From an uncultured Eubacteriales bacterium (lineage in GTDB: Bacteria; Bacillota; Clostridia; Lachnospirales; Lachnospiraceae): a DNA stretch of 64,000 bases. A program made the position numbers and the translations under genes. The notes below the pieces were generated by a model. That model searched no databases. It was not told the DNA's origin and worked only from the letters and a program-made list of their open reading frames with translations. The first letter of the stretch is position 1. The number at the start of each line of letters is the position of its first letter. Below are positions 1-64,000 of the stretch, piece after piece. The DNA lies in the NCBI GenBank assembly GCA_900316115.1, contig ONBN01000001.1, forward strand, positions 42,776-106,775. The letters run 5' to 3'.

Positions 1-1488
1 GAGCATCCGGTGGATATCGTCCTCACAGATATTTGCATGCCATATATGGATGGCATGGAGTTAAGCCGGTTTCTCCATGAGAGTTATCCGGATATTTTTA
101 TTGTTATTTTCAGCGGCTTCGGAGAATTTGAGTATGCCCAGAAGGCTATCCAGTATGGGGTAAGCGAGTATCTTCTTAAGCCTGTGACAGCCATGGAACT
201 GCGAGAAGTGATCGGTAAAGTAAAAGCCAAGATCGATGAGAAGCGGGGAGCCAGGGAGCAGATGGATACACTGCTTCAGACCTCTGAGGATTATCGGGAT
301 AATGCGCTGATGATCCGTTCAGATGCCCTAGAAGGGCTGGTGTCCTGTACCAGGGACATACAGGAAAGCATCCATCAGCTGGAAAGACTTGGAATCTATC
401 TGGATGCCCAGTCTTACAGGGTAGCCATTATTGACCTGGATGCCTATTCCCAGCTTTTTCAGATTGGTTCAGAGCAGAGACAGGAAAGCCAGCTGATGAC
501 CTTTGTGCTTTTTAATATCAGTGATGAGATCGTAAGCCGGGAGGATGCAGGCGTCGCATATCAGGAAGGCAGCAGCAGGGTCTGCGTTCTTTTTACTGGA
601 GAAAAGAATAAAGAATTTGAAAACAGGATCCAGCTGGTATGTAAGGAAATCCAGGAAAAGGCCGGGGAAGCCATTGGTATGGGGGTGTCTGTTGGTATCG
701 GAGGCTGGGTGAGAAGCCTGACAGAACTGCATTTTTCTCACGAACAGGCACAGAAGGCCATAGAGTGCAGATATCTTCTTGGAGGCAATCTTCTCATTGA
801 TATGGAAGATGAGAAGGAACAGGAAAGCCGTCTTTCTATTCAGGTGTTTCTGGAGGATCTGACAGAAGGCCTGAAAACCGGGAGTCAAAAGCAGGTGGAA
901 ATGTGCCTGGAGCAGATCGTACAACAGATCCAGGCAGCCCGTGTAGGGAAAAGCAGAGCCTGCGGATATCTGCAGCAGATCATCCGTACCATTGGATATT
1001 GCCTTGGCTCTGTTACCGGAGATTACGAAAAGGAATTAAAGCAAAGAGAAGCGCTGCAGGCCAAGATTTCAGAGCAGCGTACCTTCCAGGAAGCAGTAAA
1101 GCTGGTAAAGGAATATGCGGCAAGATCCTTTGAAGAGCTTCAGATGCTGAACAGCTCCAGTGGACACAGACAGGCTGCCCTTGCCATGGACTATATCCAG
1201 GCTCGCTATATGCAGCCGGACCTGAGCCTGAATCAGATCTGTTCATATCTGAATATCAGTACCAGCTATTTTTCTACTGTTTTTAAAGAGATGACAGGCG
1301 AAACATTTATTGAAGTGCTGGGAAGGCTGCGGATCGAAAAGGCCATGGAGCTTCTGGAAAATACCACTTTGAAAAACTATGAGATCGCAGAGAAGGTAGG
1401 CTTTGCAGATCCACATTATTTCGGGATCTGTTTTAAGAAAATGACCGGCAAGACACCTACGGAATATGCTAGGGAGAGGCGCAGATGA
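1..1488 (+). CDS. YesN-type response regulator, AraC output (5' partial)
   Basis: The reading frame is open from base 1, so the true start lies upstream of the window; the first in-frame start-like codon (GTG at 10) falls inside the receiver domain. What remains begins in a REC domain: the phospho-acceptor Asp lies in the LTDICMP stretch (bases 28-30), followed by MDG and the conserved KP near base 180. A middle region of about 250 residues of the type found in YesN proteins follows. The C-terminal 100 residues hold two AraC-type helix-turn-helices ending in a KTPTEYARERRR tail. It overlaps the kinase gene by 4 bases (ATGA), so the two are translationally coupled. The likely role is to activate the sugar importer at 4444-9112 when phosphorylated by the neighbouring kinase. 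Family assignment is firm; the target is inferred from position. Confidence 0.93.
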   Translation, partial: EHPVDIVLTDICMPYMDGMELSRFLHESYPDIFIVIFSGFGEFEYAQKAIQYGVSEYLLKPVTAMELREVIGKVKAKIDEKRGAREQMDTLLQTSEDYRDNALMIRSDALEGLVSCTRDIQESIHQLERLGIYLDAQSYRVAIIDLDAYSQLFQIGSEQRQESQLMTFVLFNISDEIVSREDAGVAYQEGSSRVCVLFTGEKNKEFENRIQLVCKEIQEKAGEAIGMGVSVGIGGWVRSLTELHFSHEQAQKAIECRYLLGGNLLIDMEDEKEQESRLSIQVFLEDLTEGLKTGSQKQVEMCLEQIVQQIQAARVGKSRACGYLQQIIRTIGYCLGSVTGDYEKELKQREALQAKISEQRTFQEAVKLVKEYAARSFEELQMLNSSSGHRQAALAMDYIQARYMQPDLSLNQICSYLNISTSYFSTVFKEMTGETFIEVLGRLRIEKAMELLENTTLKNYEIAEKVGFADPHYFGICFKKMTGKTPTEYARERRR

Positions 1489-3290
1489 AGGTAAAAAAGA
1501 GAAAAAGGGATGTGCTCCGGCATTTTAAAAGTGTGCGAAGCGCACTTTTTGCTGCGATTTCTGTACTGGTATTGTGCGCAGTGATCACTGTGGTAGGAAT
1601 TTCCCTGCGTTTTACCAGAACCTCGGTATTTGATAATGCGGTGGTTTATACCAGGACCATCGTGCGTCAGACCAATCAGATTATAGATTCTTATATTGAT
1701 TATATGGACAATATTGTATCCATGGTGTCCGGCAGCAGGGATGCCCAGACATTTCTGTATGACAAGGATGAAGATGATCTTCAGGCTTCTGAGAGCAGAC
1801 AGCGTCTCGTAGAACAGTTCCGCACGATTTTAAAAAGCCGCAGCGATATACGTAACATTGGGGTAATCCAGAAAGACGGGAACCGGCTTTTCAATAATGG
1901 AGGCCAGCAGCAGAATGCATATCTTGATCTGGATACACAGACCTGGTACAAGGATGCCATAGCCAGCAACCGTTCTGTGCTTACCTCCTCCCATGTGCAG
2001 CATGTGATCCGGGGAGAACGTCCCTGGGTGATCACAGTAAGCCGTGGAGTACGTAATTTTACAGGAAGCGGTAACAGAGAAGGGGTTGTATTCATTGATC
2101 TGAACTACAGTGCAATCAGTGAATTGTGCGATCAGAACAGCATCGGGTCCAAAGGATATGTTTTCCTTCTTGATCAGGATGGAAATATTGTTTATCATCC
2201 ACAGCAGCAACAGCTTTACAATGAACTTCAGACAGAGAATATTGATCTTGTGATGAATACAGATCAGGAGACTGTGATGACCGGAAGCGGAGACAACGCC
2301 AGGCTCTATACCATTTCCAGGTCTGAGAAAACAGGCTGGACAGTGGTGGGCTGTACGAATACGGCAGAGCTTTTGAAGGACAGCAAAAAGGCTCAGAGCA
2401 TTTATGTGGTAGTGGCCATTCTTCTGATCATTGTAGCACTGCTTTTTTCTAATATGATCGCAAGGAATATTACCCTGCCGATCCAGCAGCTGAGGGATTC
2501 CATGGAAAAGGTACAGGAAGGGGATTTTGGGGCAGCAGAAGTAGAAGTTATCTCCCAGAATGAGGTTGGAAGTCTGACACGGTCCTTTAATATAATGACC
2601 AGCAGGATCCAGGAATTGATGGAGCAGAATATTTATGAACAGCAGCAGAAAAGGAAAAGCGAACTGAAAGCATTGCAGTCTCAGATCAACCCCCATTTTC
2701 TGTACAATACACTGGATTCCATCATATGGATGGCAGAAGGAAAGAAAAATGAGGAAGTGGTGATCATGACAGCTTCCCTGGCACGGCTTTTGCGCCAGAG
2801 CATCAGTAATGAAGAGGAGCAGGTCCCCATCCGTCAGGAAGTAGAGTATGCAAGAAGCTATCTGACCATTCAGAAAATGCGTTATAAGGACAAACTGGAA
2901 TTTCAGATCCAGGTAGAGGAAGAGATTCTTGGAGTGCAGATCATTAAGCTGGTACTTCAGCCTCTTATTGAGAATGCCATCTATCATGGACTGAAATATA
3001 AAGAAGGCAAAGGGCTGCTGGTAGTCAGCGGATGCAGGGAAGGGGAAAATGCTGTGATCCGGATCCAGGACAACGGAGCTGGTATGGATGAACAGACCCT
3101 GTCCCATATTTTTGAAAAGCATAAGGTAAATTACCGGTCAAACGGAGTGGGAGTCTATAACGTGCAGCAGCGGATTCAGCTGTATTACGGAACGGATTAC
3201 GGGATCACATATACCAGCAGGCCAGGGGAGGGCACCACTGCCACTATTGTGATTCCAATGAAACAGGAGGCTGATCATGAAAAAATATAA
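1485..3290 (+). CDS. YesM/LytS-type sensor histidine kinase
   Basis: This 601-aa membrane kinase has a first transmembrane helix at about residues 18-42, an extracellular sensing domain (about 43-300, Cache-like), a second helix (306-326) and a HAMP linker to about 378. A His_kinase domain follows with the phospho-His in QINPHFLYNTL (H404). The ATPase domain has the N box QPLIENAIYHG (492-502) and the G1 box QDNGAGMD. The INPHFLYN form is typical of kinases that pair with YesN/AraC regulators, which matches the upstream gene. It overlaps that gene by 4 bases and the downstream binding-protein gene by 14 bases, so the three probably form one translational unit. The ligand is probably a sugar, perhaps presented by the anchored binding protein encoded next; this is inferred. 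Confidence 0.95.
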   Translation: MKVKKRKRDVLRHFKSVRSALFAAISVLVLCAVITVVGISLRFTRTSVFDNAVVYTRTIVRQTNQIIDSYIDYMDNIVSMVSGSRDAQTFLYDKDEDDLQASESRQRLVEQFRTILKSRSDIRNIGVIQKDGNRLFNNGGQQQNAYLDLDTQTWYKDAIASNRSVLTSSHVQHVIRGERPWVITVSRGVRNFTGSGNREGVVFIDLNYSAISELCDQNSIGSKGYVFLLDQDGNIVYHPQQQQLYNELQTENIDLVMNTDQETVMTGSGDNARLYTISRSEKTGWTVVGCTNTAELLKDSKKAQSIYVVVAILLIIVALLFSNMIARNITLPIQQLRDSMEKVQEGDFGAAEVEVISQNEVGSLTRSFNIMTSRIQELMEQNIYEQQQKRKSELKALQSQINPHFLYNTLDSIIWMAEGKKNEEVVIMTASLARLLRQSISNEEEQVPIRQEVEYARSYLTIQKMRYKDKLEFQIQVEEEILGVQIIKLVLQPLIENAIYHGLKYKEGKGLLVVSGCREGENAVIRIQDNGAGMDEQTLSHIFEKHKVNYRSNGVGVYNVQQRIQLYYGTDYGITYTSRPGEGTTATIVIPMKQEADHEKI

Positions 3291-4269
3291 AAGATGGATT
3301 GCAATGGGTGTGATCGGCTTTCTGGTATTTCTGGGGCTTTTTACCGGATACATCTTGCAGCAGAAAAAAAGCAGCACTCCTTTGTCTTTGATCTACATTC
3401 CCAAAACAGAAGACGGAACCAGTGATTTCTGGTCTTCCCTTATTTCAGGAGCGCGCATGGCTGCCAGTGAATACGGGGCACAGCTGGAAGTGTTGGCCCC
3501 TGAGAATGAGCAGGACGTGGAGGGGCAGATCAATCTTCTGAAAGAAGCGATTAAAAAAAATCCGGATGGGATCCTTTTTTCCACATCCAGCAGTAATGCA
3601 GCGATTGAAGATCTGAAAAAGGTAAAGGAAAAGGGTATCTGCCTTACCTATATCGATTCCTGTACCAGCGAGGAACTACAGGATCTGACAGTGGCTACAG
3701 ATAATGTGGAAGCAGGGAGAAGACTTGGGGAATATGCAAGAACGATTGTGGATAAAGATGATAAAATCGCTGTGATCAGCCATGTAAAAGGAGTATCTAC
3801 AGCCGTGGAACGGGAGCAGGGGTTCCGGGAAGGGCTGGGAGATTATGCAGATAATATTGTAGAAGTGGTATACTGTAATTCCCTTTTTGACAGATCCTAC
3901 AAGCTGGCTAAGGAACTGATGGAAAAATATCCGGATCTGAAGATGATCGCAGGAATGAATGAATATTCCTCTGTAGGCGCTGCCAGGGCAGTGAAAGAGG
4001 CAGATGCAAAGGACAGGATCGCAACGGTAGGCATAGACAGCTCTCAGGAGGCTGTGCAGCTGATGGAACAGGGGGTTTTTAAAGCCTTTGTAGTACAGAA
4101 AGCCTTTAAAATGGGATATCTTGGGGTAAAAGAAACCGTTCTCCGTCTGGAAGGGAAAACAGCGGAAAAGAATGTGGATTCCGGGTGTGAACTGATCACA
4201 CCGGAAAATATGTACAACAGTGAGATGGAAAAACTTTTATTCCCGTTTAACACAAAAAAGAATACATAA
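3277..4269 (+). CDS. Membrane-anchored sugar-binding protein (RbsB-like), probable sensor partner
   Basis: This is a 330-aa periplasmic-binding-protein family 1 (RbsB/XylF-like) protein. The N-terminus has one hydrophobic helix (about residues 7-29) followed by QQKKSS. There is no lipobox Cys and no clear signal-peptidase site, so an uncleaved membrane anchor is expected. The rest is a two-lobed sugar-binding fold, with the ligand-pocket run TYIDS and the hinge motif TVGIDSSQEAV. The gene overlaps the kinase gene and is followed by a terminator, so it belongs to the signalling unit and not the importer, which has its own binding protein at 8033. The arrangement recalls XylFII-LytS-YesN of Clostridium beijerinckii, where an anchored xylose-binding protein feeds the kinase. 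That role is inferred here. Confidence 0.85.
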   Translation: MKKYKRWIAMGVIGFLVFLGLFTGYILQQKKSSTPLSLIYIPKTEDGTSDFWSSLISGARMAASEYGAQLEVLAPENEQDVEGQINLLKEAIKKNPDGILFSTSSSNAAIEDLKKVKEKGICLTYIDSCTSEELQDLTVATDNVEAGRRLGEYARTIVDKDDKIAVISHVKGVSTAVEREQGFREGLGDYADNIVEVVYCNSLFDRSYKLAKELMEKYPDLKMIAGMNEYSSVGAARAVKEADAKDRIATVGIDSSQEAVQLMEQGVFKAFVVQKAFKMGYLGVKETVLRLEGKTAEKNVDSGCELITPENMYNSEMEKLLFPFNTKKNT

Positions 4270-4279
4270 ACGTAACAGA

Positions 4280-4307
4280 AGAGAGCGGAGAGATCCGTTC
4301 TCTTTTT
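4280..4307 (+). terminator. Rho-independent terminator after sensor operon
   Basis: A 10-bp stem AGAGAGCGGA / TCCGTTCTCT (one G-U pair) with a GAGA loop is followed by TTTTT. It lies 10 bases after the binding-protein stop and separates the sensor unit from the importer. Confidence 0.88.
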
Positions 4308-4443
4308 GCGTTCCATAAAAAAGGTAAATAAATTCCTTACCGTAAATTTTTAACCTTTTTACAGAATATATTCCATTAAAATCCAGATAGCCACAAGATA
4401 TAATAAGCACAGTTGAAGGGAAACGAAATGAGGAGGAACGGAA

Positions 4444-5427
4444 ATGGAAAATTTCAAAAACAGCCCATTTGTAAAAAAGGTTGGATTTAACAGGATTGTA
4501 TTATGTGGTGTGCTGCTTGTTATGTACATTGCATTTGCAGTCATCAGCCCTACGTTTTTAAGCTATTCCCGAATCCTGAGTGCATTAAATTATGCATACT
4601 TTCTTGGATTCCTGGCACTTGGTGTTACCTTTGTAATTGCTACCGGCGGTATTGATTTCTCAATCGGTCCGGTGATGTTCTGTGCGGCACTGATCGCCGG
4701 AAGACTTTTGACAAAAGACGGCATACCTACAGGAGCAGCTCTTCTGGTATGTGTTCTGGTAGGACTTGCATTTGGTATCTGGAACGGATTCCTGGTAGCC
4801 TACATGGGACTTCCGTCATTTATTTCTTCCATGGCGTCCATGATGCTGGCAAAGGGAATCGGATCTGTATTCACACAGACACAGACCATCAGCTGGCCCC
4901 AGTCAAGTGATGTATCCGGCTGGTACAGAAGCCTGGTAAGAATGAAGATCGGAAACACAGATTTCCCCATGGGGCTTGTGATCCTTCTGGTGATCGCAGT
5001 GATCTGCGGGATCATCCTGAATAACACAAAGGCAGGAAGATACATCCTCTGCCTGGGCAGCAACAAAGAGGCAGTCAGATTATCCGGTGTTAATGTTAAG
5101 AAATGGGAAATGCTGGCATACGTGATCTGCGGAACACTTGCAGGAGTTGCAGCGATTGCCTATGTTGGTGCTTATACAACGGTTCAGCCTGGACTTGGTG
5201 ATACATTTAATAATGATGCTATCGCAAGCTGTGTTATGGGAGGAACTTCCATGGCAGGTGGTGTGGCTTCCATCGGAGGAAGTATCATCGGTGTCCTGAT
5301 CGTATCACTTCTTCAGGAAGGTATCCTTGCAATGGGCTTCCAGAAAGATTATCAGTATGTAATTACCGGTATCATCGTTCTTCTGGCAGTGTATGCTGAT
5401 GTTCGGAGTAAGAAGAGAAAGAACTGA
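4444..5427 (+). CDS. Sugar ABC transporter permease (RbsC-like)
   Basis: A 327-aa integral membrane permease of the ribose/galactose class with roughly eight to ten hydrophobic segments. It carries the family motif TGGIDFSIGPVMF after the second or third helix and the cytoplasmic coupling stretch GSNKEAVRLSGVNVKKWE, then GGTSMAGGVASIGGSIIGV near the C-terminus. The start has the ribosome binding site GAGGAGG 8 bases upstream. It is the first gene of an importer operon (permease, ATPase, permease, binding protein). The second permease at 6975 is about the same length and related, so the channel is probably a heterodimer. The substrate is a pentose or deoxyhexose by family, and rhamnose is possible given rhaBA downstream, but the sequence alone does not settle it. 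Confidence 0.93.
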   Translation: MENFKNSPFVKKVGFNRIVLCGVLLVMYIAFAVISPTFLSYSRILSALNYAYFLGFLALGVTFVIATGGIDFSIGPVMFCAALIAGRLLTKDGIPTGAALLVCVLVGLAFGIWNGFLVAYMGLPSFISSMASMMLAKGIGSVFTQTQTISWPQSSDVSGWYRSLVRMKIGNTDFPMGLVILLVIAVICGIILNNTKAGRYILCLGSNKEAVRLSGVNVKKWEMLAYVICGTLAGVAAIAYVGAYTTVQPGLGDTFNNDAIASCVMGGTSMAGGVASIGGSIIGVLIVSLLQEGILAMGFQKDYQYVITGIIVLLAVYADVRSKKRKN

Positions 5428-5465
5428 TGTGTGACTACAATAAGGTAGAGAGAAAGGATAGAGAT

Positions 5466-6959
5466 ATGGGTGAAGTCATTTTAACAATGAAGGGTATAGA
5501 TAAATCTTTCCCCGGCGTCCATGCACTGGACCATGTTGACCTGGAGATCAGAAAGGGCGAGGTTCATGCTCTGATGGGAGAGAACGGAGCCGGTAAATCC
5601 ACTCTGATGAAGGTTCTGACCGGTATTTATTCCAAAGATTCCGGATCCATTACATATGAGGGAAAAGAAGTAGAGTTTACAAGCCCCAGGGATGCACAGA
5701 ATGCAGGTATTGTGATCGTGCACCAGGAGTTGAACATGTTGAATCATCTTACAGTGGCACAGAATATTTTTATCGGCCGTGAGATCATGAATGGCAAGCT
5801 GATCAATGATGCAAAGATGAATGAAGAAGCAGCAAAGCTTTTCCGGCAGCTGAACATCGATATTGATCCAAAAGAGAAAATGGGAAATCTTACCGTTGGA
5901 AAGCAGCAGATGTGTGAGATCGCAAAAGCGATTTCCCATGAAGCAAAGGTGATCATTTTTGATGAGCCTTCTGCGGCTCTTACAGAATCTGAGATTGAAG
6001 AACTGTTCAAGATCATCCGTGACCTAAGGGATAAGCAGCTGGGAATTGTTTATATTTCCCACCGTATGGATGAGATCAAGGTGATCACAGACCGTGTAAC
6101 CGTTATGCGTGACGGCAGCTATGTAGGAACCCTGATCACAAAGGATTGCACAAAGGACGACATCATCAATATGATGGTTGGCCGTGTAATTTATGAAGAT
6201 CCAAAGACAGAAAGCAATGTGGCACCGGATGCACCGGTTGTTCTGAAGGTAGAACACCTGAATGCAGGCAAAATGGTACAGGATGTAAGCTTTGAGCTTC
6301 GCAAAGGAGAGATCCTTGGTTTCTCCGGACTGATGGGAGCCGGGCGTACAGAGACTGCCAGGGCTTTATTCGGGGCTGATCCCAAAGACAGCGGCGATAT
6401 CTATGTAAATGGAAAAAAAGTAGATATCAAGAATCCTATGGATGCTGTTAAGTGCGGAATCGGTTATCTGTCAGAGGACAGAAAGCGCTACGGGATCGTT
6501 GTAGCCAAAAGTGTTGCAGAGAATTCCACCATGGCAAGCATGGAGAATTTCATGAATGGAATCTTCATCAACAAGAAAAAAGAAAATGAGATCGCAAAGA
6601 AATATGTAAATGAACTGAAAACAAAAACGCCAGGGGTAGATCAGCTGGTAGTAAATCTTTCCGGTGGAAACCAGCAGAAGGTGGTTATCGCCAAATGGCT
6701 GGTAAGAAACTGTGATATCCTGATCTTTGACGAGCCTACCAGAGGTATTGATGTAGGTGCGAAAAGTGAGATCTATCACCTGATGAATGAATTGGTGGCA
6801 GAAGGAAAGTCGATCATTATGATTTCCTCTGAAATGACAGAAATTCTGAGAATGAGTGACCGTATCGTGGTAATGTGTGAAGGGAAGAAGACCGGTGAGA
6901 TCGATATCGCAGAGGCAACCCAGGAAAACATCATGCATGCGGCTACCAGAAGAGAGTAA
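5466..6959 (+). CDS. Sugar ABC transporter ATPase (RbsA/MglA-like)
   Basis: This 497-aa protein has two ATP-binding cassettes. The first has Walker A GENGAGKS (38-45) and Walker B IIFDEPSAAL. The second has LSGGNQQKVV and ILIFDEPTRGIDVG, with the degenerate second Walker A usual in this family. The frame is open from 5427, but residues encoded upstream of 5466 do not match the family. The ATG at 5466 is preceded by AGAAAGGA and gives the normal MGEVILTMKGI start, so I place it there. It lies between two permease genes and energises import through them. Confidence 0.95.
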   Translation: MGEVILTMKGIDKSFPGVHALDHVDLEIRKGEVHALMGENGAGKSTLMKVLTGIYSKDSGSITYEGKEVEFTSPRDAQNAGIVIVHQELNMLNHLTVAQNIFIGREIMNGKLINDAKMNEEAAKLFRQLNIDIDPKEKMGNLTVGKQQMCEIAKAISHEAKVIIFDEPSAALTESEIEELFKIIRDLRDKQLGIVYISHRMDEIKVITDRVTVMRDGSYVGTLITKDCTKDDIINMMVGRVIYEDPKTESNVAPDAPVVLKVEHLNAGKMVQDVSFELRKGEILGFSGLMGAGRTETARALFGADPKDSGDIYVNGKKVDIKNPMDAVKCGIGYLSEDRKRYGIVVAKSVAENSTMASMENFMNGIFINKKKENEIAKKYVNELKTKTPGVDQLVVNLSGGNQQKVVIAKWLVRNCDILIFDEPTRGIDVGAKSEIYHLMNELVAEGKSIIMISSEMTEILRMSDRIVVMCEGKKTGEIDIAEATQENIMHAATRRE

Positions 6960-6974
6960 GAGGAGGAAAGAAAA

Positions 6975-7979
6975 ATGGCAGATAGAGAAAAAAAGGGGAA
7001 TGCTTTTACCAACAATCCCATTGTAAAAGCCATTGGAACCCAGAAGATCGTGGTTGTACTGGTTATTGTTTTCCTGGCGATCATGTTTTCCATTGGAAGT
7101 CCGGCTTTCAGACAGTATTCCACATTAGTTAGTATTTTTGATTATTCTTATTATATCAGCTTTATGGCAATCGGTGTTACCTTCTGCCTGATCACAGGCG
7201 GTGTGGATCTTTCCATAGGTACAGGAATGATTTGTTACGCATTGTTCGGCGGTCATCTGATCACAAAGGTAGGAATGCCTGTAGTGGTTGGTATGCTGGC
7301 AGCGATCGCACTGGGAGTCCTGATCGGTCTGTTAAATGCACTGCTTGTGGCAGTGATGGATCTGCCTCCCTTTATCGCAACACTTGGTACCATGATGATC
7401 ACCAGAGGTCTTGGTTCCCTTCTTACAGGAGCCATGAGTGTTACCTGGCCTCCAGCAGCAGCTGAAAATGGCTGGTTCCGCAGCATTTTCAAACTGAAAA
7501 TGAACGGAAAGATGATCCCTGTAGGATTTCTTCTGGTACTGATCTGTGTGATTGTAATGTCCATCTTCCTGAATAAAACAAGGGCAGGACGTTATATCAT
7601 CGCTATTGGAAGCAACAAAGAAGCAACACGCCTTTCTGGTGTAAATGTAGTAAAATACCAGTCTCTGGCTTATCTGATCTCCGGCTTTTTTGCAGGACTT
7701 GCAGGTATCGCCTATGCGGCTACATTCCAGGCAATCCCGCCGGGAACCGGAGCAGGACTGGAACTGGATGCTATCGCCGGAGCGATTATTGGTGGTACAT
7801 CCATGAATGGTGGAGTAGGGACAGTTACCGGAACCCTGTTAGGTGTTTTCGTAATGTCACTGCTGAAAACAGGTTTTCCGTACATCGGGCTGCAGGCGAA
7901 CTGGCAGCAGATCTTTACAGGTCTGGTTCTGGTTCTGGCAATCTTTATTGATGTACTGAAAAATAAAAAGACTGCATAG
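6975..7979 (+). CDS. Sugar ABC transporter permease (RbsC-like)
   Basis: A 334-aa membrane permease related to the one at 4444. It has TGGVDLSIGTGMI in the first half, GSNKEATRLSGVNVVKYQ at the cytoplasmic loop that contacts the ATPase, and GGTSMNGGVGTVTGTLLGV near the end. A strong AGAGGAGG site precedes the ATG, 15 bases after the ATPase stop. It is the third gene of the importer operon. Two distinct permeases in one operon suggest a heterodimeric channel, as in RhaPQ or LsrCD systems. Confidence 0.93.
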   Translation: MADREKKGNAFTNNPIVKAIGTQKIVVVLVIVFLAIMFSIGSPAFRQYSTLVSIFDYSYYISFMAIGVTFCLITGGVDLSIGTGMICYALFGGHLITKVGMPVVVGMLAAIALGVLIGLLNALLVAVMDLPPFIATLGTMMITRGLGSLLTGAMSVTWPPAAAENGWFRSIFKLKMNGKMIPVGFLLVLICVIVMSIFLNKTRAGRYIIAIGSNKEATRLSGVNVVKYQSLAYLISGFFAGLAGIAYAATFQAIPPGTGAGLELDAIAGAIIGGTSMNGGVGTVTGTLLGVFVMSLLKTGFPYIGLQANWQQIFTGLVLVLAIFIDVLKNKKTA

Positions 7980-8032
7980 GGGTATGCAGCAGTTACAAAA
8001 ACTATATAATTCATATCAAGGAGGATTACAAA

Positions 8033-9112
8033 ATGGCAGGAAAGAAATTAATGAGCGTTGCATTATGTGCAGCAATGGTTGGAACTATGGTTGGTGCAGT
8101 TACAGTTCATGCTGAGTCCGATTATGCAGGACTGAACATCGAGATCGTATCCAAAGGTTTCCAGCATCAGTACTGGCAGGCAGTTTTAAAAGGTGCTGAG
8201 GAAAAAGCTGAAGAATTAGGCTGTTCCATCAACTTTGTAGGACCGAACTCCGAGTCTGATATTGCAGAGCAGGTTCAGGAACTGAACTCCGCAATCAACC
8301 AGAAACCAGACGCTATCGGACTTGCTGCTCTTGATACAAGCGCATGCCTGGATGCAATCGGACAGGCTCAGGATGCTGGTATCCCGATCATCGGTTTTGA
8401 CTCCGGTGTGCCGGATGCTCCGGAAGGCGCAGTAGTTGCAAATGCTTCTACAGATAACTATGCAGCAGGTGCTCTTGCAGCAGAGAAAACATATGAAGTA
8501 TTAAAAGACAGAATCGCAAACGCTGACGGTAAAGTAAGAATCGGTGTTATGGGCCAGGATGCTACTTCCGAGTCTATCGTAAACAGAGGTCTTGGATTCA
8601 TCGATAAAATGGGCGAGCTGGTTATTGCAGACGGCAAAACTGTTTCCCTTGAAGGAAATGACAGATACGTTGGAGATGCTAAAGTGGAAGCTACAGACGA
8701 CGGTGATGTTGTGATCGAGATCCTTGTTCCTTCACAGGTAACATCTGAGCTGTCCGCAATCGACTGCCAGACACTGTTAAATAAAGACGACACAATCTGC
8801 GTATATGGTTCCAACCAGCACTCCGCAGAGGCTATGATCACTGGTAATGAGAACCTTCAGAAACTTGGCTCCGGTGATGATCAGGTTATCGGTGTTGGAT
8901 TTGACTCCGGCGCAAACATCAAAGCAGCAGTTGCTGACGGCACATTTATCGGTGCTATCACACAGGCTCCTGTAGCAATGGGCGCATCTGTAGTTGAACT
9001 TGCTTGCAAAGCTGCAAAAGGTGAGACTGTAGAAGACGTTGACAGTGGATGCCAGTGGTACACAGCAGAGAACATGAACGATGAAGAAATCGCACAGAAC
9101 CTGTACGACTAA
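8033..9112 (+). CDS. Sugar ABC transporter substrate-binding protein
   Basis: A 359-aa RbsB-family binding protein and last gene of the first importer operon, with the site CAAGGAGG upstream. The N-terminal signal peptide MAGKKLMSVALCAAMVG...VHAES has an Ala-X-Ala-like cleavage site (VHA) and no lipobox, which is unusual for a Gram-positive binding protein. The mature part has FDSGVPDAP and GVGFDSG, typical ligand-pocket segments. Codon use is strongly biased and the gene probably is highly expressed. The last 12 bases around the stop codon are duplicated in tandem (GTACGACTAAAT then GTACGACTAAAG), and a structured element follows directly. The substrate is not proven; rhamnose or a pentose is plausible. 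Confidence 0.92.
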   Translation: MAGKKLMSVALCAAMVGTMVGAVTVHAESDYAGLNIEIVSKGFQHQYWQAVLKGAEEKAEELGCSINFVGPNSESDIAEQVQELNSAINQKPDAIGLAALDTSACLDAIGQAQDAGIPIIGFDSGVPDAPEGAVVANASTDNYAAGALAAEKTYEVLKDRIANADGKVRIGVMGQDATSESIVNRGLGFIDKMGELVIADGKTVSLEGNDRYVGDAKVEATDDGDVVIEILVPSQVTSELSAIDCQTLLNKDDTICVYGSNQHSAEAMITGNENLQKLGSGDDQVIGVGFDSGANIKAAVADGTFIGAITQAPVAMGASVVELACKAAKGETVEDVDSGCQWYTAENMNDEEIAQNLYD

Positions 9113-9125
9113 ATGTACGACTAAA

Positions 9126-9242
9126 GCGAATGCAGCCTCGAAATATGAAGCTTTCGGCTGCTTGCAGACGAAAAGCTTCATATGAGAGGCTATATGAGCG
9201 CAGCGAACATCGAAAGACCGAAGGTCTTGAGATGGCATTCGC
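9126..9242 (+). repeat. Structured extragenic element with three-way-junction fold
   Basis: An 8-bp outer stem (GCGAATGC 9126-9133 with GCATTCGC 9235-9242) encloses two further stems. The first pairs AGCCTC (9134-9139) with GAGGCT (9186-9191) and continues as an 11-bp perfect pair, ATATGAAGCTT (9143-9153) with AAGCTTCATAT (9173-9183). The second is AAGACC-GAA-GGTCTT (9214-9228). It lies between the binding-protein stop and the terminator. It could be a 3' mRNA stabiliser for the abundant binding-protein message or a mobile extragenic repeat. Confidence 0.75.
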
Positions 9243-9246
9243 GCTA

Positions 9247-9283
9247 AAAAGAAAACCGGAGGCTCCCCTCCGGTTTTCTTTTT
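9247..9283 (+). terminator. Strong Rho-independent terminator of first importer operon
   Basis: The stem AAAAGAAAACCGGAGG pairs with CCTCCGGTTTTCTTTT around a CTCC loop and ends in a T run. The symmetry means it could also act on the other strand. It separates the importer from rhaBA. Confidence 0.93.
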
Positions 9284-9349
9284 AGGAACGTGACCTGGCT
9301 GGCGTGGCAATATCCACCATTTGCAAATAAGGACCTTTTTTATGGCAAA

Positions 9350-9367
9350 CAAGGTTCTTATACCTTG
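9350..9367. promoter_or_regulatory. Operator-like palindrome upstream of rhaB
   Basis: CAAGGT-TCTTAT-ACCTTG is a perfect 6-bp inverted repeat with a 6-base spacer, about 100 bases before the rhaB start. It has the size of a regulator site, but no known consensus is recognised. It could also be a chance hairpin. Confidence 0.35.
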
Positions 9368-9467
9368 CTGATTTATGTAGTAATATGGTATCATCAATAT
9401 GAAGGTATTCCTGCATAGATTCAGACAAAACAAGATGAATCGTGTAAATATTGAGGAGGTTTTAAAA

Positions 9468-10868
9468 ATGACAAAATATTATCTGGCAGTAGACATTGGA
9501 GCATCCAGCGGAAGGCTGATCCTGGGACATCTGGAAGAGGGGAAGATGGTTCTGGAAGAAGTGCACCGTTTTGAAAATGGGATGGTAAAAAAAGACGGAG
9601 AGCTTTGCTGGGAATTTGACAGGCTTTTCGTAGAAATTAAAGACGGACTGAAAAAATGTAAAGAAATCGGCAAGATTCCGGTAAGCATGGGCGTAGATAC
9701 ATGGGGAGTTGATTACGTTCTTCTGGATGAAGCCGGACAGATCCTTGGTAATACAGTTGGCTATCGTGATCACCGTACAGACGGCATGGATGAAGAAGTA
9801 TATAAGATCATTTCACAGGATAAGCTGTATGAGCGCACAGGGATCCAGAAAGAGATCTTTAACACTATCTATCAGCTGATGGCTGTAAAGAAAAAACATC
9901 CGGAATATCTGGAAAAAGCAGATACCCTGCTTCATGTACCGGATTATTTCCATTATCTTCTTACTGGAAAGAAAACATGTGAATATACAGATGCAACTAC
10001 AGGACAGCTTGTGAATCCGGTGACAAAGGACTGGGATTATGAACTGATCGATATGCTGGGATATCCAAGAAAGATGTTCCAGAAGCTGATCATGCCAGGC
10101 ACACCCATTGGTCATCTTACAAAGGAAGTACAGGAAGAGGTAGGCTTTGACCTGGAGGTTGTAGCACCGGCTACCCATGATACAGGCTCTGCAGTTCTTG
10201 CAGTACCGGCAAATGATGATGACTTTATTTATATCAGCTCCGGCACCTGGTCTTTGATGGGTCTGGAGAGAAGAGAAGCAGACTGTTCACTGAAAAGCTG
10301 CAAGATGAATCTGACAAACGAAGGCGGTTACGAAGGAAGATTCCGTTATCTGAAGAACATTATGGGACTTTGGATGATCCAGTCTGTCCGTCATGAATTT
10401 CAGGATAAATACGGATTTGGAGAGATCTGCCAGATGGCAGAAGAAGCAAAAGATTTCCCATCCAGAGTGGATGCAAATGCCCAGTGCTTCCTTTCTCCTG
10501 AGAATATGACCAAAGAGATCCAGGACTACTGCAGACGAACAGGTCAGCAGGTTCCGGAAACCTTAGGTGAGATTGCAACCGTGATCTATACAAGCCTTGC
10601 AGAGTGCTACGCACGTACAGCAAAGAGCCTGGAGGAAATGACAGGCAGAACCTATAGCAGGATCCACATTGTAGGGGGCGGTGCAAATGCAGGATATTTA
10701 AATGAGCTGACAGCAAAAGCAACCGGAAAAGAGGTTCATGCAGGTCCTACAGAGGCTACAGCCATTGGAAATATTACAGCACAGATGCTGGAAGCAGGAG
10801 AGTTTGGGTCTGTAGAGGAAGCAAGATCTGCCATCCATCAGTCTTTTGATATTAAAATTTATAAATAA
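9468..10868 (+). CDS. rhaB: Rhamnulokinase
   Basis: A 466-aa FGGY-family sugar kinase that phosphorylates L-rhamnulose at O1 with ATP. It starts with the nucleotide-binding loop DIGASSGRLILG and has GVDTWGVDYVLLD, the catalytic-base Asp region YRDHRT, the second phosphate loop ISSGTWSLMG and the adenosine motif HIVGGGANAGYLN near the end. These match rhamnulokinase and not xylulo- or fuculokinase. The frame extends upstream to 9399, but the ATG at 9468 has GAGGAGG 9 bases before it and gives the usual MTKYYLAVDIGASSG start. It lies 48 bases before rhaA. No rhaD aldolase is found in the window. Confidence 0.95.
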   Translation: MTKYYLAVDIGASSGRLILGHLEEGKMVLEEVHRFENGMVKKDGELCWEFDRLFVEIKDGLKKCKEIGKIPVSMGVDTWGVDYVLLDEAGQILGNTVGYRDHRTDGMDEEVYKIISQDKLYERTGIQKEIFNTIYQLMAVKKKHPEYLEKADTLLHVPDYFHYLLTGKKTCEYTDATTGQLVNPVTKDWDYELIDMLGYPRKMFQKLIMPGTPIGHLTKEVQEEVGFDLEVVAPATHDTGSAVLAVPANDDDFIYISSGTWSLMGLERREADCSLKSCKMNLTNEGGYEGRFRYLKNIMGLWMIQSVRHEFQDKYGFGEICQMAEEAKDFPSRVDANAQCFLSPENMTKEIQDYCRRTGQQVPETLGEIATVIYTSLAECYARTAKSLEEMTGRTYSRIHIVGGGANAGYLNELTAKATGKEVHAGPTEATAIGNITAQMLEAGEFGSVEEARSAIHQSFDIKIYK

Positions 10869-10916
10869 TGTAATCAAAGTCCATTTGGAAAAGATTATTT
10901 AAAGGAGGAACAAACA

Positions 10917-12179
10917 ATGACCACACAGGAAAGATATGAATCTGCAAAAGCAAGATATGCCCAGATCGGAGTGGACACAGACAAAGCGATTGAGGTTCTG
11001 AAAAATGTGCCAATTTCCCTTCACTGCTGGCAGGGAGATGATGTAAAAGGTTTTGATCAGGACGGCCCACTGACAGGCGGTATCCAGACAACAGGAAATT
11101 ATCCTGGAAAGGCAAGAACACCGGAAGAGCTGATGGCAGATATGGAAAAGGTTATGTCTCTGGCTCCTGGCAAGAAGAAAATCAATGTACATGCATCCTA
11201 TGCGATTTTTGAAGACGGCCAGTGGGTAGACAGAGATCAGCTTGAGCCAAAGCACTTCAAAAAATGGGTAGAATTTGCAAAAGCCAAAGGTGTGGGCATT
11301 GATTTCAACCCAACATTTTTCTCAAGCCCGAAAGTTAAAGATGGACTTACCTTAAGCAGCCCGGATGAAGAGACAAGAAAATTCTGGATCCGCCATGGAC
11401 AGGCATGTATCCGTATTTCTCAGTATTTTGCTGAAGAAACCGGTATCCCATGTGTTATGAACATCTGGACAGGTGACGGATATAAGGATATTCCCGGAGA
11501 CCGTCTTGGACCAAGAATGCGTTATAAAGAATCTATTGAGGAGATCCTTTCCGAGCCATATGATTTCAATCTGGTAAAACCGTGTGTAGAGTCCAAAGTA
11601 TTTGGAATCGGCGTAGAATCCTACACAGCAGGAAGTGCAGAGTTTACTCTTTCTTTCGCTGCAGAGCACAAAGATAAATGTCTGCCGCTGATGGATAACG
11701 GACATTATCATCCAACAGAGGTTGTATCTGATAAGATCCCGTCACTGCTTTGCTTCTTCCCTGAGATCGCACTGCATGTAACAAGACCTGTACGCTGGGA
11801 TTCCGATCATGTAGTACTTTTTGATGACGAGACAAGGGAGATCGCAAAAGAGATCGTCCGCAATGATGCACTTGGCCGTGTATACATTGCACTGGATTAC
11901 TTTGATGCAAGCATCAACCGTATTTCCGCATGGACAACAGGACTCCGCAATATGTCCAAATCTCTTCTGTTTGCCCTTCTTCAGCCAAATGCACAGTTAA
12001 AAGAGCTTCAGGATACAAATAATCTGACAAAGCTTATGACTGTACAGGAAGAAATGAAGACCTTCCCATTTGGTGATGTATGGGATTACTTCTGTGAAAG
12101 CTGTGGCGCACCGGTTGGCTTTGACTGGTTTACTGAGGTGGAGAAGTACGAAAAAGAGGTACTTTCCGGCAGAAATTAA
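10917..12179 (+). CDS. rhaA: L-rhamnose isomerase
   Basis: A 420-aa TIM-barrel metal-dependent isomerase converting L-rhamnose to L-rhamnulose, full length for the family (about 415-420). Recognisable segments include PISLHCWQGDDVKGFD near the N-terminus, NIWTGDGYKD, FGIGVESYTAGS, LMDNGHYHPTE and the metal-site stretch TRPVRWDSDHVV. The start has AAAGGAGG 8 bases upstream. It is the second and last gene of the rhaBA unit and ends just before a long bidirectional hairpin. Confidence 0.97.
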   Translation: MTTQERYESAKARYAQIGVDTDKAIEVLKNVPISLHCWQGDDVKGFDQDGPLTGGIQTTGNYPGKARTPEELMADMEKVMSLAPGKKKINVHASYAIFEDGQWVDRDQLEPKHFKKWVEFAKAKGVGIDFNPTFFSSPKVKDGLTLSSPDEETRKFWIRHGQACIRISQYFAEETGIPCVMNIWTGDGYKDIPGDRLGPRMRYKESIEEILSEPYDFNLVKPCVESKVFGIGVESYTAGSAEFTLSFAAEHKDKCLPLMDNGHYHPTEVVSDKIPSLLCFFPEIALHVTRPVRWDSDHVVLFDDETREIAKEIVRNDALGRVYIALDYFDASINRISAWTTGLRNMSKSLLFALLQPNAQLKELQDTNNLTKLMTVQEEMKTFPFGDVWDYFCESCGAPVGFDWFTEVEKYEKEVLSGRN

Positions 12180-12181
12180 TT

Positions 12182-12272
12182 AAGCTTCTGATTTTATTTT
12201 ACACATATTCACATGGAAATAGCCTGGCCAAAGGGTCAGGCTATTTCTGCGTAATGCGTAAAATAAAAGCTT
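12182..12272. terminator. Bidirectional terminator between rhaA and convergent operon
   Basis: The core is an 11-bp perfect stem, GAAATAGCCTG (12216-12226) with CAGGCTATTTC (12237-12247). It is extended by outer pairing of AAGCTT/TTTATTTTAC on the left with GTAAAATAAA/AGCTT on the right. T-rich tracts lie on both sides, so it can stop rhaBA transcription and the minus-strand operon. Confidence 0.82.
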
Positions 12273-12280
12273 CTGGTATT

Positions 12281-12661
12281 TTATTTTCCTGTAAGGGAAT
12301 GATGTTCGGCTGCAAGCTCCTGATAAAGCTTCAGGGAAGACCAGTGTACATTTACAGGTGTGAGAATGGATTTCAGTGCTACCGGAGTCAGATCATTTTC
12401 ATGGAAAAAGCTTAAAAATTCCTGAAGCTGCTGCTGGGAAAAGCCTTCCATTACCATCATTTCATCAGAAAAATTCCCGGAAAGATTAAAGGATGGATTT
12501 CTGGAAAAACCGGGAATCTCAAAAAGATATCCCAGAGGATCCAGGAATTCAGATACCTGGACAAGGCGTACCTGAACCTGATGCTTGTTTAAATATCTGC
12601 GGATCAGACGAAGCCGATCCTGGTCTGTAAAGTTATACAATAAAACCTTTGGCTGATTCAT
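12281..12661 (-). CDS. DUF3783 domain protein
   Basis: A 126-aa soluble protein of unknown function. Its C-terminal half (from EMMVMEGFSQQQLQEFL through LTPVNVHWSSLKLYQELAAEH) matches my recollection of DUF3783, a roughly 60-residue domain in Clostridia often lying near sensor genes. The first half is a short alpha/beta stretch starting PKVLLYNF. It is the last gene of the minus-strand operon after the response regulator and kinase, 41 bases beyond the kinase stop. A link to the signalling pair is inferred from position only. Confidence 0.72.
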   Translation of the reverse strand: MNQPKVLLYNFTDQDRLRLIRRYLNKHQVQVRLVQVSEFLDPLGYLFEIPGFSRNPSFNLSGNFSDEMMVMEGFSQQQLQEFLSFFHENDLTPVALKSILTPVNVHWSSLKLYQELAAEHHSLTGK

Positions 12662-12702
12662 AAAAGTAAAACTCCTTTTTATGTTTTTGATATACTAATA
12701 TT

Positions 12703-14520
12703 TTATTCGGATGCTTTTCTTGCAGGAATGCGGATCTGTACCTCTGTTCCCTTGCCTGGTTCACTGGAATAGAAAAGTCCGTAGCCTGGTCCATAAAGGA
12801 TCTGAAGTCTGCGGTGGGTATTATAGATGGCGATATTTGTACCTTTTCCTGAGGAAGAACCGGTTCCTGTAAGGATAGTATCCAGCTTTTCTTTTGACAT
12901 GCCCACACCGTCATCTGAAATAAGCAGCACCAGATCCTGATCCTCCAGCCAGCCGGTAAGCACAATGGTGCCGGATTTGGAATCTGTTTCCAGGATGCCG
13001 TGAAGAATGGCATTTTCCACGACTGGCTGCAGTGTCAGCTTTGGAATCTGGTTATCCATCAGTTCATCCGGAATATCAGAGATAAACTGGATGCTGTCAT
13101 GATAACGCATGTTTTGCAGATGAATGTAAATGGATACATGCTCCTCTTCCTGGACAATGGTGCTGATGCTTTTTTTCTGGCTCAGGGTCAGCTTGTAAAA
13201 CCTGGAAAGATTCTGTACAGCATTTGTTACCTCTTCTGTACGTCCCTGCTGAGCCATCCAGTTGATCATATCCATAGTATTGTAAAGAAAATGAGGATTG
13301 ATCTGTGCCTGAAGGGAATCAAACTCTGCGATTCGCAGATCCTCCGCAGCTTTTGCCTGATTTTCCATCAGCTGGTTCATCTTCCGCGTCATATAGTTGT
13401 AAGTGTCGATCAGATCACCTACCTCATCATGATATTCAGGACTGGCCATTGCTACCGGAGGCCCCTGGCGAACCTTACGCATCTGTCCGATCACAGAAGA
13501 AATGCGGCCTGTAATGGAACGGGAAAGCCTGCCGGACAGGAACAGGGCAAGGATCAGAAACAGCAGATAAAAAAAGGCGAACTGCATCATCATCTCATTA
13601 CTCTGGGCAATTAATGGTTTGGACGGCAGGATCGTTACCATAAACCAGCCTGGCTGATTGATCCTGTAAAAGCAGGAATAGATCTTATTGCCAAGGATAT
13701 TTTTTTCAATAAAATTATTAGAAGACATAAAGGACTGGGAAATATCCTCATAACCCAGCCAGTAAATACCGGACAGAGATTCATCAGAGGAAGCTACCAG
13801 GCTGTTTCTTTCGTTTACAATATAGGAAACACTGCCTTTTAATCCAAGGTTTTCATTTAATACTTTTATCAGATGGCTGCTGGAATAATAAACGGCTACA
13901 TAAGCGGTGATAGGACTGCCATGGTAATAAATGCTGGCAGTATGGATATAGGCAAGATCTCCGCAATCAGATTTTTCCTGGGTTCCCAGATAAAAGGGAG
14001 GACAGAAAAGCCGTGAAGTATTGGTACTCTGGAAAATTCCGTGCCAGTATGTTCCCCGAATCCCGCTTGCCGGATAGAAAATCTTTTCTTTTGTGCCGGA
14101 AAATAAAGAAGAGGCAGCAGGAAGATCCACATAAATCCGGATATTGGTGATCAGGGAACTGTCTGTAAGCTTTTTCACAGAATGACAGAAAGCATCTGCA
14201 CTTTCAGAAGCTGCCAGCATGGAAAAGGGCGCATTTACCGGCTGGTGAAATAAAGTTTTATAAAAGGATTCTTCCGTCAGAGTGTCATAGGTATCTGTGA
14301 CCTGTTTAATCATATCGTCGATCTGGGGGGAAGTTTTGGCGGAAATATCCTGTTCCTGCCGTATGGTATAGGAGACGATCATTTCATAAAGTCTTCCATA
14401 GAAAAATATGCCCAGAAGGATCAGGGGAACTGCCACAGCAAGCACAAGGGCAATGGTAAATTTGGACTGAAGCTTCATATCCCCGTAGCGGTGCTTCAGC
14501 TTATTCAGCATTTTTCTCAT
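12703..14520 (-). CDS. YesM/LytS-type sensor histidine kinase
   Basis: A 605-aa membrane kinase with a first helix at about 21-43, an extracellular Cache-like domain to about 308, a second helix (311-330) and HAMP. The phospho-His lies in AQINPHFLYNTMD (H410), and the ATPase domain has QPVVENAILHGIL and ISDDGVGMS. It follows its response regulator by 8 bases on the same strand. It is the same type as the kinase at 1485 but has no anchored binding protein beside it. It probably controls the divergent importer that begins at 16275. Confidence 0.95.
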   Translation of the reverse strand: MRKMLNKLKHRYGDMKLQSKFTIALVLAVAVPLILLGIFFYGRLYEMIVSYTIRQEQDISAKTSPQIDDMIKQVTDTYDTLTEESFYKTLFHQPVNAPFSMLAASESADAFCHSVKKLTDSSLITNIRIYVDLPAASSLFSGTKEKIFYPASGIRGTYWHGIFQSTNTSRLFCPPFYLGTQEKSDCGDLAYIHTASIYYHGSPITAYVAVYYSSSHLIKVLNENLGLKGSVSYIVNERNSLVASSDESLSGIYWLGYEDISQSFMSSNNFIEKNILGNKIYSCFYRINQPGWFMVTILPSKPLIAQSNEMMMQFAFFYLLFLILALFLSGRLSRSITGRISSVIGQMRKVRQGPPVAMASPEYHDEVGDLIDTYNYMTRKMNQLMENQAKAAEDLRIAEFDSLQAQINPHFLYNTMDMINWMAQQGRTEEVTNAVQNLSRFYKLTLSQKKSISTIVQEEEHVSIYIHLQNMRYHDSIQFISDIPDELMDNQIPKLTLQPVVENAILHGILETDSKSGTIVLTGWLEDQDLVLLISDDGVGMSKEKLDTILTGTGSSSGKGTNIAIYNTHRRLQILYGPGYGLFYSSEPGKGTEVQIRIPARKASE

Positions 14521-14528
14521 AATTGTTT

Positions 14529-16082
14529 TCAGGAAATCCTTTCTCGATATTCGGAAGGGGAAAATCCGGTATATTTCTTAAAACTTTTCCCAAAATAATT
14601 CCCGTCACTGTAGCCAACCTTCGAGGAGATATCTGCAATACGGAATCTGGGATCTGCAAGCAGCTGTTTTGCTTTTTCCATACGATATTCCGTAAGATAC
14701 TGATTCAGGGTCCTGCCTGTCTCGTTTTTAAAAAAAGTACATACATAAGAAGCAGATAAAAATACATGAGAACTGATGTCTTTTACAGACAGGGACTCGT
14801 TCCTGTAATTCTTGCTGATATAATCCTTGATCAGAAATATAGTCTGATTCTCCTGCACAGAGCTTTGAAGCTCATGGAAAAAGTCTGTGACCCGGGCAAG
14901 CAGCTTGTTATGCAGATCCTGGAATGAAAAGCTGTTCTCAAGAGTATCTACTGTATTTTCCCTGTCAGAGGGAAGGGAAACCTGCAGCTGCCTGTGGGCT
15001 TCATCAAGACAGCGGAAAAGCTTATAATAAAGATCCTTTGCATGATTGGGAAGCACCTGTGTATTCTGGTAATAAAAATCATATATCTGCCCAAGAAAGG
15101 CATTGCAGCCATCCTGGTTCTTAAGGGCAAGAAGATCCTGAAATTCTTTTTCCGGAAATTCCGGAAGAGGGGAATGACTTTTAGGCTTTCTGGTATTCAG
15201 AAGAGAGGAACTTAAAAAGGATCCGTTTGGGAAAAAGAAACTGCTCTGCTGAAGGATCACTGCGGACTCATAGGACTGGTAGGCTTTGGAAACACCTGTA
15301 AATGTGCCTCCTGCTGTGATATGGAATCTGTGATAAGCCTGATACTGGCTGCTGATATAACTGCGGATCAGTTCTATGGTAGCTTCCTGTGGCATGGATG
15401 GACCGAAAACAAAATAAACAAGATACTGCACCTTCTTTTCAGCATAAATGCACTGAAGATGGAAATTGGCCAGATAAGTGCAGATGTTCTGATAAATCTC
15501 ATCGATAGCCGGTGCAGAGAAATCCTGCTCATTATCGATTTTGGCGATCAGGGCTGTAAAACAGGTATCAGATCCCATATGAAGGGAAAGCTCCTGGCTT
15601 AATTCACGGATCACTGTTTCACTGAAACGGTAAGGTGTAGCCAGGGCAAGAGCAAGCCGTGATGCAGTTTCCATGGAGTGAAGAGTTTCCCCACGGTGAG
15701 TGCGGAGTTTTTGGCGATAGGCTTCGGAAGCCTCCTGAATGGCTTCACGGATCTCAGCCGGATTTAAAGGCTTTTCAATATAATTCACAGCTTTTAACTT
15801 AATGGCAGCTTTCAGGTATTCCTTATCTGAGTAACCGCTCATAAAAATAGGCACTGTGTCCGGAAGTATCTGTTCCAGTTTTTCAAGCATGGCGATACCA
15901 TCCATACGTGGCATGCGTACATCACAGAGAATGATCTCAGGGTTATGGATCCTTGCAGCTTCCAGTCCGTTGATCCCGTCATCTGCCTGGATCACTTCGT
16001 CTATATTTAAAGCTTTCCAGTCAATGGAGGAAATAACACCAGTACGTGTAAGCTCCTCGTCATCTACGATTAGTAATTTCAT
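14529..16082 (-). CDS. YesN-type response regulator, AraC output
   Basis: A 517-aa regulator with an N-terminal REC domain (acidic pocket VDDEE at 6-10, phospho-Asp D54 in LCDVRMPRMDG, KPLNP near 105). A long middle region follows, then a C-terminal pair of AraC helix-turn-helices (RMEKAKQLLADPRFRIADISSKVGYSDGNYFGKSFKK). It is the first gene of the minus-strand operon with the YesM-type kinase. The start codon faces the importer operon at 16275 across a 190-bp divergent promoter region, so it probably regulates both directions. Confidence 0.95.
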   Translation of the reverse strand: MKLLIVDDEELTRTGVISSIDWKALNIDEVIQADDGINGLEAARIHNPEIILCDVRMPRMDGIAMLEKLEQILPDTVPIFMSGYSDKEYLKAAIKLKAVNYIEKPLNPAEIREAIQEASEAYRQKLRTHRGETLHSMETASRLALALATPYRFSETVIRELSQELSLHMGSDTCFTALIAKIDNEQDFSAPAIDEIYQNICTYLANFHLQCIYAEKKVQYLVYFVFGPSMPQEATIELIRSYISSQYQAYHRFHITAGGTFTGVSKAYQSYESAVILQQSSFFFPNGSFLSSSLLNTRKPKSHSPLPEFPEKEFQDLLALKNQDGCNAFLGQIYDFYYQNTQVLPNHAKDLYYKLFRCLDEAHRQLQVSLPSDRENTVDTLENSFSFQDLHNKLLARVTDFFHELQSSVQENQTIFLIKDYISKNYRNESLSVKDISSHVFLSASYVCTFFKNETGRTLNQYLTEYRMEKAKQLLADPRFRIADISSKVGYSDGNYFGKSFKKYTGFSPSEYRERIS

Positions 16083-16133
16083 ATAAGAAGAACCTCTTTC
16101 TTTCTATTATCTCTTAGCACTTCTGTTAAAAGG

Positions 16134-16142
16134 ATTATACCA
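16134..16142 (-). promoter_or_regulatory. Extended -10 promoter of minus-strand response regulator operon
   Basis: On the minus strand the sequence reads TGGTATAAT, an extended -10 hexamer, about 52 bases before the response regulator start. No good -35 box is seen at the expected distance, as is usual for extended -10 promoters. Confidence 0.6.
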
Positions 16143-16180
16143 TAACACAGGGAAAATCTGTGGATTTTTCTTTAACTGAA

Positions 16181-16210
16181 AAATATTTTACCTTGTTTCC
16201 AAATATTTTC
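16181..16210 (+). promoter_or_regulatory. Direct repeats, possible AraC/YesN activator site
   Basis: AAATATTTTA (16181-16190) is repeated as AAATATTTTC (16201-16210), exactly 20 bases apart, so both copies lie on the same face of the helix. They lie 65-95 bases before the importer start. Tandem half-sites with this spacing are typical of AraC-family activators; use by the neighbouring YesN protein is inferred. Confidence 0.5.
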
Positions 16211-16274
16211 CGGTTTAGGCTCCAGAGGGCGCATGATACAATGGTTACAGATCAAAGAGGGAGGTAATCATACA

Positions 16275-17786
16275 GTGTCGGAATATGTTCTTGAGTTAAA
16301 AGGCATTACCAAGATATTCCCCGGAGTGAAGGCACTGGACAATGTACAGTTCCAGTTAAAGCCCGGAGAAGTTCATGCGCTGATGGGTGAGAATGGTGCC
16401 GGTAAATCCACATTTATCAAGGTTATTACCGGTGTACATAGAGCAGAAGAAGGAGAGATGTTCCTGAATGGCCAGAAGGTAGATTTCAAAGGACCGAAGG
16501 ACGCACAGGCAGCCGGGATTGCTGCTGTATATCAGCATCCTACATCATATCCTCATCTGACGGTTGCTGAGAATATCTTTATGGGACATGAGATTATTGC
16601 CCATAAGATGATCCAGTGGAAAAAGATGAATGAGGAAGCAAACAAGCTTCTGAAACAGCTGAATGCAGACTTTGATGCTACCGCTGAAATGGGAACCTTA
16701 AGTGTAGCACAGCAGCAGATGGTTGAGATCGCAAAGGCTCTTTCCACAAATGCCAAGATCGTGATCCTGGACGAGCCTACTGCAGCGCTTACAAAAAGAG
16801 AATCTGAGGAGCTTTATCGGATCGTAGATCATCTGAGAGAAGAAGGGGTTTCCATTATCTTTATTTCTCATCGTTTTGAAGATATGTACCGTTTGGCATC
16901 CAGAGTTACCGTTTTTCGGGATTCCCAGTATATTGGCACATACAATGTGGATGAGATCACAAATGCAGATCTGATCAAAGCCATGGTTGGCCGTGAGATC
17001 AAGGATCTGTTTCCAAAGCCGGAAGTACAGATCGGCGAAGAGATGCTTCGTGTGGAAGGTTTGTCAAGGGTTGGCTATTTTAGAAATGTTTCCTTTAATG
17101 TACATGCAGGTGAGATCGTAGGTCTTACTGGTCTGGTTGGGGCAGGCCGTACAGAGGTGGTGGAAAGCATCTGCGGTATTACCACTCCTGATGAAGGAAA
17201 GGTATATCTGGAAGGGCAGGAAGTTCATATCAAACAGCCTTCAGATGCAATGAAAAAAGGTATTATCCTTCTTCCTGAGGACAGACAGAAGGAAGGTTTG
17301 ATCATGAGCTGGGGACTGGGAAGAAATGTTACACTTCCTACCATCAGCCAATATGCGAAAAAAGGTTTTAATAATGAGCCAAAGGAAAGGGAACTGGCAA
17401 AACAGCTTCTTGAGGAAGTAGATACAAAGGCGGTTGATATTTTCCAGCCTGCAAGCTCTCTTTCAGGTGGAAATCAGCAGAAAGTGGTTGTTGCCAAAGC
17501 ACTGAGCCAGGAAATGAAAGTAGTTATCATGGACGAGCCTACCAAGGGCGTGGATGTAGGTGCAAAGGCAGAGATTTATGCGATCATGGGAGATCTGGCA
17601 AAGAAAGGCTATGCCATTGTACTGATCTCTTCAGAAATGCCGGAGATCCTTGGAATGGCTGACCGCATCGTGGTTATGTGCAATGGCCGCAAGACCGGTG
17701 AATTAAATCAGGAAGAAGCAACACAGGAAAGAATCCTTGAGCTTGCAATGGAAAAAGGAACATCATCAAAGGAGGCGGGAAAATAA
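16275..17786 (+). CDS. Sugar ABC transporter ATPase (RhaT/LsrA-like)
   Basis: A 503-aa protein with two ATP-binding cassettes. The first has Walker A GENGAGKS (about 38-45) and VILDEPTAALT. The second has LSGGNQQKVVVAKAL and VIMDEPTKGVDVG. The frame is open from 16233, but the GTG at 16275 has GAGGGAGGT 8 bases upstream and gives the family-normal start (M)SEYVLELKGITKIFPGV, so I prefer GTG. The stop overlaps the next permease start. It is the first gene of the second importer, in the order ATPase, permease, permease, binding protein, which matches rhamnose (RhaTPQS) or Lsr-type systems. Confidence 0.93.
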   Translation: MSEYVLELKGITKIFPGVKALDNVQFQLKPGEVHALMGENGAGKSTFIKVITGVHRAEEGEMFLNGQKVDFKGPKDAQAAGIAAVYQHPTSYPHLTVAENIFMGHEIIAHKMIQWKKMNEEANKLLKQLNADFDATAEMGTLSVAQQQMVEIAKALSTNAKIVILDEPTAALTKRESEELYRIVDHLREEGVSIIFISHRFEDMYRLASRVTVFRDSQYIGTYNVDEITNADLIKAMVGREIKDLFPKPEVQIGEEMLRVEGLSRVGYFRNVSFNVHAGEIVGLTGLVGAGRTEVVESICGITTPDEGKVYLEGQEVHIKQPSDAMKKGIILLPEDRQKEGLIMSWGLGRNVTLPTISQYAKKGFNNEPKERELAKQLLEEVDTKAVDIFQPASSLSGGNQQKVVVAKALSQEMKVVIMDEPTKGVDVGAKAEIYAIMGDLAKKGYAIVLISSEMPEILGMADRIVVMCNGRKTGELNQEEATQERILELAMEKGTSSKEAGK

Positions 17787-18778
17787 TGGAAAAGAAATCA
17801 ACATTAAAGAAAATAACCGGCTCCAGGGAATTTCTCCTTGCAGTGATCCTGCTTTTGCTTTTTGCAATCGTTACAGCCATCAGTCCTTCTTTCCTAAAGC
17901 CCAAGTCACTGATGGACATGTTGAAAAACAACGCAGTTACAATGGTAATGGCACTTGGAATGCTGTGTGTTATGCTGGTAGGCGGAATTGATATTTCCAT
18001 TATGTCTACACTGGCACTTTCCGGAATGTCCATTGGTATGCTTCTGAAATACGGACATATCACAAGTACTATTCTTGCATTTGTGATCGCACTTGCTATC
18101 GGACTTGCATGTGGATTCCTGGTAGGTCTTGTGATCTCCAGAGCCAGTGTACCGCCGATCATTGCTACCATGGGCTTTATGTATGTGTTCCGTGCCCTTG
18201 GATATCTGGTATCCAACAATGGAGAGTGGGCAGGAGCTGCAGCACTTGGAAGCTTTAAGAATTTTGCAACATCCAGTGTACTTGGAATTAATGCAGTGGT
18301 ATGGGTGATTGCTCTTTGCTATGTGGTTTTCTTCTTCTTTATGAAATGGACAAGAACAGGAAGAAAGATCTACGCAGTTGGAAGTAACCCAAGCGCGGCA
18401 GAGGTTTCCGGTATCAATGTTAAGAATATCAAACTGATGGTTTACATGATCATGGGTGTTCTTGCAGGCCTTGGAGGAGCACTTCAGGTATCTGTATACG
18501 CTTCCGCAATGCCGGATATGCAGCAGGGCGGAGAAATGGATGTTATCGCTGCCTGCGTAATCGGCGGTGTAAGCATGAGCGGTGGAAGAGGCACCGTACT
18601 TGGTGCACTTCTTGGATCTCTGATCCTGGCAACCATTGCAAAAGCACTTCCTCTGGTAGGAATCGGTGCTTTGTGGCAGAATACCATTAAAGGTGTACTG
18701 ATCCTGGTGGTTGTTATGGTGAACGTAGTCCTGCAGCGTATTGCAGACAGAAATGCATTAAAAGGAAGGGAGATGTGA
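17786..18778 (+). CDS. Sugar ABC transporter permease
   Basis: A 330-aa RbsC/RhaP-like membrane permease with VGGIDISIMSTLA, the coupling loop GSNPSAAEVSGINVKNIK and GGVSMSGGRGTVLGALLG. The site AAAGGAGG lies before the ATG, and its first base is the last base of the ATPase stop. It pairs with the following permease, from which it differs clearly, as in heterodimeric RhaPQ or LsrCD channels. The substrate is inferred to be rhamnose from rhaBA nearby, though an autoinducer-2-like sugar is possible by family. Confidence 0.9.
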   Translation: MEKKSTLKKITGSREFLLAVILLLLFAIVTAISPSFLKPKSLMDMLKNNAVTMVMALGMLCVMLVGGIDISIMSTLALSGMSIGMLLKYGHITSTILAFVIALAIGLACGFLVGLVISRASVPPIIATMGFMYVFRALGYLVSNNGEWAGAAALGSFKNFATSSVLGINAVVWVIALCYVVFFFFMKWTRTGRKIYAVGSNPSAAEVSGINVKNIKLMVYMIMGVLAGLGGALQVSVYASAMPDMQQGGEMDVIAACVIGGVSMSGGRGTVLGALLGSLILATIAKALPLVGIGALWQNTIKGVLILVVVMVNVVLQRIADRNALKGREM

Positions 18779-19791
18779 TCATGGCCGGAAAGTCTGGAAG
18801 AAGTATAAACAATGTGCCGGAAAATCCGGTGAAACACATGATATTCAGCTGGGAAGGAATTATGGTCCTACTGTTTATCCTGGTCAACATTTTCTGTGCA
18901 TGGTTTTCGGAATTTTATAACTTAAAGAGTGTGCTCAGGCAGATGCCGGTTTACCTGGCAGAGATATTCCTCATGCTGCCAATGGCATATATACTGGTTC
19001 TTGGTGAGATTGATATTTCTGTTGGATCTATTGTATGCCTTTCTGCAACCGTCAGCTGTCTGGTATCCAATACAGGGATTCCGTTTATCCTGGTAGTCCT
19101 GATCTCTCTTCTTGTAGGTACAGCCTGCGGAGCAGTGAACGGATTTATCCTTACAAGATTCCAGGAGCTTCCGCCAATGATCGTAACACTGGCTACCCAG
19201 ATTATTTTCAGAGGTATTGCAGAGATCGTTCTTGGTGAAGGCGGATCCGTATCCCTGACAAATTCTGATGGATTTAAAGCCATTGGTGGTAAAGTTGGAA
19301 GAGTTCCTTACATTCTTTTCCTGGTTCTTATACTGGCTGTTGTAGCAGCACTGATCCTTGGCAAAAGCACGTTCGGCCGGAGAGTATATGCGATCGGTAC
19401 CAACCGTCTTACAGCTTATTATTCCGGTATCCATGTACAGAAGATCCGTATGCTGATCTACACATTAATGGGAACTTTCTGCGGACTGTGTGCACTGTTT
19501 ATGGTATCCTCTTCTTATGGAGCAAATACCACAACAGGAAATGGGTTTGAGATGGATGCCATTGCAATGGCAGTATTTGGAGGTATTTCTTCCACAGGTG
19601 GTAAAGGAAATCTTGCTGGTGGTATTATTTCCGCATTCATCATCGTATGCCTTCGTGTAGGTCTTGGACAGCACCATCTTCATCCACAGGTAATGCTTCT
19701 GATCCTGGGACTTCTCCTGATCTGTGCAGTAGCACTTCCGAATGTGGCAGGAGAGATCAAAAAAGCATTAAAGGTTAAGAAAAACGCCTGA
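18775..19791 (+). CDS. Sugar ABC transporter permease
   Basis: A second permease of up to 338 aa with GEIDISVGSIVCLSATVS, the loop GTNRLTAYYSGIHVQKIR and GGISSTGGKGNLAGGIISA. Two starts are possible: GTG at 18775, which overlaps the previous stop (GTGA) and lies 5-7 bases after GGAAGGGA, and ATG at 18781. I keep the GTG because of spacing, but the ATG is nearly as good. It is the partner of the preceding permease in the second importer. Confidence 0.9.
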   Translation: MIMAGKSGRSINNVPENPVKHMIFSWEGIMVLLFILVNIFCAWFSEFYNLKSVLRQMPVYLAEIFLMLPMAYILVLGEIDISVGSIVCLSATVSCLVSNTGIPFILVVLISLLVGTACGAVNGFILTRFQELPPMIVTLATQIIFRGIAEIVLGEGGSVSLTNSDGFKAIGGKVGRVPYILFLVLILAVVAALILGKSTFGRRVYAIGTNRLTAYYSGIHVQKIRMLIYTLMGTFCGLCALFMVSSSYGANTTTGNGFEMDAIAMAVFGGISSTGGKGNLAGGIISAFIIVCLRVGLGQHHLHPQVMLLILGLLLICAVALPNVAGEIKKALKVKKNA

Positions 19792-19914
19792 TTTATAAGC
19801 GGTGTTTGAGAATTTTTAGAAATATTAAAACGGTTGTAGGCTGCAAATGGGGTAACAGCAGCTGCACATAAATGTAAACAACAAAAAACTATATTTCCAA
19901 GGGAGGAAAAAAAC

Positions 19915-20937
19915 ATGAACAAAAAAATCGTTAGCGCTTTACTTTGCGGAGCAATGGTACTGGCAACAGCAACACCTGCATTAGCTGGAGAGGCTGATGG
20001 ACAGAAGATCGCACTGGTTGGAAAATCTGCAGGTAATGCTTTCTTTGAGATCGCAGCAGCATCCTTTAAAGAGACTGTTGAGGCAGAAGGCGGCGAAGTA
20101 GAGGTTGTTTATCCGGAAGCTGCTACAGCAGATGCTCAGATCAAGGTTCTTGACAACCTGATCTCCCAGGATTTTGATGCAATCTGCATTTCCGCAAACG
20201 ACGTAAACGCTCTTCAGGCAAAACTGGAAGAGGCAATGGACGAAGGCATCAAGGTTTCTTCCTTTGACTCTGCTCCTAACGCAGACAGCCGTCAGGTATT
20301 TGTAAACCAGGCTGGTACAGTAGCTGTTGGACAGGCTCTTCTTGATGCAGTTCTTGATATTGCAGGTGGTGAAGGCCAGTGGGCAATCCTTTCCGCTACT
20401 TCTCAGGCAGCAAACCAGAATGCATGGATCGATGCTATGAAGACAATCATGGAAAGCGATGAGAAATACAGCAAACTGGATCTGGTAGAGGTTGCATATG
20501 GTGATGATGAGCCACAGAAATCCACAGACCAGACAACAGCTCTTCTTGAGAAATATCCGGATCTGAAAGTAATCTGCGCTCCTACAACTGTTGGTATCGC
20601 AGCAGCGGCTAAATATCTTCAGGATGAGAATTCTTCCTGCAAGCTGACAGGTCTTGGACTTCCATCTGAGATGGTTGAGTACACAGGTGCTGATGATGAG
20701 CATTCCTGCCCATACTTCTATCTGTGGGATATGCAGGGCCTTGGAAAACTCAGTGCTTATGCAACAATCTCCCTGGTAAAAGGTGATATCACAGGTGCTC
20801 TTGATGAGACATTCACAGCTGGAGATCTTGGTGAGTACACAATCACAGAAGCTGATGACGGCGGTACAGAGATCGTTCTTGGACAGCCTCTGGAGTTCAA
20901 CTCTGACAACATCGAAGAAATGGCTAAGCTGTACTAA
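19915..20937 (+). CDS. Sugar ABC transporter substrate-binding protein (RhaS/LsrB-like)
   Basis: A 340-aa binding protein with a signal peptide ending ATATPALAGE (signal peptidase I type, cut after ALA) and no lipobox. The mature part has VGKSAGNAFFE, FDSAPNADSRQ and GLGLPSEMVEYTG, close in layout to RhaS/LsrB rhamnose or AI-2 binding proteins. AAGGGAGG lies upstream. It is the last gene of the second importer, separated from the permease by 123 bases that contain a short GGCTGC / GCAGCT hairpin, which may help raise binding-protein expression over the membrane subunits. Codon bias suggests high expression. Confidence 0.9.
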   Translation: MNKKIVSALLCGAMVLATATPALAGEADGQKIALVGKSAGNAFFEIAAASFKETVEAEGGEVEVVYPEAATADAQIKVLDNLISQDFDAICISANDVNALQAKLEEAMDEGIKVSSFDSAPNADSRQVFVNQAGTVAVGQALLDAVLDIAGGEGQWAILSATSQAANQNAWIDAMKTIMESDEKYSKLDLVEVAYGDDEPQKSTDQTTALLEKYPDLKVICAPTTVGIAAAAKYLQDENSSCKLTGLGLPSEMVEYTGADDEHSCPYFYLWDMQGLGKLSAYATISLVKGDITGALDETFTAGDLGEYTITEADDGGTEIVLGQPLEFNSDNIEEMAKLY

Positions 20938-20977
20938 TCTGCAGGATCCGATACTCTGGACCACCTATAGAAACAGG

Positions 20978-21006
20978 TTGCTATCCATAAAAAATAATGA
21001 TAAAAT
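20978..21006 (+). promoter_or_regulatory. Promoter for AraC regulator gene
   Basis: TTGCTA (20978-20983), a 17-base spacer and TAAAAT (21001-21006) form a good sigma-A promoter 115 bases before the regulator start. Confidence 0.65.
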
Positions 21007-21013
21007 TTAACAA

Positions 21014-21061
21014 CAGGCTGCTGCATGGAATATTTCAAAGGAGATATTTTGCAGCAGCCTG
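21014..21061 (+). terminator. Hairpin at operon boundary (terminator or 5' leader stem)
   Basis: A perfect 10-bp stem AGGCTGCTGC (21015-21024) / GCAGCAGCCT (21051-21060) with partial inner pairing. It lies right after the predicted -10 box of the regulator promoter and 75 bases after the binding-protein stop. It may end the importer transcript, or fold at the 5' end of the regulator mRNA. There is only a weak T tract. Confidence 0.55.
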
Positions 21062-21120
21062 CTGCTTTATGTTCTTACAGAAATTATTTTGGAAATACAA
21101 GGTATCCGGAAGGAGAAAAC

Positions 21121-22101
21121 ATGCAGAAGAAATTGCTGGAACAGCTGCGAAAGATCACGGATGAAGAGAAGAAGATCCTTGAAGGACAGGAAGTGGATAA
21201 GGATCTGTACACCTCTGGCAGGGATTTTATTGTGGACAGCAGGAAAATGCTGGAAGAGGGTAAACTGATTACAGTGCGGACCCATACAAGGTTTGTACAT
21301 TTTCCACCACATAAGCATAACTATGTGGAGGTGCTGTATGTATGTGAGGGTTCTGTGACCAATATTATTGATGGTAAGGAGGTAGTTCTTAAAACAGGAG
21401 AGCTTCTTTTCCTGAATCAGTTTACAAGCCATGAGATCCTTCCGGCAGGTGTGGATGATATTGCGATCAATTTTATGATTCTGCCTCAGTTTTTTGATGT
21501 GGCGTATTCCATGGCAGGCGCAGGGAATATCCTGGCTGATTTTCTGGTAAATGTGCTGCGGCGGGATGAGGAGAGGGGCGAATATCTTCATTTTAAGGTT
21601 GCGGACAATCTGCAGATCCAGAATCTTCTTGAAAATATGATCTATTCCATTGTGACCGGAAAAGGGGAGGATAACAGGATCAATCAGACTACCATGGGAC
21701 TTATTTTCCTGTATCTTCTTGATTCTGTTCAGTATGTGGAGATGCGGATCCCTAATCCATATGAAAATATGATCTCCATGACGACCCTGAATTATATTGA
21801 GCAGCAGTACAGGACGGCTACCCTTACCGAACTGTGTGAAATGCTAAGGCTGCCCATGCATGTTTTAAGCAAAATGATCAAGAAGACCACAGGCTTTAAT
21901 TTCAAGGATCTGCTTCAGAGAAAGCGTCTGAATAAGGCGGCTGAGCTTCTGTGTGATACGGATCTTTCCGTAAGTGATATCATCGCAGCGGTAGGATATG
22001 AAAATAACAGCTATTTTCACAGGGTTTTCCGGGAAAGGTATTGTATGACACCAAAGAAATTCAGGACAAAAAATCAAAAAAATGGCTGGATACGGCTTTA
22101 A
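21121..22101 (+). CDS. AraC family transcriptional regulator (cupin + HTH)
   Basis: A 326-aa regulator. The N-terminal half is a sugar-sensing cupin (FVHFPPHKHNYVEVLYVCEG, then LFLNQFTSHEILP). The C-terminal 100 residues hold the AraC DNA-binding domain (RLNKAAELLCDTDLSVSDIIAAVGYENNSYFHRVFRE, TPKKFR). The frame is open from 21025, but that ATG lies inside the boundary hairpin and lacks a binding site; the ATG at 21121 has AAGGAG 6 bases upstream. It sits between the second sugar importer and the nucleoside importer and could act on either. Confidence 0.9.
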   Translation: MQKKLLEQLRKITDEEKKILEGQEVDKDLYTSGRDFIVDSRKMLEEGKLITVRTHTRFVHFPPHKHNYVEVLYVCEGSVTNIIDGKEVVLKTGELLFLNQFTSHEILPAGVDDIAINFMILPQFFDVAYSMAGAGNILADFLVNVLRRDEERGEYLHFKVADNLQIQNLLENMIYSIVTGKGEDNRINQTTMGLIFLYLLDSVQYVEMRIPNPYENMISMTTLNYIEQQYRTATLTELCEMLRLPMHVLSKMIKKTTGFNFKDLLQRKRLNKAAELLCDTDLSVSDIIAAVGYENNSYFHRVFRERYCMTPKKFRTKNQKNGWIRL

Positions 22102-22140
22102 TTTTGGTGAAAATGCAAAGTCGTTTTTTAGTGGAAACTG

Positions 22141-22169
22141 TTGACATTCACAAATAAAAAAAATAAAAT
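22141..22169 (+). promoter_or_regulatory. Near-consensus sigma-A promoter of nucleoside importer
   Basis: TTGACA (22141-22146), a 17-base AT-rich spacer and TAAAAT (22164-22169), 44 bases before the binding-protein start. The -35 box is perfect, so strong expression is expected. Confidence 0.8.
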
Positions 22170-22212
22170 AAAGCTGATGTATATCAAACCACTTTTTAAG
22201 GAGGAAGATTTT

Positions 22213-23514
22213 ATGAAAAAAAGCATGAAAAAAGTTGTCAGCCTTCTTCTTGCAGCAGTAATGGTCATCTCCATGATTGCCTTTGCTTCTGTTGTTTATG
22301 CCGCTGACGACAGTGTAGAGGTGGATCCGGACTTTAAGATGGGTGTTATCCTCATCGGTGATGAGACAGAGGGGTATTCCGCAGCACACATCACAGGTAT
22401 CAAGGCAGCAGCCAAAGAGCTTGGACTTGATGACAGCCAGATCATCTGGAAGTACAAAGTACCGGAAGATCAGACCTGCTATGATTCCGCAGTTGACCTT
22501 GTTGGACAGGGTTGCAGCATGGTAGTTGCAAACAGCTACGGACATCAGACTTTCATGGCGCAGGTAGCACAGGAATATCCGGATGTTACATTTGTTTCCA
22601 TGACAGGTGATTTTGCAGCAATCAGCGGATGTGAGAACTTAAAGAACGCATTCACCAATATTTATGAGGCACGTTATGTGTCTGGTGTTGTTGCCGGACT
22701 GAAGCTGCAGGAGCTTCTGGATGACGGAACACTTACAGAAGAAACACAGCCGGACAGCTTTGACGCTGATGGCAATGTTAAGATCGGTTATGTAGGTGCA
22801 TTCAGCTACGCAGAGGTTGTATCCGGTTATACAGCATTCTTCCTCGGAGTTCAGAGTGTAGTTCCGAATGTTGTAATGGAAGTTAAGTACACCAACTCCT
22901 GGTTTGATATTGATAAAGAGGGTGCAGCAGCAGAGGCGCTGATCGCCAATGGTGCTGTGATCATCGGACAGCATGCAGATTCTACAGGTGCTCCGGCAGC
23001 TACCCAGAAGCTTCATGATGACGGTAAGATCTGCTATTCTATTGGTTACAATATTGATATGCTTGAAACTGCTCCTACTGCAGCTCTTACATCTGCTACC
23101 AATAACTGGGAAGCATATTACAAATATGCAATTGCTACAGTTATGAGCGGCGGAGATCTTGAGCAGGATTGGTCCAAGGGATTTGCTGATGATGCTGTAG
23201 GCATCACAGAGCTTGGTGAGTCCTGTGCAGATGGCACAGCAGAGTATGTAGAAGATGTTGAGAACAAGATCAAAGACGGTTCTCTTCAGATCTTCGATAC
23301 ATCCAAGTTCACAGTTGACGGTGAAGAAGTTACAACTGCACCATGTGATCTTTCTTTCATGGATTTCTCCACAGATCCGGCATCTGTTATTTACCAGGGC
23401 GATACAGTGGAAGCCATCGAGGATGGACACTTTGCAGAGTCTACATTCAGAAGTGCACCATATTTCACACTTCGTATTGATGGAATCACAGAGGACGCAG
23501 AAGCAGTAGAGTAA
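22213..23514 (+). CDS. BMP family nucleoside-binding protein
   Basis: A 433-aa basic-membrane-protein (BMP/PnrA) family binding protein. The signal peptide (KKVVSLLLAAVMVISM...VVYAADD) has a signal peptidase I site and no lipobox, although most BMP proteins in Firmicutes are lipoproteins. The mature part has VILIGDETEGYSAAH, FVSMTGDFAAI, NIYEARYVSGVVAG and GYVGAFSYAEVVSGYTAFFLG, all typical of the family. The frame is open from 22141, but the ATG at 22213 has AAGGAGG upstream and begins a normal signal peptide. It is the first gene of a nucleoside importer followed by an ATPase and two permeases. Confidence 0.93.
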   Translation: MKKSMKKVVSLLLAAVMVISMIAFASVVYAADDSVEVDPDFKMGVILIGDETEGYSAAHITGIKAAAKELGLDDSQIIWKYKVPEDQTCYDSAVDLVGQGCSMVVANSYGHQTFMAQVAQEYPDVTFVSMTGDFAAISGCENLKNAFTNIYEARYVSGVVAGLKLQELLDDGTLTEETQPDSFDADGNVKIGYVGAFSYAEVVSGYTAFFLGVQSVVPNVVMEVKYTNSWFDIDKEGAAAEALIANGAVIIGQHADSTGAPAATQKLHDDGKICYSIGYNIDMLETAPTAALTSATNNWEAYYKYAIATVMSGGDLEQDWSKGFADDAVGITELGESCADGTAEYVEDVENKIKDGSLQIFDTSKFTVDGEEVTTAPCDLSFMDFSTDPASVIYQGDTVEAIEDGHFAESTFRSAPYFTLRIDGITEDAEAVE

Positions 23515-23532
23515 TTTAGCTGGTATACAAAG

Positions 23533-23577
23533 GGGTTGCTGCATAGACTGCAAGGTTCATGCGGCAGCCCTCTTTCT
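23533..23577 (+). terminator. Attenuating hairpin between binding protein and ATPase genes
   Basis: A 12-bp stem with two G-U pairs, GGGTTGCTGCAT (23533-23544) / ATGCGGCAGCCC (23559-23570), is followed by TCTTTCTTTG. It probably causes partial termination, so more binding protein than ATPase is made. Confidence 0.65.
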
Positions 23578-23637
23578 TTGTCTGTTATGCATCAGCCCCC
23601 GCACACAGACAGAAATACAGAAGGGAGGCATAGGAGT

Positions 23638-25176
23638 TTGGAATATGCAATTCAGTTGACGAATGTAACCAAAACATTCGGTAAGGTTATTGCCAATAAG
23701 GACGTAACCCTGAACGTAAGAAAAGGTGAGATCCTGTCCCTGCTTGGTGAGAACGGAAGCGGGAAGACCACACTTATGAATATGATCGCAGGTATTTATT
23801 TCCCGGATTCAGGAGAGATCCGTGTGAATGGAAAGCCCGTGGAGATCCGTTCCCCAAAGGATGCCTATGATCTTGGCATTGGTATGATCCATCAGCATTT
23901 TAAACTGATCGATGTGTTCTCGGCAGTGGAGAACATTGCTCTCGGACTTGAGAAAAAAGAGAAGTTTGATATGAAAGCGATCCGGGCAAAGGCACAGGCC
24001 ATCTGTGAGAAGTATCATTTTGACCTGGATCTGGACCAGAAGGTATATGAGATGAGTGTGTCTCAGAAGCAGACCCTTGAGATCGTAAAGGTTCTGTACA
24101 GAGGCGCAGAGATCCTGATCCTGGATGAGCCTACAGCAGTGCTTACCCCACAGGAGACAGAGCGTTTGTTTACTGTGATCCGCAACATGAAAGCAGATAA
24201 TAAGTCTGTGATCATCATTACCCATAAGCTGCATGAGGTGCTGGCGATCTCAGACCGTGTAGCGATCCTGAGAAAAGGGGAATATGTAGATACTGTTGAG
24301 ACCAAAGACGCTACGGAAGGTTCCCTGACAGAGATGATGGTAGGCAAAAAGGTAGAACTGAATATTGACCGCACAGAGCCAAAAGATACAGTTAAGCGTC
24401 TTTCTGTTTCCAATCTTACTGTTTATAACCGGGAAGGTGTAAAGGTACTGGATGATGTAAGCTTTGATGCTTTTGGAGGAGAGATCCTTGGTATTGCCGG
24501 TATTTCCGGAAATGGACAAAAAGAACTGTTAGAGTCAATTGCCGGTCTTCAGATCACAGCACAGGGCAGCAGTATTGAGTTTTATGAAAAAGGAAAAGAA
24601 GAAAAGCCTTTGCAGCTGATCGGTAAAACACCAAAGAAGATCCGTGATGCAGGCGTTCATCTTGCTTTTGTACCTGAGGACCGACTGGGAATGGGATTGG
24701 TTGGCTCCATGGGTATGACAGGGAACATGCTTCTGAAGACTTATGGCGCAGGCCATTCTTTCCTTACTGAGATGAAGGGACCAAAGAAGATGGCAGAGAA
24801 GGTCCGGAAAGAACTGGAAGTAGTTACACCAAGTATTAATACTCCGGTATCCAGATTGTCCGGTGGTAATGTGCAGAAGGTTCTTGTAGGCCGTGAGATC
24901 GCAGAGGAGCCTACTGTTCTTATGACTGCCTATGCAGTACGTGGACTTGATATCAATACCTCTTACACCATTTATAATCTGCTGGATGAAGAAAAGCGTC
25001 ATGGTGTGGCTGTGGTGTATGTAGGTGAGGATCTGGATGTACTGATCGACCTGTGTGACAGGATCCTTGTACTGTGTGACGGGAAGGCGAATGGTATCGT
25101 AGATGCACGTACCACCACAAAGGAAGAGGTCGGTCTTCTTATGACAAATCTTAGAAAGGCTGGTGCACAGGAATGA
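23638..25176 (+). CDS. Nucleoside ABC transporter ATPase (NupO/YufO-like)
   Basis: A 512-aa protein with two ATP-binding cassettes. The first has Walker A GENGSGKT (37-44), a signature-like MSVSQKQTLEI and Walker B ILILDEPTAVLTP. The second keeps LSGGNVQKVLVGRE, but the Walker B/DEPT region reads VLMTAYAVRGLD, lacking the acidic pair. The frame is open from 23536, but no ATG has a binding site; the TTG at 23638 lies after AAGGGAGG and gives the family-normal start (M)EYAIQLTNVTKTFGK. It couples to the permeases that follow by a 4-base overlap. Confidence 0.9.
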   Translation: MEYAIQLTNVTKTFGKVIANKDVTLNVRKGEILSLLGENGSGKTTLMNMIAGIYFPDSGEIRVNGKPVEIRSPKDAYDLGIGMIHQHFKLIDVFSAVENIALGLEKKEKFDMKAIRAKAQAICEKYHFDLDLDQKVYEMSVSQKQTLEIVKVLYRGAEILILDEPTAVLTPQETERLFTVIRNMKADNKSVIIITHKLHEVLAISDRVAILRKGEYVDTVETKDATEGSLTEMMVGKKVELNIDRTEPKDTVKRLSVSNLTVYNREGVKVLDDVSFDAFGGEILGIAGISGNGQKELLESIAGLQITAQGSSIEFYEKGKEEKPLQLIGKTPKKIRDAGVHLAFVPEDRLGMGLVGSMGMTGNMLLKTYGAGHSFLTEMKGPKKMAEKVRKELEVVTPSINTPVSRLSGGNVQKVLVGREIAEEPTVLMTAYAVRGLDINTSYTIYNLLDEEKRHGVAVVYVGEDLDVLIDLCDRILVLCDGKANGIVDARTTTKEEVGLLMTNLRKAGAQE

Positions 25177-26282
25177 GCAGTAAAACTAAGAAAATAAAAG
25201 AGCCTTTTGTGCGTATCATCAAGCGTGACGGCGCTTCCATGGGCAATAAAGTGCTGATCCGTGCACTTGCCATTGTGCTTGCCCTCGTTGTGGACGCAGT
25301 CTTTATCTTTGCCGTTACAGGGCTGAATCCGATTTCTGTATACGGAGTTATGTTTAACGGTACATTTATGACATCCATCCGCTTTTCATGGGCATTGCGT
25401 GATCTGGTGACTTTGCTTTGCATTGGTATTGCGCTGGCACCTGCATTCAAAATGAAATTCTGGAATATCGGTGCAGAAGGACAGGTTTTGGCAGGAGGTC
25501 TTGCCACAGCACTTGTTATGGTTAAATGCGGACAGAGCCTTCCTACACCTGCGCTGCTTCTTGTTATGTTTCTTGCAAGTATTATCGCAGGAGGTATCTG
25601 GGGACTGATCCCTGCTGTATTTAAGGCTTACTGGAATACAAATGAGACGCTGTTTACCCTGATGATGAACTACGTGGCAACCAGTATCGTTGCCTGTATG
25701 ACCAACATTATGCGTGGAAAGGCATCCAGTCTTGGAAAGCTGAACATGTCTACCCAGGCAGGCTGGTTCCCACAATTTTTGGGACAGCGTTACAATATTA
25801 ACATCCTGGTTGTATTTATCCTGATGTTTGTAATGTATTTTTACCTGAAATATTCCAAGCAGGGATATGAGATCACTGTAGTTGGTGAGTCTGAAAATAC
25901 AGCCAGATATGCGGGTATCAATGTAAAAAGAGTAACGATCCGTACTATGCTGATTTCTGGTGCTATCTGCGGACTGGCAGGTTTCCTGGTTGTTGCAGGA
26001 AGAGACCAGACGATTTCTACATCTTCTGCCGGAGGACAGGGCTTTACAGCAATCATTGTTGCATGGCTGGCCAAATTCAATACATTTTATATGGCATTGA
26101 TTTCTTTCCTCCTTGTTTTCCTTTCAAGGGGAGCGGCAGAGATCGCATCTGCTTACAGCCTGAATGATTATGCTGCCAGCATTATCGAGGGTGTGATCCT
26201 GTTCTTTATCCTTGGAAGTGAGTTTTTCATTAATTACAAGATGGTATTCCGTGGTTCAAAACAGAAGGAGGTGCAGGAATGA
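25173..26282 (+). CDS. Nucleoside ABC transporter permease (NupP/YufP-like)
   Basis: A 369-aa BPD_transp_2 family membrane protein with about ten hydrophobic segments. It has KFWNIGAEGQVLAGGLATA, NETLFTLMMNYVA and the coupling loop GESENTARYAGINVKRVTIR. The start overlaps the ATPase stop (ATGA), and the end overlaps the second permease in the same way, so all three membrane-complex genes are coupled. With the next gene it forms the heterodimeric channel of the nucleoside importer. Confidence 0.93.
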   Translation: MSSKTKKIKEPFVRIIKRDGASMGNKVLIRALAIVLALVVDAVFIFAVTGLNPISVYGVMFNGTFMTSIRFSWALRDLVTLLCIGIALAPAFKMKFWNIGAEGQVLAGGLATALVMVKCGQSLPTPALLLVMFLASIIAGGIWGLIPAVFKAYWNTNETLFTLMMNYVATSIVACMTNIMRGKASSLGKLNMSTQAGWFPQFLGQRYNINILVVFILMFVMYFYLKYSKQGYEITVVGESENTARYAGINVKRVTIRTMLISGAICGLAGFLVVAGRDQTISTSSAGGQGFTAIIVAWLAKFNTFYMALISFLLVFLSRGAAEIASAYSLNDYAASIIEGVILFFILGSEFFINYKMVFRGSKQKEVQE

Positions 26283-27271
26283 GTACGTTAATTGCATGGA
26301 TCATCCGGGCGATTCCTTTTGGAACGATCATTATGTTTGGTTCTATGGGTGAGACGATCACAGAGAAGTCAGGAAACCTTAACTTAGGTGTACCTGGGAT
26401 TATGTATCTGGGAGGCTTTGCAGGTTTTGCAAGTTCTTATTACTATGAGAAGCTGTCCTCTGATCCTAAGGGATGGATATGTGTGATCATTGCCTTGATC
26501 GCAGCCGTTGTTGCTTCTATGCTTGGAGGGCTGATCTTCAGCTTTCTTACAATTACCCTCCGTGCCAATCAGAACGTAACAGGTCTTGCCCTTACCACTT
26601 TTGGCATGGGTGTTGCCAATTTCTTTGGTGTGTTTATTTTAAATGGAGCAAGTTATACAGCAGCACCGCTTGCATATTCTGCCTTTTCAAAAAAGATCCC
26701 CTTCCTTTCTTCAAAGCTTGGGATCGTAAGTAAGGTAATTTTTCCATATGGATTCCTTGTATATGCGGCGATCATTATTGCCATTGTGCTTCATTATTTC
26801 CTGAATAAGACCAGAGTAGGACTGAATCTGCGGGCAGTTGGTGAGAATCCGGGAACTGCAGATGCAGCAGGTATTAATGTTACAAAATATAAATATCTTG
26901 CTACCTGTGCAGGTGCAGGACTTTCCGGTATCGGCGGTCTTTATTATGTGTTGGATTACAATCAGGGAATCTGGGCAACTACAGAGCAGATCGAGGCACT
27001 TGGCTGGCTGGCAGTTGCGCTGGTTATCTTTACTACCTGGAAGCCTTTAAATGGTATCTGGGGTGCATATCTTTTTGGTATGCTGTACTGGCTGTATCAG
27101 TTCCTTCCCAATATGCTGGGACTGAAGGTGGCTGGATATGTGACAGATCTGGTGCAGATGGTTCCGTATGTGGTTACTATTGTTGTGCTGGTGGTTGTCA
27201 GCTTCCGCAAGAAGAAAGAGAATCAGCCTCCGGAAAGCCTGGGACTTTCTTATTTCCGTGAGGATCGGTAA
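26279..27271 (+). CDS. Nucleoside ABC transporter permease (NupQ/YufQ-like)
   Basis: A 330-aa permease with GSMGETITEKSGNLNLGVPGIMY, which is characteristic of the second permease in BMP-type importers. It also has the coupling loop GENPGTADAAGINVTKYK and ends in a charged cytoplasmic tail. It overlaps the previous gene by 4 bases and is the last gene of the operon; a strong terminator lies about 80 bases downstream. Confidence 0.93.
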   Translation: MSTLIAWIIRAIPFGTIIMFGSMGETITEKSGNLNLGVPGIMYLGGFAGFASSYYYEKLSSDPKGWICVIIALIAAVVASMLGGLIFSFLTITLRANQNVTGLALTTFGMGVANFFGVFILNGASYTAAPLAYSAFSKKIPFLSSKLGIVSKVIFPYGFLVYAAIIIAIVLHYFLNKTRVGLNLRAVGENPGTADAAGINVTKYKYLATCAGAGLSGIGGLYYVLDYNQGIWATTEQIEALGWLAVALVIFTTWKPLNGIWGAYLFGMLYWLYQFLPNMLGLKVAGYVTDLVQMVPYVVTIVVLVVVSFRKKKENQPPESLGLSYFREDR

Positions 27272-27352
27272 ATGTGAAATATAATCGCAAAATATAAATG
27301 CGAAATATAAACATGAAATATGAACGCAAAACGTGAAATCTTTGTGACTTTT

Positions 27353-27384
27353 AAAAGGGGAATGTTTACATTCTCCTTTTTTTT
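27353..27384 (+). terminator. Rho-independent terminator of nucleoside importer
   Basis: A 12-bp stem AAAAGGGGAATG (27353-27364) / CATTCTCCTTTT (27369-27380) with a four-base loop and a T run to 27384. The 70 bases before it hold an AT-rich run of loosely repeated GAAATATAA units with no evident function. Confidence 0.92.
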
Positions 27385-27455
27385 ATGCTATAGTAACCAT
27401 ACGGTAGTGGTACAGAAAACGGGGCAGTTGGTGGAGTTGGGAGTTAATTATTCTT

Positions 27456-27652
27456 GTTGCATTAGGCAGAAAAGATATGTTTATATATCAGGGCTTCGTT
27501 TTCGGATTTCTCCCGTGCGCTTATTATATCTGTCATTTGCCAAACTCGCACTTGCGTGCTCAGACACGGCAAATAACAGATAAGCTAGCACGGGTCGAAA
27601 TCTGCGAAAGCCTCGCATGATATATAACACATATGCCTTTCTGCCATGCAAC
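27456..27652. repeat. 197-bp imperfect palindrome (MITE-like or structured RNA)
   Basis: The two arms pair almost end to end. GTTGCATTAGGCAG at the left end matches CTGCCATGCAAC at the right end. Then ATATGTTTATATAT pairs with ATATATAACACATAT, GGGCTTCG...GGATTTCT with CGAAATCTGCGAAAGCC, CCCGTGC (27512-27518) with GCACGGG (27588-27594), and TATCTGTCATTTGCC (27527-27541) with GGCAAATAACAGATA (27568-27582). The centre holds a small GCAC/GTGC hairpin. It contains no gene. It occupies the gap between the nucleoside importer and the lipoprotein gene. Confidence 0.8.
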
Positions 27653-27755
27653 AGATAAGTGTAACATTTTGCCAGTGCGTAGTTTCAGTCACTAAGTGAT
27701 CTGGGGTATTGTGGAAATCGTAATTATATGTGTACTTAAGAAAGGAATTTTGTGA

Positions 27756-29207
27756 ATGATTAAGCGTAAATATCTTGCGGCATGCCTTGTGGCAGCTCTT
27801 TTTGTAGCAGGTTGTGGCAGTAACAGTTCAGAAAAGAAAGAAACAAAGGAAGCAACAGAAACAAAGGGAACAAAAGAAACAGCAGAAGCGACAGAAACAC
27901 CAGAAAAAACAGATACAGATGATAATGCGGAAGCTGATGATAGTGCGGATGAGAGTTCAGATGATGGTGCGGATGTAGATGACACTGCAGATGATGGTGC
28001 AGAAGCAAATGATAGCACAGATGAGGAAGATCAGGAGCTGGCGGATGAAGAGGACAGTGAGGATATAGGGCTGGATGAGGAGGATCTTTCAAAGGTGGTT
28101 CCGGCGGATTATCTGGTTCAGGATGCAGATAAATATGTGACTTTAGGAGAGACGAAAGATCTGGAGGCTGTTCAGTATACATATGAGATCACAGATGATA
28201 TGGTGCAGGATGAGATTGATTCCCAGCTTTCTGAGGCTTCAGAGGAGATTTCCACGGATAAGCCTTCTGTAGATGGAGATACTGTATATTTCACAATGAC
28301 CTACAAAGTGGAAGGTGATGATTCCCAGGATGGTGAGGAAGAAGATTCTTCTGTGATCCTTGGAGAGGAAGATTATGGCGCTGAATTTGATGAGAAACTT
28401 ACAGGTGTATCAGCAGGAGACAAGCTGGATTTTTCCGTTTCGTATGACGATGATATGTGGATGGAGGAATGGGCTGGACAGACTGTAGATTTTTCAGTGG
28501 AAGTTTCAGATGTTGTGCAGGTAGAAGTTCCCGAGTATAATCTGGACTATGTAAAGGAAAATACAGAGTATACCACCCTTGAGGATTATGAGCAGTCCAT
28601 CAGGGAGTATCTGGAGGATGAATATACCAGCAGAAGCTATTATGATGTAACAGAGTCTCTGTTGGAGACGGCTATGGCAAATGCCACATTTGACGGATAT
28701 CCACAGGAACTTTATGATCAGTGCAAAGAGGAGATTCTTTCCAGCTATTCCATGTTTGTGGGAGAGGATAACACCATTGATGATGTGCTTGAGATGTTTG
28801 GTATTACAGATGAGGACGTACAGTCTGAGACAGAGAAGCTTGTGAACAGATATCTGTTTATCAGTGCATATTGTAAGGCGAATAACGTAACTGCAGACGG
28901 TGAGGAATACAAGGATTACGTGACACAGAATGCGGATTATTACGGAGAAGATGCAGCATCCTTCGAGGCTGGTTATACCAGGGAATATCTGGTAGAGAAT
29001 CTGTATGATGAAAAGGTGAAGGAACTGCTGTATGATTCAGCAAAGATCACTGAGAAGCCGTCTACAGAGGCTCCTTCTGAAGAGGCTGAAGCCACAGATG
29101 AAGAAATCGGCGAAGGGGATGACCTGATGCTGGACGAGATCCAGAATGAGGAAGAACTGGCCCAGGATGAAGAGGTGGCAGAAGATACAGCAGACACAGA
29201 AGAATAA
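27756..29207 (+). CDS. Trigger-factor-like lipoprotein (putative extracytoplasmic chaperone/foldase)
   Basis: This 483-aa protein has a lipoprotein signal peptide with lipobox LFVAGC (Cys about residue 20). A very acidic, Thr/Ala/Asp/Glu-rich linker runs from about 25 to 115. The middle resembles the FKBP-like and C-terminal domains of trigger factor (DGDTVYFTMTYKVEG, FDEKLTGVSAGDKLDFSVSY, VDFSVEVSDVVQVEVPEYN, then a helical chaperone-like arm). The end is another acidic tail. The ribosome-binding N-terminal domain of trigger factor is missing, which fits a lipid-anchored protein outside the cell. AAGAAAGGA precedes the ATG. It is probably a folding aid for secreted proteins; the activity is inferred. 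Confidence 0.8.
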   Translation: MIKRKYLAACLVAALFVAGCGSNSSEKKETKEATETKGTKETAEATETPEKTDTDDNAEADDSADESSDDGADVDDTADDGAEANDSTDEEDQELADEEDSEDIGLDEEDLSKVVPADYLVQDADKYVTLGETKDLEAVQYTYEITDDMVQDEIDSQLSEASEEISTDKPSVDGDTVYFTMTYKVEGDDSQDGEEEDSSVILGEEDYGAEFDEKLTGVSAGDKLDFSVSYDDDMWMEEWAGQTVDFSVEVSDVVQVEVPEYNLDYVKENTEYTTLEDYEQSIREYLEDEYTSRSYYDVTESLLETAMANATFDGYPQELYDQCKEEILSSYSMFVGEDNTIDDVLEMFGITDEDVQSETEKLVNRYLFISAYCKANNVTADGEEYKDYVTQNADYYGEDAASFEAGYTREYLVENLYDEKVKELLYDSAKITEKPSTEAPSEEAEATDEEIGEGDDLMLDEIQNEEELAQDEEVAEDTADTEE

Positions 29208-29224
29208 CATATAAAAGATGAATG

Positions 29225-29278
29225 AAAATGACGGTTGTAGTCCCTTGAAGTATCAGGGATAACAGCCGTCATTTTTTT
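29225..29278. terminator. Bidirectional terminator between convergent genes
   Basis: The stem AAAATGACGGTTGT (29225-29238) / ACAGCCGTCATTTT (29262-29275), with an inner TCCCT/AGGGA stem, is followed by T residues on the plus strand and preceded by A residues. It serves the lipoprotein gene and the convergent alarmone synthetase gene, whose stop codon it touches. Confidence 0.88.
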
Positions 29279-29954
29279 ATAAATCGTGAAATTGTCCGAT
29301 CATGTCTTTGATATGCTGCATTTCATTATCCATCTCGATCATGGCATGGGCAGATTCAAGAAGCTCTGCGCTGATCTGTTCATAGCCCTCCATTTCTTCA
29401 ATACCTTTCTTGTAACGCAGCTGATGCTCCAGAGTAGCCCAGAAATCCATCCCATTGGTACGGATCTGGATTTCCGCACGCATAGGTGTTTTACCCTTGG
29501 AAAAGAAAACAGGGATCTCAACGATCATATGATAGCTGCGGTATCCGTTGGGTTTTGGATTCTTTATATAATCCTTGATCTTAAGAACTTTGATATCATC
29601 CTGGCTTGCCAGCAGGTCTGCGACTGTATAAATATCATCAATAAATGCACAGACCACCCGAACACCGGCTACATCGTTCAGCTGTTCCTGGATATTTTCA
29701 GCTGAAAATTCATATCCTAGTTTCTGAAGCTTCCGGTAAATGCTTTCCGGTTTCTTAATTCTTGTCTTAATAAAAGAAATAGGATTTCTTTTATTCTCAA
29801 TGGAAAATTCATCATTCAGTACTTCCAGTTTGGTCCGGAGCTCCCGGATCGTACAGCGGTACATCATCATAAGATCATTAAACTTGACCGCATTTTTAAT
29901 GAATCTTTCCGGATCCGGTGTATCCAGGAAGGGAAGAGTAAGCTTGTTATCCAT
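29277..29954 (-). CDS. Small alarmone synthetase (RelQ/YjbM-type GTP pyrophosphokinase)
   Basis: A 225-aa single-domain RelA/SpoT synthetase that transfers pyrophosphate from ATP to GDP/GTP to make (p)ppGpp. Visible motifs are FIKTRIKKPESIYRKL (substrate-binding basic stretch), DVAGVRVVC, PKPNGYRSYHMIVEIPV (G-loop-like region) and AEIQIRTNGMDFWATLEHQLRYK with the catalytic Glu. There is no hydrolase, TGS or ACT domain, and the length fits the small RelQ class. It is a single gene on the minus strand; an inverted repeat lies 36-79 bases upstream of its start. Confidence 0.92.
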   Translation of the reverse strand: MDNKLTLPFLDTPDPERFIKNAVKFNDLMMMYRCTIRELRTKLEVLNDEFSIENKRNPISFIKTRIKKPESIYRKLQKLGYEFSAENIQEQLNDVAGVRVVCAFIDDIYTVADLLASQDDIKVLKIKDYIKNPKPNGYRSYHMIVEIPVFFSKGKTPMRAEIQIRTNGMDFWATLEHQLRYKKGIEEMEGYEQISAELLESAHAMIEMDNEMQHIKDMIGQFHDL

Positions 29955-29989
29955 ATGTAAATCCCTCTTTTTCAGTATCGTATTTCATT

Positions 29990-30033
29990 GATTACATGGA
30001 CTACGATCTGTTTCACGTAGTCCTGCTGTAATC
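29990..30033 (-). promoter_or_regulatory. Inverted repeat in leader of alarmone synthetase gene
   Basis: GATTACA-T-GGACTACG (29990-30005) pairs with CGTAGTCC-TGC-TGTAATC (30016-30033), a 15-bp interrupted stem. It lies between the start codon and any upstream promoter, so it could fold in the mRNA leader or act as an operator. The remaining bases to 30160 show nothing further. Confidence 0.5.
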
Positions 30034-30175
30034 ATATCATTGTCTTAATTATAAGGGATAGGAGGAACATAGTAAAGTGATTCGTAACTGCTAAATTCCT
30101 GTTTGCCGAAATGTCTTTCTAACTTTCCCTATTTTACAGGCTTTTCAGCCTATGGCCCTATGTCAAGATTTGGTA

Positions 30176-30212
30176 CAAGTTAAAATGAGAAATTTCTCCC
30201 CATTTTAACTTG
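30176..30212. terminator. 12-bp hairpin at end of transposase remnant
   Basis: CAAGTTAAAATG (30176-30187) and CATTTTAACTTG (30201-30212) form a perfect 12-bp stem around the transposase stop codon. The adjacent TGTCAAGATTTGG (from about 30161) looks like the IS end, starting with TG as IS3-family ends do. Confidence 0.55.
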
Positions 30213-30600
30213 CCAGAAGCTCTGCCTTAGTGTGTGTTCTTTCATATGCTCGTTCGAATTCATCTGGTGACATAAAGTCGCAATGGCTGTGAATTCGTTT
30301 CGTGTTGTAAAAAGCTTCCAGATATTCGAAAATCAGACGGTATGCCTGCTTGTAATCGCGAATTTTAAAGCGATTGAGCCATTCACGTTTGATAATAGAA
30401 TGGAAGGATTCAATGCATGCATTATCCCATGGAAACGCTTTATTCGAATAGCTACGCTGCATGTTTTCAGTTGCTTTTTTGTATTCCCGTGCAACATATA
30501 ACATACTGGCTACCACGATCTGAGTGGATGATCAATGGTTGATCGATATCTCGGCGTGCTTTGGCTTTGTTTATAGTATCAATCACGCAGGATAATATAA
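30205..30600 (-). pseudogene. IS3-family transposase OrfB, frameshifted C-terminal remnant
   Basis: The 3' part of an IS3/IS150-type OrfB integrase. On the minus strand, one frame gives SCVIDTINKAKARRDIDQ then IIHSDRGSQYV (a retroviral-integrase DDE motif). The frame then shifts, and the other frame continues AREYKKATENMQRSYS, PWDNACIESFHSIIKREW (the catalytic Glu region) and FYNTKRIHSHCDFMSPDEFE. Everything upstream of about 30600, including OrfA and the first catalytic Asp, is missing. It is therefore an inactive fragment. It marks one edge of the AT-rich accessory segment. Confidence 0.88.
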
Positions 30601-30650
30601 CGAAAAAACAACATCATCTCCCAATATTGTATGATTACAGAAAGTAGAAA

Positions 30651-31562
30651 TTAAGAAAGTCCCTCTGTTTTCTTCTTTCTGTATTCATTTGGACTCATAT
30701 GATAATATTGTCTAAACTTCCGGCAGAAATAGCCAGAACTTGTAAATCCGGTTTCTTCTGCAATAGAAGAAACCGATTTTTGAGTGGTATAAAGTTGTTC
30801 GGCAGCCTGTGCTAGTCTGTATTGAATCAGATATGCTACCGGAGAACAGTGGATGCCAGATTGAAAAATGTGTAAAGCTCCACTTTTGCTGATAGATGCC
30901 GATGCCGCAATCGTCTCCAATGTAATCTCTTCCATGTAGTGATCATGAATATACTGCATCATAGCTTGTAGCCTTGCTTGTTTGTGATTTAATCGATGAA
31001 TACTGTTAGAATCAGAAGTCCAGTCTATATTTGTTTGCAATATGTTCCAAAGCTGAAATAAAAGTTGTATAGTACATAATTCATTATCCGGCTTAGTTTC
31101 CTGAATGGTACAAATTTGTGACAAAAGTTGTAGCACTTGTTCTCCAAATGTGTTGGATGGACTGAATACTTGATATGTAACAGATGAGTTTATCACAGGA
31201 AGAATATATTTTTCGTAAATGAAGCTATTTTCGGGTGCTAATAGAGTTGGCGAAAAAACAATATTTGGTGCAAATGTACTGCTTTGTGCTTCAAAACGAT
31301 GCAGGACACCACTATTGATAAATATGCCGCAACCTTTATGTAGTTCTATTTTACTTGTCCCTATAAGGCAGAGCGCGGTACCTTCAGCAATATAAAGAAA
31401 TTCTAATTCATGATGCCAATGCCAGTCAATGCGATGGAAGTCAAATTTCCAAATATTATCAGGATAGTATGCAAATGGATAACGATTGCGGCCATGCTGG
31501 ATGGTTTCTCGTAGTGTTTCATCTGTAGTTATCTTAAAAGTCTCCATGGTATATTTCCTCAT
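30651..31562 (-). CDS. AraC family transcriptional regulator (cupin + HTH)
   Basis: A 303-aa regulator with an N-terminal cupin (IDWHWHHELEFLYIAEGTALCLIG, GVLHRFEA) and a C-terminal AraC domain (ITLETIAASASISKSGALHIFQSG, YRLAQAAEQLYTTQKSVSSIAEETGFTSSGYFCRKFRQYY). It is divergent from the MFS gene, with 102 AT-rich bases between them. Base composition is more AT-rich than the flanking backbone, which suggests transfer. It probably controls the MFS and DUF1349 genes in response to the transported compound. Confidence 0.9.
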   Translation of the reverse strand: MRKYTMETFKITTDETLRETIQHGRNRYPFAYYPDNIWKFDFHRIDWHWHHELEFLYIAEGTALCLIGTSKIELHKGCGIFINSGVLHRFEAQSSTFAPNIVFSPTLLAPENSFIYEKYILPVINSSVTYQVFSPSNTFGEQVLQLLSQICTIQETKPDNELCTIQLLFQLWNILQTNIDWTSDSNSIHRLNHKQARLQAMMQYIHDHYMEEITLETIAASASISKSGALHIFQSGIHCSPVAYLIQYRLAQAAEQLYTTQKSVSSIAEETGFTSSGYFCRKFRQYYHMSPNEYRKKKTEGLS

Positions 31563-31664
31563 AAATAATAAAATTTGTTATATTGTACCATAAATATATG
31601 ATTTTATACAATGACTAGATATAAAATATACGATATAATTATATTTAGGATAAAGGAGGACAAA

Positions 31665-32876
31665 ATGAAAAACCAATATAATAAGACAATTACAGCCTGT
31701 TTTGTAGGCTATATTGTACAAGCGATCGTTAATAATTTTACACCACTGCTTTTTTTGTTTTTTCAGAAATGCTATCATATTCCAATTTCCCAAATTACAT
31801 TGTTAGTAACTTTTAATTTTGGGATACAACTACTGGTTGATCTTCTTTCTGTCAGATTTGTTGATAAAATAGGATATCGGATATCAATGATTATAGCTCA
31901 TGTTCTAGCAGCCGCAGGATTACTCCTTCTTACAGTTTTACCAGAGATTTTACCAGTTTCCTTTATTGGAATTTTGATTGCTGTAATGATCTATGCGGTA
32001 GGTGGTGGGCTTTTGGAAGTCCTGGTCAGTCCAGTTGTTGAGGCTTGCCCGTCCGACAATAAGGAAAAAGCAATGAGCCTGCTGCATTCTTTTTATTGCT
32101 GGGGACACGCCGGAGTTGTACTCATATCAACAGTGTTCTTTTATGTAGTCGGTATAGATAACTGGAAAATATTAGCCATTATTTGGGCGGTTATTCCAAT
32201 TGGAAATGCTTTTGTTTTTTCAAAAGTTCCCATTGCACCATTGCTTGAGGATGGAGATACCGGACTTAGATTAAAAGAATTGTTTCAGATGAAAATTTTT
32301 TGGATATTGTTGATTATGATGATATGTGCAGGAGCAAGTGAGCAAGCAGTAAGTCAATGGGCCTCTGCTTTTGCGGAAAAAGGTCTTGGAATTTCAAAGG
32401 CAGCCGGTGACTTAGCAGGGCCGATGGCATTTGCGGTTCTAATGGGAATATCAAGATTGTTTTATGGTAAGTATGGCGACCGTATCAATTTGGAACACTT
32501 TATGATTTATAGTAGTTTTTTATGTATTTTATCCTATTTAGGGATTTCATTATTCTCGATTCCACTATTAAACCTGATTGCCTGCGCAGTCTGTGGACTT
32601 TCAGTTGGAATCATGTGGCCTGGAACTTTCAGCAAGGCGTCAGCAGCTTTGCCTAAAGGTGGAACAGCCATGTTTGCATTGCTGGCATTAGGTGGAGATA
32701 TAGGTTGTTCAGGAGGTCCTACATTGGTTGGAATGGTCTCAGGAGCTTTGGGGGATAACCTAAAGATGGGAATTTTGGCAGGAATTATTTTTCCAGTATT
32801 GCTGCTTATAGGAATCATTCTTTGCAGAAAACAAAAGAAAATTACTAATTATAATATAGCGAAAAGTAGGCACTAA
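31665..32876 (+). CDS. MFS transporter (sugar-type)
   Basis: A 403-aa major facilitator with about twelve hydrophobic segments and a short internal loop. It begins NKTITACFVGYIVQAIVNNF; the second half has GISRLFYGKYGDR, the usual loop motif after TM8, and VCGLSVGIMWPGTFS. The layout resembles the FucP/NarK-like sugar branch, but the substrate is unknown. The frame extends upstream to 31611, but the ATG at 31665 has AAAGGAGG 5 bases upstream. It is transcribed divergently from the AraC gene and precedes a DUF1349 gene. Confidence 0.88.
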   Translation: MKNQYNKTITACFVGYIVQAIVNNFTPLLFLFFQKCYHIPISQITLLVTFNFGIQLLVDLLSVRFVDKIGYRISMIIAHVLAAAGLLLLTVLPEILPVSFIGILIAVMIYAVGGGLLEVLVSPVVEACPSDNKEKAMSLLHSFYCWGHAGVVLISTVFFYVVGIDNWKILAIIWAVIPIGNAFVFSKVPIAPLLEDGDTGLRLKELFQMKIFWILLIMMICAGASEQAVSQWASAFAEKGLGISKAAGDLAGPMAFAVLMGISRLFYGKYGDRINLEHFMIYSSFLCILSYLGISLFSIPLLNLIACAVCGLSVGIMWPGTFSKASAALPKGGTAMFALLALGGDIGCSGGPTLVGMVSGALGDNLKMGILAGIIFPVLLLIGIILCRKQKKITNYNIAKSRH

Positions 32877-32919
32877 ATATAGCTGCTTATTAAAATGAAA
32901 AAGAAAGTGAAGAAAAAAG

Positions 32920-33519
32920 ATGGAATTTTTGAAAAACAATCCTAAATGGATACGTCAACCAAAGCAGGTACAAATTAGTGAGGATAAAGTTGTAATTCTT
33001 ACGGAAAGGGGTACCGACTTATGGGCACGCACTTATTATGGTTTTCAAAATGATAATGCTCCAGTATTTCAAGTTGAAACAACAGACAAGTACTTTTCTT
33101 TTATTGTTAAAACAGAGTTCGAGAGTACCTGTCGTTTTGACCAGTGTGGTGTGGCTATGTATTTAAATAGTGATAACTGGTTTAAGGCATCTATAGAATA
33201 TGAAAATGAAAAAATACAGCGATTGGGAAGCGTTGTAACCAATCATGGATATTCTGACCGGGCAACAACAGATATATCCTCTGATATTAAAAGTATGTGG
33301 TATCGTTTTTCACGAAGGCACAGTGACTACTGTATTGAATGCAGTGAGGATGGCATAAATTTCAGACAAATGCGTATTTTCCATATGTGGGAAGGTGCAG
33401 AAAAAATTACTTATGGAATATATGCATGCAGCCCGACAGAAGGCTCATATAAGGCAACATTTTCAAATATGCAGATTACGGAATGTAAATGGGAATCAGA
33501 TGCAGACTGGCATGATTGA
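32920..33519 (+). CDS. DUF1349 domain protein (concanavalin-like fold)
   Basis: A 199-aa soluble protein of the DUF1349 family, predicted to have a concanavalin A-like beta-sandwich. Recognisable stretches are FSFIVKTEFESTCRFDQCGVAMYLNSDNWFKASIEYEN, SDIKSMWYRFSRRHSDYCIECSEDGINF and YGIYACSPTEGSYKATFSN. No signal peptide is present. It follows the MFS gene by 43 bases with a weak AAGTGAAGAAA site. Proteins of this family often bind or process sugars, so a role in handling the imported compound is plausible but unproven. Confidence 0.85.
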   Translation: MEFLKNNPKWIRQPKQVQISEDKVVILTERGTDLWARTYYGFQNDNAPVFQVETTDKYFSFIVKTEFESTCRFDQCGVAMYLNSDNWFKASIEYENEKIQRLGSVVTNHGYSDRATTDISSDIKSMWYRFSRRHSDYCIECSEDGINFRQMRIFHMWEGAEKITYGIYACSPTEGSYKATFSNMQITECKWESDADWHD

Positions 33520-33589
33520 TGATATGATTTCTAAAGATAAATCTCATATGAGAATCATTATCAGTTAAATTGAATAATAAATATAAGTC

Positions 33590-33633
33590 AAAAATAATCC
33601 TCGAAAATTTTAGAATTTTTGGGGATTATTTTT
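33590..33633 (+). terminator. Terminator after DUF1349 gene
   Basis: AAAAATAATCC (33590-33600) pairs with GGATTATTTTT (33623-33633), with a T run within the 3' arm. It ends the MFS-DUF1349 unit. Confidence 0.75.
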
Positions 33634-33653
33634 GCGCCCGGCGGCGCACGTTT

Positions 33654-33737
33654 CTAAGTATGACGGACATAGCCCGCAGAGGTGTAAACATCAATACTAT
33701 TTCGATGTGGATTATATTCTGCAAATATTGTTCTCAT
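33654..33737 (-). pseudogene. DUF6061-like small protein, truncated remnant
   Basis: A 27-codon minus-strand frame (MRTIFAEYNPHR..., ending GYVRHT) has a good AAGGATAAGGAG site. From memory its first 23 residues match the start of a small protein family (DUF6061) that travels with integrative conjugative elements, where the protein continues for about 50 more residues. Here it stops after a few non-matching residues, next to a GC-rich scar (CCCGGCGGCGCACG). It is probably the broken edge of a former conjugative element. The rest of 33520-34096 shows no convincing gene. Confidence 0.45.
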
Positions 33738-34096
33738 TGTATCATATCTCCTTATCCTTCAATCGTCAGTTACAAAAATCAGAAGCATTTCAATCAGTTC
33801 ATCATGTCGCTTTTATTTTGTGTTATACTGTTTTATAGGATTTTCTTGCCCTTGTATTTGCCCTTATCAGAGTTCGTAAACACTGGTGGGACGATATAAC
33901 ACAAGGGAAACAATAAGGGAAAATTCGCTTGCGACAAACTTAGTGTTTTCAATGGATTGAGAGATATTTGATAACAATATATAACAGTTATTAAATCCCT
34001 TGGAATAGATGAAATCTCAATTCCAGTTTTTGTAAAGAACTGAAATGAACGTAACAGGTTTATGACCGTGTGCAGACTTTCTACACCCGGATTTTG

Positions 34097-34125
34097 TTTA
34101 CTTTTCAAGGTTTTTCAGATATAAT
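34097..34125 (+). promoter_or_regulatory. Sigma-A promoter of pfp operon
   Basis: TTTACT (34097-34102), a 17-base spacer and TATAAT (34120-34125), 41 bases before the pfp start. Confidence 0.78.
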
Positions 34126-34166
34126 AGGGAAGCTGGTTTTACAGATCATAAGAAGGAGGCTATGAT

Positions 34167-35393
34167 ATGGACAGAAAAAATCTGATCGTTGGACAGTCAG
34201 GAGGACCTACAGCTGTGATCAACAGCAGTCTTTATGGTGTTGTGAGAGAGGGTAGAGATCAGGCAGCTGTTGACCGTATTTATGGAATGGTAAATGGAAT
34301 TGAGGGATTTCTGAAGGGACAGGTTCTGGATTTTGAAGTGGCGCTTCCGGGGGAAGCTGTGGAAACACTGAAATATACACCTGGGGCATATCTTGGCTCC
34401 TGCAGGTACAAGCTGCCTGAGGATCTGGATGATCTGGTATACAAGCAGATCTTTGCCAGTTTTCATGATATGAATATCGGGTATTTTGTATATATAGGCG
34501 GCAATGACTCCATGGATACAGTAAGTAAGCTGTCACGGTATGGAGAGAGGATTGGCAGTGATGTGCGGATCATGGGTATTCCCAAGACCATTGACAATGA
34601 TCTGGTGAAAACAGATCATACACCAGGATATGGAAGTGCTGCCAGATATGTGGCATCTACTGTGCGTGAGATCGTTATTGATGCCAGTGTTTATGAGAAA
34701 AAATCAGTTACGATTGTTGAGATCATGGGACGCCACGCAGGGTGGCTGACTGCTGCTTCCGTGCTTGCAAGAAAGTTTTCAGGAGATAATCCACTTCTTG
34801 TGTATTTGCCGGAAAGGGCTTTTGATACAGAAAAATTCCTGAAAGATGTGGGAAATGCATTTGATACGAACTGCAATGTGGTTGTATGCGTATCCGAAGG
34901 GATCAGGGACGAAAAAGGAACCTTTATCTGTGAATATGAAAATGATGTATGCACCGACAATTTCGGGCACAAAATGCTTACAGGCTGCGGAAAATATCTG
35001 GAAAATCTGGTACGCAGCCGCCTTCAGGTAAAGGTAAGGTCTGTAGAACTGAATGTAAATCAAAGATGTTCTACAGCTATGCTCTCAGCTGCAGACCAGA
35101 AAGAGGCTATGGAAGCCGGAGCATTTGGAGTAAAAGCAGCAGTACAGGGCGAAACAGGAAAAATGGTATCCTTTATAAGAGACAGCGAAAAGGATGAATA
35201 CGTACTGAATTATGGGCTGGAAGATGTAAATGAGATCTGTAATAAGGAAAAGGCAGTTCCACTTTCATGGATCGCAGAATCTGGCAATGATATGACAGAA
35301 GCCTTTGTACAGTATGCAATGCCTTTGATCCAGGGAGCGGTTCCCCTTCCATTGGATGAAAATGGCCTTCCTCTTTTCGCATACAGAAAATAA
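34167..35393 (+). CDS. pfp: 6-phosphofructokinase, PPi-dependent type
   Basis: A 408-aa phosphofructokinase of the long clade. GQSGGPTAVINSS starts the nucleotide/PPi site. The active site reads GGNDS (111-115) and PKTIDND (139-145). Lys in the place of the Gly of ATP-dependent enzymes (PGTIDND) and the altered GGDGS motif are the known marks of pyrophosphate-dependent PFK. GRHAGWLTAA is the fructose-6-phosphate region. AGAAGGAGG lies upstream. It catalyses the reversible phosphorylation of fructose 6-phosphate in glycolysis. It lies just before the MATE gene, probably in one transcript. Confidence 0.93.
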   Translation: MDRKNLIVGQSGGPTAVINSSLYGVVREGRDQAAVDRIYGMVNGIEGFLKGQVLDFEVALPGEAVETLKYTPGAYLGSCRYKLPEDLDDLVYKQIFASFHDMNIGYFVYIGGNDSMDTVSKLSRYGERIGSDVRIMGIPKTIDNDLVKTDHTPGYGSAARYVASTVREIVIDASVYEKKSVTIVEIMGRHAGWLTAASVLARKFSGDNPLLVYLPERAFDTEKFLKDVGNAFDTNCNVVVCVSEGIRDEKGTFICEYENDVCTDNFGHKMLTGCGKYLENLVRSRLQVKVRSVELNVNQRCSTAMLSAADQKEAMEAGAFGVKAAVQGETGKMVSFIRDSEKDEYVLNYGLEDVNEICNKEKAVPLSWIAESGNDMTEAFVQYAMPLIQGAVPLPLDENGLPLFAYRK

Positions 35394-35408
35394 GAAAGGT
35401 TTTTGTTT

Positions 35409-36737
35409 ATGAAAATCCGATTATCCGATCATTTCAGCTATGGAAGGCTGTTAAGGTTTACCTTTCCTTCTATAGTGACAATGGTAATAGCATCCTTATA
35501 CAGTGTGGTAGACGGACTGTTTGTGTCCAATCTTGTTGGCGATATGGCGCTTTCTGCTGTGAATATTGCTTTTCCCATTGCCATGATCATAGGAGCCATA
35601 GGCTTTATGCTGGGTACAGGCGGCAGTGCTTTGGTGGCCAAGACATTAGGGGAAGGTGATAAAGAACTGGCAGACCGTTATTTTTCCATGATCATTTATA
35701 CGATCATTATTGTGGGAGGACTCCTTTCCGTTATCACAGTGCTGCTTGTTGAGCCTATTATGTGGGCTGCCGGTGCCAGTGAGATTCTGATTGATGACTG
35801 TATCAGTTATGGTGCAGTTTTGCTTGCTGGCAGTGTTCCATTTATGCTGCAGACAAGCTTCCAGAATTTTTTGGTAGTGAGTGAAAGACCAATGCTGGGA
35901 CTTGTGTTTTCTGTACTTTCCGGGATCGCAAATATGGTTCTGGATTATGTATTTATTGCAGGTTTTGGCTGGGGGATCACAGGTGCAGCCCTTGCCACTG
36001 TGATGGGTTATGTGGGAGGCGGTATTTTACCCCTGTTCTTTTTCCTTAAGAAAAGGGAGCATGCCCTTCACCTTACTAAGACCCGGTTTTATCCAAGACA
36101 GCTGCTTCTGGCCTGTTCCAATGGTTCCTCCGAACTTTTAAGTAATATTTCAGCATCTGCGATCGGGATTTTATATAATATCCAGCTGATGCGGATCATT
36201 GGAGAGAGCGGAGTAGCTGCTTATTCGGTTATGATGTACGTGGATTTTGTATTTGTAGCTGCGTTTCTGGGCTTTTCAGCAGGAAGTGCGCCGATCGTCA
36301 GCTATCAGTACGGGGCGGAGAACCATCAGGAGCTTCACAACATTTTCAGGAAAAGCCTGACTGTGATCGGCATTACTTCCGTAGCGATGGTGGCTGTTTC
36401 AGAAGGGGTCAGCCAACCTCTGTCAGCTGCTTTTGTTGGCTATAATCAACAGCTTCTGGATATGACTGTAGGAGGCTTCCGTATTTTTGCATTATGCTAT
36501 CTGTTTTGCGGGATCAATATTTATGCGTCTTCATTTTTTACTGCTCTTTGTAATGGACTTATTTCTGCACTGCTTTCTTTTACAAGATCATTTCTTTTGC
36601 GAGGTGGTCTGGTAATCCTTATGCCCTTGTTATTTGGACTGAACGGTATCTGGGGAGCAGTTGCGGTTGCAGAAGGGCTGGGGGCTGTTATGGCTGTGGC
36701 TTTTCTTCTGAAATACAGGAAACGGTATAGTTATTGA
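35409..36737 (+). CDS. MATE family efflux transporter
   Basis: A 442-aa multidrug and toxin extrusion family exporter with about twelve transmembrane helices. It has PSIVTMVIASLYSVVDGLFVSNLVG in helix 1-2, GTGGSALVAKTLGEGD, and GFSAGSAPIVSYQYGAENHQEL at the start of the second half, all typical. A TTG two codons earlier is possible, but the ATG at 35409 after AAGAAAGGT is preferred. The stop codon overlaps the next gene start (TGATG). The drug or metabolite exported is unknown. Confidence 0.92.
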   Translation: MKIRLSDHFSYGRLLRFTFPSIVTMVIASLYSVVDGLFVSNLVGDMALSAVNIAFPIAMIIGAIGFMLGTGGSALVAKTLGEGDKELADRYFSMIIYTIIIVGGLLSVITVLLVEPIMWAAGASEILIDDCISYGAVLLAGSVPFMLQTSFQNFLVVSERPMLGLVFSVLSGIANMVLDYVFIAGFGWGITGAALATVMGYVGGGILPLFFFLKKREHALHLTKTRFYPRQLLLACSNGSSELLSNISASAIGILYNIQLMRIIGESGVAAYSVMMYVDFVFVAAFLGFSAGSAPIVSYQYGAENHQELHNIFRKSLTVIGITSVAMVAVSEGVSQPLSAAFVGYNQQLLDMTVGGFRIFALCYLFCGINIYASSFFTALCNGLISALLSFTRSFLLRGGLVILMPLLFGLNGIWGAVAVAEGLGAVMAVAFLLKYRKRYSY

Positions 36738-37081
36738 TGACAGAAACTAAAATATATCAAAGGTTCCGGAGTACCGGGCAGGATCCGGTCAGGCTGCAGG
36801 CAGCGCTGGATGGCTTTTTTGCATCTGATGGAGAGGAAGATCATCGACAGGAGTATGCCCTTTACCTGAAAAAAAGGATCCGGCCTGCAATGGAGGCACT
36901 GATCCGAAGTCAGCAGGTTGACAGGATGGAAGCGTTGACTGAGCAGGGCTGGTATGGCAAAAAGGAACTGGAGACCTTTATACGGACAGCCAGGGAAGAA
37001 AGCAGATTACAATCTATGGTCTGGCTGATGAAGCAGAAAAATGACAGATACGGATATGAAGACAGAGAGTACAGCTTATAA
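36737..37081 (+). CDS. Small helical protein of MoxR/VWA cluster
   Basis: A 114-aa soluble, highly charged, mostly helical protein that I do not recognise (TGQDPVRLQAALDGFFASDGEEDHRQEYALYLKKR). Its start overlaps the MATE stop by one base, and its 3' end overlaps the next gene by 41 bases, so it is translationally coupled to the VWA protein. It probably is a partner or adaptor of that protein and the MoxR ATPase. Nothing else can be said about function. Confidence 0.7.
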   Translation: MTETKIYQRFRSTGQDPVRLQAALDGFFASDGEEDHRQEYALYLKKRIRPAMEALIRSQQVDRMEALTEQGWYGKKELETFIRTAREESRLQSMVWLMKQKNDRYGYEDREYSL

Positions 37082-38324
37082 GGCAAAACAGGGGATTCAT
37101 TCATATGACAGCAGACAGGTACAGATCGGTATGCAGATACTTGAAAACTGCAGGAACCAGTTGCTTTTGTCCTGTCCTTCTTTTGATCAGGCACTGTTCT
37201 TTTTGCAGTGGGAAGCAGATGAGCGGATTGCCGGGATCGGGACAGATGGAGAGAAGATTTTTTTTTCGCCTTTATGGCTTTTACGAAGGTATCAGGAGGA
37301 TCCTGAGACGGTTACAAAGATCTATCTGCATATGGTTCTTCACTGTCTTTATCTACATCCTTTTTTAGCTGCAAAGGAGCAGGAAGGCCTGTGGGATCTT
37401 GCCTGTGATCTGTCTGTGGAAAGGATCAGCGCATCCATTACAAAGAGGGACGGAAGGGGCACACATAAGGCGCAGGAACTTTCACCTTACAGGATTTATG
37501 ATACGTTGTGCGGTCTTAAAAAAGAAGAATTGGCAGACCTAAAAAAAGACGTAAGGATGGATGATCACAGCCTATGGAGAGAAAAACAGACAGGTGATTC
37601 CAGGATCTGGAAACAATGGGAGCAGCTGCTTTTGTCCATGTCAAGGGGCAAAGAGAAAAAGGAGCTGTGGGCAGGAATGGCTCCGGACTGGCGTCAGGAG
37701 GAGATAAGGCTTTCTGGTAGAAGAGATTATGACTACAGGGATTTCCTGCAGAAATATTTTCATACACGGGAAGAGGTAAAGCTGGATACAGAAAGCTTTG
37801 ACTATATATTTTATAATTATGGCATGGAGCATTACGGGGATGTTCCGTTGATCGAGCCCTTGGAATACAGGGAAGTGAGCCGGCTTTCCCAGCTGGTGAT
37901 CGCTATTGATACTTCCGGATCCTGCTCCGTGGCAGTGGTACAAAGGTTTCTGGAAGAAACGTACAGTATTTTAAGCAGCAGGGAGAACTTCTTTAATGAG
38001 ATGGAGGTTTACCTGATCCAGTGCGATTGCTGTATCCAGAAAACAGATGTGATCCGCAGGGAAGAGGACTGGAGAAGGCTGGAAGACAAGATAGAGATTC
38101 AGGGTCGGGGCGGGACAGACTTTCGACCGGTTTTCCGCTATGTGGATCAGCTTCGGAGAGAAGGACAGCTTAAAGAACTGGGAGCTTTGATTTATTTTAC
38201 AGATGGTGACGGAGTTTATCCAGAAGAAAGTCCGGAATTTGATACAGCTTTTGTGTTTCTGAAGGATACAGATTCCCTGAAAATGGTACCTTCATGGGCT
38301 TACGTGCTGAAGGTGTGGACTTAG
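37041..38324 (+). CDS. VWA-like / DUF2201-type putative metallopeptidase protein
   Basis: A 427-aa protein in two parts. The N-terminal part resembles the DUF2201 putative metallopeptidase domain, but the expected HExxH reads HMVLH (97-101), followed by a third His (H106). The C-terminal part is a VWA-like domain with an intact MIDAS: DTSGS (290-294), the Thr in GGTDF (T359) and the Asp in FTDGD (D388). Start ATG 37041 overlaps the preceding gene; ATG 37056 is an alternative. It is the partner of the MoxR ATPase at 38376, as in other MoxR-VWA pairs that act in complex maturation or stress responses. The client is unknown. Confidence 0.85.
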   Translation: MTDTDMKTESTAYKAKQGIHSYDSRQVQIGMQILENCRNQLLLSCPSFDQALFFLQWEADERIAGIGTDGEKIFFSPLWLLRRYQEDPETVTKIYLHMVLHCLYLHPFLAAKEQEGLWDLACDLSVERISASITKRDGRGTHKAQELSPYRIYDTLCGLKKEELADLKKDVRMDDHSLWREKQTGDSRIWKQWEQLLLSMSRGKEKKELWAGMAPDWRQEEIRLSGRRDYDYRDFLQKYFHTREEVKLDTESFDYIFYNYGMEHYGDVPLIEPLEYREVSRLSQLVIAIDTSGSCSVAVVQRFLEETYSILSSRENFFNEMEVYLIQCDCCIQKTDVIRREEDWRRLEDKIEIQGRGGTDFRPVFRYVDQLRREGQLKELGALIYFTDGDGVYPEESPEFDTAFVFLKDTDSLKMVPSWAYVLKVWT

Positions 38325-38375
38325 GGGAAAATAACCGGGAAAACGGAGATCTGATGGCAGCAGGGAGCAAAGAAC

Positions 38376-39950
38376 ATGAATATTAAAGAAGCAAAACAGG
38401 AAATCGTGAATACACTGCATGCATATCTGAAAAAGGATGAAGAGGGGAATTACACATATCCTCTGGTGCATCAAAGGCCTTTATTTCTCATCGGAGCGCC
38501 TGGTATTGGTAAAACTGCTATTATGGAGCAGGTGGCAAAGGAAGAAAATATAGGCCTTGTTTCTTATACTATGACCCATCATACCCGGCAGAGTGCAGTG
38601 GGGCTTCCAAAGATCGTTTCCAGGGTATATGGGGGCGTTACCATGGATGTTACAGAATATACCATGAGTGAGATCATTGCTGCTGTGTATGCACAGATGG
38701 AAACTACAGGGAAAAAGGAAGGCATCCTGTTTCTGGATGAGATCAACTGTGTGTCTGAGACTCTTGCTCCTGCTATGCTTCAGTTCCTACAGAATAAGAC
38801 ATTTGGCGGACATAAGGTACCGGAAGGATGGCTGATCGTAGCGGCAGGTAATCCATCAGGGTATAATAAGTCTGTCCGGGAATTTGATATTGTAACACTG
38901 GATCGGGTACGTAAGATGGAAATCCAGCCGGATCTGGATGTATGGATGGAATATGCCTGGAAGCAGGGAATCCATGGGGCTGTATTGTCTTATCTGAATA
39001 TCCATAAAGAAAGCTTTTATTACATAAAGAACAGCAGAGAGGAAAAATCATTTGTTACTGCAAGAGGCTGGGAGGACCTGTCCAGGATCCTGAAAAGCTA
39101 TGAAGATCTGGGCATCCAGGTGACAGAGGATCTGATCTGGCAGTTTCTTCAGGAAAAGGAAATCGGCAGAGACTTTGCTTCTTACTATCAGATTTACAGG
39201 AAGTATGGTACAGATTATGGAATCCCTCAGATCCTGGACGGAAGTCTTTCACAGCAGATAGAGGAAGAGAAGCTGGCTATGGCCAGGAATGGATCGGCAG
39301 AAGACCGGCTTACAGTAACCGGACTTTTCCTTCAGGATCTGAATGAGCGGCTGATATGTGTGGACACAGGGAAACAAAGGCTGTCCCTTCTTTATGATAA
39401 GCTGTGTATTTTGAAAAACAGTATAAATCAGGGAAATAGTATAAAGCATACAAGCAGTGTAAAGCCGGATGAAAATGGAATATCCCAGATTGATGGCTGG
39501 CTTGGACAGCATATAAAAGAACAGAAGAAAAGTCTTGCAGTACGAAAAAAGGCAGGCCTTTTATCCATGGAGGAAGCACTGCCTGAGAGACAGGCCATTG
39601 AATGTATGGAAAGATATGACCTGGATCTGCGGAAACTCCATATTACCGGAAGAGAAGAACAATTTGAGAAAATAAAGGTATTCTTCCAGGAAGAGCAGCT
39701 AAGGACAGAACGGTTGTGCACACACACAGGACAGGCACTTATAAGAGCCTTTGCATTTATGGAAAAGGCTTTTGGGGACGGCGCAGAGATGATGCTTTTT
39801 GTAACCAGGCTTACCGGGAATCCAAGGGCTTCTGCTTTTATTGCAGAGCATGGGTGTGCACCATATTTTAAATACAGTGACAAGCTGCTTCCAGGAAAGA
39901 GGCAGGAGCAGCTGCAGCAGGCCTGCAGGCAGGCCCTTGAGTCAAGATAG
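38376..39950 (+). CDS. MoxR-type AAA+ ATPase
   Basis: A 524-aa protein. The first 300 residues are a MoxR-family AAA+ domain with Walker A GAPGIGKT (40-47), Walker B GILFLDEINC (D121, E122), a sensor-like AAGNPSGYN and an arginine-containing DRVRKMEI. The remaining 220 residues are a helical tail with no recognised domain. It follows the VWA gene by 51 bases, and a ribosome site is weak (GGGAGCAAAG). MoxR ATPases usually act as chaperones with VWA proteins to load metals or assemble complexes; the target here is unknown. Confidence 0.88.
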   Translation: MNIKEAKQEIVNTLHAYLKKDEEGNYTYPLVHQRPLFLIGAPGIGKTAIMEQVAKEENIGLVSYTMTHHTRQSAVGLPKIVSRVYGGVTMDVTEYTMSEIIAAVYAQMETTGKKEGILFLDEINCVSETLAPAMLQFLQNKTFGGHKVPEGWLIVAAGNPSGYNKSVREFDIVTLDRVRKMEIQPDLDVWMEYAWKQGIHGAVLSYLNIHKESFYYIKNSREEKSFVTARGWEDLSRILKSYEDLGIQVTEDLIWQFLQEKEIGRDFASYYQIYRKYGTDYGIPQILDGSLSQQIEEEKLAMARNGSAEDRLTVTGLFLQDLNERLICVDTGKQRLSLLYDKLCILKNSINQGNSIKHTSSVKPDENGISQIDGWLGQHIKEQKKSLAVRKKAGLLSMEEALPERQAIECMERYDLDLRKLHITGREEQFEKIKVFFQEEQLRTERLCTHTGQALIRAFAFMEKAFGDGAEMMLFVTRLTGNPRASAFIAEHGCAPYFKYSDKLLPGKRQEQLQQACRQALESR

Positions 39951-40001
39951 TGCTTGCAACTTCCGGAGGAGATTACTATAATTAAAAAAAGGAGGCGTGC
40001 T

Positions 40002-40847
40002 ATGAAGGATAATAAAAAGAAAAAAAAGAAAACCGCCGGGGATGTGGTGCTTACTTTAGTACTGCTTCTGGCTGTGGGAGTTTTCTGTTATGCAGCATTT
40101 AACCTGTACCATATTTACACAGAGTACAAAAAGGGTTCTGATGAATACAACCAGATCGCACAGATGGCAGTAACAGAGCGTGATCCGGATGAAGATCCCA
40201 TAGATATGGAGACTGACGAACAGAAATCCAATCTGAAAGCGCCTATGAAGATCGATTTTGATACTCTTCGCAGTGTTAATACGGATGTGATCGGATGGAT
40301 TTATGTGGAAGCACTGGATAATGTAAGCTATCCTATCGTAAAAGGAAAGGATAACAGTACCTACCTTCACATGACCTATGAGAAGAATTACAATTTTGCA
40401 GGTACGATCTTCATTGACTATGAGAATTCCGGGGATTTTAATGACTGCAATACGCTGGTATATGGGCACAATATGAAGAATGGCTCTATGTTCGGACAGC
40501 TGAAGAAATTCAGCAAAGATCCGGAAACATATAAGAAAAGCAAGTATTTCTGGATTTTTACACCTGAGAAGGATTACAGGTATGAGATCATTTCTGCTTA
40601 TGTGACAGCAGTGAACAGTGATACATATACACTGTTTAAAGGACCTGGGAAGGAATTTCAGGATTATCTTGACAAGATGCCTACTCTTTCAGAAATCCAG
40701 ACAACACCAGGTACGCTTACCATACAGGACAAGATCGTTACACTTTCCACCTGTACAGGCAATGAATCCACCAGATATGTGGTACAGGGCAAAAGGGTAG
40801 ATACCCTGGATGTGGAAAAGGATACTCAGGTTACAGATGTAAAATGA
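40002..40847 (+). CDS. Class B sortase
   Basis: A 281-aa membrane-anchored transpeptidase. A Lys-rich N-terminus and one transmembrane helix (about 14-34) are followed by the sortase barrel with the catalytic His in LVYGHNMKNGSMFG, Cys in TLSTCTG and Arg in ESTRYVVQGKR. The extra N-terminal helices and the Cys motif fit class B. The frame extends upstream to 39954, but ATG 40002 after AAAAGGAGG is the evident start. No sorting-signal protein is next to it; the surface protein at 63560 is cut by the window and cannot be checked for one. Confidence 0.92.
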   Translation: MKDNKKKKKKTAGDVVLTLVLLLAVGVFCYAAFNLYHIYTEYKKGSDEYNQIAQMAVTERDPDEDPIDMETDEQKSNLKAPMKIDFDTLRSVNTDVIGWIYVEALDNVSYPIVKGKDNSTYLHMTYEKNYNFAGTIFIDYENSGDFNDCNTLVYGHNMKNGSMFGQLKKFSKDPETYKKSKYFWIFTPEKDYRYEIISAYVTAVNSDTYTLFKGPGKEFQDYLDKMPTLSEIQTTPGTLTIQDKIVTLSTCTGNESTRYVVQGKRVDTLDVEKDTQVTDVK

Positions 40848-40875
40848 TGTTAGCTTATCTAAGGAGGCTGTAGTT

Positions 40876-41607
40876 ATGGAGAAGGGGATAGCAAAACTGC
40901 AGGAGCTTGTGGATCAGTATGACAATATTGTATTCTTTGGCGGAGCGGGTGTTTCCACAGAGAGTGGAATCCCGGATTTCAGAAGTCAGGACGGACTGTA
41001 CAATCAGACTTATGATTATCCGCCGGAGACGATTTTAAGCCATACGTTTTTTATGAGGAAACCAGAAGAGTTTTTCAGGTTTTACAGGGATAAGATGCTG
41101 TGTGATACTGCAAAGCCTAATGCTGCCCATTTAAAGCTTGCAGAGCTTGAACGTGCAGGCAGGCTGAAGGCTGTGATCACTCAGAATATTGATAATCTTC
41201 ATCAGATGGCAGGAAGCCGGAATGTGCTGGAACTTCATGGCAGTGTACACAGGAATTACTGTATGAAATGCCGGAAGTTTTATGATTTTTCTTATATGAA
41301 GCATACAGAGGGCGTGCCCAGATGCAGCTGCGGCGGGATCATCAAACCGGATGTTGTTCTTTATGAGGAGGGGCTGGACAACCATACCATTGAGGAGTCG
41401 GTAAAGGCTATCTCCAGAGCACAGGTACTGATCATCGGCGGTACATCACTGGCTGTATATCCGGCAGCAGGTCTGATCGATTATTTCAGAGGGGATCATC
41501 TGGTAGTGATCAACAAGTCACCCACACCAAGAGACCGGTATGCAGATCTTCTGATCCAGGAGCCTATTGGGCAGGTATTTTCACAAATTCAGGTAAAAGG
41601 AGTATAG
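40876..41607 (+). CDS. cobB: NAD-dependent protein deacylase (sirtuin)
   Basis: A 243-aa sirtuin that removes acyl groups from lysines using NAD. It has GGAGVSTESGIPDFRSQDGLY (NAD-binding start), TQNIDNLHQMAG, the catalytic His in ELHGSV, the zinc site CMKCRK ... RCSCGG, and VLIIGGTSLAVYPAAG near the end. It is full length for the family. AAGGAGG lies upstream. It is followed after 2 bases by DUF951, with which it shares a transcript. Confidence 0.94.
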   Translation: MEKGIAKLQELVDQYDNIVFFGGAGVSTESGIPDFRSQDGLYNQTYDYPPETILSHTFFMRKPEEFFRFYRDKMLCDTAKPNAAHLKLAELERAGRLKAVITQNIDNLHQMAGSRNVLELHGSVHRNYCMKCRKFYDFSYMKHTEGVPRCSCGGIIKPDVVLYEEGLDNHTIEESVKAISRAQVLIIGGTSLAVYPAAGLIDYFRGDHLVVINKSPTPRDRYADLLIQEPIGQVFSQIQVKGV

Positions 41608-41609
41608 AC

Positions 41610-41798
41610 ATGGGACTTCTTTATGAAGTAGGAGATATTGTAACCCTGAAAAAAACACATCCCTGTGGCAGTAAAGACTGGGAGATCCTGCGTGTAGGGG
41701 CAGATTTCAGACTGAAATGTACAGGATGTGGTCATCAGATCATGGTTCCACGGAAGATGGTGGAGAAAAATACCCGTAATCTGCTGAAAAAAGCATAA
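41610..41798 (+). CDS. DUF951 family protein
   Basis: A 62-aa small basic protein of the DUF951 family (YyzM-like). It has YEVGDIVTLKKTHPCGSKDWEILRVGADFRLKCTGCGHQIMVPRK with a Cys-rich CTGCG that may bind zinc or nucleic acid. In Firmicutes it often lies beside rpsF, as here. AAAGGAG lies inside the end of the sirtuin gene. Function is unknown. Confidence 0.9.
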   Translation: MGLLYEVGDIVTLKKTHPCGSKDWEILRVGADFRLKCTGCGHQIMVPRKMVEKNTRNLLKKA

Positions 41799-41816
41799 GA
41801 AAAAGAAAAATAGGGC

Positions 41817-41845
41817 TTTACACATCTGGAAAATTATGATAAAAT
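41817..41845 (+). promoter_or_regulatory. Sigma-A promoter of rpsF-ssb-rpsR
   Basis: TTTACA (41817-41822), a 17-base spacer and TAAAAT (41840-41845), about 77 bases before rpsF. Confidence 0.75.
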
Positions 41846-41872
41846 CAACAATCGTGATATATTCATATCCTT

Positions 41873-41893
41873 GCTCTTTGACAGGCAAAGGGC
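41873..41893 (+). promoter_or_regulatory. Leader hairpin before rpsF
   Basis: GCTCTTTG-ACAGG-CAAAGGGC is an 8-bp stem (one G-U pair) just before the rpsF ribosome binding site. S6:S18 is known to repress its own operon in many bacteria through a leader hairpin; whether this is that element is inferred, and its conserved core was not clearly recognised. Confidence 0.4.
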
Positions 41894-41921
41894 CAATAGA
41901 CCATAAGGAGGTAAAACAGGC

Positions 41922-42209
41922 ATGAACAAGTACGAGTTAGCATTAGTTGTGAGTGCAAAAGTTGAGGACGAAGTACGTGATGCAGTTGTTGAGAAAGCTA
42001 AGGGCTACATCACACGTTACAACGGCACAATCACAGAAGTTGAAGAATGGGGTAAGAAGAAATTAGCTTACGAGATTCAGAAAATGCATGAAGGCTTCTA
42101 CTACTTCATTCAGTTTGAAGCAGATGCTCAGTGTCCGGCAGAAGTAGAAAGACATATGCGTATCATGGACAATGTATTAAGATACTTAGTTGTCAGAAAA
42201 GACGCATAA
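41922..42209 (+). CDS. rpsF: 30S ribosomal protein S6
   Basis: A 95-aa S6 with the family start MNKYELALVVSAKVEDE, YEIQKMHEGFYYFIQFEA and ERHMRIMDNVLRYLVVRKD. AAGGAGG lies upstream. It binds S18 and 16S rRNA in the small subunit platform. It heads the conserved rpsF-ssb-rpsR operon. Confidence 0.98.
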   Translation: MNKYELALVVSAKVEDEVRDAVVEKAKGYITRYNGTITEVEEWGKKKLAYEIQKMHEGFYYFIQFEADAQCPAEVERHMRIMDNVLRYLVVRKDA

Positions 42210-42278
42210 GCTTTTGGCAATTAATCAGAAAGCACCATTAAGAACCCGTTCAACCGATCATCGAAAGAGGTAAAAAGA

Positions 42279-42734
42279 ATGAACAAAGTAATTTTAATGG
42301 GACGCTTAACAAGAGACCCTGAAGTAAGATATTCCGCAGGGGAGAATGCGCTGGCAATTGCCAGATATACATTGGCAGTAGACAGGAGGTTTCGTCGTGA
42401 CGGCGAGGCATCCGCTGATTTTATCAGCTGTGTATCTTTTGGACGTACAGCAGAGTTTGCTGAGAAGTATTTCAGACAGGGACTGAAGATTGCGGTTACA
42501 GGCCGTATTCAGACCGGAAGTTATACTAACCGTGACGGCCAGAAGGTTTATACAACAGAGGTTGTAGTTGAGGAGCAGGAGTTTGCAGAGAGCAAATCCG
42601 CAAGTGATACCTATGCAGCATCCCATCCTCAGAGCAGTGCTCCGGCACCATCTATGCCTACACCAAGTGCAGCAAGCGCAGACGGATTTATGAACATCCC
42701 TGATGGAATTGATGAGGAACTGCCTTTTAACTAG
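42279..42734 (+). CDS. ssb: Single-stranded DNA-binding protein
   Basis: A 151-aa SSB with the OB fold (MNKVILMGRLTRDPEVRYS, FISCVSFGRTAEFAEKYFRQG, VEEQEFAES), a flexible Ser/Ala/Pro linker and the acidic C-terminal tip EELPFN that docks replication and repair partners. AAAGAGG lies upstream. It is the middle gene between rpsF and rpsR, its normal place in Firmicutes. Confidence 0.98.
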   Translation: MNKVILMGRLTRDPEVRYSAGENALAIARYTLAVDRRFRRDGEASADFISCVSFGRTAEFAEKYFRQGLKIAVTGRIQTGSYTNRDGQKVYTTEVVVEEQEFAESKSASDTYAASHPQSSAPAPSMPTPSAASADGFMNIPDGIDEELPFN

Positions 42735-42788
42735 GCATTTTCCAGACTAACAAACGGATGATAATAAGAAGATAGGAGGAAGCTAATC

Positions 42789-43055
42789 ATGGCTTACAGC
42801 AATAGAGGCGAAAGACCGGATTCTCCCATGAAGAGAAGAGGCGGCCGCAGAAGAAAAAAAGTTTGTGTATTCTGTGGTAAAGAGAATAACGAGATCGATT
42901 ACAAAGATGTAGCAAAGTTAAGAAAGTATGTTTCTGAAAGAGGAAAGATCCTTCCAAGAAGAATTACAGGTAACTGTGCAAAGCATCAGAGAGCTCTTAC
43001 TGTAGCAGTTAAGAGAGCACGCCATCTGGCATTAATGCCTTATATCCAGGATTAA
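42789..43055 (+). CDS. rpsR: 30S ribosomal protein S18
   Basis: An 88-aa S18 with a basic N-terminus ([11 protein letters not shown]), [34 protein letters not shown] and [26 protein letters not shown]. The CxxC pair plus a later Cys marks the zinc-type version. AGGAGG lies upstream. It is the last gene of the operon and is followed at once by a strong terminator. Confidence 0.98.
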
Positions 43056-43059
43056 TTTG

Positions 43060-43090
43060 ATACCGTCACCGAAAGGTGGCGGTATTTTTT
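43060..43090 (+). terminator. Rho-independent terminator after rpsR
   Basis: The 11-bp stem ATACCGTCACC / GGTGGCGGTAT (one G-U pair) with a GAAA tetraloop is followed by six T residues. Confidence 0.95.
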
Positions 43091-43155
43091 ATCAGTGTGA
43101 GAAATCAGGGAGAAACCAGTAGCTTTACTTTGGTATGGTAATATTTCCGTAAATC

Positions 43156-43164
43156 TGGTATAAT
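43156..43164 (+). promoter_or_regulatory. Extended -10 promoter of gdpP-rplI-dnaB
   Basis: TGGTATAAT (43156-43164) lies 41 bases before gdpP. No strong -35 box is seen at 17 bases. Confidence 0.65.
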
Positions 43165-43204
43165 ATACAAGTGCACGTAAAATTGGTTTTATCTTTGTAA
43201 TAGA

Positions 43205-45274
43205 ATGGGAAAAATCATGAAGGAAAAATTAAAACTCAGAGGGCCGTTAAAACACTATATGCGAACCCCTATGTACCTGGCAATCCTTCTTTTTGGATTG
43301 AATATACTGGTATATACGGTTAATATTCGGGCAGGGCTTGTAGTATCCCTGGGACTGGCTGTGTATTTACTGATCGTTCTGCTGATCTATTTTCATCACA
43401 AGCCAATGATCCTGAATGACCTGGTGGCATTTACCACACAATACAATGCCCTTGAGAAACGTATGCTGGAGGATCTGGCACTGCCCTTTGCCATTATAGA
43501 TACCAACGGCAGGATGATCTGGTCTAACCGGATGTTTGCAAACCTGATGGGGAAAGATCAGCTGTACAATAAGAATATAGCCACACTTCTTCCGGATATT
43601 ACCCAGGACAGGCTTCCTGTACCAGGCAAGAATGAAATGACAGAGCTGAGTACCAGCTTTGGGGAAGAGATTTATCGGGTATCCATGCAGTGCATGACCA
43701 TGAAGGATGTGGTTGACCATACAGACATTCTGGAAAATGTCCAGAAGGATCTGAGCCTGATCGCTTTGTATCTTTACGATGAGACAGAACTGCAGGAATA
43801 TATCCAGAAGAATGAAGATGACAAGCTGGTTGTAGCACTGGTATATCTGGACAATTACGAAGAAGCACTGGAAAGTGTGGAGGATGTACGCCGCTCCCTT
43901 CTGATCGCATTGATCGACAGGAAGATTACCAAATATTTTTCCAATTTTGACGGGGTGGTACGTAAGCTTGAAAAGGACAAGTATTTCCTGATCATGCGCC
44001 AGAGTTCTCTGGAAGCATTAAAGGAACAGCGTTTTCATATCCTGGATGAGGTGAAAACTGTCAATATCGGTAATGAGATGGCAGTTACCTTAAGTATTGG
44101 TATTGGTCTGAACGGATCCACCTATCTGCAGAATTACGAATATTCCCGGATTGCCATTGAAATGGCTCTTGGCCGTGGCGGTGATCAGGTGGTGATCAAG
44201 AATGGCAATGCCATCACATATTTTGGTGGTAAAGCCCAGCAGATGGAAAAGACAACCAGGGTGAAGGCAAGGGTAAAAGCCCAGGCTCTGAAGGAATTTA
44301 TGAGTACCAAGGATCGTGTTGTGGTTATGGGACATAAGATCACGGATGTGGACGCATTAGGTGCTGCCATCGGTATTTGCCGTGCAGGTAAGACTCTTGG
44401 AAAGCCTGTGCATATTGTAGTGAATGATCCTACCACCTCCATACGTCCGTTGATGGCAGGCTATATGGGCAATCCGGATTATGAGCCATCCATGTTTGTG
44501 GATGCGGATCAGGCCAAAGAGCTTGTGGATAATAATACAGTTGTGATTGTTGTAGATACCAATAAGCCAAGCTACACAGAGTGCCAGGATCTTCTGTATC
44601 TTACAAAGACCATTGTAGTGCTGGATCATCACAGGCGTGGCAGTGAAGTGATACAGAATGCAATATTGTCCTATGTGGAGCCATATGCATCCTCCACCTG
44701 TGAGATGGTAGCTGAGATCCTGCAGTATTTTTCAGACGATCTTCGTCTGCGGAGCATTGAGGCAGACTGTCTGTATGCGGGTATTGTGATCGACACTAAT
44801 AATTTTACCACCAGATCCGGAGTACGTACCTTTGAAGCTGCTGCATTCTTAAGGAGAAATGGTGCAGATATTACCAGAGTACGTAAGATGCTGCGTGATG
44901 ATATTGATTCTTACAAGGCAAGAGCAGAGGTTGTACGTACTGCCAGCATTTACAGGAAGTGCTTTGCTATTGCCAAGTGCCCAAGCGAAGGTCTGGAAAG
45001 TCCTACCGTTGTAGGTGCACAGGCAGCCAATGAGCTTCTGAATATTGCAGGAGTAAAGGCATCTTTTGTGCTTACCCCATACAATAAAGAGGTTTATGTA
45101 AGTGCCCGTGCCATTGATGAAGTAAATGTACAGATCATGATGGAACGTATGGGTGGAGGCGGTCATCTGAATATTGCCGGAGCACAGCTGAAGTCCAGCC
45201 TGGATGAGGCAGAGCAGATGCTGAAAGACATTATAGATCAATTATACGAAGAAGGAGAATTTAAAGAATCATGA
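43205..45274 (+). CDS. gdpP: Cyclic-di-AMP phosphodiesterase (GdpP)
   Basis: A 689-aa membrane phosphodiesterase that hydrolyses c-di-AMP. Two N-terminal transmembrane helices (about 18-60) are followed by a degenerate PAS domain and a degenerate GGDEF domain. The DHH domain has [23 protein letters not shown] and VLDHHRRG with the metal-binding Asp and His residues. The DHHA1 domain has [14 protein letters not shown]. The order matches GdpP (YybT) exactly. Ribosome site is weak for ATG 43205; ATG 43217 after GGGAAAAA is an alternative. The stop overlaps rplI (ATGA). Confidence 0.96.
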
Positions 45275-45720
45275 AAGTAATTTTACTGGAAGATGTAAAG
45301 TCCCTTGGTAAAAAGGGCGAAATCGTAAATGTAAGTGACGGATATGCAAGAAATATGATCCTGCCGAAGAAGCTTGGTGTAGAGGCTACTCCTAAGAACC
45401 TGAATGACCTGAAACTTCAGAAAGCGAATGCAGAGAAGGTTGCACAGGAGAATTACGAGGCAGCACAGGCTTTTGCAAAAGATCTTGAGACAAAGGAAAT
45501 CATTCTTACCTTAAAGGTAGGAGAGGGCGGAAGAACTTTTGGTTCTATTTCAGGCAAAGAGATTTCTGAAGCAGCTAAGAAACAGCTTAATCTTGAAATT
45601 GACAAAAAGAAACTGCAGCTTCCATCCCCGATCCGTAACCTGGGTGTTACCAATGTTCCGGTCCGTCTTCATCCAAAGGTAACCGGAAACCTGAAAGTAT
45701 GGGTAAAAGAGGAGCAGTAA
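45271..45720 (+). CDS. rplI: 50S ribosomal protein L9
   Basis: A 149-aa L9 with the N-terminal rRNA-binding domain ([36 protein letters not shown]), a long central helix and the C-terminal domain ([35 protein letters not shown]). It overlaps gdpP by 4 bases and lies 7 bases before dnaB, the conserved order in Firmicutes. Confidence 0.98.
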
Positions 45721-45727
45721 GTATTTC

Positions 45728-47056
45728 ATGGAAGAAGCATTGATCAAAAGGATACTGCCTCACAGTATTGAGGCAGAGCAGTCAGTGATCGGCGCCATGA
45801 TCCTTGACAGGGATGCGATCCTGGTTGCCTCTGAGATCCTGACAAGCGATGATTTTTATCAGAAGCAGTACGGGATTATTTTTGATGCAATGGTAGAGCT
45901 TTGTAATGAAGGAAAGCCGGTAGACCTGATCACTTTGCAGAACCGTCTGAAGGAAAAAGAACTTCCTCCGGATATCAGCAGCATGGAATATGTGCGTGAT
46001 CTTCTTACTGCAGTTCCTACCTCTGCAAATATTAAATACTATGCAAGTATTGTAAGTGAGAAAGCTGTTCTCAGGCGTCTGATCAAAGCCAATGAAGAGG
46101 TGGAGAATGCCTGTTATCTGGAAAAGGACAGTACACAGACTATCCTGGAAGAAGCAGAGAAAAAGCTTTTTAATATCCTGCAGCGGCGTACCAGTGAGGA
46201 ATTTGTGCCTATCCAGCAGGTAGTGCTTAATTCCATCAACAACATTGAGAAGGCATCCAAGCTGAAAGGAACAGTTACAGGTATTCCTACAGGATTTGTG
46301 GATCTTGATTACAAGACTTCAGGTATGCATGGGTCAGATCTGGTGCTGATCGCAGCCAGGCCTTCCATGGGAAAGACCGCTTTTGTACTGAATATTGCCC
46401 AGTATATGGCATTTCGTAAGGATGTGACAGTAGCCATTTTCAGTCTTGAGATGTCAAAGGAGCAGCTGGTGAACCGTCTGCTTGCTATGGAGTCTCATGT
46501 GGATTCCCAGAATCTGCGTACAGGTAATCTGAAGGACGAGGACTGGACAAAGCTTGTGGAAGGGGCAGACATTATCGGACGCTCCAACCTGATCATTGAT
46601 GATACACCAGGTATTTCCATTGCAGAGCTTCGTTCCAAATGCAGGAAGTACAAATTAGAGCACAATCTTGGGATTGTAATGATCGATTATCTTCAGTTGA
46701 TGAGCGGATCCGGCAAAACGGATTCCAGGCAGCAGGAGATTTCAGATATTTCCAGATCTTTAAAGGCTCTTGCAAGGGAGCTGTCTGTGCCTGTGATCGC
46801 ATTGTCACAGCTGAGCCGTGCAGTGGAGCAAAGGCCGGATCACAGACCAATGCTTTCTGACCTGCGTGAGTCAGGAGCCATTGAGCAGGATGCGGATGTG
46901 GTAATGTTTATTTACAGGGATGATTATTATCACAAAGATACAGAGAAGAAGGATATTGCAGAGATCATTATTGCCAAACAGAGAAACGGCCCTATCGGTA
47001 CAGTTGAACTGGTATGGCTGCCAAGGTATACACAGTTTGTAAATATGAAAAAGTAA
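45728..47056 (+). CDS. dnaB: Replicative DNA helicase
   Basis: A 442-aa DnaB-family helicase. The N-terminal domain (LPHSIEAEQSVIGAMILDRDAI) binds primase and ring partners. The RecA-like C-terminal domain has Walker A ARPSMGKTAF, Walker B IVMIDYLQLMSG, and the arginine-finger/linker region LRESGAIEQDADVVMFIYRDDYY. It unwinds DNA at the fork. It is the third gene of the gdpP-rplI-dnaB unit. Confidence 0.98.
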   Translation: MEEALIKRILPHSIEAEQSVIGAMILDRDAILVASEILTSDDFYQKQYGIIFDAMVELCNEGKPVDLITLQNRLKEKELPPDISSMEYVRDLLTAVPTSANIKYYASIVSEKAVLRRLIKANEEVENACYLEKDSTQTILEEAEKKLFNILQRRTSEEFVPIQQVVLNSINNIEKASKLKGTVTGIPTGFVDLDYKTSGMHGSDLVLIAARPSMGKTAFVLNIAQYMAFRKDVTVAIFSLEMSKEQLVNRLLAMESHVDSQNLRTGNLKDEDWTKLVEGADIIGRSNLIIDDTPGISIAELRSKCRKYKLEHNLGIVMIDYLQLMSGSGKTDSRQQEISDISRSLKALARELSVPVIALSQLSRAVEQRPDHRPMLSDLRESGAIEQDADVVMFIYRDDYYHKDTEKKDIAEIIIAKQRNGPIGTVELVWLPRYTQFVNMKK

Positions 47057-47081
47057 GGCGGATTTTGTCAATCGCTTTTTC

Positions 47082-47109
47082 TTGCAATCCATAACCCCTT
47101 TGTTATAAT
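47082..47109 (+). promoter_or_regulatory. Sigma-A promoter of MerR-like gene
   Basis: TTGCAA (47082-47087), a 16-base spacer and TATAAT (47104-47109) with an extended TG, 69 bases before the start. Confidence 0.75.
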
Positions 47110-47177
47110 AAAAACAGGAGGCTGGTGTGCGATTGAAATGATATTGAGCACCAGGCAGCCCAAGAAGGAGGGGTAGC

Positions 47178-47816
47178 GTGGATAAGCGGTATACAGTAGC
47201 GCAGACCGTCCAGATCACAGGCGTGAAGTCATATGTTCTTCGGTACTGGGAAGAGGAACTGGATCTGAGGATCGGCAGAAATGAGCTTGGACACAGATAC
47301 TACACCGGATATGATATTCAGCTCTTTATGAATATTCAGGAACTTAAGAAAAGAGGACTGCAGCTTAAAGCTATCAAGGAGCTGGTTCCCCAGATTGCCA
47401 GGAAGGCTCCAGGGATGAGCCAGAGCAAGGTCAGACTTCTGGAAGATGCTTCTAAAGATACTGTTAAAGATACTTCTGTTCAGGCAGATACAGTTTCGGA
47501 GGCAGGACAGGGAAAAGGACAGGCATGTGAAGAGCAGCCACCAGCAGATCCGTTGGGTGACAGTACAAAAGAACCGACTGCAGATCCTGTATATGATCGC
47601 ATGAAAGAAAGGGGGTCAGGAGAGGATTCAGGGAAGATCCTGGAATTTCAGCAGATCCTTGAAAGACTGATCCGGCAGGAACTTCACACTCAGAATGATG
47701 GGGAGGCAAGGTGCCGATCCATTGATGCGGCCATACGCAGACAGCAGCTTGCACGAAAAGAGGCTGCCGCAGCTGCAGAAAAGAAAAATAAAAAGAGACA
47801 TAAAGTACATATGTAA
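47178..47816 (+). CDS. MerR family regulator
   Basis: A 212-aa protein that starts at GTG after AAGGAGGGG. The N-terminal 70 residues are a MerR winged helix (YTVAQTVQITGVKSYVLRYWEEELDLRIGRNELGHRYYTGYDIQLFMNIQELKKRGLQL). A polar, probably disordered middle follows, then a basic helical C-terminus ending in KKNKKRHKVHM. No metal- or drug-binding Cys pattern is seen; the layout is closer to RacA/chromosome-binding MerR proteins. Its 3' end is repeated three more times just downstream. Confidence 0.88.
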   Translation: MDKRYTVAQTVQITGVKSYVLRYWEEELDLRIGRNELGHRYYTGYDIQLFMNIQELKKRGLQLKAIKELVPQIARKAPGMSQSKVRLLEDASKDTVKDTSVQADTVSEAGQGKGQACEEQPPADPLGDSTKEPTADPVYDRMKERGSGEDSGKILEFQQILERLIRQELHTQNDGEARCRSIDAAIRRQQLARKEAAAAAEKKNKKRHKVHM

Positions 47817-47915
47817 GAAGGACAAGAAGAGACGCAAAATACATATGTAAAGAAGAGTAAGAAGAAGCACAAAATATATACGTAAAGAAGAATAAAAAAC
47901 ATAAAGTATATATGG
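47778..47915 (+). repeat. Tandem copies of the 3' end of the MerR gene
   Basis: Four degenerate units of about 30-39 bases: 47778-47816 (the gene's own end), 47817-47850, 47851-47885 and 47886-47915. In its own frame each unit encodes a basic peptide: KKNKKRHKVHM, KDKKRRKIHM, KKSKKKHKIYT and KKNKKHKVYM. The first three end at once in TAA; the fourth runs two codons further (VL) to TAG. The units are in different frames from the gene, so normal translation stops after the first. Confidence 0.85.
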
Positions 47916-47921
47916 TGTTAT

Positions 47922-47954
47922 AGAAAAAGGGCTACCGCATAAAGCGGCAGCCCT
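47922..47954 (-). terminator. Terminator of ferredoxin gene
   Basis: On the minus strand AGGGCT-G-CCGC pairs with GCGG-T-AGCCCT, followed by TTTTTC. It lies 18 bases after the ferredoxin stop. Confidence 0.85.
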
Positions 47955-47971
47955 CTGATCGTTACCGGAAA

Positions 47972-48196
<225 letters not shown>

Positions 48197-48198
48197 CT

Positions 48199-48228
48199 AA
48201 TATATCTATCGTTGGATTACAAGTACAA
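48199..48228 (-). promoter_or_regulatory. Promoter of ferredoxin gene
   Basis: On the minus strand TTGTAC (48228-48223), an 18-base spacer and TATATT (48204-48199), about 57 bases before the start. A small GGGTT/AACCC hairpin lies just downstream of it. Confidence 0.5.
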
Positions 48229-48259
48229 AATTATAAACAAAATTTTAGAACTGTAAATG

Positions 48260-48288
48260 TTGATTCCTGCAAAAAATCGTATTATAAT
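48260..48288 (+). promoter_or_regulatory. Sigma-A promoter of DUF1858 gene
   Basis: TTGATT (48260-48265), a 17-base spacer and a perfect TATAAT (48283-48288). Confidence 0.75.
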
Positions 48289-48311
48289 AGGCAAGGGTGG
48301 AGACTCTTTAT

Positions 48312-48334
48312 AGGGACTGCAGGTACAGTCCTTT
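48312..48334 (+). terminator. Leader hairpin with T tract before DUF1858 gene
   Basis: GGACTG-CAGGTA-CAGTCC followed by TTTT lies about 25 bases into the predicted transcript and 50 bases before the gene. It could act as a leader attenuator. Confidence 0.5.
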
Positions 48335-48383
48335 TACAGATAACGATTCTCTCCATATTTGCGAATAAAGGAGGAAACAGATC

Positions 48384-48584
48384 ATGGCACAGGTGACAAA
48401 ACAGATGCTGATCGGCGAACTGCTTCAGTTAGACCCTAACATTGCAGGGATCCTTATGAGAGCTGGTATGCACTGCATCGGCTGCCCGTCTTCCCAGATG
48501 GAGTCTCTTGAAGAGGCTGCTATGGTTCACGGGATGGATGCAGATGTCCTGGTAGAGCAGATCAATGATTTTCTTGCTCAGTAA
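48384..48584 (+). CDS. DUF1858 domain protein (hybrid-cluster-associated disulfide type)
   Basis: A 66-aa protein of the DUF1858 family ([45 protein letters not shown]). The CxxC in HCIGCP is the proposed redox disulfide seen in small proteins linked with hybrid-cluster (prismane) proteins. AAAGGAGG lies upstream. It is a single gene with its own promoter and terminator, near the ferredoxin. Its exact role is unknown, but redox chemistry is likely. Confidence 0.9.
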
Positions 48585-48657
48585 TTTGCACACCATATAG
48601 ACGAAAGTGCATCTGTTGACAAAGAATGCTTTGTTGACAGAGTGAACAGGTAAAGAA

Positions 48658-48709
48658 ATGCCGCATCAATTACAGCCTTATAAGACTGTAGCCGATGCGG
48701 CATCTTTTT
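48658..48709 (+). terminator. Terminator after DUF1858 gene
   Basis: ATGCCGCATC (48658-48667) / GATGCGGCAT (48694-48703) with an inner TACAG/CTGTA stem, then CTTTTTA. Confidence 0.9.
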
Positions 48710-48785
48710 ATGCATATATAACGATCTGTGATCTCCATAGTCATATGTTTGATACCGGGGATCAAAAGCCCTGGTTTGATATTGC

Positions 48786-49529
48786 TTAAAGCTGCTCCAG
48801 GCTCTGAACCGCATGAAGGGTGATCAGTTCCCCGTGCTCTTTCAGATGAGCCTCACCTGACATGGTAAATGCCTGACCCTGTCCGTATTCAGAAAGAATA
48901 TTGCATACCTTATTGAACTCTTCAGGAGTGCAGTCAGACTGATGGATCACCAGACGATAAAAGCTCTGGGACGCATCTTTGTACAAGGTATTCTCACCTG
49001 TAAAATACCCTCCCAGTCCGTGTGCTGCTTCGATCACTTCATCCAGTGTATGGAATGAGAAAAGACGGATCAGATCAATATCTGCGTCACTCTCAGGCTG
49101 TGCCTTCTCCTGGACTGGTGCTTCTTTTTTCTCTGAGGGCTTGTTCTCGGACTTAACCTTGGCTTCACACAGCTTCTGGATCAGATCAATAATATTATCT
49201 GCTCCATCAAACTGGATAGCATCCTTACGGTCACTGCCCTTGTATGGGGAAAACTTGGAAAAACGGGTATCCAGCTCCTCAGGATCCTCTACCTTGGTAA
49301 TGATCAGGATAATGCTCTCTGCGCTTACCGGTATAGCTTCGATCATCAGTGGAATATTATCAGCTTCAAATCCGAACTGCATCTGAGCCTGCTGCATCAT
49401 ATCACGAAACAGCTGTTTGGCCTTGTCAGTGCCGTAGGCCAGCTCGCTGATCTGAATATGGTGTGTCTCCAGATCTTCCTTTGTCAGGGTGCAGCGAATC
49501 TGATTGTCATTAATCTTTTCTATCTTCAT
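48786..49529 (-). CDS. mecA: ClpCP adaptor protein MecA
   Basis: A 247-aa MecA-family adaptor that delivers substrates to the ClpCP protease. The N-terminal substrate-binding domain (MKIEKINDNQIRCTLTKEDLETHHIQISELAYGTDKAKQLFRDMM, then PLMIEAIPVSAESIILIITKVEDPEELDTRFSKFSP) is joined by a charged linker to a C-terminal ClpC-binding domain (IRLFSFHTLDEVIEAAHGL, SFYRLVIHQS, EYGQGQAFTMSGEAHLKEHGELI). It is full length. It stands alone on the minus strand. Confidence 0.93.
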   Translation of the reverse strand: MKIEKINDNQIRCTLTKEDLETHHIQISELAYGTDKAKQLFRDMMQQAQMQFGFEADNIPLMIEAIPVSAESIILIITKVEDPEELDTRFSKFSPYKGSDRKDAIQFDGADNIIDLIQKLCEAKVKSENKPSEKKEAPVQEKAQPESDADIDLIRLFSFHTLDEVIEAAHGLGGYFTGENTLYKDASQSFYRLVIHQSDCTPEEFNKVCNILSEYGQGQAFTMSGEAHLKEHGELITLHAVQSLEQL

Positions 49530-49690
49530 ATCATCACATCCTATTCTTAAGTGGGAATGATTCCTGCCTAAAGTTCATTATATTTTATATTATATAACAC
49601 AAAAGTGCAAGAGGGAAGCGGCTTCTATTTCTTTGTTTATAAAATATTTAGAAACAAAATGGAAAAAAATTCCTAACTTATAAAAAAGAC

Positions 49691-49718
49691 TTGCATCTGA
49701 AAAAAGAAACTGTATAAT
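49691..49718 (+). promoter_or_regulatory. Sigma-A promoter of long-leader gene
   Basis: TTGCAT (49691-49696), a 16-base spacer and TATAAT (49713-49718) with an upstream TG. Transcription would start near 49725. Confidence 0.72.
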
Positions 49719-49724
49719 AGAACT

Positions 49725-49949
49725 CAGGAAAGACAACCGGATGATCTATACAGGTTCAGTTACTATGAAACAAGGTATCAGCTTAAAGTATTAACATTAT
49801 TTCACTACTATGGACTTTGCCGATTTTGTCATGCAGCGTTCTTGCTGTGGCAGGTACATATTTTCCCCATAAGATGAAATGATCTGCCGGAAGTGTCTTT
49901 TCAGAACCAGTTGGTGTTTTCTGAAATAATCAGGAAAGGAGGTTAAGGC
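49725..49949 (+). other. Long untranslated leader, about 225 nt, with hairpins
   Basis: No gene is seen between the promoter and the ribosome site at 49935. It contains several possible stems: GGTTCAG/TGAAAC, CAGC-GTTCTT-GCTG within TGCC...GGCA, and TTTCAGAA/TTCTGAAA just before the ribosome site. It could be a regulatory leader or a separate small RNA. No known riboswitch core was recognised. The bases 49530-49690 are AT-rich with nothing visible. Confidence 0.45.
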
Positions 49950-50201
49950 ACGGAGAAGGATATATCACGTAAAAGAAAGAAAAAAGCCCGTAAAATTCTG
50001 GAAAATGAACTTCTGGAATACCAGGATCTGGGGATTTCCCTGTATCTGGAAGGAGAACCAAGTACGCCAAAATCCATTGCAAAAGCCTGTCAGATTGCAG
50101 AAGGCGGAGGTTATATGCGGGATTATACAGAAGATGAACAGGGCCGGATCGCCAGGGTAGACTTTGATTTTGTGCTGGAAGAGCCAGGCTTTAAAAGGTA
50201 A
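49950..50201 (+). CDS. Small basic/acidic protein with apparent ACG start
   Basis: An 83-codon open frame with no ATG, GTG or TTG at its 5' end. A perfect AAAGGAGG (49935-49942) is followed, 7 bases later, by ACG GAG AAG GAT; an in-frame TAA lies at 49944, so translation cannot begin earlier. The product is (M)EKDISRKRKKKARKILENEL, then YQDLGISLYLEGEPSTPKSIA and a DFDFVLEEPGFKR end. The basic start and acidic end look like a real protein, and codon use matches the neighbours. I do not recognise the family. ACG may be a rare start codon, a mutated ATG or a sequencing error. Confidence 0.65.
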   Translation, partial: TEKDISRKRKKKARKILENELLEYQDLGISLYLEGEPSTPKSIAKACQIAEGGGYMRDYTEDEQGRIARVDFDFVLEEPGFKR

Positions 50202-50212
50202 ATAGAGTTAAG

Positions 50213-50270
50213 AGAAATCCCTTTGGCAGCAGGCTCCCCCTACTCAAAGCTTTTGTCCAAAGGGATTTCT
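50213..50270 (+). terminator. 14-bp perfect hairpin after the ACG-start gene
   Basis: AGAAATCCCTTTGG (50213-50226) pairs perfectly with CCAAAGGGATTTCT (50257-50270) around a 30-base loop. No T run follows, so it may protect the 3' end or be only part of a terminator. Bases 50271-50380 are AT-rich with no gene. Confidence 0.6.
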
Positions 50271-50388
50271 GTATGGAATTAAATAATCTATAAAATGAAA
50301 CAATCTGGGAAATGAAGAAGTTGTAAAAATAAACTAATTATTAAATGCTATTAATAAACAAATTTATTGATGCAATTTAAAAAGGATA

Positions 50389-50397
50389 TGATATAAT
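50389..50397 (+). promoter_or_regulatory. Extended -10 promoter of GH18-like gene
   Basis: TGATATAAT (TGn plus TATAAT at 50392-50397) lies 53 bases before the start. A TTGATG at 50367 is 19 bases upstream. A short AAACC/GGTTT hairpin lies in the leader. Confidence 0.6.
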
Positions 50398-50449
50398 GAG
50401 CGTTAGCAAACCCAAGCCTGGGGAAAGGTTTTACTGAAAGGATAAAAGT

Positions 50450-52108
50450 ATGGATAGAAAGAAAAAACCAGTGATACTGGTGTGTATACTGATCCTGGTT
50501 GTGGCCATCGTAGGAGTGGCGGCCCATGTGATCATGAAGTATGTTCCCACCAGACAGAGAATGGATCTGAATGAATACTATGGACAGGTTGCTGACGGAC
50601 AGTGTGCCATTGTTGTGGGGACAGAGCGTCTGGAGCAGAGAGGACTTGTTTCTGATAATAAGACATATATTCCTATAGATGTTGTGGATTCATATATTAA
50701 CCAGCGTTATTATTGGGATTCTGAGGGGCGGCAGGTACTGTATGCTACACCCACCCAGCTGACCAGTCAGCCGGCGCAGTCTGAGCCAGGCAGTGAGGTA
50801 TGGCTGAAGGATGATACCGTTTATTTAAGTATTGATTATATCAAGCAATATACAGATATTGATGCTTATGCATATACAGATCCTGCCAGGATCACTATTC
50901 AGAAGCAGTTTTCCGGGATCCAGACTGTACAGGTGCAGAAGGATACATATGTGCGGTATCAGGGAGGGATCAAGTCACCGGTCCTTACAAAGGTAAGTAA
51001 AGGGGATTCCCTGATCTTTATGCAGGAACTGGAGAACTGGACACAGGTTGCTACCTGGGACGGTTATATCGGCTACATTGAAAAGAGCAAGATCAGTGCA
51101 CCTGAGGATACTACACTGGAGAGGGATTTCCAGGCAGAGCAGTATACATACATTACCATGGATCAGAAGGTGAATATGGTATGGCATCAGGTGATGAGCC
51201 AGGAGGCCAACAGTACTTTTGCAGAAGCTACCCAGAATATGACCGGTGTAAATGTGATCTCACCGACCTGGTTTGCAGTACAGGATAATGCAGGGAATAT
51301 TTCCAACATTGCTACCGCAGATTACGTTGCACAGGCTCATGAGAAGGGACTGAAGATCTGGGGACTTGTGGATAATTTCAGCGAAAATGTGAACACCTCA
51401 GAGCTTCTGGCCAAGACAAGTGCAAGGCAGAATCTGGTATCCCAGTTGGTAAATGCAGCTGTAGGTGCAGGGATCGACGGGATCAATGTAGACTTTGAAT
51501 ATCTGAAAGAAGATGTAGGGATTCACTTCCTCGAATTTTTAAGAGAGCTTTCCATTGAGTGCCATAAGAACAATCTGGTGCTTTCAGTGGATAATCCGCC
51601 GCCAGCAGAATACACCAGCCATTATGATCGTGCTGAACAGGGCAGAGTTGTGGATTATGTAGTGATCATGGGTTATGATGAGCATTATGTAGGTTCAGAG
51701 GAAGCTGGTTCTGTTGCATCTCTTCCATGGGTAGAGCAGGGGATCCAGGATACACTTGCAGAGGTTCCGGCAGAGCGTGTGATCAATGCCATGCCTTTCT
51801 ATACAAGACTGTGGAAGATCGAGGCTGGTACATTGTCCAGTGAGGCTATTGGCATGGATGCTGCCGCAGATGTGCTTACCGCCAACAATGCAGAGACATA
51901 CTGGGATAATACCACCAGCCAGCAGTATGGAGAATACGAGAAGGACAACTGCACCTATAAGATCTGGGTGGAGAATGCAGATTCCATTGCCGCCAAGGTA
52001 CAGCTTGCTGTGAAGTACAATCTGGCAGGTGTTTCTGCCTGGAAGCTGGGCTTTGAGAACAGCGGCATCTGGCAGGTGATCTCTGATAATCTGGCTGCTG
52101 CCCAGTAA
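50450..52108 (+). CDS. SH3-containing GH18-like glycosidase
   Basis: A 552-aa extracytoplasmic protein. An N-terminal helix (about 8-29) anchors or exports it. Residues about 40-155 resemble a copper-amine-oxidase-N-type domain, about 160-215 are a bacterial SH3 domain (TYVRYQGGIKSPVLTKVSKGD, WDGYIGYI), and about 230-550 are a GH18 TIM barrel. The catalytic motif is GIDGINVDFEYL (DxxxDxE, Glu350). Related proteins (SleL/YdhD type) cut N-acetylglucosamine links in peptidoglycan or spore cortex. An amidase gene follows, so a joint role in wall or spore remodelling is likely. Confidence 0.9.
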   Translation: MDRKKKPVILVCILILVVAIVGVAAHVIMKYVPTRQRMDLNEYYGQVADGQCAIVVGTERLEQRGLVSDNKTYIPIDVVDSYINQRYYWDSEGRQVLYATPTQLTSQPAQSEPGSEVWLKDDTVYLSIDYIKQYTDIDAYAYTDPARITIQKQFSGIQTVQVQKDTYVRYQGGIKSPVLTKVSKGDSLIFMQELENWTQVATWDGYIGYIEKSKISAPEDTTLERDFQAEQYTYITMDQKVNMVWHQVMSQEANSTFAEATQNMTGVNVISPTWFAVQDNAGNISNIATADYVAQAHEKGLKIWGLVDNFSENVNTSELLAKTSARQNLVSQLVNAAVGAGIDGINVDFEYLKEDVGIHFLEFLRELSIECHKNNLVLSVDNPPPAEYTSHYDRAEQGRVVDYVVIMGYDEHYVGSEEAGSVASLPWVEQGIQDTLAEVPAERVINAMPFYTRLWKIEAGTLSSEAIGMDAAADVLTANNAETYWDNTTSQQYGEYEKDNCTYKIWVENADSIAAKVQLAVKYNLAGVSAWKLGFENSGIWQVISDNLAAAQ

Positions 52109-52191
52109 GAACTTCAGGACTTTAACAGGAAGATAATAAATACATTCCCTCAGGCATATAAATAATAGGAATATGCCTAAGGGGTGCGCTT

Positions 52192-52905
52192 ATGAAAAAA
52201 TATAGGATGGAACTGATCATGGCCTGTCTGATGCTGGTAAGCTTTTACCTGCTGTCAAGACAGGCCGCTGTTGTATCTGTAAGCAGTAAAGGTTCGCAGA
52301 CAGTACAGGAGAGAGGTGTTATTGTTATCGATGCAGGACATGGAGGAGAGGATCCGGGTATGATCGGGATAGGTGATTTGGAGGAAAAAGGGATCAACCT
52401 GCAGATTGCCGGGAAGCTTTGTCTGTGCCTTGAAAAAGAAGGATATACTGTGGTGATGACCAGAGAAAAAGATCAGGGCCTGTATGGAGAGGGCAGGAAT
52501 AACCGGAAAGCCCAGGATATGCAGAAAAGGATCCGGATCATTCAGGAAGCAAAGCCTCTGCTTACAGTCAGTATCCATCAGAACAGCTATCAGGATCCGG
52601 AAGTGAAAGGTCCTCAGGTTTTTTATTATCAGGATTCACTGGAAGGACAGAAGCTGGCGCAGATCCTGCAGACAGAACTGAATCAGCAGCTTGCGATAGA
52701 AAGGCCAAGGGAAGCAAAGGGAAATAAGACATATTATCTTTTGAAACGAAGTGAAGGGATCCTTACGATCATAGAGTGCGGATTTCTTACAAATCCGGAG
52801 GAAGCAGCCCTTCTTGTGCAGGAAGAATACCAGGAAAAGCTGGCAGAAGCCATTACAGCCGGGATCATCAAATACCAGGCGCAAAGCTCTGAAGGGAATA
52901 ATTAA
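52192..52905 (+). CDS. N-acetylmuramoyl-L-alanine amidase (Amidase_3, CwlD-like)
   Basis: A 237-aa amidase with an N-terminal membrane helix (about 6-24). The zinc-dependent Amidase_3 domain has IVIDAGHGGEDPGMIG (first His), LEEKGINLQIAGKL (Glu), TVSIHQNSYQD (second His) and the catalytic Glu in IIECGFLTNPEEA. It cuts the amide bond between muramic acid and the stem peptide. The size fits CwlD, which makes muramic lactam in spore cortex, though vegetative roles are possible. It lies 83 bases after the GH18-like gene. Confidence 0.92.
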   Translation: MKKYRMELIMACLMLVSFYLLSRQAAVVSVSSKGSQTVQERGVIVIDAGHGGEDPGMIGIGDLEEKGINLQIAGKLCLCLEKEGYTVVMTREKDQGLYGEGRNNRKAQDMQKRIRIIQEAKPLLTVSIHQNSYQDPEVKGPQVFYYQDSLEGQKLAQILQTELNQQLAIERPREAKGNKTYYLLKRSEGILTIIECGFLTNPEEAALLVQEEYQEKLAEAITAGIIKYQAQSSEGNN

Positions 52906-53013
52906 GCTACATACTTTGATCAGGATAATCAAGAGGTTACTCTGTTCAGAATCATTTAGCTGCAAAGAAACAAACTTCATCTTGTCAAGATTTTGTTTGC
53001 GTGATAAGATAAT

Positions 53014-53073
53014 AAAAGCCGTATGGATAATTACACACAGTCGGATGTGTTGTAGTACATAAGGCTTTTCTTT
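53014..53073 (+). terminator. Terminator after amidase gene
   Basis: AAAAGCC-G-TATG (53014-53025) pairs with CATA-A-GGCTTTT (53058-53069), with an inner ACACA/TGTGT stem, then CTTTAAAA. Confidence 0.7.
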
Positions 53074-53092
53074 AAAATATATGTTAGTCAAA

Positions 53093-53108
53093 ACTAACAA
53101 AAAACCAG
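53093..53108. promoter_or_regulatory. Operator-like palindrome before methyltransferase
   Basis: GTTAGTCAAAACTAAC is a perfect 6-bp inverted repeat with a 4-base centre, 10 bases before the methyltransferase start and overlapping its likely leader. Sites of this shape are bound by DtxR-, TetR- or MarR-type repressors; the regulator is not in view. Confidence 0.5.
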
Positions 53109-53117
53109 GAGGCAGAT

Positions 53118-53726
53118 ATGTCATTTTTTGAGAATACACGTAAACCCGATGGTATCGGTGGGAAAATTATGGTTTCGGTAATGAATATGGGACATAAAGC
53201 AATGGCAGATTGGGGATTCCAGTTCCTTGAGATTCCAGAGGAAGGCAATGTATTGGATTGTGGATGTGGAGGCGGAGCAAACATAGAACGAATTTTGCGT
53301 GAACATCCACAAACAGTTGTCAAAGGAATTGATTATTCAGAAGTCAGTGTGGAAAAATCGCAGAAAGTGAATCAGAAAGAAATTGATAAGGGGCGCTGCC
53401 AGATCCTGCAGGCCAGTGTTATGGAGCTTCCCTTTACAGATGAACAGTTTGACCTTGTTACAGCCTTTGAAACCATATATTTCTGGCCGGATCTGCCCAA
53501 GAGCTTCCAGGAGGTTTATCGTGTTATAAAAGCCGGAGGCACATTTTTTATCTGCAATGAATGTAATGGAGATACAGACAAAGACGATAAGTGGATGGAA
53601 AAGATTCCGGGCATGACGATTTACAAAGATTCTCAGATAGAGTCTGTACTGTTACATGCCGGATTCCATGACGTAAAGATTAATAAAAATGACAAAGGAT
53701 GGATCAGCATTACAGCAAAGAAATAG
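53118..53726 (+). CDS. Class I SAM-dependent methyltransferase
   Basis: A 202-aa methyltransferase of the UbiE/Methyltransf_11 type. The SAM-binding motif I is NVLDCGCGGGANIERIL, followed by VKGIDYSEVSVEKSQ (acidic loop), QASVMELPFTDEQFDLVTAFETIYFWPDL (motif II/III) and IKAGGTFFICNE. AGGAGG lies upstream. The substrate is unknown. A palindromic operator directly before the start suggests tight single-gene control. Confidence 0.9.
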   Translation: MSFFENTRKPDGIGGKIMVSVMNMGHKAMADWGFQFLEIPEEGNVLDCGCGGGANIERILREHPQTVVKGIDYSEVSVEKSQKVNQKEIDKGRCQILQASVMELPFTDEQFDLVTAFETIYFWPDLPKSFQEVYRVIKAGGTFFICNECNGDTDKDDKWMEKIPGMTIYKDSQIESVLLHAGFHDVKINKNDKGWISITAKK

Positions 53727-53750
53727 GATCCATTTAGAATAGCAGATGTG

Positions 53751-53776
53751 CAAAAGGGACTGAAAAGTCCCTTTTG
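53751..53776 (+). terminator. Hairpin terminator after methyltransferase
   Basis: CAAAAGGGACT-GAAA-AGTCCCTTTTG, an 11-bp perfect stem with a GAAA tetraloop; the T run is within the 3' arm. Confidence 0.75.
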
Positions 53777-53869
53777 TGCAATCAAAAAGCAGATTGGTTC
53801 TGCCGAAAAGTCCGGATTTTTGTTTTGAATCAGGTATGGGAATCAGGTAATACAAAGCCCTGCCAGGGG

Positions 53870-53898
53870 TGTACAAACTGAACAAAATAAGATATAAT
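53870..53898 (+). promoter_or_regulatory. Promoter of membrane protein operon
   Basis: TGTACA (53870-53875), a 17-base spacer and TATAAT (53893-53898), 36 bases before the first membrane protein gene. Confidence 0.6.
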
Positions 53899-53933
53899 AT
53901 GAGCCGTAAATGCACAAAAGAACGGAGTAAAAT

Positions 53934-55928
53934 ATGCTGGGAATTATTTATCTTATTTTATGTATATTGATAGGAAAAGAGATCACAGCTGTGCTGATGG
54001 CAGACAACAAAGCACAGGGCACAGGATTTAACCGGATCTGGATCACAGGGCCTGCTTCATTTGGCATTGGCACACTGATCCTTACCTGGGCAGTTTATAT
54101 TATCTCATGGTTTGCAAGTGTTCAGGGTGGGATGGAGCATCCGCTTTTTCTTGGAAACCTTATAGTGATGGCAGCAGCACTGATTTTTCTTGTTTGGCTG
54201 TATGCAGGGAGGATCCGACATCATCAGTCTTTATGGACATTAAAGAAAGAAATTGCAAACAGGCGTCGTCTGATCGGAGAAAGCATTTTTTTCGGGATTG
54301 CTTTTTTGTTTGTTACCTGGATGATGTTTTATACATTCCATATCAGTGGTGGATATCTGTATTCAGGATTTACAGTTTTTGGGGATTACGCACCGCATAC
54401 AGCTATGATGCGCTCCTTTTCCCTGGGCAATAATTTTCCTACCCAGTATCCCCATTTTGGAGGAGCAGATGTAAAATATCATTTTATGTTTCAGTTTTTA
54501 TCAGGTAACCTGGAATATCTTGGCCTTCCTATAGATATTGCATATAACAGTGTCAGTATTCTTTCCCTTCTGGGATTTTTCATGATCCTTTACAGCCTTG
54601 CACTTCGGATCGCAGGGAGCATGGGAGCAGGTGTACTGTCAGTGGTGTTTATGATCTTCCGAAGCGGAACTGCGTTTTTTGTATTTGCATGGGAGCATAT
54701 CCAGGCAGGAGATCTGTGGGGCATTTTAAAAGAGAATACTTCTTTTATCGGTTATACCACCCACGAAAACTGGGGACTGTGGAATTTTAACGTATATCTG
54801 AACCAGAGACATTTAGGCTTTGGCCTGCTTCTGGTGGCTCTGGCGCTGTGGGTATTCATGGACTGGCTGGAGGCAGGCACAGATCATCCGGAGAAGGGAT
54901 GGAAATGGCTGAAGTGCCGGTTTACCACTAAGGAAGCGTGGCTTCCTAAAGATCCGGAACGGGCTCTTTTGCTGGGACTGGTCCTTGGACTGGCTGCATT
55001 CTGGAATGGGGCAGCAGTGATCGGCGGTCTTTTGATCTTGTGCGGTTTTGCCCTGTTTTCAGACGGAAAGCTTGATTATGCACTGACTGCAGGGGTGACT
55101 GTGCTTTTCACAATGATCCAGTCAAAGATTTTCGTAACCGGATCTGTGGTTTCACCATCCCTCTATTTGGGATTCCTGGCAGATGATAAGACTCTGTGGG
55201 GAATCCTAGTATATCTGTTTAAGATCACAGGCCCAGTATTTCTTGGAGTCCTTTTGCTGCTTGTGTTTATGAACAGAGGGCAGAGGGCGGCTTCAGTGGC
55301 CTTTCTCATGCCAGTGCTTTTTACTTTTACCATGTCACTGACACCGGATATTGACGTAAACCATAAATATGTGATGATCGCCTATGCATTTATGGTTATT
55401 TTCTGGGGATGGGCTGTATGCAGCCTGTGGAGAAAGAAAATCCTGGGAAAAATATGCGCCATTCTTCTGACGGTCAGTCTTACTCTTACCGGTATCTACG
55501 ACTTTGTAGTGATCCTGAAGGATAATGATTCTATGCACAGGGTATCTGTGAATATGGAAAGCACACTGACAAAATGGTTAAGTGATAATCTGTCAGACAA
55601 AGATCTGATCCTTACACCGGAATACAGCATGAATGAAGTAACCATGTCCGGTGTGATGATGTATCTTGGATGGCCTTATTATGCCTGGTCAGCAGGATAT
55701 GATACCAATTACAGGGCAGCACAGGCTGTGCAGATCTATACCACTGAGGATCAGTCACTTCTTAAGGAAACTGTGACTCAGGAAAAGATTACATATATCC
55801 TGTTTGAAGAAGGCATGGAATTTGAACAGCAGGTATGCAGGGAAGATATTATTGAAAAGACCTATCCGCTGGTTTATACTTCAGATGACGGAAGGATAAG
55901 GATTTATAAGACAACAGAGGAATCATAG
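53934..55928 (+). CDS. Large polytopic membrane protein, glycosyltransferase-like
   Basis: A 664-aa protein with about fourteen transmembrane segments and a soluble C-terminal domain of about 110 residues. A loop after the third or fourth helix reads FTVFGDYAPHTAMMRSFSLGNNFPTQYPHFGG, with an Asp as in GT-C glycosyltransferases (PMT/ArnT type). The C-terminal end (LGWPYYAWSAGYDTNYRAAQAVQIYTTEDQSLL, KITYILFEE) parallels that of the next gene (TVIGWRVHEWLW, RIYTSTDEDQVKRLL, VSYIFVGS), so the two are probably paralogues or partners. GGAG lies upstream. The substrate is unknown; transfer of a sugar from a lipid carrier outside the membrane is the family-based guess. Confidence 0.8.
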   Translation: MLGIIYLILCILIGKEITAVLMADNKAQGTGFNRIWITGPASFGIGTLILTWAVYIISWFASVQGGMEHPLFLGNLIVMAAALIFLVWLYAGRIRHHQSLWTLKKEIANRRRLIGESIFFGIAFLFVTWMMFYTFHISGGYLYSGFTVFGDYAPHTAMMRSFSLGNNFPTQYPHFGGADVKYHFMFQFLSGNLEYLGLPIDIAYNSVSILSLLGFFMILYSLALRIAGSMGAGVLSVVFMIFRSGTAFFVFAWEHIQAGDLWGILKENTSFIGYTTHENWGLWNFNVYLNQRHLGFGLLLVALALWVFMDWLEAGTDHPEKGWKWLKCRFTTKEAWLPKDPERALLLGLVLGLAAFWNGAAVIGGLLILCGFALFSDGKLDYALTAGVTVLFTMIQSKIFVTGSVVSPSLYLGFLADDKTLWGILVYLFKITGPVFLGVLLLLVFMNRGQRAASVAFLMPVLFTFTMSLTPDIDVNHKYVMIAYAFMVIFWGWAVCSLWRKKILGKICAILLTVSLTLTGIYDFVVILKDNDSMHRVSVNMESTLTKWLSDNLSDKDLILTPEYSMNEVTMSGVMMYLGWPYYAWSAGYDTNYRAAQAVQIYTTEDQSLLKETVTQEKITYILFEEGMEFEQQVCREDIIEKTYPLVYTSDDGRIRIYKTTEES

Positions 55929-55979
55929 AAAATGCTATGTCAGATGATAGAGGAATCATAAAGAAAAAGGGGCGGTAAG

Positions 55980-58274
55980 ATGGAAGCAGAAATGGCAAAA
56001 GAAACAAAAAAAGGAAAAATAATGGGAAAGAAAAGGATCCTGCAGCTTCTGCTGGCAGTTGTCCTGATCGCAGGCTCCGCATATCTTTTGAAGGGAGATG
56101 TGTGGACGTTCTGGACTTGGTGGCTTCTTGCAGGAGTCCTGGGACTTTGCGCCATGCCATTGACAGGCAGGCTTTTTAAAGGCTTTGATGATAAAGGGTG
56201 GGTCTTTTCAAAAGCCCTGGCAATTGCAGTTACCGGATTTGCTACCTGGTTTCTGGTATCTATCAAGCTTGCTGCTTTTACTACACTGACCTGTGTGGCA
56301 GTGGTATTGATATTTGTTGTATGCTGTATTTTGCTTTTCCTGCATCAGAACAGACAGGGGATCTGGTGTATGCCGGAAGGCCATGGAGATCTGATTTTCT
56401 GGGAAGAGGTGATCTTTTTTGCTGCATTTTTGATGTGGACGTATTTTGCAGGCTTCCATCCACAGGCATATGGAACTGAGAAGTTTATGGATTACGGCTT
56501 CATGGAAGCGATGATGCGAAGTACTACACTGCCTGCTACGGATCTGTGGTATTCCCAGGGAAAGATCAATTATTATTATGGCGGTCAGTATTTTGCTGTA
56601 TTTCTTACAAAGCTGTCTGTTACCAAGGTGGCAAAGACCTATAACCTGATGCGTACTTTTGCGGCAGCGTTTGCTTTTGCCATGCCTTTTTCGCTGGTTT
56701 ATCAGATGGTGAGAGACCGGATGGACGGACAGCTTACAGGGAAGAAAAAGTGCGTACCGCAGATTGCAGGATTAACAGCAGGGATTTCCTTGTCTCTGGC
56801 AGGAAATGGCCACTACATTGTTTATCGGTGGGTTCTTCCATGGATCCAGAAGCTGCAGGGTGTGGAAAGCGATTCCAGTTACTGGTTCCCGGATGCTACC
56901 CGCTACATCGGATATAATCCTTACAGGGAAGAGGATCGGACGATCCATGAGTTTCCAAGCTATTCCTTTGTACTTGGGGATCTTCACGCCCATGTGGTAA
57001 ATATCATGTTTGTACTTTTGCTGATCGGTATTTTGTATGCATGGATGAAGAAAATGAAATCCCAAAGGCTGGATCAGGTGGATCTTCGTACATTTGCTTT
57101 CTGGAAAAGAGAAATGCTATCCCCCTATCTGCTGCTTGCCGGCCTGCTTCTTGGAATGTATCAGTGGACGAATTTCTGGGATTTTGTTATTTATTTTGTA
57201 GTTACCGGCGGTGTGATGCTGTTCGGAAATATTGTACGGCTGGGAGGCAGGATCCGGAAGATCCTAGCTGTTACCATTGTACAGGCTTTGGAACTTTTGG
57301 CAGTTTCCTATCTGGTGATCCTTCCCTTTACCATTCAGTTTGACAGTATGGTAGATGGTGTAGGAATAGCCAAATATCACAGCTATTTTTATCAGCTCCT
57401 TGTTTTGTGGGGGATTCCTGTATTACTTGTTCTTGTATTTGTGATCTCACTTTTAAGAGAAAAGCTGAAGCAGGTGGAGCATAAAAGCCTGTATAGTCTG
57501 ATGGCTGCCACAGATGTACCGGATCTGTTTGCCCTGATCACCGGATTATGTGCCTTTGGACTGATCCTGATCCCGGAACTGGTATATGTAAGGGATATTT
57601 ATGAGAATGGCAATGCAAGAGCCAATACCATGTTTAAGCTTACGTATCAGGCATATATCCTGTTTGCCCTGACTATGGGATATGGGATTTACCGGCTGCT
57701 TATAGTGACCAGGAACAAGCTATCCAAAGTATTGGCAGGCGTTGTGCTGTTCTTCCTTGTGTGGACCTTTGGATATTTGGGGAACAGTGTAAAGGCCTGG
57801 TTCGGGGATGTGTGGAAGGTCAGCGATTACCAGGGGCTGGATGCCACCACATTCCTGGAACAGCAGGTTCCTGAGGATGCAGCTGCAATCCGGTGGCTGA
57901 GGGCAAATATTACAGGTTCGCCGGTTGTACTGGAAGCACCGGGAGACAGCTACACCAAGTATGAGCGTGTGTCTGCAGCTACAGGTCTTCCTACGGTGAT
58001 CGGCTGGAGAGTCCATGAATGGCTGTGGAGAAGCAATGTAGCGGATGTGGATTTTAAAGCAGAGGATGTAAAGCGGATCTATACGTCCACAGACGAAGAC
58101 CAGGTTAAGCGTCTTTTGACCAATTATGATGTTTCCTATATTTTCGTTGGTTCCACGGAACGGGAAAAATATGGAGACAGTTTAAATGAATCTTTGCTTC
58201 AAAGTCTTGGAACTGTGGTTTTCCAGGATGAGACCTATGACACATATATCATTAAGGTGGATGGGGTTAATTAA
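55980..58274 (+). CDS. DUF2298 membrane protein (YYY-type, GT-C-like)
   Basis: A 764-aa polytopic membrane protein. The stretch WYSQGKINYYYGGQYFAVFLTKL with the Tyr-rich NYYYGG, and DYGFMEAMMRSTTLPATDLW before it, are typical of DUF2298, a family of large membrane proteins thought to be GT-C glycosyltransferases. EFPSYSFVLGDLHAHVVNIMFVLL is a second conserved loop with Asp and His. A soluble C-terminal part begins near residue 625. It follows the related 664-aa protein by 51 bases, in one operon. Function is not established. Confidence 0.85.
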   Translation: MEAEMAKETKKGKIMGKKRILQLLLAVVLIAGSAYLLKGDVWTFWTWWLLAGVLGLCAMPLTGRLFKGFDDKGWVFSKALAIAVTGFATWFLVSIKLAAFTTLTCVAVVLIFVVCCILLFLHQNRQGIWCMPEGHGDLIFWEEVIFFAAFLMWTYFAGFHPQAYGTEKFMDYGFMEAMMRSTTLPATDLWYSQGKINYYYGGQYFAVFLTKLSVTKVAKTYNLMRTFAAAFAFAMPFSLVYQMVRDRMDGQLTGKKKCVPQIAGLTAGISLSLAGNGHYIVYRWVLPWIQKLQGVESDSSYWFPDATRYIGYNPYREEDRTIHEFPSYSFVLGDLHAHVVNIMFVLLLIGILYAWMKKMKSQRLDQVDLRTFAFWKREMLSPYLLLAGLLLGMYQWTNFWDFVIYFVVTGGVMLFGNIVRLGGRIRKILAVTIVQALELLAVSYLVILPFTIQFDSMVDGVGIAKYHSYFYQLLVLWGIPVLLVLVFVISLLREKLKQVEHKSLYSLMAATDVPDLFALITGLCAFGLILIPELVYVRDIYENGNARANTMFKLTYQAYILFALTMGYGIYRLLIVTRNKLSKVLAGVVLFFLVWTFGYLGNSVKAWFGDVWKVSDYQGLDATTFLEQQVPEDAAAIRWLRANITGSPVVLEAPGDSYTKYERVSAATGLPTVIGWRVHEWLWRSNVADVDFKAEDVKRIYTSTDEDQVKRLLTNYDVSYIFVGSTEREKYGDSLNESLLQSLGTVVFQDETYDTYIIKVDGVN

Positions 58275-58306
58275 AAAGAAAGTGAGATAGAGAAGGCTGA
58301 GAATAT

Positions 58307-59761
58307 ATGAGAGCAGAAGTAGTAGCAATGACAGGGGAGTGCCTGAATCATGAAGCTTTGAGAAGAGCAGGAGAGATCCTGAAAAACGGCGGATTGGTGG
58401 CATTTCCTACAGAAACAGTTTATGGGCTTGGAGGTGATGCATTGAATCCCCAGGCTTCCAAAAAAATCTATGCAGCAAAGGGGCGTCCTTCGGACAATCC
58501 ACTGATCGTTCATATTGCAGATATGGACAGCCTGTACCGGATCGTAAAGACAGTACCGGAAAAGGCCAGGATACTGGCTGGGAAATACTGGCCGGGACCT
58601 TTGACTATGATTTTTCAGAAATCTGATATTGTACCAATGGAGACTACAGGAGGACTGGATAGTGTTGCTGTGCGTTTTCCAAGCGATCCGGTAGCAGCAG
58701 CGCTGATCCGGGCGGCCGGTGGGTATGTGGCTGCACCAAGTGCCAATACATCAGGAAGACCAAGTCCGACTACTGCACAGCATGTAGAAGAAGATCTGGG
58801 AGATGCCATTGATATGATCATTGACGGCGGGGCTGTAGGAATCGGTCTTGAGTCAACGATTGTGGATTTTACAGAAGAGATCCCTGTGGTGCTGCGCCCG
58901 GGATATATTTCCCTGGAAATGCTTCAGGACACGCTGGGGGATGTACGGATGGATCAGGGACTGATCCGGTCAGACAGTTCAGTGCGCCCTAAAGCACCTG
59001 GAATGAAGTACCGTCACTACGCACCAAAAGCAGATCTGGCAGTAGTAGAAGGACAGGCTGAGAAAGTGGTAGCCAGGATCAACGAAATGACAGAAGCAGA
59101 TCTTGCAAATGGAAAAAGGGTAGGAATCATTGCTGCACAGGAATCCTGTTCCTTGTATCCAAAGGGAACGGTAAAGTGCATTGGTAGCCGTGAAAAAGAA
59201 GAAACCATTGCTCATAATCTTTATGAGATCCTCAGGGAGTTTGACCAGTGCCAGGTAGATCAGATTTATTCAGAGGCATTTTACACTCCCCAGATGGGGC
59301 AGGCTATCATGAACCGGCTTTTGGGAGTGGCCATACTGTCAGGCATGCGTTCCAAGGATCCCAACTCCCAGGTAGGATCATGTATCGTCAGCGAGGATAA
59401 TAAGATCCTTTCCATGGGATATAATGGATTCCCAAAGGGCTGCTCAGATGATGAATTTCCCTGGGCCAGGGAAGGAGTGCCCTTAAATACCAAATACTTG
59501 TATGTGACCCACAGCGAGTTAAATGCAATCCTGAATTACCGTGGGGGAAGCCTGGAGGGAGCCAAATTATACGTTTCTCTTTTCCCATGCAATGAATGTG
59601 CGAAAGCTATTATCCAGGCAGGCATCAAAACTGTAGTCTATGACAGTGACAAGTATGCAGATACTCCGGCGGTGATCGCATCCAAACGGATGATGGATGC
59701 AGCTGGTGTGCGTTATTATCAGTACAGCCGCACAGGCAGGAAGATTGAACTGAATGTGTAA
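58307..59761 (+). CDS. Fusion of L-threonylcarbamoyladenylate synthase (Sua5) and dCMP deaminase
   Basis: A 484-aa protein made of two normally separate enzymes. Residues 1-339 are a full Sua5: the YrdC domain with FPTETVYGLGGDA, KGRPSDNPLIVHI and PSANTSGRPSPT, and the Sua5 domain ending in YTPQMGQAIMNRLL. It makes threonylcarbamoyl-AMP for tRNA t6A. From residue 340 (about base 59324) the frame continues as dCMP deaminase: LSGMRSKDPNSQVGSCIVS, zinc ligands H402 in THSE with catalytic E404, and PCNEC (C428, C431). The deaminase lacks its usual first 12-15 residues. This looks like an in-frame deletion fusion. Both active sites are intact. Confidence 0.9.
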   Translation: MRAEVVAMTGECLNHEALRRAGEILKNGGLVAFPTETVYGLGGDALNPQASKKIYAAKGRPSDNPLIVHIADMDSLYRIVKTVPEKARILAGKYWPGPLTMIFQKSDIVPMETTGGLDSVAVRFPSDPVAAALIRAAGGYVAAPSANTSGRPSPTTAQHVEEDLGDAIDMIIDGGAVGIGLESTIVDFTEEIPVVLRPGYISLEMLQDTLGDVRMDQGLIRSDSSVRPKAPGMKYRHYAPKADLAVVEGQAEKVVARINEMTEADLANGKRVGIIAAQESCSLYPKGTVKCIGSREKEETIAHNLYEILREFDQCQVDQIYSEAFYTPQMGQAIMNRLLGVAILSGMRSKDPNSQVGSCIVSEDNKILSMGYNGFPKGCSDDEFPWAREGVPLNTKYLYVTHSELNAILNYRGGSLEGAKLYVSLFPCNECAKAIIQAGIKTVVYDSDKYADTPAVIASKRMMDAAGVRYYQYSRTGRKIELNV

Positions 59762-59844
59762 GGACACCTTTCACAGATTGGACATGATACAGTGTGCGAC
59801 TATAAAGGCTACTGTTTTTACAATACAATAGGATAGACAATATG

Positions 59845-59906
59845 ACTCCCTTTGGGGACAGCAGGCATTACAACTGTGATCCTGCCGTTCTGAAAGGGAG
59901 TTTTTT
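59845..59906 (+). terminator. Terminator after Sua5-deaminase fusion
   Basis: ACTCCCTTT (59845-59853) / AAAGGGAGT (59893-59901) with an inner CAGCAGG/CCTGCCG stem, then TTTTTT. Bases 59907-60045 are AT-rich with no gene. Confidence 0.88.
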
Positions 59907-60053
59907 ATGTGATACAAAATTACTTTGTAATGTTCTGTTACATAAAAACACTCCATTTTGTTCTTAAGGGAAAAGTTATATAAATCGTAGAAAATTGATA
60001 TTGCATCCTCCAGAATATAAAAGTAACCTATAAGGTAGGTAATTATGTAATAA

Positions 60054-60136
60054 GGTAACTGTTGATGCTCTTTTAAAATAACATATTTTAGATCTTGTTG
60101 CCTGTCGTCAAATTGCTCTGTATACTGTCATTATCC
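60054..60136 (+). repeat. Left-end repeated sites (possible transposase binding)
   Basis: Three copies related to CCTGTCANTGA in the inward orientation: AACTGTTGATG (60058-60068), CCTGTCGTCAAAT (60101-60113) and ACTGTCATTATCC (60124-60136). They match the right-end set read on the other strand. Confidence 0.5.
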
Positions 60137-60150
60137 TACAGAAAGAAAAA

Positions 60151-60189
60151 ATCTCAGAGCACCTTCCTGGCAGTCGTGTACTCTGAGAT
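60151..60189. repeat. Inverted repeat before DUF6431 gene
   Basis: ATCTCAGAG (60151-60159) and CTCTGAGAT (60181-60189) form a perfect 9-bp stem about 45 bases before the first transposon gene. It could block transcription entering from outside. Confidence 0.6.
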
Positions 60190-60235
60190 CTGGTAAAAAC
60201 CATGTTCATTATAGCAGAGTATACGCTTGTTCGCA

Positions 60236-60745
60236 ATGAGGCAAACGGCGTTTTTTGTTAAGGGCAGTGAAAATATACCAGGATGTCCTTGCTGTGGTGG
60301 ACAACTCAGATACCGGGATTCCAGACTTCGTATCAGAAAACATGAAGGTGGTGACCGGGATTTCCTGAGTATCCGGAGATTCAGATGTACTGCATGTGGG
60401 AGCTATCATAATGAACTTCCAGATGTACTGCTTCCATATAAACACTATGAAGCTGAGGTCATCAGTGGTGTGATCGATGGGTTCGTAACGCCTCATGATC
60501 AGGATTCTGAAGACTATCCTTCGATCAGTACCATGTTGTACTGGCTGCGGTGGTTTCAACTCAATCTTGCAAACATGGAAGGATATCTTAGAAATGCAGG
60601 ATACAGCATTCTCGGACTTGGCAAGGATCTTCTTTTCTCTGACCAGTCACTGCTCGAAGCGGTCAGGAATAAATATTTAAACTGGCTGGAAAAGACCATC
60701 CGCATCATTTACAACAGCGGTGGTTTTCTGCCGGCTTTTTACTAA
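60236..60745 (+). CDS. DUF6431 zinc-ribbon protein of transposon
   Basis: A protein of about 169 aa that resembles DUF6431. The N-terminal zinc ribbon has CPCCGG and CTACGS, two Cys pairs (about residues 17-20 and 51-54). A helical, probably DNA-binding part follows (DVLLPYKHYEAEVISGVIDG). The TTG at 60227 is an alternative start; an in-frame stop lies at 60212, and no clear ribosome site is seen for either. Its place before the transposase and the zinc ribbon recall target-selecting TniQ/TnsD-type proteins, but homology to them is not claimed. It probably is an accessory transposition or regulatory protein. Confidence 0.78.
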   Translation: MRQTAFFVKGSENIPGCPCCGGQLRYRDSRLRIRKHEGGDRDFLSIRRFRCTACGSYHNELPDVLLPYKHYEAEVISGVIDGFVTPHDQDSEDYPSISTMLYWLRWFQLNLANMEGYLRNAGYSILGLGKDLLFSDQSLLEAVRNKYLNWLEKTIRIIYNSGGFLPAFY

Positions 60746-60821
60746 TACACGCATGCACCTACTTTCGTTCGTCTGTCACAGGATTCTCATATATAGTGAT
60801 CTCAAAAGGAGGTCACGAATT

Positions 60822-62237
60822 ATGAATACAAACCAACAGATAGTAAGACAATGGGAGGAACAGGAAGCTCTCCGTCGTTTCCAGCTCATTTCCCCGCTTC
60901 TGCACGGGGATCTGGATGATGCCAAAAAACTCCAGCTTCGCAAAAAGATTGCCGAGGAAAACGAGATCACGGTCCGTTCTCTATACCGCTATGAAAAGGC
61001 ATACAGAGAAGGACAGTTTTCCGGGTTAAAACCGGCAACCAGGAAGAAACAGCGCTCACAGAGACTGCCCGAGAACTTTGAATTCCTTGTAGAACAGGCC
61101 ATCCAACTCAGAAAGGAAGTACCGGAACGTTCCGTCGCTCAGATCATTCTGATTCTTGAAATGGAAGGACATGTGGCTCCTGGAGTTTTAAAGCGTCCTA
61201 CTCTGGAACGGCATCTTTATAAGCGTGGTTTTGGCAGGGAACATATGAAGATGTATCGGGATGCACGTGAAAGTTCATCCAAACGGTTCTGCAAACCACA
61301 CCGTATGATGCTGATCCAGGGGGATATCAAGTATGGTCCCAAACTCCCTATTGGTAAAAATGGGGCAAAAGTCCAGACTTATTTATCTTCAGCAATCGAT
61401 GATCATTCCAGATATATCTTGTCTTCCCGTTTTTATGATAACCAGGAAGAAACAATCGTGGAAGATACCTTCCACCAAGCGGTCATCCGTTACGGAGCAT
61501 TCGATGCCTGTTATTTTGATCATGGCAAACAGTATGTTGCCAGACAGTTAAGCTTTTCTCTTGCAAGACTTGGGATCCGCGTGAAATTCGCGCGAATCCG
61601 GAGCGGGAAAAGTAAGGGAAAGATTGAAAAGTTCCACCAGGTGGTAGATGCCTTCAATCGGGAAGCCAAACTGAAAAATATAAGATCATTGGAAGAACTG
61701 AACCATTTATGGTCTGTCTTCCTTGAGGAGTATTATCACAAAAAGCCACATGAAGGGATTGCTGAATACTATGAAAGCCTGGGTGCTGCGGTACCCGAAA
61801 ACGGGATCACACCTCTCCAGGAATGGAACAGGGATACCCGGCCACTGAACTTTATCGATACTTTTGTCGTTTCAGAAGCTTTCCTGCATCATGAAGAACG
61901 TAAAGTTGACAAAGGAGCCTGCATCAGTTTCCGGGGACAGCGTTATGAAACAAAGCCTGAACTGATTGGGTACAAAGTAGAGATTGCTTACGATCCTGCG
62001 GCTCCGGAAGTGCTGACTGTTACTTATCCCGGCTATGAACCGTTCACAGCCAGACCACTTAAAATCGGAGCTTACTGTGATAAAAATCCTACACTCCCGG
62101 TTTCCATGCAGGAACAGAAGCCAAGTACTTCACGTTTTCTGGATGCTCTTGAAGTACAGCATGAAAAGAACCGTGAGCAGGTAGCAAATGCCATTTCCTT
62201 TGCTTCTTATAGGAAGGAGGCTGATGGTAATGTATGA
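60822..62237 (+). CDS. DDE transposase (TnsB/TniA/Mu-type integrase core)
   Basis: A 471-aa transposase. The N-terminal 130 residues are helix-turn-helix-like (ENEITVRSLYRYEKAYREGQFSGLKPATRK, RSVAQIILILEMEG). The retroviral-integrase core has the catalytic triad: Asp in LIQGDIKYGP, Asp in YFDHGKQYV and Glu in GKSKGKIEKFHQVV. A C-terminal beta-barrel part follows (ISFRGQRYETKPELIGYKVEIAYDP), as in Mu/TniA proteins. The frame extends upstream, but ATG 60822 after AAAAGGAGG is the evident start. It overlaps the ATPase gene by 8 bases. Confidence 0.92.
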   Translation: MNTNQQIVRQWEEQEALRRFQLISPLLHGDLDDAKKLQLRKKIAEENEITVRSLYRYEKAYREGQFSGLKPATRKKQRSQRLPENFEFLVEQAIQLRKEVPERSVAQIILILEMEGHVAPGVLKRPTLERHLYKRGFGREHMKMYRDARESSSKRFCKPHRMMLIQGDIKYGPKLPIGKNGAKVQTYLSSAIDDHSRYILSSRFYDNQEETIVEDTFHQAVIRYGAFDACYFDHGKQYVARQLSFSLARLGIRVKFARIRSGKSKGKIEKFHQVVDAFNREAKLKNIRSLEELNHLWSVFLEEYYHKKPHEGIAEYYESLGAAVPENGITPLQEWNRDTRPLNFIDTFVVSEAFLHHEERKVDKGACISFRGQRYETKPELIGYKVEIAYDPAAPEVLTVTYPGYEPFTARPLKIGAYCDKNPTLPVSMQEQKPSTSRFLDALEVQHEKNREQVANAISFASYRKEADGNV

Positions 62238-63045
62238 GACGTTCTTTGGCATGGAACATACCCCTTTTGTAAGGGATGTCCCCGCAGATAAACTCTATGA
62301 ATCGAATTCTTTTCGCGAAACCCTTGGGCGTCTTGCTTATGTGGCAGACCGCCAGAAGTTTGCAGTTGTCACTGCTGATCCCGGTTGTGGCAAATCTACA
62401 TTGATTCGCCGCTTTTATGAAGAACTTCCAAAGTCGGAATACATTGTCCTTTATCTTTCCGATTCAAAACTGACCCCGAGATGGTTCTATAAAGGACTCC
62501 TGGACCAGTTAGGACTGGAATCCAAGTTTTACAGGGGGGATTCCAAACGCCAGCTGCAACAACAGATTGAGATCATCCGCGGAGTACAACATAAAAAAGT
62601 AGTATGTATTCTTGATGAAGCGCATTTATTGGAAAAAGAAACACTGGAAGAGTTCCGATTTCTTCTGAATTACCGCTTTGACTCTATGAGTCCAATGGCC
62701 GTTGTATTAGTTGGACAGACCGAACTGTGGACGACGAAGCTGAAACTTCAGCGCTATGCTGCAATCCGTCAGCGTATTGATATGTACTGTGTACTTCCTC
62801 ATCTGGATCGAGCTGAATGTGAAAAATACATCCGAAGTCATCTGGATTATTCTGGTTGTCAGCAGGAACTTTTTACAGAAAAAGCCCTTGACGAGATTTA
62901 TCATGCATCCACTGGTATTCCAAGACTGATCAATCGTATTTGTGAGAAAGCATTGATGTATGCATTTCAACAAAACAAACGCCTAATCGATGATTACACG
63001 ATTCGCTATGTTACAGAACATGAAATGCTGGAGGTTAGTGAATAG
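62230..63045 (+). CDS. AAA+ ATPase of transposon (ExeA/TnsC/TniB-like)
   Basis: A 271-aa AAA+ protein. It starts MYETFFGMEHTPF, the form seen in ExeA-like transposition ATPases. It has Walker A ADPGCGKSTL, Walker B VVCILDEAHLL, a sensor region VLVGQTELW and an arginine-containing STGIPRLINRICEKAL. ATG 62230 is 9 bases after GGAGG; ATG 62224 is too close. In Tn7/Mu-like systems this protein chooses targets and activates the transposase, and gives target immunity; that role is inferred here. Confidence 0.9.
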   Translation: MYETFFGMEHTPFVRDVPADKLYESNSFRETLGRLAYVADRQKFAVVTADPGCGKSTLIRRFYEELPKSEYIVLYLSDSKLTPRWFYKGLLDQLGLESKFYRGDSKRQLQQQIEIIRGVQHKKVVCILDEAHLLEKETLEEFRFLLNYRFDSMSPMAVVLVGQTELWTTKLKLQRYAAIRQRIDMYCVLPHLDRAECEKYIRSHLDYSGCQQELFTEKALDEIYHASTGIPRLINRICEKALMYAFQQNKRLIDDYTIRYVTEHEMLEVSE

Positions 63046-63046
63046 T

Positions 63047-63307
63047 ATGACAGATATTCATCCAATCCAGCTTCATGCCCAGCCCTATGAGGTGAAACTC
63101 AATCTGAATGGAAACAGTTATCATTTAATCTTTGGCAGACAGGTAAATGGATGGTTTTTATGTATTCCAAACCACCGGATTGGTGTGGAACTGGCACATC
63201 CTTCAGATCGATTCTGGAATCAGGGAAGTCTGGAAGAAGCCGGAATGGCGACAGAGGAAGCCAGTACGATAGCATATGTTTTAAAAGAACTATCACAGTA
63301 TATCTGA
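63047..63307 (+). CDS. Small protein of transposon
   Basis: An 86-aa protein (MTDIHPIQLHAQPYEVKLNLNGNSYHLIFGRQVNGWFLCIPNHRIGVELAHPSDRFWN...). It starts one base after the ATPase stop, with GGAGG upstream. Its fold appears to be mostly beta at the start and helical at the end; I do not recognise a family. Its constant place after the ATPase suggests an accessory role in transposition. Confidence 0.78.
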   Translation: MTDIHPIQLHAQPYEVKLNLNGNSYHLIFGRQVNGWFLCIPNHRIGVELAHPSDRFWNQGSLEEAGMATEEASTIAYVLKELSQYI

Positions 63308-63314
63308 TAATGCT

Positions 63315-63335
63315 CTGGGGAGGATAACTCCCCAG
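63315..63335 (+). terminator. Hairpin after last transposon gene
   Basis: CTGGGG-AGGATAACT-CCCCAG, a perfect 6-bp GC-rich stem just after the stop. There is no T run. Confidence 0.5.
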
Positions 63336-63369
63336 TCTGTCAACGAAACCAAAGACAGAAAACTGAGCA

Positions 63370-63454
63370 GCCTACTGACAAGCGATAAAATCACGTCAGT
63401 GACAGCTCATGGAATCACTAACAGGTAACTTCTAGTCCTTTCACAGTTACAGGG
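63370..63454 (-). repeat. Right-end repeated sites (possible transposase binding)
   Basis: Read on the minus strand, four related copies: CCTGTAACTGTGAAAGG (63454-63437 region), ACCTGTTAGTGAT (63426-63414 region), AGCTGTCACTGACG (63407-63394 region) and CTTGTCAGTAGG (63382-63371 region). They share CTGT(C/T)A(g)TGA with the left-end sites and point inward from the right tip. Confidence 0.5.
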
Positions 63455-63559
63455 CAAAATGTATTAGGTAATAGGACATTGTTCAGAAGTGGTTCTATTA
63501 CATAATCAAGAATTTGCTGCTCGACTTGAAATATCTTGTGAAGGAGGAGAAACGGTATA

Positions 63560-64000
63560 TGAAAAAGAAAAAAGTACATCGATTGGCGGCATTTATGACG
63601 GCATGCTTCCTGGCAGCAGGAGATCTGGGAAACTCTGGCTATGTAATGGCGTCAGGGGAAGCTGTGGCATCAGAAACAGTCAGTCTGCAGGAAGAGCAGG
63701 CAGAAGGTCAGGCGGAATCGACACCCGTAGCAGGATCAGGTGGAACAGAAGAAATATCTGGTACAGAAATTCCACAGATAACACCGGCACAGGGAAATGC
63801 TGCCGAGAATGCACCGGCAGCTCCAACCGGACAGGAGGAAAAACAGGAGCAGCCAGCTAGTCAAGAACAGGAAGCGGATCAAGAGCAGGCAGCAGACCAG
63901 AAGCAGTCGGCAGAGCAGGAGCAGAACAAGGATCAGACCGCTGCTTCAGATGAGGCAACTCAGGAGAACGAGGAGCAGGCTGCCCCGGAAGGCCAGGATC
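63560..64000 (+). CDS. Secreted low-complexity surface protein (3' partial)
   Basis: The frame opens at ATG 63560 after AAGGAGGAG and stays open to the window end, giving at least 147 residues. It begins with a signal peptide (MKKKKVHRLAAFMTACFLAAG ... VMASGEAVASE). The remainder is extremely rich in Glu, Gln, Ala and Pro with irregular EQ/QEQ repeats, which suggests a long flexible wall-spanning or linker region before a domain outside the window. It may be an adhesin, glycan-binding protein or enzyme. The transposon ends about 60 bases upstream, so its promoter may have been displaced. Confidence 0.8.

Follow-up and report, generated by a model that had tools for sequence, protein, structure and literature searches.

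Which protein, if any, does the job of TniQ in a transposon that has a DDE transposase and an AAA+ ATPase but no recognized TniQ? CRISPR-associated transposases are built on the chassis of AAA+-regulated transposons, and a central question about them is how their ATPase is directed. We analysed such a locus in a 64,000-nucleotide stretch of DNA from an uncultured Eubacteriales bacterium of the Lachnospiraceae (contig ONBN01000001.1; hereafter the window).

Boundaries and ends of the element

Comparison with relatives placed the 5′ end of the element at 60060 (5′-TGTTGATG) and the 3′ end at 63423 (CACTAACA-3′), giving a unit of 3,364 bp with TGTT...AACA ends (60060–63423, forward strand, as are all directional features below). 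It is flanked by two identical copies of GGTAAC at 60054–60059 and 63424–63429. Because these two exact target-site duplications (TSDs) stand at ends that agree with the ends of relatives, the element is more than a chance arrangement. The preliminary description had located it at 60046–63502; the element does lie there, but those limits include 14 bp and 79 bp of flanking DNA. The nearest DNA match, locus L002, shows 83% identity over 2,988 bases. A single copy is present in its own genome, and no empty site was found at the same locus in genus relatives, in which conservation ends before the insertion point.

Tandem sites with a period of approximately 24 bp are present at both ends of the element and of its relatives. 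On the right they occupy 63354–63405, with cores at 63401–63405, 63377–63381 and 63354–63358; TGTC was found at offsets 20, 44 and 67, each in 17 of 20 right ends (raw counts, without a shuffle control). On the left they occupy 60103–60129, with TGTC cores at 60103–60106 and 60126–60129, and TGTC was found at offset 44 in 15/17 and at offset 67 in 15/17 left ends (again raw counts without a shuffle control). These left-end sites touch both hexamers of a promoter-like pair at 60098–60126, TTGCCT (60098–60103) and TATACT (60121–60126), separated by 17 bp and detected in the left-end comparison. Inspection by eye shows TTG and TATAnT conserved in each of the 17 left ends; a plain scan gave four sites against 7.2 expected, not above chance. 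The Rfam search returned nothing at gathering level, and its one row with an E value of up to 5 falls outside the element.

Proteins encoded by the element

All four genes named in the preliminary description are present in the order given there, and Pfam agrees with its picture of a compact transposon that has a DDE transposase, an AAA+ ATPase and a zinc-ribbon protein, with no recognized TniQ. ORF1 (60202–60745), with its leader in the frame of 60202 and its body in the +1 frame, encodes a zinc-ribbon/HTH protein of the DUF6431 family (95.3 bits; Pfam cut-off, 26.6), which is built of N-terminal strands, a four-cysteine zinc ribbon, an HTH and a C-terminal helical tail. The frame search lists it as 60227–60745 with a TTG start, but, given the frame-change data below, this TTG is probably not the true start. 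ORF2 (60822–62237) encodes a DDE transposase of 471 aa, identified by profiles (rve, 41.4 bits, cut-off 32.6; Mu-transpos_C, 28.8 bits, cut-off 21.7), with the motif D168 D233 (35) E269 assigned by eye; the alignment of relatives to the transposase begins at 60822, not at the 60720 GTG of the longest frame, and no phage records matched ORF2. ORF3 (62230–63045), the start of which overlaps the ORF2 stop, encodes an AAA+ ATPase of 271 aa that matched AAA_22 (84.6 bits, cut-off 27) and, more weakly, TniB (27.4 bits, cut-off 22.4), among other profiles. ORF4 (63047–63307; 86 aa; model pLDDT 94.9) is optional. Earlier left unassigned, it matches DUF6618 (45.5 bits; Pfam cut-off, 27), which places it in a named but functionally uncharacterized family; its model gave no Foldseek match at E≤0.001.

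None of the four proteins matched TniQ, TnsA or a resolvase in Pfam. A search of the organism's own genome for TniQ (PF06527) gave no match, as did the control of that search. DUF6431 was also considered as a TniQ homologue, and this candidate was dropped: hhalign against the R751 TniQ gave a probability of 0.1% (a single-sequence comparison of low power), phmmer against PDB sequences gave nothing useful on TniQ homology, and Foldseek against the PDB gave no match at E≤0.001, with TniQ unnamed in the best 50 of 258 matches.

Distribution and mobility of the family

The DUF6431–DDE–AAA trio is conserved in Bacillota, Actinomycetota and Pseudomonadota, annotated plasmid records included. By profile, DUF6431 lies upstream of the transposase in 70 of 76 loci, a redundant set in which four contigs or more appear twice. 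Among the six misses, L030, L097, L098 and L101 show truncated pieces, L109 has a complete-looking DUF6431 frame overlooked by the profile, and L086 has no visible DUF6431 and a transposase match that is also partial. Ten chosen distant upstream proteins all matched DUF6431 at E≤5e-5, eight of them over the cut-off and four already annotated as such. The element resembles other members of this family in having the trio in family order and tandem end sites.

Intact copies measured 3.0–3.9 kb. Copies of a cousin element are 99.6–100% identical in several genera, and a distant cousin is present in one genome (G723) as six 3,045-bp copies at 99.9–100% identity. The element is best explained as an autonomous member of a widespread group of transposons that has been mobile recently and shares three core proteins. 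In the parts consulted of the literature searched, which included PMC11406308, PMC8649781, PMC10293859, PMC10045372 and PMC12323340, we recognized no description of this trio, and DUF6431 was found in one paper alone, where it stands in a gene table.

Insertion sites and the role of DUF6431

TSDs of 6–7 bp were identified in 20 loci. Five of these (L079, L087, L088, L089 and L100) were located computationally, by looking for matched ends that carry a TSD, so that a chance match among them is possible; lower-scoring candidates from the same search were left out of the 20. No TSD was found in one G723 copy (L104) or, by eye, in L016. Insertion sites of homologues were gathered as the preliminary description had proposed, and the 19 that were aligned (L077, with the TSD CAATAG, is outside this set) share only a weak preference for A/T at TSD position 3 and for A at position 5. 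Insertion is thus close to random, with a weak local preference. With no rule emerging from the insertion sites, the data do not call for a target-selecting role, and the proposal that DUF6431 selects targets in the manner of TniQ/TnsD gains no support, there being no likeness to TniQ by hhalign or Foldseek either. Random insertion and a dispensable DUF6431 had been named as observations that would count against the proposed system: the former was nearly what we found, but DUF6431 is rarely absent from these loci.

Near-random insertion also fits an alternative in which DUF6431 binds the ends or acts as a repressor, being an ISL3-like zinc ribbon–HTH DNA-binding domain encoded separately from the transposase, and the transposase and ATPase alone choose targets, as in Mu and IS21. 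In line with this, ORF1 is the first gene of the operon, beside the left-end sites, and 3 of the 10 distant DUF6431 proteins also gave sub-threshold matches to ISL3 models of the zinc ribbon or HTH. DUF6431 occurs as a solo gene, too, in retrieved stretches that contain no such transposase; the domain is therefore not specific to transposition. A mere repressor, however, need not persist in 70/76 loci, nor would it need the C-terminal tail of the transposon copies, which is absent from all four aligned solo genes. We regard the end-binder or repressor as a serious possibility, although a somewhat doubtful one.

Comparison with known systems

An ordinary member of a known group, the IS481 family or the Tn552-like elements, with passenger genes added, is an unlikely identity for this element. 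The nearest profile of ORF2 is the NCBIfam IS481 model, at 153.6 bits, but the curated cut-off of 224 bits is not reached. IS481 elements have a single transposase gene, whereas this element has four genes, an ATPase and DUF6431 included. Two rows, ISEc19 and ISAzs36, sit on long branches within the group of DUF6431-type transposases, which favours membership. So do the TGT/ACA ends and 6-bp TSD, both present here and described as usual in IS481 in the parts consulted of PMC11406308 and PMC10045372.

The Tn552-like plasmid loci L172 (Mammaliicoccus) and L170 (Enterococcus), which we take to be relatives of Tn552, have, as here, a DDE transposase (~480 aa) and after it an AAA ATPase (~270 aa), and, like the element, list no TniQ in the stretch shown. 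In contrast, they carry a recombinase-family gene before the transposase where the element has DUF6431, and no family of the serine resolvase of Tn552-like elements was found among its four proteins. Their transposases form a separate branch, 3 of 4 Tn552-like loci falling outside the DUF6431-type group with support of 100/99, and the ATPases of L172 and L170 share only 22–24% identity with the window ATPase over 116–142 residues. Arrays of subterminal repeats are described for Tn552 in the part consulted of PMC8649781.

With Tn7/Tn5053/Tn402-like transposons the element has in common a TnsB/TniA-type DDE transposase (Mu_C), a TnsC/TniB-type AAA+ protein, end-site arrays, TGT/ACA ends and a small zinc-binding third protein; unlike them, it has no TniQ, TnsA or resolvase among its four proteins. 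Pairwise BLAST found only short stretches of weak similarity to R751 TniA (best E 0.016) and TniB (best E 0.053). The Tn7-like TSD is 5 bp (PMC11406308, in part), compared with 6–7 bp in this family. A Tn7-like label agrees with the Mu-transpos_C and TniB matches, but calls for caution in view of the TSD length and the nearest transposase profile, IS481. IS21 and phage Mu combine a transposase with an AAA+ activator without TniQ and use near-random targets. The ATPase of IS21 is of the IstB type, whereas no IstB family appeared among the 24 Pfam rows of ORF3, and we know of no counterpart of DUF6431 in IS21 or phage Mu.

Leader and frame change in ORF1

Between the left-end sites and ORF1 lies a leader with a hairpin, H1 (60151–60189; stem 60151–60159 with 60181–60189), that covaries in relatives. 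Its 9 pairs are formed in 93.6% of cells, with 25 cells changed on both sides, values that 0/500 shuffles reach; the number of pair types, one of five covariation measures, is below that of the shuffles (8 vs 10.2). Of six leaders folded alone, three gave z < −2, and the window's own (z = −1.08) is weak against shuffles. A second hairpin, H2 (60191–60202; TGGT/ACCA), found by leader comparison, includes the first base, A, of the start codon of ORF1. A stem of at least 4 bp reaching the AUG is present in 23 of 26 leaders (200 shuffled controls: mean 8.5/26, highest 15/26); only the 5′ arm is a test here, because the motif used to select the leaders already specifies the 3′ arm.

Searching 299 family genomes with a covariance model built on the leader gave 27 matches, located in 20 of the genomes. 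At ten of these loci none of the four proteins was matched, and at L165 there is a fragment of the transposase. We considered the leader as an RNA guide and dropped this candidate. The 11 loci comprise apparently broken copies (L146, L150, L151 and L165, in which the left end, the leader and all or part of the shift region are followed by other DNA within the 1.5 kb covered), weak, terminator-like matches (L159 and L160) and loci that reach a contig end (L141, L155, L157, L164 and L167).

The frame of ORF1 was compared in 37 loci. It changes by +1 around a conserved (A/G)TTTTTN in 27, by +2 at a 7-T run in one, and not at all in eight; L032 stands apart. The site in the window is GTT TTT T at 60250–60256, a putative recoding site. 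Thirty of the loci were found by the start-codon motif (24 scored as +1, one as +2 and five in frame), and L032 was taken out of the 24, as its shift is elsewhere and its transposase match is also split; seven came from the leader model (+1 in L046, L051, L054 and L062, the body of L062 also containing a stop; in frame in L010, L034 and L047). L052, in frame by eye with no leader hit, was uncounted, and L057 and L085 are also outside the 37. After dereplication, before the last five loci were added, the counts were 20/27 (+1), 1/27 (+2) and 6/27 (in frame). Departures in the ORF1 leader by codon position number 49, 11 and 53, indicating that it evolves as coding sequence in frame 0.

Because the frame changes around a conserved site in most loci, full-length DUF6431 seems to need recoding, by a +1 (or −2) slip at (A/G)TTTTTN; the eight in-frame loci indicate that recoding is not essential to every lineage. 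Polymerase slippage would normally call for a longer run than T5–T6, and tRNA-Phe re-pairs poorly in the +1 frame on TTT-A or TTT-G. That the body instead starts within the +1 frame, the leader being a separate small peptide, is improbable: TTG, ATG or GTG codons do occur in that frame in the window and several relatives, and many copies have, by eye, an SD-like AAGGAGG or AATGAGG shortly before the shift site, but by eye the +1 frame of L016 has none of these codons before the cysteines and many copies have ATA at that place, a like N-terminal strand is joined to the body in the eight in-frame loci and in the solo L066 and L067, and in the predicted structure of the joined window protein the leader strands fold together with the body (pLDDT 83–90).

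Proposed mechanism

The sequence itself establishes the ends and TSDs, the trio of genes, the covariation and coding nature of the leader, and the conservation of the frame change; from these we infer the biochemical roles, the promoter, self-repression and recoding as the meaning of the frame change, as follows. The DDE transposase would bind the tandem ~24-bp sites at both ends, pair the ends and cut at TG/CA, and the ends would be joined to the target with a 6–7 bp stagger. The TniB/ExeA-like AAA+ ATPase may assemble on target DNA and activate the transposase, as do MuB, IstB and TnsC. DUF6431 would be a third transposition protein, most likely bridging the ATPase or transposase to DNA, and so may be a functional analogue of TniQ but not itself a TniQ. 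The amount of DUF6431 may be kept low in three ways: self-repression, as the promoter-like pair overlaps the transposase sites; a start codon inside a hairpin, behind the conserved leader hairpin; and the putative slip at (A/G)TTTTTN for the full-length protein. This best explanation, an autonomous transposon with DUF6431 as the dose-controlled partner of transposase and ATPase, seems to us, as a whole, a balanced proposition.

More tentatively, and with a good deal of doubt, the family may represent a class of AAA+-regulated transposons that works independently of TniQ, DUF6431, a zinc ribbon–HTH protein with an origin of its own, having become an adaptor by which the ATPase–transposase complex is licensed. 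In its Lachnospiraceae-centred branch, programmed frameshifting behind a structured leader would set DUF6431 output, so that recoding, not transcription alone, would set transposition frequency. If the frame change is recoding, translational control would act on an accessory transposition protein, not on the transposase. A compact family that spans three phyla and carries its own conserved third protein instead of TniQ offers an independent test of what job a third protein is needed for.

Structure and distribution of the element

The element in the window was complete at 60060–63423 (3,364 bp), its ends being set where similarity among the aligned relatives starts and stops. It contained the genes for the zinc-ribbon protein DUF6431 (ORF1, 60202–60745), the DDE transposase (ORF2, 60822–62237), the AAA+ ATPase (ORF3, 62230–63045) and a DUF6618 protein (ORF4, 63047–63307), confirming the compact four-gene element of the preliminary description, and was present as one copy in its own genome. 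GGTAAC was found immediately outside either end; the left ends of relatives begin with TGTT, mostly followed by TG or GA near position 7, and the right ends terminate in AACA. A GC-rich hairpin 3′ of the last gene (63310–63333) occurred at the same place in the relatives examined; its sequence differs from copy to copy and has no clear T run, and it was not called in a terminator scan of the window.

A transposase scan of the genome collection yielded 39 loci (best-segment identity 61–91%), by their titles nearly all from Lachnospiraceae or other Clostridia. At E≤1e-40, the ATPase was detected in 23 of the 397 genomes searched at family level and in 12 of the 391 at class level. Six copies (L003, L005, L007, L008, L009 and L077), with about 74% DNA identity to the window element, showed 99.6–100% identity among themselves where compared, and the five titled copies among them represent five genera, which points to recent transfer. 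A distant cousin was present as six 3,045-bp copies within one genome, five with a 6-bp target-site duplication (TSD) and one with none.

In the DNA left of the element, one 484-aa frame (58307–59761) contained, by eye, a Sua5-like part and a dCMP-deaminase-like part. As the stretches matching these parts lie several hundred bases apart in genus relatives, the frame seems to be a gene fusion by deletion, or else an assembly artefact. The palindromic stretch at 59897–59955 (palindrome at 59902–59948), just left of the element, showed short matches both in genus relatives and on two further contigs of its own genome, and is probably a small dispersed repeat.

DUF6431 as a core gene

Among 76 loci with both transposase and ATPase, DUF6431 was located upstream of the transposase in 70, and five of the six loci lacking a detected DUF6431 had copies that were broken or had escaped detection. 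We also opened nine plasmid loci with high-scoring relatives of the transposase or ATPase. DUF6431 was annotated ahead of the transposase in eight (Alicyclobacillus, Planococcus, Ruminococcus, Acidithiobacillus, Geobacillus, Metabacillus, Streptomyces and Cupriavidus), and the remaining locus, in Thermobacillus, had an unannotated frame that matched the DUF6431 family. Therefore, DUF6431 belongs to the core genes rather than to the passengers. The fourth gene lies outside the core: DUF6618 was found again even in distant cousins, had no match in other copies, and its position is occupied by different small genes in some relatives. Immediately 3′ of the ATPase, five loci (L022, L024, L025, L026 and L029) carried another small gene, helical by eye. 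In L076, a copy in genome G319, the DUF6431 gene was interrupted by approximately 1.35 kb of other DNA.

In the DUF6431 model, strands at the N-terminus were followed by a zinc ribbon, whose four cysteines are invariant, then by an HTH region and lastly by a helical C-terminal tail, which in close copies terminates in W-L/M-x3-I/L-R-x-I/L-Y-N-S/A-G and is missing from all four solo DUF6431 copies aligned. Four solo genes (L055, L056, L059 and L061; about 103–120 aa) adjoin, by eye, a tyrosine recombinase-like gene, and the domain may also be used by another kind of mobile element. Four further DUF6431 proteins (L064, L066, L067 and L068) had an MII-type start, with no match to the element's transposase in the fetched stretch.

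Target sites

TSDs were identified in 20 loci, 13 of 6 bp and six of 7 bp, plus one of 6 bp in L077. In the scoring of 19 sites (chance 95% limit, 0.68 bits), only TSD positions 3 (A/T in 18/19, 0.79 bits) and 5 (A in 13/19, 0.81 bits) exceeded the limit when aligned at the right edge, and no column did so at the left edge (maximum 0.64 bits). Both genes and gaps are targets, since six of 16 joined sites fall inside an open frame of at least 200 codons. This spread resembles targeting of the MuB or IstB type, and the pattern argues against an attachment-site selector. The proposal that DUF6431 takes the target-selecting part of TniQ/TnsD was thus not supported: the sites had just two weakly preferred TSD positions, and no TniQ likeness was found by hhalign against one TniQ sequence or among the matches listed by Foldseek against the PDB. 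As described in PMC10293859, TniQ cores span about 300 aa, with a zinc finger and then a connector helix between two helical domains, a layout unlike that of DUF6431.

Frame change and hairpins in the ORF1 leader

Counted from ATG 60202, the first nine codons were kept as protein in 22 loci (M-hydrophobic-I-hydrophobic-S/A/T-D/E/K-Y), with 49, 11 and 53 departures at the three codon positions. In 27 of 37 loci, the DUF6431 body lies in the +1 frame relative to this start, with a conserved (A/G)TTTTTN run between them (60250–60256 in the window); of the others, one was +2 with a 7-T run, eight were in frame and L032 shifts elsewhere. The dereplicated count, made before the last five loci joined, was 20, 1 and 6 of 27. 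A similar N-terminal strand is continuous with the zinc ribbon in copies without a frame change and in two solo DUF6431 proteins, and the joined window protein, leader part included, was modelled with a mean pLDDT of 90.9. Because the leader is coding, the frame change recurs, joined forms exist and the joined model folds, programmed recoding appears more likely than decay or an internal start. The recoding may be ribosomal, with a slip of +1 or −2, or may arise from polymerase slippage.

Hairpin H1 (60151–60189) is located between a promoter-like pair and ORF1. Across 26 distinct leaders, its nine pairs were formed in 93.6% of cells, and seven pairs had both sides changed (25 cells); none of 500 shuffles matched the paired cells, two-sided changes or covariation score, and slid controls paired in 20–54% of cells. 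The pair-type count (8) was below every shuffle (mean 10.2), and six leaders folded singly gave z from −1.08 (window) to −4.07. A second hairpin, H2 (60191–60202), reaches into the start codon of ORF1 in 23 of 26 leaders (200 shuffles: mean 8.5, maximum 15 of 26). Apart from intact copies, the leader was found at contig ends, in copies that look broken and as two weak matches.

Element ends and promoter-like pairs

Without a shuffle control, TGTC occurred at offsets 20, 44 and 67 of the right ends (each 17/20), and at offsets 44 and 67 (each 15/17) and 20 (only 2/17) of the left ends. The ends thus carry tandem arrays of approximately 24-bp sites, the outermost left site being weaker, and resemble the arrays of end sites described for Tn7-like elements in PMC8649781. 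Each hexamer of the promoter-like TTGCCT-17-TATACT (60098–60126) touches a left-end site, suggesting that transposase bound there would shut off its own operon. As a plain consensus scan of the region gave four promoter-like pairs against 7.2 expected, support for this pair rests on conservation by eye. A minus-strand pair, TTGCGA-17-TATAAT (10/12; 60208–60236), spans the start of ORF1 and could promote antisense transcription through the leader, the scan total being not above chance.

Relationship to known transposons

The closest NCBIfam transposase profile was IS481, at 153.6 bits against a cut-off of 224. A transposase tree of 28 rows separated the 22 transposases of the DUF6431 type from three Tn552-like rows and TniA (100/99). 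ISEc19 and ISAzs36, on long branches joined at 92/89, were placed uncertainly among the DUF6431-type rows, so a single origin of the latter was unsupported (20% of bootstrap trees). At L169, a recombinase gene and a gene for an AAA ATPase flank ISAzs36, whose annotation is IS481-like; thus, a DDE–AAA pair was already present under the IS481 label. Tn552-like elements have a recombinase in the place held by DUF6431 in the window family. We regard the roles of DUF6431, the transposase and the ATPase as putative, and class this family among the AAA+-regulated DDE transposons, its third protein being a different one.
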